A DNA stretch of 34,317 nucleotides, taken from the NCBI GenBank assembly GCA_013331265.1, contig DUGS01000155.1, positions 26,094 through 60,410 of the forward strand, in the 5' to 3' direction. Below, piece after piece: positions 1-34,317 of this stretch. A program made the position numbers and the translations under genes. Source of the stretch: Methanosarcina sp. (GTDB lineage Archaea > Halobacteriota > Methanosarcinia > Methanosarcinales > Methanosarcinaceae). Under the pieces are notes generated by a model. The model saw nothing but the letters and a program-made list of their open reading frames with translations, was not told where the DNA came from and made no database searches. The first letter of the stretch is position 1. The number at the start of each line of letters is the position of its first letter.

Positions 1-62
1 TCTCTTTGCAGGATTGCAGCTTTCTCAGGAAGATCTCCCTTAACATACTCCTTGCTTACCAT
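1..62 (-). CDS. 5' end of a CDS running off the left edge (MVSKEYVKGDLPEKAAILQR...), product unknown
   Basis: ATG on the minus strand at 62-60, AGGAG-like RBS upstream, open to the window edge; overlaps the stop of ORF 56..289. Confidence 0.4.
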   Translation of the reverse strand, partial: MVSKEYVKGDLPEKAAILQR

Positions 63-289
63 AATATTACACTCTCCTGGTTTTCCCAATTTAATAGATC
101 AAGGCCTGTTTCAGGATCCAACCAGTTATCCTGAGCCGATGTCCAGACATCAGTGCAAAAACTGAGCTGATGAATGAGCCGAAGTTCCCAAACAATAATT
201 TGACCCGCAAATAAACGAATCTGGAAACCTGCTTTAGCCCCTGAAAAATTTGACCCCATAATAACTACAGAACCTTGATAACCCGGCAC
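56..289 (-). CDS. Small hypothetical ORF (77 aa), possibly a chimeric or degraded upstream partner of the edge CDS
   Basis: ORF track; its stop overlaps the ATG of the next minus-strand ORF (TTATGGTAA); no clear family. Confidence 0.25.
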   Translation of the reverse strand: MPGYQGSVVIMGSNFSGAKAGFQIRLFAGQIIVWELRLIHQLSFCTDVWTSAQDNWLDPETGLDLLNWENQESVILW

Positions 290-781
290 CCTTCCGGATT
301 AGAGGTTAACTTCTGGACTCGTAAAAGAGAGCACCAGATTACAGAATATATGTTCAAGACAATATAAATTGTTCTGCTTTTTAACTCAATACAATTTTTT
401 GCCTTTTAACAATTTACGCTTGTGGTTTATTTTAAAAAATTAGATAAATATGCAGGCAAGCGAAATATCAATTAAAAAAGAAATTTTAAATAAGTGACAG
501 GTAGGTTGAAAATGAGCGAATTATAAGCCCCTGAGTTGAGTCTGTACTAAAAATGAGTAGTTAGTTTAAATAAGAGAGCTTTAAGGTTCTAAAGTGAAAA
601 TGAGAGGTGTAGTGGGGAAAAAAATACGGCGTGAGTCATGAGTTTTCGGAGAAGAGTGTGACAATTGATTATTTTTTAGTAATTACAACGAAAGGGTCTA
701 ATGCAGTTTTGAATTGTTACTTTTTGATAAGTTTAAATATCATAGAAGTTAATTTTTACTCATATTGGAGAAGGAATTAGG

Positions 782-1924
782 ATGACTGAAGAATTACTTG
801 ATAATTATTATGATGAATTCTCATCTGATAATGAGGAATTATCACTGGACGATGATAAATTAGTAAATGATGTAATAAAAACAAAGAATAGTTTATCAAC
901 TGACCGCATGGATATGTCTTTTGGCGAAATAATGAATATGTATGAAAGAAATGAAATTATTATCGATCCAGAATTCCAAAGGTTGTTTCGCTGGTCAATT
1001 GAACAGCAAACACGCTTTATAGAATCTATACTTTTAGGCATCCCAATTCCTCCTATCTTTGTTGCTGAGGATAAAAATGGTAGATGGGAATTAGTAGATG
1101 GGCTACAAAGAATTTCTACTGTCCTATCCTTTTTTGGAGTACTTAGAACTCTTCCTGATAAAAATAAGTGGGCGTTTTCAAAAGGAGAATTAATTGAGTC
1201 TTTAGAAAACTATGATTGTGATAAAATTCCTTTAAAAATTAATCTGAACATTAAACGTGCAATTTGTAGAATTGAGATCGTAAAATGGAACAGTGCAATG
1301 GATATGCGATACGAGCTTTTTAACAGGTTAAATACCGGAGGCTCTCCTCTTACTGAGCAGGAAATAAGAAATTGTATTTTTAGGGGGACTTCGAGCAATT
1401 TTAACAATTTCTTAACAAGAATGGCATCAGACGAAACGTTTATCCGTTTAATTCAGCCAACTAAGAGACAAGAGGAGCAAAAATATTTAGAAGAACTTGT
1501 GTTAAGGTTTGTGTCATTGATGAATAATGAATGGGAAAATTCAATTAATTGGGAAAACACAGGAGATAAACTTTCTACTTATATGACTTTATTTATGAAA
1601 AGAACAACTAGAGATCTAAACTTTAATTTTGGTTACTATGAGACTTTGTTCCAGAGAATGTTGAAATTATTGGAACCGTTAGGTTATGAAATATTCAGAG
1701 CTTCAAATGGCGTTTTTTCAACAAGCTACTATGATGGGATTACTATTGGAATCGCATCAAATATTGATTATTATGAAAAAGTTGAAAGCTCCATAATTAA
1801 GCAAAAAATAAATGAACTCGTAACCAGCCCGATATTCATTAAAAATATTGGGGCTGGTTCTAGTACTAAAAACAGAGTAATTAATAGAATAAAGATTGCG
1901 CTTGATATTTTTAATGTTGAGTAA
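782..1924 (+). CDS. DUF262 (ParB/sulfiredoxin-like, GmrS-N type) protein
   Basis: 380 aa; IIDPEFQRLFRWSIEQQTRFIESILLGIPIPPIF and VDGLQRISTVLSFF match the DUF262 core (variant of the DGQQR motif). Confidence 0.88.
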   Translation: MTEELLDNYYDEFSSDNEELSLDDDKLVNDVIKTKNSLSTDRMDMSFGEIMNMYERNEIIIDPEFQRLFRWSIEQQTRFIESILLGIPIPPIFVAEDKNGRWELVDGLQRISTVLSFFGVLRTLPDKNKWAFSKGELIESLENYDCDKIPLKINLNIKRAICRIEIVKWNSAMDMRYELFNRLNTGGSPLTEQEIRNCIFRGTSSNFNNFLTRMASDETFIRLIQPTKRQEEQKYLEELVLRFVSLMNNEWENSINWENTGDKLSTYMTLFMKRTTRDLNFNFGYYETLFQRMLKLLEPLGYEIFRASNGVFSTSYYDGITIGIASNIDYYEKVESSIIKQKINELVTSPIFIKNIGAGSSTKNRVINRIKIALDIFNVE

Positions 1925-1929
1925 TTATT

Positions 1930-2568
1930 ATGAGTAGATTAGAGCAAGAGTTACTATATGAGGTGGATTGGAGAACAAATGAACTGTCTGTCATAAGAAC
2001 AATTCCGATCTTATGTAATTGCAGTCCTAAGCAAATACAGATATTAGAAAGATATTCAGTGGTTGCAATATATTCAATATGGGAGGGATTTGTTGAAACA
2101 GGTTTTGGTTTATATGTCAGAGAAATAAATGGTTTAAATTTAACTTACAAAGAAATTCATTTAAACATTTTAACTCATGATATATTTGTTAAGTTTGATT
2201 TGACAGAAGAGCAAAGAAAGCATTTTGTTAATAAATGTAAATTTATAGATAAAATTATTGAGTTTCCTAAATTACCTGTGAACATATCTCCAATATTACC
2301 TACAGAATCAAATATTGGTTTCGATGTAATAAATCAAATATTAACACACTTTTGTTTGGACAAATTACCTGCAAAAGAATTTGAGCAACGTTTTAAAAAA
2401 TTACTTCATTACAGAAATAATATTGCACATGGTCAATGCTCTTTACCCGTAGATAGAGAACTTATTAATGATTTCATTCTTACTGTGATAGATGCAATGA
2501 GTGACGTTACGATTCGGATAGTAGAAGGGTTTGAAAACAAAAAATATCTAAATGAAATACCTCGCTAA
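1930..2568 (+). CDS. HEPN-domain protein (MAE_28990/RiboL-PSP-like), putative RNase
   Basis: 212 aa; YSVVAIYSIWEGFVE helix and C-terminal LLHYRNNIAHGQ with an intact Rx4H catalytic motif; 5 bp downstream of the DUF262 gene. Confidence 0.75.
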   Translation: MSRLEQELLYEVDWRTNELSVIRTIPILCNCSPKQIQILERYSVVAIYSIWEGFVETGFGLYVREINGLNLTYKEIHLNILTHDIFVKFDLTEEQRKHFVNKCKFIDKIIEFPKLPVNISPILPTESNIGFDVINQILTHFCLDKLPAKEFEQRFKKLLHYRNNIAHGQCSLPVDRELINDFILTVIDAMSDVTIRIVEGFENKKYLNEIPR

Positions 2569-2841
2569 TTTTTTAGAACACAAACAAAAAGAGACTTTAG
2601 AATAAATTATTACTACTCTCACTACTCTTTTGCTTCTATGCAGAAAGACCTTAAGAAGCCCTATAAAGCGAGTTCACTTTTTTTCGATGAATCTCAATCT
2701 CTAAAATAAGTCCTAATCGAGTTGAAGATGAGCATTTTGATTGAATAGAATGAATGTTGACCTTACTTTGTAATAGATATATTTAAGTAATATTCTCAGA
2801 ACATTACTTTGTGATTTTTTTAATAATAGAGATGATCGAAT

Positions 2842-3447
2842 ATGAATTTCAAACTTGATGAAGGAAAGCACATTCTTTGCCGATACAGGGAAATAGAAGA
2901 TCATCCAGATCCTTGTTTTAAAGAATTAACTTATGGAGAGTGCTATTATTTCGCTCCGACAATTAGAGAACACATCAAAGCTGGAAGCCACTACTTTTTC
3001 CAAACAACTATCAATAAACAGCGTTATATCACGGCTCACTATGTTGTGGAAAAAGTAGTAGAAGGTTGCGAAGCGAGACGCGATAATAAACTTAAAAAGA
3101 AATATAAAAATCCCCACATACGTCCTGAGGAACATCCAATATGGTGGGGAGGTTCTTATGATCCAGAAGACGATCCAATGACAGATGATGGGGATATCAT
3201 CATAATTGGAGATAAGAAAAGGTCTTTGGGAAAATTAAAAACTCCATTACTTTTAGATAGGGAGTTGGGGAAAAAACTTGAGTTTGAAAGCGGTAACAAA
3301 ATCAAATTTGATATAATCGACAAAAATGGTAATAAGTTGACAGATACCGCATGTATTAGTTCATGCACTCGCGTCCCTCGCTTAATTACAAAAAATGATG
3401 TTATTACTCTATTCAACGCAATAAGCTTGATGTACAATAAAGAATAA
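2842..3447 (+). CDS. Hypothetical protein, possibly PUA/ASCH- or Nmad-like
   Basis: 201 aa intact ORF, AT-rich codon usage like the two preceding genes; fold suggestion is weak. Confidence 0.5.
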   Translation: MNFKLDEGKHILCRYREIEDHPDPCFKELTYGECYYFAPTIREHIKAGSHYFFQTTINKQRYITAHYVVEKVVEGCEARRDNKLKKKYKNPHIRPEEHPIWWGGSYDPEDDPMTDDGDIIIIGDKKRSLGKLKTPLLLDRELGKKLEFESGNKIKFDIIDKNGNKLTDTACISSCTRVPRLITKNDVITLFNAISLMYNKE

Positions 3448-3786
3448 GGAAGTACATAAGTCGCCTGTTAATTTCTCTATACAATTAGTTTCAGTATAGG
3501 CTCAATATTTGTTATCGGTTGGACTTTATGCTGTCTATAAGCAATAGATAAATTCTTTTATCTTTTTTGCAAGATATTCTTTTCTAGTTAGTGTAAATCT
3601 ATCTATTTTCAATACAAATCTATTGTAAGTGCCACAACAACCCGTTTCAGGAAGTGAATAAAATTATAGGACCAAATACACGAACAAGACACAATTTTTA
3701 CGTATAAAACTATAAAAACAGGAATCCGGTAAAAACAGAAAAATGTTTCAAAATAATGAAAGAAAACGGATCTTCTGATCCGTTAT

Positions 3787-4167
3787 TTACTGCTTTTTCA
3801 TTCTTTCCAGAAAGCCCCTGAGCCCTGCCTTGTGCCTGGCTTCATCAAGGGACGCCCTCTCGAAGAAAAGGGCAGCTCTGGTATTGCCTTCTTTTCTTGC
3901 AAGTTCAGCAGCTTCGGCTTTTTCAACCTCAGCTTTGCTTTCCCCTTCAAGCATCATTTCAAGGTTTTCAACTGTTGTACTTTTCACAAGCCCCAGGATT
4001 TCAGCCACTTCTGTGGCATGCCAGGCTTCGTCCATTGCAATCTGACGGAGATAGACTGCAACATCTGCAAGCCCTTCCTGTTCAGCAATCTTCGACATTG
4101 CAAGGTACCACCCGACTTCAGTGGTTTCCCCTCTAAAGGTATCTTTCAGAATCTTTTCGAGACTCAT
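3787..4167 (-). CDS. Ferritin-like rubrerythrin-type protein lacking the rubredoxin domain
   Basis: 126 aa; GETTEVGWYLAMSKIAEQEG, DEAWHATEVAEILG, RKEGNTRAALFFERASLDEARHKAG: repeated E/ExxH di-iron motifs. Confidence 0.85.
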   Translation of the reverse strand: MSLEKILKDTFRGETTEVGWYLAMSKIAEQEGLADVAVYLRQIAMDEAWHATEVAEILGLVKSTTVENLEMMLEGESKAEVEKAEAAELARKEGNTRAALFFERASLDEARHKAGLRGFLERMKKQ

Positions 4168-4475
4168 AAAATCACCATTTATTTTTTAAGAATCCACCTT
4201 TATAAATTAAACGCGTGACCAGACACTGGTTTAAGATATCTGTTATGTTCGAGGAGATAGTAACCCAAGTTGCAAATTCTGATCGTGTTAAATCATTCGG
4301 TTTCCGAAGTGCTTAATCATTTAATTTAGCCCTTCGATATTAGATTTAAAGCGTAATGTAATATATCAGGGAAATGAATAAGACCTCTACATACCTTAAT
4401 GAAGAGAACACACAGATGAACAATAAAAATATACAAAAATAAGAATATCCTAATGAAGATAAAAATACATAAGAT

Positions 4476-4518
4476 GGATGGAAAACAACCAGCATGAGAC
4501 GGATGGAAAACAACCAGC
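4476..4518. repeat. 18-bp direct repeat GGATGGAAAACAACCAGC, two copies, 25-bp period
   Basis: Identical copies at 4476-4493 and 4501-4518. Confidence 0.9.
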
Positions 4519-4626
4519 GTTAAAAATTCACATAAAGGTCTGTGTTGTGAAATACCATCTTACTGTCTGGCATGCAGGATGTGTGTGAATGTCTGCATGG
4601 CAGATGCAATTATCCTTGAAAACTGA
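4500..4626 (+). pseudogene. Remnant of a 4Fe-4S ferredoxin domain (CLACRMCVNVCMADAIILEN*)
   Basis: In-frame stretch with CxxCxxCxxxC spacing followed by ADAIILE and a stop, no start codon; upstream of the TrmJ-like gene. Confidence 0.45.
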
Positions 4627-4646
4627 TTTTAAAAACGCATTCAGGA

Positions 4647-5414
4647 TTGAGAAATTTGTCACTTGAAATTCGAGTAGTACTTGTAGAACCCATGTACCAG
4701 GGAAATGTTGGGTCTGTTGCAAGAGCGATGAAAAACTTCGGATACTCCGACCTTGTTCTGGTAAACCCCTGCAAACTTGAAGGGCAGGCAAGAGCAATGT
4801 CTTCTCATGCACGAGATGTACTCGAAGGAGCAAGAATTACCTCAACACTTGAAGAAGCTGTAAAAGGGGCAGACCTGCTCATAGGGACCACAGGAGTCTC
4901 AAGCCTGAAAACGGGAGAACATATCCGCCTTCCTCTTTATACAGTAAAAGAAGTAAAAGAAAAACTTAAAGGATACAGCGGCACTATCGCAGTCCTTTTC
5001 GGGCGTGAGGACAATGGTTTTAGTAATGACGAACTGAAAGGCTTTGATATGCTTATCACGGTCCCTACTTCGGAAATATATCCGATTATGAACCTTTCTC
5101 ACGCCGTTGCAATTGTGCTTTACGAACTCTCGGAGCTTGAAGGAGGAAGTAATCCCCTTGCAGAGGGTTTTGACCTGCAGCTTCTATACGGGCATCTGGA
5201 TGAGCTGCTTGAGGAAATAGACTATCCGGCTCACAAAAAAGATAAAACTTCCCTGATGCTGAGGAGAATATTCGGAAGAGCAGGGCTTACTCCGAGAGAA
5301 GTCCAGACTCTAAGGGGCATAATAAGGAAAAGCGAGAGAAAAATGGGACTTGCACCAGAGGCAGAAACCCTGCAAAAAACGGAAAATTCAGAAAGCATAG
5401 AAAAGTTCATATGA
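4647..5414 (+). CDS. trmJ: TrmJ-family tRNA (cytidine/uridine-2'-O-)-methyltransferase (SPOUT)
   Basis: 255 aa; VVLVEPMYQGNVGSVARAMKNFGYSDLVLVNP, LFGREDNGFSNDEL, IMNLSHAVAIVLYEL; likely TTG start. Confidence 0.85.
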   Translation: MRNLSLEIRVVLVEPMYQGNVGSVARAMKNFGYSDLVLVNPCKLEGQARAMSSHARDVLEGARITSTLEEAVKGADLLIGTTGVSSLKTGEHIRLPLYTVKEVKEKLKGYSGTIAVLFGREDNGFSNDELKGFDMLITVPTSEIYPIMNLSHAVAIVLYELSELEGGSNPLAEGFDLQLLYGHLDELLEEIDYPAHKKDKTSLMLRRIFGRAGLTPREVQTLRGIIRKSERKMGLAPEAETLQKTENSESIEKFI

Positions 5415-5536
5415 TAATAAGCATGTCTTATCAGAACCTATTATACGTTTTTTGACTTTTTTGAGGACCGTTTTCAAGCAGAAACAACCTGATCAAAGAT
5501 AGAAATTTTACATAAAATCCAATTTCTGAGAATGTT

Positions 5537-7642
5537 ATGACTGAAACAGAAAGCAAGTGGGACGAGAAACTAAAGAGATTCTTTAAAGATTATTACTGGA
5601 ATGAAATCCTTCAACTGGCAAACGAATACCCGGACCAGCGAAGCCTTGACGTCGATTTCACAGATATAGAGAAGTTTGACAGGGAGCTTTCGAAGGAATT
5701 TCTTGAGCACCCAGGAGAACTCATATCTGCAGCCGAAGCCGCCCTGAAAGAAATCGACCTGCCTGTTGAAAAGAGCATGGATCAGGCTCATGTAAGGGTT
5801 ATGAAAATTCCCAACAGGGTCCCTATCAGGGAACTGAGAAGCAAACATCTCTCGCGCTTTGTTGCAATCGAGGGCATGATAAGAAAAGCAACAGAGGTCA
5901 GGCCAAGGATCACGAAAGCCGCCTTCCAGTGTCTCAGATGCGAGCACCTTACCATTGTGGAACAGAACAGCTTCAAGTTCGAAGAACCCTTTGCAGGCTG
6001 TGAAAATGAGACCTGCGGAAAGAAAGGGCCTTTCAAGATCTCAATTGAAGATTCAACCTTTATTGATGCTCAGAAACTCCAGATCCAGGAGTCTCCGGAA
6101 AACCTCAAGGGAGGCTCACAGCCACAGAGCCTTGAAGTGGACGCTGAAGATGACCTCACAGGAAATGTTACCCCCGGTGACCGTGTCATAATTAACGGAG
6201 TCCTGAAATCAAGGCAGCGCGCCCTCAAAGATGGAAAATCCACTTTCTACGACCTTGTACTGGAAGCAAATTCCATCGAGCGCCTGGACAAAGATTATGA
6301 TGAGCTTGAGATAACTGCCGAAGACGAGGAACAGATCCTTGAACTTTCCCGTGACCCGGCAATTTATGAAAAAATTATAGGGTCCATTGCACCTTCGATC
6401 TACGGATACGAAGATATCAAAGAAGCCCTTGCGCTTCAGCTTTTTTCAGGAGTTGTGAAAAGCCTTCCTGACGGCTCGAGAACAAGGGGCGATATCCATA
6501 TTATGCTCGTAGGCGACCCCGGAATTGCAAAAAGTCAGCTGCTCCGTTATGTTGTCAAACTCTCTCCAAGAGGTGTCTTTGCTTCAGGGAGGAGCGCGTC
6601 TGCAAGCGGTTTGACTGCAGCTGCCGTAAAAGACGACATGAATGATGGCAGGTGGACAATAGAAGGTGGAGCCCTTGTAATGGCTGATATGGGGGTTGCT
6701 GCTGTTGACGAAATGGACAAAATGAGAACAGAGGACAAGAGTGCTCTGCATGAGGCAATGGAACAGCAGACCATAAGTATAGCCAAAGCAGGAATCATTG
6801 CAACCCTGAAGTCCCGATGCGCCCTTCTTGGGGCTGCAAACCCCAAATACGGCCGCTTTGACAGGTACGAGGGGCTTGCAGATCAAATAAATATGCCTCC
6901 TGCCCTGCTTTCCCGTTTTGATCTGATCTTCGTTTTGCTCGATACCCCAAACCAGTCCCTGGACAGCAGGATTGCAAACCATATCCTTCAGTCGCATTAT
7001 GCAGGCGAGCTCTCCGAACAGCGGCAAAAACTTCCCGGATCTACCATTACAGAAGATTTTGTTGATGCGGAACTGGAAATAATCCAGCCCGTTATAGAAG
7101 CAGAAATTATGCGGAAGTATGTTGCATATTCACGAAAAAATGTTTATCCTGTAATGGAAGAAGATGCAAGACGTTACCTCATTAATTTCTATACGGACAT
7201 CAGGAAGAGTGGAGAAGGCAAGAATACACCCGTGCCCGTGACCGCAAGGCAGCTTGAAGCGCTGGTTCGCCTCTCCGAAGCAAGTGCACGGGTCCGCCTC
7301 AGTAATATCGTCACCCTGGGAGATGCAAAACGGACTATAAGAATCACCATGAACTGCCTTAAAAACGTAGGAGTTGATCCTGAAACAGGGGCTCTTGATG
7401 CAGACATACTTGCTTCGGGCACAAGCATGAGCCAGAGGAATAAAATAAAACTCCTTAAAGATATAATAAAGAAGGTCTCTGAAAGACATCCCGGGGCCAA
7501 AGCTCCTCTCGAAGAAGTCTATGCAGAGGCTGAAAAAGAGCACGGCATAGATAGGGGACACGCAGAGGAATACATAAAGAAAATGAAGCAGAGAGGCGAC
7601 ATTCTTTCTCCTGACCAGACCCACATCAGACTCATCAATTAA
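5537..7642 (+). CDS. mcm: Replicative DNA helicase MCM
   Basis: 701 aa; GDPGIAKSQLLRYV Walker A, AAVDEMDKM Walker B, LLSRFDLIFVLLD arginine-finger region, Cys-rich N-terminal zinc site. Confidence 0.97.
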   Translation: MTETESKWDEKLKRFFKDYYWNEILQLANEYPDQRSLDVDFTDIEKFDRELSKEFLEHPGELISAAEAALKEIDLPVEKSMDQAHVRVMKIPNRVPIRELRSKHLSRFVAIEGMIRKATEVRPRITKAAFQCLRCEHLTIVEQNSFKFEEPFAGCENETCGKKGPFKISIEDSTFIDAQKLQIQESPENLKGGSQPQSLEVDAEDDLTGNVTPGDRVIINGVLKSRQRALKDGKSTFYDLVLEANSIERLDKDYDELEITAEDEEQILELSRDPAIYEKIIGSIAPSIYGYEDIKEALALQLFSGVVKSLPDGSRTRGDIHIMLVGDPGIAKSQLLRYVVKLSPRGVFASGRSASASGLTAAAVKDDMNDGRWTIEGGALVMADMGVAAVDEMDKMRTEDKSALHEAMEQQTISIAKAGIIATLKSRCALLGAANPKYGRFDRYEGLADQINMPPALLSRFDLIFVLLDTPNQSLDSRIANHILQSHYAGELSEQRQKLPGSTITEDFVDAELEIIQPVIEAEIMRKYVAYSRKNVYPVMEEDARRYLINFYTDIRKSGEGKNTPVPVTARQLEALVRLSEASARVRLSNIVTLGDAKRTIRITMNCLKNVGVDPETGALDADILASGTSMSQRNKIKLLKDIIKKVSERHPGAKAPLEEVYAEAEKEHGIDRGHAEEYIKKMKQRGDILSPDQTHIRLIN

Positions 7643-7794
7643 GTAAAAAAACAGTTTTAATATATAATACTTAAAAAATTTGCTGCACACCAGAAAAATG
7701 CCCGCAGACAGGAACAGCTTACCTGCAAACAAAATAATGATGGTTAAGCTGTAAATACTAAAAGGGCAAAATATTACTTAAAAAAAGGGAAAGT

Positions 7795-8085
7795 ATGCAC
7801 CTAAAGACCTATAAAAATGGAGAGCATGTGCTTGTTGCAGCCTGTGATGAGGAAGTGCTCGGAAAAACCCTGAAATATGGCAACACTACAGTAGAAATAA
7901 ACAGAGCTTTCTATGGCGGAGAGCTTGTCTCTGAGGAAGAGCTCCAGAAAGTTCTGGAAGGAGCTACGACTGCAAATCTCTTCGGGGAAAAAACGATTAA
8001 ATGCGCCATAAAATGCGGGCTTGTCGATCCTGACTCAGTAATCATGATCGACTGCATACCTCATGCTCAGGTGTTTAGAGTTTGA
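7795..8085 (+). CDS. DUF424 family protein
   Basis: 96 aa; AACDEEVLGKTL...NRAFYGGE...ANLFGEKTIKCAI pattern of archaeal DUF424. Confidence 0.75.
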   Translation: MHLKTYKNGEHVLVAACDEEVLGKTLKYGNTTVEINRAFYGGELVSEEELQKVLEGATTANLFGEKTIKCAIKCGLVDPDSVIMIDCIPHAQVFRV

Positions 8086-8224
8086 AAAAACTGTAACATC
8101 TCAAACGGTTATTTAAACGGCTGAAAACAGTGGGGTATGGAAATTCCCGGTTTAATTCTCCGGGCTGGCTCTATCAAGTCAAATAAAAAAAGCTTATAAA
8201 AAGGAACTACTAAGTCGTGATACT

Positions 8225-8848
8225 GTGAGCGGAAATATTGAAGAAGCCGGGATCAGGATACTGACAGAAGGGGAACTGATTTCCAGGGTTGTAGAAAAAC
8301 ATAAAAGGTTTCTGGAAGAATACCGAAAGGAGTTTGAAGAACTGGACAGCAAGCTGGACCAGTTTGAAGAAGACGCAAAAAATGCCAAAATATCCAGAAC
8401 CCGGATGGCGGAGCGAAAAGAGGTCCTGAAGGAAAAGAGGCAGCAGTATTACCATCAGGCAGAAGGACTGCTCGAAAAGGAGCTCTTCCAGAAGCTGGAT
8501 CGCGTAACTGTTGATAAAATAAAGGAAGATATTAAAAAACTCAAAGGACAGATCGAACCCGAAGAGGAACAGAAACTTAAAGGCTCTTTTATGGAAAACC
8601 TGGGCGAACTCGCCAGAGAAAAAGGAGTCGAAGAAAACCTTCTCCTGCAGGTCAGTGCCAGATTGGAGGAAGCGGGCAGCTCAAATCTGGAGCTAAAGGA
8701 AGTAATAGAGTCTGAAAAACAACTTGAAGAGGATGATGGAAGCAAAAGCAGTGAAATTGCCAAAAATAAACCCCAGCACAAATGGCTCAGCACTAAAATA
8801 AAAAGTCACGAAGAAGCTCTGAGTTACTGGGAAAAACAAAAAGTATGA
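8225..8848 (+). CDS. Coiled-coil hypothetical protein
   Basis: 207 aa, GTG start, long charged heptad-rich sequence; followed by a second coiled-coil gene. Confidence 0.75.
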   Translation: MSGNIEEAGIRILTEGELISRVVEKHKRFLEEYRKEFEELDSKLDQFEEDAKNAKISRTRMAERKEVLKEKRQQYYHQAEGLLEKELFQKLDRVTVDKIKEDIKKLKGQIEPEEEQKLKGSFMENLGELAREKGVEENLLLQVSARLEEAGSSNLELKEVIESEKQLEEDDGSKSSEIAKNKPQHKWLSTKIKSHEEALSYWEKQKV

Positions 8849-8877
8849 ATTGTTTCGGAAACACGTGGTGGTAGGAC

Positions 8878-9840
8878 ATGAGCAACGACGTTTCAACAGC
8901 AGAAACTGCAACGGCCGACCTTTCAAACCTTAATGAACGGGAGCTCAAGGGCAAGGTAAACGAGCTAAGGAGCAAGATAGAGAAAAGCGAAAGGCAGTTG
9001 GCTTCGGTTTTCAAGGACCTGAAAATAAACAGAACCGACATCGACGAACTGAAAGGAAAAAGGGATGCTCTGAACCAGCAGGTAAAGGAAAGGGTTGCAA
9101 AAGCGCAGGCACTTAGAGACCAGCGGGACGAAATAAATAAACAAATCAGTGAATACAAAGAGAAAAGAAGCGGAATAAATTCCAAAACTCAGGAGCTTTT
9201 TTCAGGAATTGCGGAACTCAAAGAACAGCGCGATGAATGCAATAGGCTCTCTCACGGAAGCGTAGAATCCCTTTCAAAGGCCTATGAGGCTGAAATAGAC
9301 TCATTGTTTAATAAAGAACTCCCCCTTGCAGTTGAAATAAAGATACTGCAGAAGCTAGATGACCTGAGTAAACGCCTGGATGCTGCAAAAAAGGCAAATG
9401 AACTTCATTCACAGATTCAGGAGAATTATAAAGAATCCAAAGGGATTCATAAAGAAGGGGATGAGTTCCACGAAAAAATCCAGAAACTTTCGGATGAGTC
9501 TCAGGCATGTCACCTGGAAATGCTCGAAAATTTCAAGACAGCAGATGAGATCCGAAAAGAAGCAAATATGTACCATGCCCAGCTTACCGACAAAATTGCA
9601 AACATAAATTCCATTAAAGAAAAAATCGATCCCCTCAAGAACAGCATTGCTAACAGTAGGAAAGAACTCTCCTTATATCTAGACAAGTTAAAAGATATTC
9701 AGATAACGAAAGATGAGCACAAAGTAAGCCAGAAGCATAATGATGCTCGCGAAAAGTTGCAGAAAAACGCTCGCCTCAGCCTGGAAGACCTCAAACTTCT
9801 CATAGAAAAAGGAGATGTAAAATTCTCTACAAACGAATGA
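8878..9840 (+). CDS. Archaeal coiled-coil protein (COG1340-like)
   Basis: 320 aa; LNERELKGKVNELRSKIEKSERQLAS...KGKRDALNQQVKERVAKAQALRDQRDEINKQI. Confidence 0.8.
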   Translation: MSNDVSTAETATADLSNLNERELKGKVNELRSKIEKSERQLASVFKDLKINRTDIDELKGKRDALNQQVKERVAKAQALRDQRDEINKQISEYKEKRSGINSKTQELFSGIAELKEQRDECNRLSHGSVESLSKAYEAEIDSLFNKELPLAVEIKILQKLDDLSKRLDAAKKANELHSQIQENYKESKGIHKEGDEFHEKIQKLSDESQACHLEMLENFKTADEIRKEANMYHAQLTDKIANINSIKEKIDPLKNSIANSRKELSLYLDKLKDIQITKDEHKVSQKHNDAREKLQKNARLSLEDLKLLIEKGDVKFSTNE

Positions 9841-9915
9841 GAGCTGAGAAGAAAGAGCAAGAAAAAAGCAAGAAAAGCTGTTTTTTAAAAACCTGAAACA
9901 GAATTCTCTTTTTAC

Positions 9916-9944
9916 GGGAACTTAAGTCTGAGACTTCGGTTCCC
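9916..9944. other. Stem-loop between convergent genes
   Basis: GGGAAC TTAAGTC TGA GACTT CG GTTCCC, paired arms; no clear T-tract. Confidence 0.55.
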
Positions 9945-9987
9945 ACATTAAGAATTTATTAGTAGTTTATATAATTTAGACTTAAAA

Positions 9988-10036
9988 GTGGTTACTAATC
10001 TCTGTTATTAACCTCTTACAGTGATTACTAATCTCT
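9988..10036. repeat. 16-bp two-copy direct repeat GTGRTTACTAATCTCT, 33-bp period
   Basis: Copies at 9988-10003 and 10021-10036, one mismatch. Confidence 0.8.
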
Positions 10037-10038
10037 TT

Positions 10039-10665
10039 TTACAATCGCTTTTTTCGGTATATTTCCGCAAAAATACCGGTCATCAATAAAACAGCTCCAA
10101 TGCTCAGAAGGAGAATAGGCATGTCAAAACCTTCTGCCTGATTTTCAAATACTGGAGGGACAGAGGAATTAGTATCAGAACTGTTATCAGGAGAAGTTAC
10201 TGGCGTCTGTGGCATAGGAAGTTTGGGGTTAAGGTACTGATATACTGGAGAGAACTTTACCAGCACTCCATTTGCCCCACCATATATAGTTTCCACTGTG
10301 AGGTTCAAAATCTCAGTAGAATTGTTAGAATATACAAAAGTGTCCCCCTCGCCGACAATAGCATCTTCAAGAGAAACATCGTCTCTGCACAATTCGATCC
10401 ATACCCTGTTACCTTCCGAATTGGCACCTTTTACATAAACCTGATAATCCTGTAAAAAAGTGTAATAGCTACCTGACCGCACATAAATCTCGTCCCCGTC
10501 AATTAGAATAATAGAAAGCCTTTTATCATCCGCTCCTGCGGCAGGAAAGACTACATAGGAGACGATAATTGAAAATAAAAAAAAGACCGTGGCGGAAAAA
10601 AAAAGTGCAGGGAGAAAATTCATTTTTTTCCTGCTTTTTCTTCCGTATTTAATTGGGACGCGCAT
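10039..10665 (-). CDS. Membrane-anchored extracellular protein, possibly S-layer-domain-like
   Basis: N-terminal hydrophobic segment, central SGSYYTFLQDYQVYVKGANSEGNRVWIELCRDD, Ser/Thr/Pro-rich stalk, C-terminal TM; start chosen at M14 or M28 of the ORF. Confidence 0.6.
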   Translation of the reverse strand: MRVPIKYGRKSRKKMNFLPALFFSATVFFLFSIIVSYVVFPAAGADDKRLSIILIDGDEIYVRSGSYYTFLQDYQVYVKGANSEGNRVWIELCRDDVSLEDAIVGEGDTFVYSNNSTEILNLTVETIYGGANGVLVKFSPVYQYLNPKLPMPQTPVTSPDNSSDTNSSVPPVFENQAEGFDMPILLLSIGAVLLMTGIFAEIYRKKRL

Positions 10666-11626
10666 AAATGCATCTACCTGCAATAACTTCTTCCTTAGTA
10701 TCATCTGCCTTCCTGATGATAAGTGCTCCGTCCGGAGTTACTCCGACCGCTCTGCCCTCTATAATCCTGGAAGGTGTGGTGACCTTTACGTCTCTACCAA
10801 TTGTATCCGAAAGGGCAAGCCACTCATTCAGGATATGGGAAAACGGCTGAGTTGTGAAGCTTATATACTGCTGCTCAAGCTCGAAAAGGAAGTCCTGCAG
10901 GAATGAAACCCTTCTGATGTGTTTTCCAAGCTCGACTTTTAGAGTGGTCGAACCTGCACGGAAAGATTCGGGAATGTCTTTTAAGTCCATATTTACATTG
11001 ATCCCTATTCCTAGCACGACATAATCTACCCTGTCCACTTCAGCCTTTGCTTCGGTAAGGATTCCGCAGACCTTTTTCCCATTTATACGGACATCATTTG
11101 GCCACTTGATACGGGCATCAAGCCCCATATCGCGGATAACATTTGCAACTGCGAGCCCGGCAACAAGGGTGAGCCTTGAGGCATGCCTGAGAGGGATCCC
11201 AGGCTTCAGGATTACTGACATCCATATTCCGCCATGCGGGGAGACCCATTCTCTGCCCATACGTCCCCTGCCTCCTTTCTGGACCTCAGCAATGACAAGA
11301 GTCCCTTCTTCTTCGGAAGCTGCAATTTCTTTAGCAACACTGTTAGTAGAGATGACTTCCTCGAAGTAATGAATTTTCTGGCCCAGAAGAGTTGTTTTGA
11401 GCCCCATCTGGATCTCTTCAGGGTACAGGAGTTGAGGCACGGACTTCAGGACGTAACCTCTCTTCGGGGACGATTCTATTTCATATCCATCAGCCTGGAG
11501 TGACTTGATGTATTTCCATACCATTGTCCTGGAAATCCCAAGCTTGAGCCCCAGTTCTTCTCCAGAAACAGGGGTCTTCTGCGCATCCTTAAGTGCCTTA
11601 ATAATTCGAGATCTTTTATCGCCCAT
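10649..11626 (-). CDS. birA: Biotin--protein ligase with N-terminal HTH (BirA type)
   Basis: 325 aa; HTH SGEELGLKLGISRTMVWKYIKSLQADGYEI; GGRGRMGREWVSPHGGIWMSVILKP; KWPNDV; downstream of pycBA. Confidence 0.93.
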   Translation of the reverse strand: MGDKRSRIIKALKDAQKTPVSGEELGLKLGISRTMVWKYIKSLQADGYEIESSPKRGYVLKSVPQLLYPEEIQMGLKTTLLGQKIHYFEEVISTNSVAKEIAASEEEGTLVIAEVQKGGRGRMGREWVSPHGGIWMSVILKPGIPLRHASRLTLVAGLAVANVIRDMGLDARIKWPNDVRINGKKVCGILTEAKAEVDRVDYVVLGIGINVNMDLKDIPESFRAGSTTLKVELGKHIRRVSFLQDFLFELEQQYISFTTQPFSHILNEWLALSDTIGRDVKVTTPSRIIEGRAVGVTPDGALIIRKADDTKEEVIAGRCIYARPN

Positions 11627-11740
11627 CCATGCACCCCATACAAATGTATATGTTCCACCGTATATATTTTATTAATCCAAACATGTGCTCTACCATCGTA
11701 GACTGGGAACTCTTATCCTGTTTTCAAAGAGTGCCACGCA

Positions 11741-13222
11741 TCACCGCTGTGTATTCTGTGCCATGTTAACATAGGCGTGTACAGCAGCCGTGATCGCTGC
11801 AACCTTCTTGTCCTTTGCTTCAAGAGCTGAAGCCAGAGTAGCTCCTTTTTCGCTATCGGCCTCGACAACGTGTTCCACAGCCTCAAGAATATTTTGCTCT
11901 TCGATAAACCCGGTTGTCAGATCACCTCTGCGGAATGCCGCATTCCTCATTACAGCTTTATGGAAAGGAATATTGGTTTTTACTCCCACGACCACATATT
12001 CATAAAGTGCCCTATCCATCCTGGCAATAGCGTCTTCTCTTTTTCTTGACCAGACGCAGAGCTTGGAAATCATAGAGTCATAATAAGGAGAGATTGTATA
12101 GCCGGTGTGCACACCGCTGTCCACCCTTACTCCGGGCCCTCCTGCAGAACGGTACCTCCGGATCTTTCCCGGTGAAGGAGCAAAGTCATTCAATGGGTCC
12201 TCGGCATTTATTCTGCATTCGATTGCATGCCCGTCAATAACTATATCTTCCTGTCCAAACTCGAGTTTTTCGCCCCAGGCAATCCTGAGCTGTTCCCTGA
12301 CAATATCAACGCCTGTGACCATTTCGGTGATTCCGTGTTCCACCTGAAGGCGGGTATTGACCTCAAGGAAATAGAAATTACCTTTAGAATAAAGGAATTC
12401 TACGGTCCCTGCGTTTACATAACCAATTGCTTTTGCGACCTTTACGGCAGCCTCTCCCATCTGCTTTCTGAGCTTGGGAGTCATGATTGGGGAAGGAGCC
12501 TCTTCAATCAGCTTCTGGTGCCTTCTCTGAATAGAACACTCCCTGTCCCCAAGGTAAACCATATTACCGTGAGAGTCGGCAAGGATCTGGATCTCTATAT
12601 GCCTGGGCTCTTCTACATACTTTTCAATGAATACCGAAGAGTCTCCGAAAGCAGAGCCTGCCATCTGCCGTGTGGAACTTAAGGAAGCAGCAAGCTCTTT
12701 TCTGGAGTTAACGACTTTCATCCCTATTCCGCCGCCTCCGGCAGACGCTTTGATAAGGACAGGATAGCCGATCTTTTCCGCAATTTCCATGGCTTCTTTA
12801 GGGTCCTCAACTGCATCCTTTGTACCGGGCACGACAGGTACTCCGGCTTTCATCATGAGGTGCCGAGCACGGATTTTACTTCCCATTTCGGCAATTACAT
12901 TGCTCGGAGGACCTATGAAAATAATACCCTCGTCTTCACAGCGCTTTGCAAAGACAGGGTTTTCGGAAAGAAAACCGTAGCCTGGATGGATTGCATCGGC
13001 TCCGGTATTTTTTGCAACTGCGATGATAGCTTCCATGTTCAGGTAACTCTGGCTGGAAGGAGCAGGCCCTATAATATAAGCTTCATCTGCATACTTGGCA
13101 AAAAGGGCGTTTTCGTCAGCCTCAGAGCAGACAGCGACTGTTAAAATTCCGAGCTCCCGGCAGGCACGCATAACCCTTATCGCGATTTCACCGCGGTTTG
13201 CAACGAGTACTTTTTTGAACAT
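11741..13222 (-). CDS. pycA: Pyruvate carboxylase subunit A (biotin carboxylase)
   Basis: [25 protein letters not shown]..., [29 protein letters not shown]; in-frame ORF extends to 13243. Confidence 0.95.
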
Positions 13223-13244
13223 GATACCTTCCACCTTGCTCAAT

Positions 13245-14966
13245 TTACTCGATTGACAGTATTACGTCCCCGGGAGCTACAGTGTCCCCTTCGGCAACAA
13301 AGATTTCCTTAACTATTCCCGAATGCGGAGCATGGACCGCATTTTCCATCTTCATGGCTTCGATAATAGCTACAGTGTCCCCTTCTTTGACGGTATCTTC
13401 TACCTTAACCTTAAGTGAAAGTACCATGCCCTGCATTGAGCTTGAAACTCCACCTTTGACGGATTCGGCACTTGGTTTTTTAGGGGACGCTTCGGAGACA
13501 GAAACTCCGCCACCGAGAGGCTCGATATTGACTTCGTAGACCTCGTCATCTACCTCAACCTTGAAGTGGGTCGGGATTGCATATTCCTTGGGAACTGCGG
13601 GAGCAGGGGCGATAACTGCCAGGGCTTCTTCCTCCATTTCCCCTTTCAGGAACTTGGGGGCAATAGCCGGGTAAAGGATGTATGTAAGGATGTCTTCTTC
13701 AGACTTTGCAATCCCCATTTCTTCTGCTTCTCTTTTCCTCTTCTCATACTCTGGCTTGAGAAGGTCTGCGGGGCGGCAGTGAATCGGTTCTTCATCACCT
13801 ATGATCTTTCCTATGATCTCAGGGCTGATTGGGGCAGGAGAACGTCCGTAGAGACCGCGTACGTAATCTTTTACCTCTTTAGGAATGACTTTGTAGCGTT
13901 CTCCCATGAGAACGTTGAGTACAGCCTGTGTACCTACAATCTGACTTGTGGGAGTTACAAGAGGCGGATACCCGAGCTCTTTCCTGACTTTCGGCATCTC
14001 TTCAAGCACTGCCCCGTACTTATCAAGGGCATTCTGCTCTTTTAATTGAGAAACCAGGTTGGAAAGCATGCCTCCGGGGATCTGATAGATAAGAACGTTA
14101 GTGTCTACCTGTTCGGAAATTGGGTCAAGAATTCCGCGGTACTTTTCTTTCAGGTCTTTAAAGTACCTGACAGCTTCTTCAAATGCTCCAAGGTCAAGCC
14201 CTGTATCATACGGGGTTCCCTGAAGGGCTGCAACAACGGTCTCGGTGGGAGGCTGGGAGGTTCCCCAGGCCAGAGGAGAAAGGGCTGTATCCAGAATATC
14301 CACACCTGCAGAGCATGCTGCCATATAGCTCATGGGAGCCATTCCCGAGGTACAGTGGCAGTGAAGAGAAATAGGAATTGAGATCTCTTTTTTCATGGCA
14401 CTGATTATCCGAGTAGCTTCATTTGGAGAAAGAAGCCCTGCCATATCTTTGATACAAAGAGAATCGCATTCCAGTTCCTCAAGCTGTTTTGCAAGCTCCA
14501 CATACTTTTCTACAGTATGCACCGGGCTTATGGTATAACAGACCGTGCCCTGGACATGAGCTCCCAGCTTTTTTGCCACTTTGATGGAAAGTTCCATGTT
14601 CCGGATATCATTGACTGCGTCAAAAACCCGGAATATGTCAATGCCATTTTCATAGGATTTGGTAACGAACTTTTCAACCACATCGTCCGAATAATGCCTG
14701 TATCCTACGAGGTTCTGGCCGCGGAGCAGCATCTGTGCATATGTGTTATCCATCTTATTCTTGAGATCCCTCAGGCGCTGCCAGGGGTCTTCGTTAAGAT
14801 AGCGAATACAGGAATCGAAGGTGGCACCTCCCCACATCTCGAGGGAAAAATACCCAATCTGGTCCAGTTGTTCAACCACTTCGAGCATGTCCCTTGTCCG
14901 CATTCTGGTTGCCAGGAGGGACTGGTGCGCATCCCGGAGGACGGTTTCAGTAATTTTTATACTCAT
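13245..14966 (-). CDS. pycB: Pyruvate carboxylase subunit B (carboxyltransferase plus biotin carrier)
   Basis: 573 aa; [19 protein letters not shown]-terminal biotinylation site [15 protein letters not shown]. Confidence 0.95.
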
Positions 14967-15120
14967 GGATGAGCCTCTTAAATCGAATCAAAAACAGAAT
15001 TTATTGAAATACACTCATTATAAATTTTCCACATATATTAATCTGGAGTTTCCTGAGTATAATCAGAGTTTGTTTTTAATTCGGTTCGGTCAAAGCATAT
15101 AAGTCTCCTGATTGCGTTTG

Positions 15121-15138
15121 ATTGCAGTGACCTGCAAT
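15121..15138. other. Perfect 7-bp-arm hairpin ATTGCAG-TGAC-CTGCAAT
   Basis: Exact inverted repeat in the intergenic region upstream of pycB. Confidence 0.5.
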
Positions 15139-15434
15139 TTACCTGGAGAGGAGGTAATTAGGTTTAGCACAACCGGATCTCAGGTACGCAGAATATATCA
15201 GGAGAAAATTAATATTAAAGATGCAACCGCAAAAATTAACCTTGCCTTGCATCGATAGGAATATTTTAAGTAATACCATTGTTAACAAGTAAATACTTTT
15301 CGCATGAAATATCGTTGACATTAGAAGATATCACATGAAAAAGAAATATCTCAAATTGAAAAAATAATTATAGTATAACAGGAATTTCCTGGCCGGATAG
15401 AAAATAGAAAAAGAGGATAAAACAAAATATATTT

Positions 15435-16415
15435 TTACGAAAACTCACGGCCTGGAGAATACGTTTTTTTCTTCCTGCCCACAAAGAGCCACTGGTCATA
15501 AGCACCTTCAGCATCTCTATTGTCCACAATTTCTCCCTCAACCCCTGCTTTAAGGAGAGCATCAGCAAGAATTTCAATCTCTGGCTTGCTGCTTACGGTA
15601 AAGAGCAGGACCGCCTCATCAGCTGCAACGGAAACGGCCTCTCTTATAATTCTGATCCAGAGTTCTTTGTTAAATTCGTAGATGAGCCCCAGCATAAAAC
15701 CCATTACAGCATCAAAACTCTCCGGCTCAAAGTATCTCGAGACTGCTGTTGCGTCCATAACAATGACTCTTTGCGGGTCCAGGACCTGCTGCTCGAGCCC
15801 CTGACAGACAGTACACTTATTTATTTCTATTGCCAGAGGATCCAGCCCGGATCTGTAAAGTGCAAGCGTTGACATTCCGTTTCCACAGCAGACCTCAAGG
15901 AGCCTGCCTTCGGGATAATAACCTTTTTTTCGGAGAAGTTCAAGAATATCAGTAACTCTTTTTATGCGGTTTTCTGAAAAAACACTGCTATACGACTCAG
16001 GCCTGACAGAACAGCCAGTACAGAGGTTCCGGTTAACAAGCATAAAGGAGTAATATTCATTTACTGCGCTCAGCCAGGTCTCGTAAGAAAGTTCAACATT
16101 CTTTTCAGGAGGGTTGAGTGCAAGAAGGGAATCTGCAAGGGCTTCAAATCGGGACTTCAAAGCAGCCGGGGCAAAAGCTCCTGTAAACACCGACCAGAAG
16201 TCTACAGGAACATCCCCGTCTGCAGGATTGAAAAACAGCAACCCAAGTGTATGACCTGCCTCCCTGACCCTTATAACCCGGATGTTCTCTACATCAGGGA
16301 AGTTTCGGAGTCTGTTAAGATACTGGAGAGTACGCTCAGGATTTCTCTGAGAGGTATAACTTTCTTCTATAAGATAGATTTCTTCATCTATGTCAAGGAG
16401 TTCCTGTAAGAGCAT
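15435..16415 (-). CDS. Class I SAM-dependent methyltransferase-like protein with an N-terminal extension
   Basis: LLEVCCGNGMSTLALYRSGLDPLAIEINKCTV motif I, VIVMDATAVSRYFEPESFDAVMG; CTGC motif upstream. Confidence 0.7.
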   Translation of the reverse strand: MLLQELLDIDEEIYLIEESYTSQRNPERTLQYLNRLRNFPDVENIRVIRVREAGHTLGLLFFNPADGDVPVDFWSVFTGAFAPAALKSRFEALADSLLALNPPEKNVELSYETWLSAVNEYYSFMLVNRNLCTGCSVRPESYSSVFSENRIKRVTDILELLRKKGYYPEGRLLEVCCGNGMSTLALYRSGLDPLAIEINKCTVCQGLEQQVLDPQRVIVMDATAVSRYFEPESFDAVMGFMLGLIYEFNKELWIRIIREAVSVAADEAVLLFTVSSKPEIEILADALLKAGVEGEIVDNRDAEGAYDQWLFVGRKKKTYSPGREFS

Positions 16416-16691
16416 GCTTGACTAGATTCGAATAATCCAATATCAAGATTTCGAAAAAGGGATTCAAAATAAAGTGACAGGAGTTTGAAGGAGACCGAAT
16501 TAATTAGAATTGGGAGAGAAAAGTTCAAAAAAACCTGCAGGGATTTATCGGTATTGAGGAGAGTTTATAAAAAGAATTTAAAATAAAAGAAAGAAAAATA
16601 AGATTTACAAAGTAAACAAAGGGGAAAAAGAGCATTAAAACCTGAATAAGATGGGAAAAAAACTCCGATATAAGCAAAAGTATTTATAGCA

Positions 16692-16709
16692 TCTGATTAC
16701 AAAATCAGA
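16692..16709. promoter_or_regulatory. Perfect palindrome TCTGATT-ACAA-AATCAGA downstream of a TATA-like box, upstream of the histone gene
   Basis: Exact 7-bp arms; AT-rich TATTTATAGC box just upstream. Confidence 0.4.
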
Positions 16710-16754
16710 GATTAGAAGGAATTTATATTAAAGAAAAGAAGCTTGGAGGATAAT

Positions 16755-16967
16755 ATGGCAGCAAAAGTTATACCATTCGCCCCAATCGAGCGATTAATAA
16801 GGACAGCAGGTGCCCACAGAGTGAGCGAAAGTGCAGGAATGGCCCTTACGGAAATTCTGGAAGAATACGGGCTTCAGATATCAAAAGAGGCTATAAAGCT
16901 TGCAGAACATGCTGGCAGGAAAACCGTAAAGGCTGAAGACATAAAACTGGCAAAAGAAATGCTGTAA
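16755..16967 (+). CDS. Archaeal histone
   Basis: IPFAPIERLIRTAGAHRVSESAGMALTEILEEYGLQISKEAIKLAEHAGRKTVKAEDIKLA histone fold; start chosen at M5 with GGAGG upstream. Confidence 0.95.
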   Translation: MAAKVIPFAPIERLIRTAGAHRVSESAGMALTEILEEYGLQISKEAIKLAEHAGRKTVKAEDIKLAKEML

Positions 16968-17157
16968 GTTAAAAGGATCTGCCTGGCAAGCAATTGCAGG
17001 TTTGAATGCCATAAGCATGCAGCCTCAACCCATTTAGCAATAACTTAGGGACAATACTCAAAAAAGTATTGAAAGACATAGGTTGCTAGCATTTTGAAAC
17101 ACCGGTTCAAAAATAAGTAATCCTGCTGTAAGGAATAAAAAACCAAACATAGTGAAA

Positions 17158-17177
17158 TGCTGTTTTCAGCATTTTCC
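17158..17177. terminator. Hairpin AAATGCTG-TTTT-CAGCATTT, possible bidirectional terminator
   Basis: Perfect 8-bp arms between the histone gene and the convergent ferredoxin remnant, T-rich flank on both strands. Confidence 0.55.
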
Positions 17178-17202
17178 CTATTTTTATTGTATTCTTCATT
17201 GA

Positions 17203-17367
17203 TTACTGCTGCACGTCAATTATCCTGAGTGCATGTTCGGCAGTTTCAGGATCAAAATCATCGCTTTTCATCAGTTTTGCATTCACAGGGCAGACAGAAT
17301 AGCATATCCCCACGATGCACTATTCAGACTGAACCATTTTTTTGTTTTTCTTATCTGCCTTTGCCAT
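17203..17367 (-). pseudogene. Small ferredoxin-like ORF with an in-frame TAG at codon 16 and a truncated C-terminus
   Basis: MAKADKKNKKMVQSE[TAG]CIVGICYSVCPVNAKLMKSDDFDPETAEHALRIIDVQQ*; GGTGA upstream of the ATG; one cluster Cys appears to be missing. Confidence 0.6.
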
Positions 17368-17522
17368 TTAGAAGTCACCTCAAAAACTCCATAGAATTGC
17401 CAGACTACGGAAAAAAGACCACATGAGAAGCTGTAAAAGCGACACTGGCTGCAGATATAAAATGAAATTTATATTTGTTTTATGTATAATATATTTGAAT
17501 TTTTAAAGTACATGAAGATTTC

Positions 17523-17582
17523 GAAAGCCTGAACTGAAGATCAGGCCAACGAAAGAGTTTAGAAAGCCTGAACTGAAGGTCA
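17523..17582. repeat. 21-bp direct repeat GAAAGCCTGAACTGAAGRTCA, two copies, 39-bp period
   Basis: Copies at 17523-17543 and 17562-17582, one mismatch; the second overlaps the 3' end of the COG2426 gene. Confidence 0.85.
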
Positions 17583-18092
17583 TGCTCCGAAAATAAGCTC
17601 AACCAGGCCCAGGCCTGTCATGGTAACAGCAGTTACGATAATTCCTGCTATCATTACACCTGCAGCAATTGCCGGAAGAGAATGTCTGAATCGGATTCCG
17701 AAGACAAAAGCCGCTGCACAGCCTGACCATGCCCCTGTAGCTGGCAAAGGTATAGCAACAAAAATAATCAAAGCAAGGAGCCCATATTTCTCAAAACTCT
17801 CACTATGATTTTGACGGGTTCTTGAAAAGAGCCATGTAAAAAATTGATCGAACATCCGGTAACGGCGCAGATACACCGAAACAGGTTCAAGGAAAAGCAG
17901 GAGCGGCACCACAGGGATAAGGTTTCCAAGCACCGAAAGGAAATAAGCCTCAATAGGCCTCATTCCATAGATACCCATGGCAACAGGGATTGCCCCTCTC
18001 AATTCGGAAATCGGAAGAGACCCTATAACCAGAACTGCAAGCCAGTGGGGCACAGACGCCAGCATTTCTACCAGTAAGTTTTCGACGGACAT
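17580..18092 (-). CDS. COG2426 / small multidrug export family integral membrane protein
   Basis: 170 aa; LPISELRGAIPVAMGIYGMRPIEAYFLSVLGNLIPVVPLLLFLEPV ... PLPATGAWSGCAAAFVFGI. Confidence 0.85.
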   Translation of the reverse strand: MSVENLLVEMLASVPHWLAVLVIGSLPISELRGAIPVAMGIYGMRPIEAYFLSVLGNLIPVVPLLLFLEPVSVYLRRYRMFDQFFTWLFSRTRQNHSESFEKYGLLALIIFVAIPLPATGAWSGCAAAFVFGIRFRHSLPAIAAGVMIAGIIVTAVTMTGLGLVELIFGA

Positions 18093-18258
18093 AATGATCA
18101 GGAGTGATAGTTAGAATATTTTAAAAGAAAAAGGCTCGCTTCAGAAGACCTTTTTCATTTGCTTTTCGAATATCTGGGAATAGAAATTGAAATATCTGAT
18201 ATAAAAACTGCACGTGAAACTCGACTTTAGTGAAACTCGATATTAAGAATTCTGGAGT

Positions 18259-19263
18259 TCAGTTTTCTCTTGAGAGAGCAAAATGTGCAAGCAAGGCTTC
18301 CAGCTGGATTTTTTCGCTGGCTCCTTCAGTCAGTCTGAAGTCGGTCTCCCCGATAATATCCACAAGTTCGACAATATCCCTTTCCGAAAGCCCTAGGTCG
18401 AGAATCGTCAGGTTGTCCATTTCAGAAACTACCCTGTAGATCTGCCCTACGATATCCTCTCCGGAAAGCCCTTCTTCATAAAGCAGCCTGTTAAGCTCTT
18501 TTCTGGCAGCCCTGAAGTTTCCGCGCAGGGCAGTCTCGATAAGGTTCTTAATCTCCTCCGGGTTTGCGGTAGCCGTAGTCCTGTAAATATTTTCCCTGGA
18601 AATGGGCTTTTCTACATCAATGAAAGCTGCAGCCTGGAGAGAATTGACAGCTTTTCGCATATCTCCCTGAGCTACATAAATCAGGGCTTCATATCCGCCT
18701 TCTGTGATGGATAGCCCCTGGTCTTTAGCAATGTAGTCAAGACGTTCTCTGATGGCTTTATCGGAAAGCCGCCTGAACCTGTAGACTGCACATCTAGACT
18801 GTATAGGCTCAATAATCTTGGAGGAGTAGTTACATGAAAGGATAAAACGACAGTTGCTGCTGAATTTTTCCATGGTTCTGCGGAGTGCAGACTGAGCATC
18901 CGAGGTAAGGGCATCAGCTTCATCAAGGAAAATGATTTTGAAGGGGGCTCCTCCTATGGGAGCGGTTTTTGCAAAGTTTTTGATTTTATTTCTAACAATA
19001 TCAATACCTCTCTCATCGGAGGCGTTGAGTTCCGTAAAATTTTCTCGCCATAAATCTTCTCCGAAGATCTCCCTTGCTATTGAAACTGCAGAAGCCGTTT
19101 TCCCGACACCTGGAGGTCCGGAAAAGAGGAGGTGGGGAAGGTTTTTAGTTGCCACATAAGACATCAGGCGCTCAATTGTTTCATCCTGCCCTGCTACCTG
19201 ATTCAGCCTGACAGGCCTGTATTTTTCAATCCAGATCTCTTCTTTAATCGTAGAGTCCTCCAT
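18259..19263 (-). CDS. rfcS: Replication factor C small subunit
   Basis: WIEKYRPVRLNQVAGQDETIERL, FSGPPGVGKTASAV, FLDEADALTSDAQSALRRTME, SCNYSSKIIEPIQSRC. Confidence 0.97.
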   Translation of the reverse strand: MEDSTIKEEIWIEKYRPVRLNQVAGQDETIERLMSYVATKNLPHLLFSGPPGVGKTASAVSIAREIFGEDLWRENFTELNASDERGIDIVRNKIKNFAKTAPIGGAPFKIIFLDEADALTSDAQSALRRTMEKFSSNCRFILSCNYSSKIIEPIQSRCAVYRFRRLSDKAIRERLDYIAKDQGLSITEGGYEALIYVAQGDMRKAVNSLQAAAFIDVEKPISRENIYRTTATANPEEIKNLIETALRGNFRAARKELNRLLYEEGLSGEDIVGQIYRVVSEMDNLTILDLGLSERDIVELVDIIGETDFRLTEGASEKIQLEALLAHFALSREN

Positions 19264-19462
19264 TAATGCTTGCACCTTAATTAGAGAAGATAATATTTAA
19301 ACTTTCGAATGTTTGTGATGTTTCTGATACATCGACCACATTTCGAAAAAAGAATACATAAGAGAACGTTAGCCCGGATATATAATTTTGGACTTGCGGA
19401 TTTAAAAAAGAAATTTATCAGAGTGTGAAGGACTGATGCAGTCAAGCACTGAAAAAATATTA

Positions 19463-20017
19463 TCAGTCCAGGTATACCGTATGCAGAGTCTCATAAATAG
19501 GACCATCAGGGGTCAGAGTGCTTTTTTTAAGAAGAACTTTATTCACCTGCATACTGCCAAGCTCGATATTTTTTAATTCATTGAGGACGCTTATAAAAGC
19601 ACTTTTCTGGTCTTTATTCAAAAATTTTACCCTGGCAAGGGTAGCGTGAGCAGTAAATGCCCTTTCGTCCTCTTTAAACTTGAAAGGTTTCAGTAATGTC
19701 TCCACATCATCATGAAGAGTTTCGAAGTTTCCTGTTGCTCCAAGCCATAGGACTTTAGGATTTGAAGGCTTTGGGAAAACCCCGATACCCTCAACTTTTG
19801 CTTCGAATGGCTCACACATAATCGAATCAAGAGCCGCCGCAACTGGGGCAACCATTGATTCATTAATATCACCCAGAAACTTAAGAGTTATGTGAACAAT
19901 TTCAGGATTAACAAACTTCAGGTCAAACTCGGAAAACCTGCCCTGAATCTGGCGGATTTTCTCCCTGAAACTCGGGTCCAGTTCCACTGCAATGAATGTC
20001 CTGATCAAAGCTTTCAC
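19463..20017 (-). CDS. thpR: RNA 2',3'-cyclic phosphodiesterase
   Basis: 184 aa; RTFIAVEL, HITLKFLGD and FTAHATLARVK: the two HxT motifs. Confidence 0.93.
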   Translation of the reverse strand: MKALIRTFIAVELDPSFREKIRQIQGRFSEFDLKFVNPEIVHITLKFLGDINESMVAPVAAALDSIMCEPFEAKVEGIGVFPKPSNPKVLWLGATGNFETLHDDVETLLKPFKFKEDERAFTAHATLARVKFLNKDQKSAFISVLNELKNIELGSMQVNKVLLKKSTLTPDGPIYETLHTVYLD

Positions 20018-20441
20018 CGATATAAATTAGAAGGGAAAAACAGAAAAACGTTTCTATCGACCTGTGTTTTCTAAAGAAGCAGATTCAAAATGAAGGTCCT
20101 CTGGAAAATTGTAAACTTATATGAGAAGAACAATGCCTGGAAAATGAATGGAAAAAAAGTATCGGGAGTTAAGAATAAGATAATAGAGAAAAAAAGAAAA
20201 ATAGGATCAGCTACAGAACAATTATAATATATCAGATATTACACAAGAAAATAAACAGGCTTATTAAGTATGTAATTACCTTTATTGTTGACTCTAAGAA
20301 ATAATGTTAACCTATCGAAGTAACATTAGCCCAAAAAAATAATAATTAACTTAAAATTAAACACATATTATAAACAAACTTCAGAGCAAAACAGCAGGAC
20401 TGAAAATATGATTGCATAAAAATAAAAATGGGGTGAATGAC

Positions 20442-21317
20442 ATGGACAGAGCACGTATAATTGCAGAAGCGGCAGCCCATATTTCCCAGGAGCTAGGTGC
20501 TGCCGCAATTATGGTCTCCGGAGATTTGAGTTTTGAGGGTATTGAAACGGGGGGGATTCCAGTTTATTATATATCCATGCGCCCGAAAAGCATAATAGAC
20601 CATCTTGTAGCAACCAGTAAAGATGGAAAAAGTCCTGCAAAAGAACTTGGTGACCAGCTCAATAGGGAAGCTGCGGGTAATGTTGACCACCTGCAACATG
20701 CCGTAGCCATAGAGTATTTGCTTGAGGGCCCTAGAAGCGGAATTGTGGTCGGTGTTGTTGAAACTCGCGGCTCCAGCTCTATCATAGTTCATAACCTTAA
20801 CGAAAACCCCCTTATAAAAGCGATGAAAGAATGCGAAGAGAGGGTCAGACCTGAAGTCATGAATGCAGTCCTGAAAGTTGCTTTTGATATCGCCCTCACA
20901 GGCAGGGAAGGAAAAAAAATTGGAGCTGCTTTTATTGTAGGTGACTCCGAAGAAGTCCTGAAACGTTCTCATCAGATAATTCTTAACCCATATGCGGGCC
21001 ATGAGGAAATCCACAGAAACATCCTTGACAGAAAAAACTGGGAATCTATAAAGGAATTTGCCCAGCTTGACGGAGTCTTTGTAATAGATGAGACGGGCCT
21101 GATCCATGCAGCAGGACGATACCTTGACGTGGACGGGAAAAATATTGATATTGAAAAAGGACTGGGAGGACGTCATGTCTCAGCAGCTGCAATTAGCAGG
21201 GATACGGTAGCAATTTCAGTTACAGTATCTGAGTCAGGCGGAGTCCTCAGAGTATACAAAGACGCGAAAGAAACCCTCTGTATGGAGTCCTTACAACCTG
21301 CGTCCAGATATATCTGA
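20442..21317 (+). CDS. dacZ: DacZ-like diadenylate cyclase (DAC/DisA_N domain)
   Basis: [23 protein letters not shown]...[37 protein letters not shown]-terminal DAC domain; GGTGA RBS before ATG 20442. Confidence 0.85.
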
Positions 21318-21456
21318 ATCTGGAGTGCGGGGAAAATATTGTAACTGTCTATTTCCCTCTGTTTTTTAACTGCCTATATCCTGGAAAGCCGTAGAATAGA
21401 GTTCCCCGCACATATATGGAAACTTGAGTGCAAACAGATATTAATTAATAAAGAAA

Positions 21457-22224
21457 ATGCACATAGCTCAATATGCAGAAAACCGGAGAACTGAGAGTGA
21501 GTCAATGAGCAGACAGATTTTCTACATACCTTTCAGCCTGAAATTCCTGTTCTTATTGATACTCATAACGATCTTCGGACTTGGGTCTTTGTTTCTGGGA
21601 GTTATCGTTTCTGCCTTTATGAAAATCGGATTTTCCGCAGAAGACGCGCTATTAATCCTGTTCCTGTCTCTCATTGGGAGTGGAATCAACATCCCACTGA
21701 CAACTCTGAGATCTGACATTCCGGTTGTCAAGGACAGTTACATAAAGGTCTTTGGGATTGCCTACAGGATTCCTGTCCAACAGATAGTCAGGAATGAAAC
21801 TGTAATTGCCGTCAATGTTGGAGGGGCAGTTATTCCGATCTTGATTTCCACTTATCTTCTTATGCAATTCCCTTCTTCTTTCTATCTTGCAGGGGCAGGG
21901 GTGGCAATTGTTGCAGTTATAACACATTCTGTAGCAAGACCGATCAAAGGAGTAGGCATTGCAACTCCTGCTCTGGTCCCACCACTTACATCTGTTCTTG
22001 CTGCAGTCCTGCTTACCTCGGCTATCCATATCCCTGGCTGTCCTGCCGAAACATGCCGTGTAATTATTGCCTATACTGGAGGAGTGCTTGGGACTCTTAT
22101 AGGAGCTGACCTGCTTAATCTGAGAAAAATTAAGAACCTGGGGGCTCCCATTGCAAGCATAGGAGGAGCAGGTACCTTTGATGGAATTTTCTTAAGCGGA
22201 TTTATCGCCCTACTCCTGATATGA
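21457..22224 (+). CDS. DUF1614 family integral membrane protein
   Basis: Multiple TM segments; GSGINIPL...AVNVGGAVIPILIS...IGGAGTFDGIFLSGFIALLL. Confidence 0.8.
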   Translation: MHIAQYAENRRTESESMSRQIFYIPFSLKFLFLLILITIFGLGSLFLGVIVSAFMKIGFSAEDALLILFLSLIGSGINIPLTTLRSDIPVVKDSYIKVFGIAYRIPVQQIVRNETVIAVNVGGAVIPILISTYLLMQFPSSFYLAGAGVAIVAVITHSVARPIKGVGIATPALVPPLTSVLAAVLLTSAIHIPGCPAETCRVIIAYTGGVLGTLIGADLLNLRKIKNLGAPIASIGGAGTFDGIFLSGFIALLLI

Positions 22225-22392
22225 AAAAGAGCAGACCCTGATTCTGGTTGATCTATTCCTGATCCTGAAAGGAAATTTTTAGTTAATCTCCCTTTATAGC
22301 GCTGGGCTGGGAAACGCCCTGTCATATTAGAAAGAAATAACCTGTAAACCCCCGCAATTAAGAGAGATAATATAATGAAAATGCTCCCAGGC

Positions 22393-22457
22393 AAGCTGTC
22401 TCAAAACTACTCTGGTTCTACAATTGTAGAAATGAGTCTCGAGTTTTGAGACAGCTT
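22393..22457. mobile_element. 65-bp MITE-like or solo-IS-end element: 16-bp perfect inverted repeat enclosing a 16-bp perfect palindrome
   Basis: AAGCTGTCTCAAAACT ... AGTTTTGAGACAGCTT, with TTCTACAATTGTAGAA at 22416-22431 inside. Confidence 0.6.
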
Positions 22458-22538
22458 CTTCAGGTCGAAATATTTTAGTTGAAAAAAGATAAAATGTCAC
22501 AGGCATGACAATGAATAAAAGTTGGAAGAGATATCAAA

Positions 22539-22576
22539 TATAAGTTTCCTTTATACTATAAGTTTCATTTATACTA
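22539..22576. repeat. 20-bp direct repeat TATAAGTTTCMTTTATACTA, two copies, 18-bp period
   Basis: Copies at 22539-22558 and 22557-22576, one mismatch. Confidence 0.85.
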
Positions 22577-23447
22577 ACCTGATTTATTTTTAAGGATATA
22601 ATATTTGTTAAATATAAGTAATATAAAAATATAAATAGTACTGTGCAAATAAAGTAAGCAGGGGGAAAATTATATTGAACCATAAGTCAAAAATTTCTAT
22701 ATTAGTTTGTTTAATCAGCTAGATATGAAATAACTTACGAAGATATGAATTCAGTCTGGGTACTAATTTGAAGAGTGGCGGGGGCTAAAGAGAATTTAAA
22801 AGTTTATGGATGTATATGGTATTTAATTAAAAAAATTAAATAAAATAAATAAAAAAAGATTAAAATAAGTGATTATTAACTAAAATCCCTATCCAGTGCA
22901 TTCGAATTAACATATTTTACAAGAAAATTTATCGAAAAATATTAAATAGTATGGTATAATTATCGTATACCTCTCTTCAGTGCAGTACAAATCGATTAAA
23001 CCCAATATAAAAAAAGAAAAATAGAATTTGATTTCGGAAAACGTCTATTATATTCGGAAATATTCCATAATATCTCAGAAAAGTAATAAAAAATACAAAA
23101 TCAAAGAACTGCTCATTAAAAAACTTAGCCTTACAATAAATTTGGGATAAAAATAAAAAAATTTATAAAATAACAAAATATTATGAGTCATTAACATAAT
23201 AAAAAACGTAATATACGGGTTTAAAAATCATTCAGGTTTAGAATATTAAATGTAAATAAACATTATTCAATCCTGATAAACTGAAATTAAATCTTAATAA
23301 GCCTAAATTAACTCTAAAGACTTAATTTAACTAGAAAAATCAAATTAAACCCTAAAAAATCAAAAAATAAACCCCTAAAACCCTTAAATTGTACCCTAAG
23401 AAACCCTGAAACAAACTCTAAAAAACCTGGAAAGAATGGTGATAAAA

Positions 23448-23843
23448 ATGAAAATTAGAGTTGTAAGCTCAAAAGAAGAAATCGACACTTTAAGAATCAA
23501 TGAGGAAATTGTCCATCTCGCTTTCAGACCATCCAACAAGGACATTTTCAAACTCATTCTTAAGTGTCCAGAAGTAAAAGCGATCCACATCCCGAGTTCA
23601 TACAAGAGGACAATTTCCAGTTCTGCACAGATGTATCTTTCTATGCAGAATATTGCTCTGCTTGAAGGCGATGTGTGGGGACACAGAAAAGATATCAACG
23701 AATACTCCGAAGTTTCCCAGCATGTATTTGACCGCATAAAGGAACTAAAAGAAGAAGGGCTTTCCGATGAGGATACTATCGAAAAACTTGTAAGGGAAAC
23801 AAGACTTAGCCCGGATTTTGTGAACTTTATTATATCAAACTAA
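23448..23843 (+). CDS. DUF1699 family protein
   Basis: MKIRVVSSKEEIDTLRINEEIVHLAFRPSNKDIFKLILKCPEVKAIHIPSSYKRT; known to me as a methanosarcinal family. Confidence 0.75.
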   Translation: MKIRVVSSKEEIDTLRINEEIVHLAFRPSNKDIFKLILKCPEVKAIHIPSSYKRTISSSAQMYLSMQNIALLEGDVWGHRKDINEYSEVSQHVFDRIKELKEEGLSDEDTIEKLVRETRLSPDFVNFIISN

Positions 23844-23860
23844 AGTAGAATTTTAAATTA

Positions 23861-23882
23861 GCCGGTCAAAATCCTGATCGGC
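23861..23882 (+). terminator. Stem-loop GCCGGTCA-AAATCC-TGATCGGC after DUF1699
   Basis: 8-bp stem with one G-U pair, followed by CCTTATTT. Confidence 0.5.
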
Positions 23883-24000
23883 CCTTATTTACCTGTGGAA
23901 TTTTTTACTTAAACTTTTTTTTAGATATCAGGCGCGTGCCCTTAAATAAACTTCATAAGTATTATATCTATTGAGCGATATTTATTAAAAAAGATGTTTT

Positions 24001-24035
24001 ATAAACTGGTGAATTTTCTATAAACTGGTGAATTT
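24001..24035. repeat. 16-bp direct repeat ATAAACTGGTGAATTT, two copies, 19-bp period
   Basis: Identical copies at 24001-24016 and 24020-24035. Confidence 0.9.
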
Positions 24036-24383
24036 AAGACTTTCAGCCGCCAGTAAGTTTTAAAAAAAATTATCCTTACAGGAGCCCTACAGAAAAAATA
24101 TTTATCATATTGGGTTTACCATGTATCTGGGCGTTATAACATTAGAATATTATTGTGTCCGTTTTGCCTTAAAATTACAATAATACAATCATCTTACCTT
24201 TAAACTGTACCTTAACATATACTCTTACTCATTCCACCGACTTACTCTTATATCATATTTCATATCACCTGCGCGCAAACACCTGTGATCTGAAAGAAAA
24301 AATAAATAAAATTATAAAATTAACCTGCATAAAATTGGTATTATTTAATTAAAAAATTGAGTAAAATAGAGAAAAACAGGAGA

Positions 24384-24938
24384 ATGGATGTAGTGACCGA
24401 ATTCGAACGTGTGCTTGTGAACTCATTTAATGCATACATTGAGGAAAAAGGCATAAGAGCCATCTCCTACCGGCTTAAGCAGCACAGGTTTACTTCCCAG
24501 TTCCTTGACGTGCTTGTAGATTCTCTTGACCCTGACCTTTATCTGGGGATAGAATGCAAAAGTATCTCCGTGGAGAAAGGAGCGAATGCACTTTATTTTA
24601 CCCAGCATTTTACAGTGGATAAAAAGGGAGTGCATCAAATAGAAAGAATTTCAGACTATCTGAATAAATCAGGAAGAAGAGGATTCCTGGCGGTGGAACT
24701 TCGCCTCGGGATGGGCCATGAAAGAGAAGCATATATGATCCCCTGGGAAGACCTGGAGAAGAGCTATCATTCAGAGAGTCTCAAACTCACAGTACAGGAA
24801 ATTCGAGACTTTCCAGAAATAAAAAGGGATGGGAAAGGTTACATAATAAACCCGAAAGAATGGGGAAGAAGAAATCACTGGGAAAAAGATGATATTAAAC
24901 TGAATCTAGCAGATAATCTCGGAGAAACTAATGACTGA
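24384..24938 (+). CDS. PD-(D/E)xK nuclease-like protein (Hjc/archaeal resolvase-like)
   Basis: DVVTEFERVLVNSFNAYIEEKGIRAISYRLKQHRFTSQFLDVLVDSLDPDLYLGIECKSI: D...ExK core; upstream TTG start at 24357 also possible. Confidence 0.7.
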   Translation: MDVVTEFERVLVNSFNAYIEEKGIRAISYRLKQHRFTSQFLDVLVDSLDPDLYLGIECKSISVEKGANALYFTQHFTVDKKGVHQIERISDYLNKSGRRGFLAVELRLGMGHEREAYMIPWEDLEKSYHSESLKLTVQEIRDFPEIKRDGKGYIINPKEWGRRNHWEKDDIKLNLADNLGETND

Positions 24939-26331
24939 AATTATAGAAATATTCAGAAAAGAAGCAGACAGGTGTGCCGAAGAGATCAAGAAACATAGAT
25001 CTGTACATGTAGTATCTCATATTGATGCAGACGGGCTGACTTCTGCGGGGATTATATGCACAGCTCTTGAAAGGGGAAATTTCGAGTATACAACCAGTTT
25101 TGTAAAGCAGCTCGATGAAAACGCCCTTGATACTATTGCAGACGAGAACCATGAGCTTGTAGTCTTTACAGATCTCGGAAGCGGAATGTGTGAACATATA
25201 AAATCCCGCGGGATCAATGCTGTAATCTCAGACCACCACCAGCCGCAGGGAACTCTTGAGTTCCACCTCAATCCCCACCTTTTTGGAGCAAACGGTTCTT
25301 ATGAACTGAGCGGTTCGGGAAGCACTTATCTTCTGGCTTCAGCCCTGGGAAAAAACAGAGATCTTTCCTCACTTGCCATAGTAGGGGCTATTGGAGACAT
25401 GCAGCACCTGAAAATGGGACAGCTTACAGGAATTAACAGGAAAATTCTTGAGGAAGGGGTAAAAGGTGGGGACCTGGAGTTCAAAAAAGATCTGACACTA
25501 TTTGGAAAGCAGACCCGCCCTATTTACAAACTCCTGCAGTATTCATCTGATCCTTATCTTCCCGGACTTACCGGAGATGAGGAAGCTTGCATTAATTTTA
25601 TTCACTCGTTGAATGTTCGCTTCAGCCAGGACGAGCGCTGGAGGCGCTGGATAGACCTGGAGATCTCGGAAAAACAGAAAATAATTTCAGGACTTTTCCA
25701 GTACTGCCTTAACTCAGGGATACCCTCATACAAAATTGAGCGCCTGATAGGTGAGGTTTATGTCCTTCTTAAAGAAAGAGAAGGTACAGAAATGAGAGAT
25801 GCCTCAGAATTTTCTACCCTCCTCAATGCTACTGCCAGGTATGACCATGCCGATATCGGGCTTGCGGTCTGTATGGGAGACAGGGAAAACGCATATGAGG
25901 ACGCCAAAAAATTGCTTGCCGAACACAGGCAAAACCTTGTTAACGGGCTCATGTACGTAAAAGAGAATGGGGTCACTCAACTGGAAAACATTCAATACTT
26001 TGATGCGGGTTCGCAGATAAAGGAAACCATTGTAGGGATAATTGCAGGTATGAGTTCTACAATAGTTGAAAACAGGAACCTTCCGATTATTGCCTTTGCA
26101 AAAACAGATGGTGGGGTTAAGGTCTCAGCAAGAGGGACACAGGACCTGATCCGTAGAGGAGTAAACCTATCTGAAGCAATGTCAACCGTATCAGCAGAAG
26201 TAGGAGGTGCAGGCGGTGGGCATGATATTGCCGCGGGGGCAACTATTCCTGAAAATGCAAAAGAAGAGTTCACCAGGAAACTGGACTTTTTCATAGGGGA
26301 ACAGCTTCGGCGGAAAGTAAATTCAGGATAA
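24931..26331 (+). CDS. DHH/DHHA1 single-strand exonuclease (archaeal RecJ/GAN type)
   Basis: 466 aa; VVSHIDADGLTSAGII, VVFTDLGSGM, ISDHHQP, GGAGGGHDIAAGATI. Confidence 0.92.
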   Translation: MTEIIEIFRKEADRCAEEIKKHRSVHVVSHIDADGLTSAGIICTALERGNFEYTTSFVKQLDENALDTIADENHELVVFTDLGSGMCEHIKSRGINAVISDHHQPQGTLEFHLNPHLFGANGSYELSGSGSTYLLASALGKNRDLSSLAIVGAIGDMQHLKMGQLTGINRKILEEGVKGGDLEFKKDLTLFGKQTRPIYKLLQYSSDPYLPGLTGDEEACINFIHSLNVRFSQDERWRRWIDLEISEKQKIISGLFQYCLNSGIPSYKIERLIGEVYVLLKEREGTEMRDASEFSTLLNATARYDHADIGLAVCMGDRENAYEDAKKLLAEHRQNLVNGLMYVKENGVTQLENIQYFDAGSQIKETIVGIIAGMSSTIVENRNLPIIAFAKTDGGVKVSARGTQDLIRRGVNLSEAMSTVSAEVGGAGGGHDIAAGATIPENAKEEFTRKLDFFIGEQLRRKVNSG

Positions 26332-26344
26332 GAAGAGCAGCCCT

Positions 26345-26360
26345 CCGGAAACTATTCCGG
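26345..26360. terminator. Hairpin CCGGAA-ACTA-TTCCGG between convergent genes
   Basis: Perfect 6-bp arms shortly after the recJ-like stop; no T-tract. Confidence 0.35.
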
Positions 26361-26453
26361 AAAGCCTGATTTCCGCAGAAAAGCATCTGGATCTCGAAAA
26401 AAGCAAAGACTTTCTGAAACAGGAATTTGCGGAACAGGAATTATACCCAGGTT

Positions 26454-27212
26454 TCAGACAAGATCTTCAATCCGGCTCATTTCCTTAAAAGGAATTAACC
26501 TCGACATCGCACTTGTGTCTATTGGAATACCATACTCCTGCACAACAGCCATCGGGTTTGTTCCTCCAATAACGACTATTCCGAGATGGTCTCTCTCAAT
26601 TGGGACGTCAAGAACCCTTGTATTTGGCTCTCCCACTTCTAAAATTCCACTGAAGCCTGCGTCCAGAAGATCAGAAAGGTTGCTTTCAATCTCATCTCTT
26701 GCAACCATGGGAGCTTCCCTTAGATTTGCAAGGACCTTGCCGGAACCTGTTCTGAGCATTTCAGATACTGAAGTAATTCCCTGAGACATCAGGATTTCAA
26801 GGGGGTCTACAGTAGTACTTACATATGTAAGCACGTCAGTGAAGCGTACAGGAAGCCCATTCCGGATCTGAACAACCCCGCCAAGCTTTGGATTTACGGG
26901 AATCCCTGCTTTTAGGAGTACGCCATCAATAGTTATACTGCATACAGTCCCTATTCCTACTTTTCCTTTCTCAATGGTCATGTCTCCGATAGATTCCCCT
27001 TCCGAAATCACTTTCACATAGGGGGTTACGGAAAGCCCGCTTGCAATGACCATCTTGAAGATGCCAAGCACATCGTCCAGGTCTTTTTTATCGATAAGCG
27101 AGAGATTAAGAATGACATCTCCATCCATTTTCTTTGGATCAAATGTGGTCCTGTACATAAGATCCCGGATTCTGGATGATGTAAATTGAATACGGTATCC
27201 ATTTTTTTGCAT
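26454..27212 (-). CDS. NrpR regulatory domain (DUF128) protein lacking an HTH (NrpRII-like)
   Basis: [31 protein letters not shown]...[29 protein letters not shown] before ATG 27212; no N-terminal HTH. Confidence 0.75.
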
Positions 27213-27429
27213 TTCAACCCTCCAGTAATTGAAGGAATTTATACCTATTATAAGTTGTGTATTATTGTGGAGAAAGAAATATCCTTCAGGCCTGTATAGA
27301 CACTCTCTAAGTCCCGCCTTCAAAAAACTACAATAGAAAAAGGTAAAATTAAAGTTTCTTAAAGGAGCCTTTGGGAAAAGATAGTAGGAAATGAAGTTTT
27401 TATCCGTTATGAAACTTAGGAGTTCTCTT

Positions 27430-28170
27430 TCAAAGAACTCCTGCCAGGAAACCCATAAACTCCTGAGGAGAAGTCAGGAATCTTAGTCTGTCAGCATTAT
27501 ATATGAGTTCGTACATGTTTTCTCCGGAATTAAGCCCGAATTCCTTAAAGCTCAGAGGTTTAACGTAACGGATAGAAGGGATGCCTCTATAGAGGGGATT
27601 TTTGGCAAAGCCGTCTTTAAGAAGGTAATAGGCAGCTCCGGAAAGTCTTTTTACAGGCTCATAGACGGAAGAGAAATCCCGACAGACCCAGTTTGCCATT
27701 TCAAGTGTCTTTTCCGAGGCATTAATTGTTACATGTCCGTATCCTGGCGGGACAAGCACCATATCCCCCTTTTCAGCTTTGATAACTGTCACATCCAGGA
27801 CGACGTCCTCTTCTCCGGGCTCCACCTTTTGCAACAGATAGGTGGCAGAACCTTCAAGCACCTGGTAAATTTCAGGATAGGACACATATGTTCCCGGAAC
27901 CTGCGGATGGTAGTGACCTACTGTTTTAATGTATTCCAACCCGAGCATTCCGGGAGGGATTCTTGTAATGTCATACCTGAGGTGCCGGGATTTGATAAGC
28001 TCAAGATCAGAGTCACTTTTGGCAAGGTCCCTGAACATATAATACATATCTCTATTTATCTCATCTGTCTTTTCAAACCATTCTCTATCAAACACCACAT
28101 CTTCCATATCATGGAGTTTTCTTACATCTGCCACAGTGACTTTGTCCCCGAACTTCAGTGTTACTGCCAT
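27430..28170 (-). CDS. pgiA: Archaeal cupin-type glucose-6-phosphate isomerase
   Basis: [54 protein letters not shown] cupin metal motif. Confidence 0.93.
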
Positions 28171-28377
28171 TGAATTCCCCTTTCATTTAAAGTTACAATA
28201 ATCTTTACCACAGAGAGACTGTTCAACTACATATACGATCCTGCTATAAAGGCTAGCAGGAATTAGTAAGACCAAAATTCAGAACAGTAATATGAATGCA
28301 GTTATCAACTGACAATATATATCAATTACTGACATTTCTACTTTTTGGCGGAATCTTCAAAGGAAAAAACGTACTTT

Positions 28378-29127
28378 TCACGTTTTTAGAGCTTTTTCAA
28401 CCATTTTAGGGTAAGTAAGTTCAATAATAGTTTTCAGGTTTACTATATCTTCCTCATTATATTTAACAAGCAAGTTAAGAGCTTCCCTATCTCCTTTTTC
28501 ATATTGCTTCCAGAGCCGGACGGCTTCAAATCCGTCCATACCATCCGTATCCTCGCTTCTGCAGATCCCGAGCAGCTTTTCAATATGTTTCAGACCCCCT
28601 CCGTATCCTATGCGTCTTAGAGGATACATCAGGTCTATATGGAGCTGCTTGAACTCTATTTCTGGGAATTCGGATTTTATGAAAGGGATATCAAAACGAG
28701 CCCCGTTAAAGGACACGAGAAGCCTGTATTTTGAAAACTCCTCTACAATATCTTCAAGATTGATTCCTCTTACATATGTTTTGGTCTCATTTCCATCATA
28801 TATTCCAACAACAGTTATCTTATCCCTTTTTGGGGAGAGCCCCGTGGTTTCTATATCGAAGAAAGCGACAGAGTCCGAAAATAGAGAATAAGCCCTCCAG
28901 TGTTCTGCAGACGGGAGACGTTGCGAAAAAAAGAAGCAATCTTTTTCAGCTAGATGGCTGGAAGATACCTTTATTCCTTCACATATTCTGGTTCTCTTGG
29001 TTGAAGGGATTGAAATCCTGTCTTCCATTTCCAGGAACTCGTCCCATGTATGTATTCCTGAGGCCCAGATTTTCTGCTCAAGCGTTTTTCCTACACCCGG
29101 AATATGAATATATGTGTTCTTCAGCAT
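28378..29127 (-). CDS. Predicted 3'-5' exonuclease / RNase H-like (YprB, COG3359-type)
   Basis: N-terminal IPGVGKTLEQKIWASGIHTWDEFL HhH-like; VAFFDIETTGLSPKRDKITVVGIYDG (DEDD), LVSFNGARFDIPFI, YNEEDIVNLKTI. Confidence 0.8.
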   Translation of the reverse strand: MLKNTYIHIPGVGKTLEQKIWASGIHTWDEFLEMEDRISIPSTKRTRICEGIKVSSSHLAEKDCFFFSQRLPSAEHWRAYSLFSDSVAFFDIETTGLSPKRDKITVVGIYDGNETKTYVRGINLEDIVEEFSKYRLLVSFNGARFDIPFIKSEFPEIEFKQLHIDLMYPLRRIGYGGGLKHIEKLLGICRSEDTDGMDGFEAVRLWKQYEKGDREALNLLVKYNEEDIVNLKTIIELTYPKMVEKALKT

Positions 29128-29537
29128 TTTTCCCCTGGACAATTGGAAGTGATCTTTAATAAAAATACTGCATGAAGGCTGAAAGTAATATAAAACACAA
29201 ATAAAGACTTTTAGTAACAAGAAATCCTGAGTTAGAAGGTTGGAACAGAGAAATCGTTTGCTCAAAAACATTAAATTCAACCAGTTAATCACCTATTTTT
29301 AGGTATCAGGTTTACGTTATAGAATCATCCATTCATGCCAACAAGGTTAATATACATAATTAGTAATAATAAGAAATACTCTTTATTTCTGTGGGGACAG
29401 AACATAAAGAAAGGGCTTATGGAGTTCAACCTGATAAGAGGGGGAAAAAAGAATACAAAGGAATTCTAGAAAGCCAAAAAAATAAATATTAAGATATGGT
29501 TACCACCAGACCGATTGAGAAGGATCGATTTTTAGAG

Positions 29538-29560
29538 GCAGGAATTAAAAAATCTCCTGC
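29538..29560 (+). promoter_or_regulatory. Hairpin GCAGGA...TCCTGC in the leader of mdh
   Basis: 6-bp arms with AT-rich loop, 30 nt upstream of the ATG. Confidence 0.3.
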
Positions 29561-29590
29561 AAATAAAATTTTGATACAGGTGTGTAAGCA

Positions 29591-30514
29591 ATGGCTAAAA
29601 TTTCCGTTATTGGTGCAGGAAATGTAGGTGCGACCACAGTCCAGCGGTTAGCCGAACTGGAAACTGGCGAAATAGTCATGACAGATATTGTGGAAGGATT
29701 GCCACAGGGGAAGGCTCTCGACCTTATGCAGGCGGGAGCAATTAATGGTTATGACACCAGGGTGAAAGGTACTAACGATTATGCAGATATTGCAGATTCT
29801 GACCTGGTAATAATTACAGCAGGGATTGCCAGAAAGCCTGGAATGAGCAGAGAAGACCTTATTAAAACTAATTCAAAAATAATAGGAGATGTCGCAAGAA
29901 ACATTGCAAAATACGCTCCGAACTCTATTGTTATAAATGTCACAAATCCTCTTGACATTATAACATACGTAGCCATGAAGGAAACTGGCTTTGAGCCAAA
30001 AAAGGTCTTTGGGATGAGTGGAGTTCTTGATGCAGGTCGTTTTGCAAGCTTCATAGCAGAGGAACTGAAGTGTTCAAGAAGGGATGTTGAGGCAATGGTT
30101 ATAGGAGGGCACGGAGATCTTATGGTCCCCCTTCCCCAGTATACCACAGTCGCTGGAATTCCGCTTCCAGAACTGCTTCCGGACAAGACAATTTCCAGGC
30201 TTGTGGAAAGAACAGTAAACGGAGGGGCTGAAATAGTAGAGCTTCTCAAACAGGGAAGCGCTTTTTATGCACCCTCTGCAGCTATCGTACGCATGGCAGA
30301 AGCCGTGCTTAAGGATTCGAAGCGTATGCTTCCGGCATCTGCATACCTTGAAGGGCAGTACGGGCAGAAAGGAATTTACTTCGGAGTGCCAGTAAAACTG
30401 GGAGCAAACGGTGTAGAGGAAATTCTTGAGCTTAAACTCGAAGAGAGCCAGTGTGAAATACTCAGAAAATCTTCCGAAACTATCCGAAGGGGAATTTCAC
30501 AGCTGGGGATATAA
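29591..30514 (+). CDS. mdh: Malate dehydrogenase
   Basis: 307 aa; KISVIGAGNVGATTVQRLAE, GIARKPGMSREDL, VTNPLDI, VIGGHGDLMVPLPQY. Confidence 0.95.
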   Translation: MAKISVIGAGNVGATTVQRLAELETGEIVMTDIVEGLPQGKALDLMQAGAINGYDTRVKGTNDYADIADSDLVIITAGIARKPGMSREDLIKTNSKIIGDVARNIAKYAPNSIVINVTNPLDIITYVAMKETGFEPKKVFGMSGVLDAGRFASFIAEELKCSRRDVEAMVIGGHGDLMVPLPQYTTVAGIPLPELLPDKTISRLVERTVNGGAEIVELLKQGSAFYAPSAAIVRMAEAVLKDSKRMLPASAYLEGQYGQKGIYFGVPVKLGANGVEEILELKLEESQCEILRKSSETIRRGISQLGI

Positions 30515-30759
30515 AAGAACCTGAACAGAAAGATAAGATATTAAAAGAGAGTATTAACAAAAGACAGGTTTCTGCTAACGGAAAAAGATTAGAAAATATT
30601 TCCGGCTAGTTAGAATGAATCTCAGAAGCCTGCCCATTTTCCTGTTTTGTTATTAAAACACGGACTGCTTAGTATATAATGCAGACTGAAAGGCTTTTCT
30701 AAGAAAAGTAAATAAACGGTTCGTTAATCTTAAACATTAAGGTTAAATAAAGTGAACTA

Positions 30760-30785
30760 CCCGCTAAATCTAAAGATTTAACGGG
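30760..30785. mobile_element. Solo IS200/IS605-type terminal hairpin (GAACTA-CCCGCTAAATCTAAAGATTTAACGGG-CTTCC)
   Basis: Near-perfect 12-bp stem flanked by GAACTA and CTTCC, as in TnpA-recognised ends; no tnpA/tnpB nearby. Confidence 0.5.
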
Positions 30786-30961
30786 CTTCCAGAATCATAG
30801 ATGACCTTTTGGAATCTCAATCTGGAAAACATATTTTTAATAGGGAAGAGAGACTGGTAAAACTGTAAGATATATAAGTATGTTTTTCATATAAGGTAGA
30901 GGAAGAACTTTAAATAAATTTAGAATGCATAGATAACTTAAATTAATAGAGCAGGGATATA

Positions 30962-31219
30962 ATGCGCGCAGAACTCACATCACTTTTTGGCCTAAACATA
31001 TACACAAATAACGGTGTTTATGTAGGGAAGTTGCAGGACCTTGTAATTGACGTAGAGGAACAGAAAGTAACAGGGCTTGCTGTTTCTGACGTCAACAGGG
31101 AACTTTTTGACCTTAGCAGTAGAGGTATTATCATTCCCTACCGGTGGGTTATAACCGCTGCGGATATTATCATAATTAGAGATGTTATCCAGAGATACAA
31201 AAAGAGGAAAGAAGACTGA
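30962..31219 (+). CDS. PRC-barrel domain protein
   Basis: 85 aa; GLNIYTNNGVYVGKLQDLVIDVEEQKVTGLAVSD...RGIIIPYRWVITAADIIII. Confidence 0.9.
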   Translation: MRAELTSLFGLNIYTNNGVYVGKLQDLVIDVEEQKVTGLAVSDVNRELFDLSSRGIIIPYRWVITAADIIIIRDVIQRYKKRKED

Positions 31220-31239
31220 ATAGTCTTTCGAAAAGGTAT

Positions 31240-31971
31240 ATGAAAAACCGGGAAATCTATGCTGAAATGCGCTGTATCCCGCCAGTGGTCTTGCGCGCTG
31301 ACGGCAGGAATTTCAAAAATACGCTTTCGGGACTGGGCTTTGAAAAACCATACGATAAAAACTTCGCCAGAGCAATGGCGGATACTGCTGAACTATTCAT
31401 AAAAAAAAGCGGGTTAAGCCCTCTTTTTGCCTATACTTTTTCAGATGAGATCAGTTTTCTTTTTACAGACCTCCCTTTTGACGGCAGGGTAGAAAAAATT
31501 GATTCTGTCGTGGCAAGTTTTCTTGGAAGCGCTCTTACAATAAAACTGCGGCTAGAAGTACCCATAGCTTTTGATTCCAGACTGATAGCTCTTCAGAAAG
31601 AGGAAATTACTGAGTATTTTCACTGGAGGCAACTGGAAGCCTGGAGAAACTTTGTAGCGTCCTGGGGGTATTATGCCCTCAGAAACGAAGGCGTGGAGAA
31701 AGATGTTGCTGCAAAATATTTGAAAGGAAAAAAAGAATGGGAAATTCATGAGATGCTTTTTGAGAAAGGAATAAATCTTGCGGCACTTCCTGCCTGGCAG
31801 AGGAGAGGAATTGTAATCTCTAAAAAAGAATATGAAATATCGGGTTTTAATCCGAGATCTGGTAAAGAAGTAAAATCTATACGAAGGAAAATAATCCAGA
31901 ACTGGGAAATTCCAAAATTCAAATCCGAAGAAGGAATAGCATTTTTAGAGAAACTTATTAATACAAATTAA
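31240..31971 (+). CDS. thg1: tRNA(His) guanylyltransferase
   Basis: VVLRADGRNFKNTLSGLGFEKPYDKNFARAM, FAYTFSDEISFLF, YFHWRQLEAWRNFVASWGYYAL. Confidence 0.92.
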   Translation: MKNREIYAEMRCIPPVVLRADGRNFKNTLSGLGFEKPYDKNFARAMADTAELFIKKSGLSPLFAYTFSDEISFLFTDLPFDGRVEKIDSVVASFLGSALTIKLRLEVPIAFDSRLIALQKEEITEYFHWRQLEAWRNFVASWGYYALRNEGVEKDVAAKYLKGKKEWEIHEMLFEKGINLAALPAWQRRGIVISKKEYEISGFNPRSGKEVKSIRRKIIQNWEIPKFKSEEGIAFLEKLINTN

Positions 31972-32009
31972 GTTTTTCAGAATAAGAAAATAAAAGGAAT
32001 GTAGATGCA

Positions 32010-32963
32010 ATGGACAGACTTGAGCTTATAAAAAGAAATGTTCAGGAAATTGTAACTGAAGAAGAACTGGAAGGACTACTTAATAAAAAAGAAGCTCCCC
32101 GTGCTTATGTAGGATATGAGCCAAGCGGAAAAATCCACATGGGACATGTCCTTACCGTAAACAAGTTAATGGATTTGCAAAAAGCAGGGTTCAAAATCAC
32201 TGTCCTGCTCGCAGATGTACACGCTTATATGAACAAGAAAGGCACTCTGGAAGAAGTCAAGAAAATTGCAGACTACAACAGGCGCTGCTTTATCGCTCTC
32301 GGGCTTGATGAAAAACAAACAGATTTCGTTTACGGGTCAACCTTCCAGCTGGGACCCGAGTACATGTTAAATGTTCTCAAACTCTCAAGAGCGGTCACTC
32401 TTAACAGGGCAAAGAGGAGCATGGACGAAGTAGGGCGTGCAATGGATGACCCCATGGTTTCCCAGATGGTTTATCCCCTGATGCAGGCTATTGACATTGC
32501 CATGCTCGGAGTGGATGTGTCGGTGGGAGGTATTGACCAGAGAAAAATCCACATGCTTGCCCGCGAAAACTTAAAAAGCCTCGGATTTGAAGTACCGATC
32601 TGTATTCACACTCCTATCCTCCTTGGTCTTGACGGAACCAAGATGGCTTCTTCAAAGGAAAATTATATTTCAGTAGATGATACGGAAGAGGAGATCTACA
32701 GGAAGTTTAAGAAAGCTTTCTGCAAGATTGGAGACGTAGAAGAAAACCCGATTCTTGCTCTTTTCCGCTATCATATCTTCCCAAGATATGAGTCCATCGT
32801 TATTGAAAGACCTGAGAAATTCGGTGGAAACCTTACCTACCACAGTTATGCTGAGATGGAAAGCGACTTCATAGAAGAAAAAGTCCACCCAATGGACCTT
32901 AAAAATTCAGCTGCAAAATATATAAATGAAATTCTGGACCCTGTCCGGAAAGTTCTTCTTTAA
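32010..32963 (+). CDS. tyrS: Tyrosyl-tRNA synthetase
   Basis: YVGYEPSGKIHMGHVLTVNKL, QAIDIAMLGVDVSVGGIDQRKIHMLARE, LDGTKMASSKEN. Confidence 0.96.
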   Translation: MDRLELIKRNVQEIVTEEELEGLLNKKEAPRAYVGYEPSGKIHMGHVLTVNKLMDLQKAGFKITVLLADVHAYMNKKGTLEEVKKIADYNRRCFIALGLDEKQTDFVYGSTFQLGPEYMLNVLKLSRAVTLNRAKRSMDEVGRAMDDPMVSQMVYPLMQAIDIAMLGVDVSVGGIDQRKIHMLARENLKSLGFEVPICIHTPILLGLDGTKMASSKENYISVDDTEEEIYRKFKKAFCKIGDVEENPILALFRYHIFPRYESIVIERPEKFGGNLTYHSYAEMESDFIEEKVHPMDLKNSAAKYINEILDPVRKVLL

Positions 32964-32969
32964 ATATAT

Positions 32970-32997
32970 GAGGGGACCCACCCCTCTAAATTTTTTT
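32970..32997 (+). terminator. Terminator-like hairpin GAGGGG-ACCCA-CCCCTC followed by a T-tract after tyrS
   Basis: Perfect 6-bp GC-rich arms, then TAAATTTTTTT. Confidence 0.75.
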
Positions 32998-33138
32998 GGA
33001 AATTCTGGGGTAAAGGCATATTCTTGAAGGGGAAGGGGAAAGCCGCAAAAGAGTGCCTGAAGATCCTGGATAAAATGTTATATATCTATACGGCATAGAA
33101 TATTTGAAGAGTTAGCTCAGAATTCCAGGGTGCTTTTT

Positions 33139-34311
33139 ATGAAATATATTTACCAGGACTCTACGGAACTGCCTGTACAGAGGGATTTCATTGAGGATCT
33201 GAAATCATTCATAGATATAACTGCTAAGGTAATTCCTCTGGAGAATTCTATCATAGAACTAAAGTGTAAAAACAAAGAAGAGCTCCATAAATTAAACAAT
33301 AGAATTATGGGAATGAACCTTTTTGAGGAAAAACTCAGAATACTGGTTAAGAAATTAGAAAGGGACATAGGCGCTGAGGATTTGGCATCCTGTACTGATG
33401 CAATCCTTACCACTTGCAGTGAAAATCTGGGGCGAAAGCGTGAAATTCTCGATATTGAATCCAGAAAAGTCGAAAGTGGAGCCGCTCAGGAGTACCAAAA
33501 AATAGAGGTCAAGGTCCTTGAGGCCCTCACACCATTTTTGATCTCGGGGATATATGGAGCAGAAAAAAGGTTTGAGCTTTCCAGCAGTACGAACGAAGTT
33601 TCAGGGGTAATGGAAGGTTCGATTTCAGGCGTTCAGTACTATTATAGGCTCTGGTTTGCAGAAGAGCCTCTAACAGTAGACAGACTTATTGGAAACTTTA
33701 GCCTGCCAGGCTGGACAAAAGCAGGAATTCTGCGAAAAGAAGAGAAAATCAAAATGCAGGACCTCTCAGATTATTTAGTAACCTCCCTTGAATATGACAG
33801 CGAAAAAAATGTTCGTATTATTCTTGAAAATAAAAAATCAAACCGGAAGTTCAGGATAGAAGGCGGAGGGCTCAATTACTTCGTGTATGAAGACGAGAAA
33901 GAAATTACTGCCGACAAAGAGCTTGGAGCTCGCATTGACATCTCAGTTCTCGCTAAGATTCCGGAAATGGTTCAGAATTATCTCAGGACAAACATCCGAA
34001 CCTATTCCCTTTCAAAAGTTCTGCTTGATGAAGAGGATGCAGTATCTACAAACCAGGTTTTTGACTGTCTGAAAGTAGTTGCCGAACAGTACGGCGTGAT
34101 CGTTAATGAATGCCTGGCAAAAGGTCATAATAAAGAAGAAATTACTATCAAAATGGAAAAGGCCGACGGAACAAGAACCGAGAAATATATTTCTAAAGCT
34201 GAAATGTACGCACAGCTTTCAGATATCGGCAGCGAAGGCGTTGAAATTGCAGAAATACTCGGCATGAACAGCAGAACTCAGATTAAGGACAGCAAATACC
34301 TGATTGTCTAA
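33139..34311 (+). CDS. Hypothetical protein, no recognised domain
   Basis: Intact 390-aa ORF with codon bias typical of the rest of the window. Confidence 0.7.
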   Translation: MKYIYQDSTELPVQRDFIEDLKSFIDITAKVIPLENSIIELKCKNKEELHKLNNRIMGMNLFEEKLRILVKKLERDIGAEDLASCTDAILTTCSENLGRKREILDIESRKVESGAAQEYQKIEVKVLEALTPFLISGIYGAEKRFELSSSTNEVSGVMEGSISGVQYYYRLWFAEEPLTVDRLIGNFSLPGWTKAGILRKEEKIKMQDLSDYLVTSLEYDSEKNVRIILENKKSNRKFRIEGGGLNYFVYEDEKEITADKELGARIDISVLAKIPEMVQNYLRTNIRTYSLSKVLLDEEDAVSTNQVFDCLKVVAEQYGVIVNECLAKGHNKEEITIKMEKADGTRTEKYISKAEMYAQLSDIGSEGVEIAEILGMNSRTQIKDSKYLIV

Positions 34312-34317
34312 TTTTTT

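Follow-up and report, generated by a model that had tools for sequence, protein, structure and literature searches.

In GmrSD, BrxU and SspE, DUF262 is the NTP-using domain and couples the use of NTP to a DUF1524 nuclease (PMC10952713). PD-T4-2, a system obtained by functional selection in E. coli, protects K-12 against T4, and its deletion from the native strain ECOR65 restores T4 plaquing (PMC9519451). A review places PD-T4-2 under both DUF262 and the HEPN family PF18735 (PMC10952713), and the literature searched holds no published mechanism for it. Rx4H HEPN domains, as is also generally known, are metal-independent RNases used as toxins or effectors, and HEPN-ParB operons were already catalogued in 2013, with HEPN genes of the MAE_28990 family located beside genes for ParB and a DNA methylase (Anantharaman et al., PMC3710099).

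Here we analysed a window (the whole stretch of 34,317 nucleotides of a Methanosarcina sp. contig), in which gene A (782..1924, + strand) encodes a DUF262 (GmrSD_N, ParB/Srx-superfamily) protein of 380 aa, as assigned by Pfam, PADLOC and a structural model, and gene B (1930..2568, + strand) encodes a MAE_28990-type HEPN protein of 212 aa, a predicted RNase effector, as assigned by Pfam, alignment and a structural model. The genes are separated by 5 nt, both ORFs and the spacing being exactly those of the initial annotation. That no experimentally characterised mechanism is known for the pair, as stated there, still holds, but protective activity has been demonstrated, PD-T4-2 having been validated against T4 (PMC9519451).

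The pair is like PD-T4-2 in that gene A matches PD-T4-2_A and gene B is an adjacent HEPN of the PF18735 type, but differs from it in that gene B, with 212 aa, matches PF18737 best, and in its host, an archaeon here and E. coli there. The PD-T4-2_B profile (168 positions) gave no match with gene B at E-values up to 1, and none anywhere in the archaeal genome. Elsewhere, PD-T4-2_B was without a match in the 392 genomes belonging to the family of an Enterobacteriaceae locus and in ten genomes with close relatives, and a scan of 394 genomes from the phylum yielded two marginal hits. Since gene B has no PD-T4-2_B match, we call the pair PD-T4-2-like and not PD-T4-2, and functional transfer from PD-T4-2 rests on the domain types and on gene A. 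The mismatch may stem from a narrow PD-T4-2_B profile and, by analogy, the pair probably works like PD-T4-2.

With the MAE_28990 and ParB operons of 2013 the pair shares the HEPN family, Rx4H and a ParB/Srx-like partner (DUF262), but the catalogue gives the family for Bacteria and makes mention of DNA methylase genes, whereas the copy in the window is archaeal and has no adjoining methylase. Gene A matches NsnA, which we take to be the DUF262 subunit of Menshen, above all other PADLOC models. Unlike in Menshen, however, a HEPN gene adjoins gene A and no ATPase or OLD nuclease is adjacent; neither gene B nor the following ORF, gene 3, matches an OLD-family nuclease in Pfam or PADLOC. NsnB matches in this genome were found on other contigs only, and the NsnB profile is of a generic ATPase type in its behaviour, with matches in all 14 control genomes. 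GmrSD, BrxU and SspE have in common with the pair a DUF262 with a DGxQR motif, and the solved folds nearest to gene A include BrxU and SspE, but here DUF1524/HNH is neither fused nor adjacent and the partner is a HEPN encoded by a separate gene. The pair also differs from HEPN-MNT toxin-antitoxin systems, as the partner is DUF262, no MNT nucleotidyltransferase is adjacent and gene 3 has no Pfam match.

The DUF262 and HEPN proteins

Gene A is an intact, full-length ORF, and its initial identification as DUF262 was borne out by the match with Pfam GmrSD_N (PF03235, E = 1.2e-26). NsnA was the best PADLOC model (1.6e-58, residues 29-377, full length), and PD-T4-2_A matched with 3.6e-52 and 175.6 bits over residues 48-377 (profile 41-361 of 363). 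VDGLQRIST, which had been pointed out as a near-canonical DGxQR motif, is present at V105-T113 (codons at 1094..1120, + strand), and D106, G107, L108, Q109 and R110 are unchanged in an alignment of 73 relatives. Thus, the 'near-canonical' DGLQR is the normal form for the subfamily of gene A.

Gene A was modelled with AlphaFold2 from 73 sequences, alignment rows from plasmid records being excluded from structure modelling. The model (mean pLDDT 88.5, pTM 0.79) has a mixed alpha/beta domain at about residues 40-170, followed by helices only (173-380). Foldseek returned BrxU, ParB N-domains and SspE on top, with probabilities of 0.96-0.99, E-values of 0.003-0.008 and low TM-scores, and these nearest folds of the model fit the ParB/Srx superfamily, though the match is not close. 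A profile search of solved structures found DUF262 proteins including SspE and BrxU, over short stretches of the DUF262 part. No DUF1524/HNH match was obtained with Pfam, GmrSD_N being the sole Pfam domain of gene A. A hidden HNH was rejected in view of this single domain, the all-helical C-terminal part and the confinement of structure matches to DUF262, in agreement with the earlier statement that the protein lacks an HNH tail.

Gene B, likewise intact and full length, matched HEPN_MAE_28990 (PF18737) with 1.2e-28 and 101.1 bits, against a curated cut-off of 26.8, over residues 5-206 (profile 2-211 of 211), and HEPN_RiboL-PSP (PF18735) with 1.3e-21, also above the cut-off. The intact Rx4H motif noted initially, R162-x4-H167, was confirmed by sequence and alignment within YRNNIAHG (Y161-G168; codons at 2410..2433, + strand). 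Y48, E52, R162 and H167 (gene B numbering) are the sole residues invariant in 73 aligned HEPN proteins, which show 17-44% identity to gene B, and W51, G53, N67, N128, N163 and G168 are nearly invariant; in this fast-evolving HEPN, constraint is thus strongest at the R-x4-H. Both genes keep all the residues that are invariant across the bacterial family, and both the DUF262 and the HEPN family are present as a single copy in this genome (3.3-Mb draft, 80% complete).

For gene B, a confident model (mean pLDDT 95.2, pTM 0.90) shows an all-helical bundle, as in HEPN proteins. Foldseek gave no significant match with a solved structure; HepT, other HEPN toxins and Csm6 were in its list with comparatively good target TM-scores (up to 0.48) but E-values above 1, so the structure by itself does not prove the HEPN fold. 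It is the sequence profiles that prove it, and the assignment of gene B to HEPN rests on them. From its HEPN family, gene B is predicted to have RNase activity.

Conservation, co-evolution and spread of the pair

GTDB genomes were scanned with the DUF262 alignment, which gave 506 related places, and the best 80 were retained. Removal of two broken copies (L086 and L105) left 78 intact close homologues. A lack of conserved co-occurrence, set beforehand as the main refuting condition, was decisively contradicted: in 77 of these 78 (best 80 of 506) the next gene downstream, in the same orientation, encodes a HEPN protein. The gap between the two genes has a median of -4 nt, that is, an overlap, and falls between -40 and +20 in 75 of the 77, and the HEPN motif lies within one ORF in 76 of the 77 paired loci. 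In a Planktothrix locus (L057, 6131-6806) the HEPN is split into two ORFs, of which the latter carries RNNVAH, and DUF262 is intact; Clostridium manihotivorum (L095, 5962-7125) has DUF262 without HEPN. A HEPN relative with an intact RNKIVH and no DUF262 neighbour is found in the same archaeal genus (L033, 1486-2187). Distance matrices of the two proteins, compared by the mirror-tree approach, correlated with r = 0.82, the maximum of 2,000 shuffles being 0.13, and mean identity was 46% for DUF262 as compared to 28% for HEPN. The DUF262-HEPN pair is a real conserved unit, the proteins of which co-evolve. In the same archaeal order, HEPN genes of different subtypes also lie downstream of more distant DUF262 relatives (for example L016, L018, L024 and L026).

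Among the best 80 of 506, carriers include Clostridia, Bacteroidota, Gammaproteobacteria and other Proteobacteria, Cyanobacteria, Campylobacterota, Lentisphaeria and methanogens. Pairs are borne on plasmids of Psychrobacter, Leptospira, Corynebacterium, Roseomonas, Paraburkholderia, Hymenobacter, Rhizobium and E. coli, and by Moraxella, Akkermansia and Terrisporobacter phages and a P2-like phage. DUF262-HEPN is a horizontally mobile, widespread module. A scan of IMG/VR with genes A and B found no relative. On a Hymenobacter plasmid (L009, 3464-5029), the DUF262 protein has about 190 extra residues before the domain, and a short HEPN gene comes after it. The HEPN partners on plasmids and phages match PF18735 and/or PF18737, and, like gene B, none of the plasmid, phage and other archaeal partners tested match the PADLOC partner models of PD-T4-2 and Menshen. 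PADLOC detects the DUF262 component under NsnA or PD-T4-2_A, but assigns no tested HEPN partner to such a system, so that complete systems go uncounted.

Two candidates for a third component were rejected. Gene 3 (2842-3447), an orphan ORF of 201 aa, was matched by no model of Pfam, NCBIfam or PADLOC; a homologue is absent from all of the more than 100 related pair loci compared, and just two further genomes of the order have relatives (split in G120, a short weak match in G109). The 116 immediate neighbours sampled belong to diverse families, the commonest being DNA methyltransferase (N6_N4 with 4 members, D12 with 3), and the bacterial ones are mostly ordinary chromosomal genes with few defence genes. 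A methyltransferase, occurring in few of the 116, is therefore occasional and not obligate in the close subfamily, most close relatives having no adjacent one. A DNA methyltransferase gene is found near the pair in each of the four phage loci opened (L119-L122) and in three plasmid loci (L003, L007 and L123); in L121 it immediately precedes and overlaps DUF262, and in L123 it immediately follows HEPN. These phage and plasmid neighbours echo the association of MAE_28990 with ParB and DNA methylase reported in 2013 (PMC3710099).

Genomic setting in the archaeon

The pair and gene 3 lie in an AT-rich insertion of 3.4 kb (373..3757, no strand assigned), with GC mostly 27-37%. In alignments with the relatives compared, both sides match and 373-3757 is without a counterpart; in the closest relative, G159, the match is 77% over 1-372 and 89% over 3790-4218. 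The insertion is flanked by a rubrerythrin-like gene (3787-4167, - strand) and, just outside the window, by a siroheme reductase-like gene. In a further 21 genomes of the genus the two flank genes are adjacent, at a spacing of 359-2669 bp (median 712, calculated from the coordinates); here they are 3977 bp apart. GC is 32% in gene A and 29% in gene B, as compared to 42% over 4600-34317 of the window. The closest homologues found are bacterial, from a Thermincola MAG (62% for A, 44% for B) and a Clostridiales MAG (60% and 42%), and within the order of the archaeon itself the pairs show 33-38% identity in A. Given the bacterial nearest homologues, the synteny of the flanks, the alignment gap and the low GC, the pair most likely arrived in this lineage at an intergenic site.

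No convincing flanking repeats were found at the insertion ends. A Sigma-70 promoter scan, a method unsuited to archaea, was not clearly above shuffles, and the 780 bases upstream of gene A hold no ORF of note. G159 is without the pair at the syntenic site and carries another DUF262-HEPN pair, L016, about 24 kb off on the same contig (G159:C22:24929-25780; RNSFAH, 252-aa HEPN). About 200 bases are duplicated around a 2-base N run before the window start (window 1-190 and the preceding 250 bases), probably reflecting a scaffold joint that the assembly left unmerged. The window as a whole does not form a defence island, and the flanking genes, heterodisulfide reductase and MCM among them, suggest a Methanosarcina by their content.

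Proposed mechanism and its alternatives

We consider it reasonably likely that the pair is a horizontally mobile two-gene antiviral module, with DUF262 as sensor or regulator and HEPN as RNase effector. The DUF262 protein, comprising a ParB/Srx-type NTPase domain and a helical C-terminal part, would restrain HEPN in its role of sensor or regulator. During infection it would recognise a viral cue, which may be DNA, possibly in a specific modification state, or nucleotides. NTP binding or hydrolysis by DUF262 would then free HEPN, acting as a dimer, as HEPN proteins do in characterised families, to cut RNA, and RNA cleavage would stop virus multiplication, probably at a cost to the cell. As no DNase is present and the HEPN is encoded by a separate, tightly linked gene, a DUF262 that senses infection and controls a HEPN RNase is the simplest model. 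The RNase activity, the inhibition of HEPN by DUF262, the trigger, the RNA target and abortive infection are what we infer.

Defence is the best reading of several kinds of evidence. The full-length match of gene A to the NsnA and PD-T4-2_A models suggests it, as do the near-obligate pairing, the co-evolution, the invariant catalytic-type residues, the carriage by plasmids and phages beside varied genes and the insertion in this genome; by analogy, PD-T4-2, which has the same two domain types and blocks T4, points to it as well. The mostly ordinary genes around the bacterial pairs, with few defence genes among them, and a window that is not a defence island speak against it, as do the missing PD-T4-2_B match of gene B and the lack of a significant solved fold for its model. 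Of the initial interpretation, both families, the absent HNH, the Rx4H, the pairing and defence as the best reading stand, and the nucleotide sensing, RNA cleavage and abortive infection are putative; to regard the pair as experimentally unexplored is no longer up to date.

A plain toxin-antitoxin or addiction pair, in which HEPN would be the RNase toxin and DUF262 the antitoxin, loss would harm the cell and defence would be a by-product, appears unlikely to us, although HEPN-MNT pairs, which are established toxin-antitoxin systems, serve as its precedent. Carriage by plasmids and phages and the order of a regulator gene followed by an overlapping toxin-like gene are consistent with it, and so are the intact DUF262 beside a broken HEPN in Planktothrix and the DUF262 without HEPN in C. 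manihotivorum. The HEPN that keeps RNKIVH in the absence of a DUF262 neighbour argues against this, and so does the match of gene A to validated defence components. Moreover, DUF262 is NTPase-type, and its large size and slow evolution as compared to HEPN suggest an enzymatic or sensing role. It is conceivable, though doubtful, that DUF262-HEPN is restriction-like, DUF262 reading DNA modification and switching on the RNase so that foreign DNA would lead to RNA cleavage; a neighbouring methyltransferase would then perhaps set the DNA modification at some loci.

We hold a type IV restriction-like system, in which DUF262 would recognise modified DNA and HEPN or the ParB/Srx fold would degrade it, to be quite improbable, as no DUF1524/HNH or other DNase domain was found, the partner retains the R-x4-H signature of RNA-cutting HEPN enzymes and most close relatives lack an adjacent methyltransferase. 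Such a system would be in keeping with DUF262 as the recognition and NTPase part of GmrSD, BrxU and SspE (PMC10952713), with BrxU, ParB and SspE as the nearest solved folds of gene A, and with DNA methyltransferase genes near some relatives. The single copy, the patchy distribution and the absence from the site in close relatives could also mean a recently arrived island that is non-functional or non-defensive in this archaeon. This seems very unlikely, since both ORFs are full length and retain every family-invariant residue, and patchiness is normal for defence genes, of which such a distribution is typical.

The DUF262-HEPN kind is already recognised, and the copy described here is an archaeal member of it, with a putative mechanism; with so few invariant residues, a direct mutational test would be easy. 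The pair is spread wider than current detection suggests, over archaea, many bacterial phyla, plasmids and phages. If the proposed mechanism is true, an NTPase family hitherto tied to DNA cleavage would be joined to an RNA-cutting effector.
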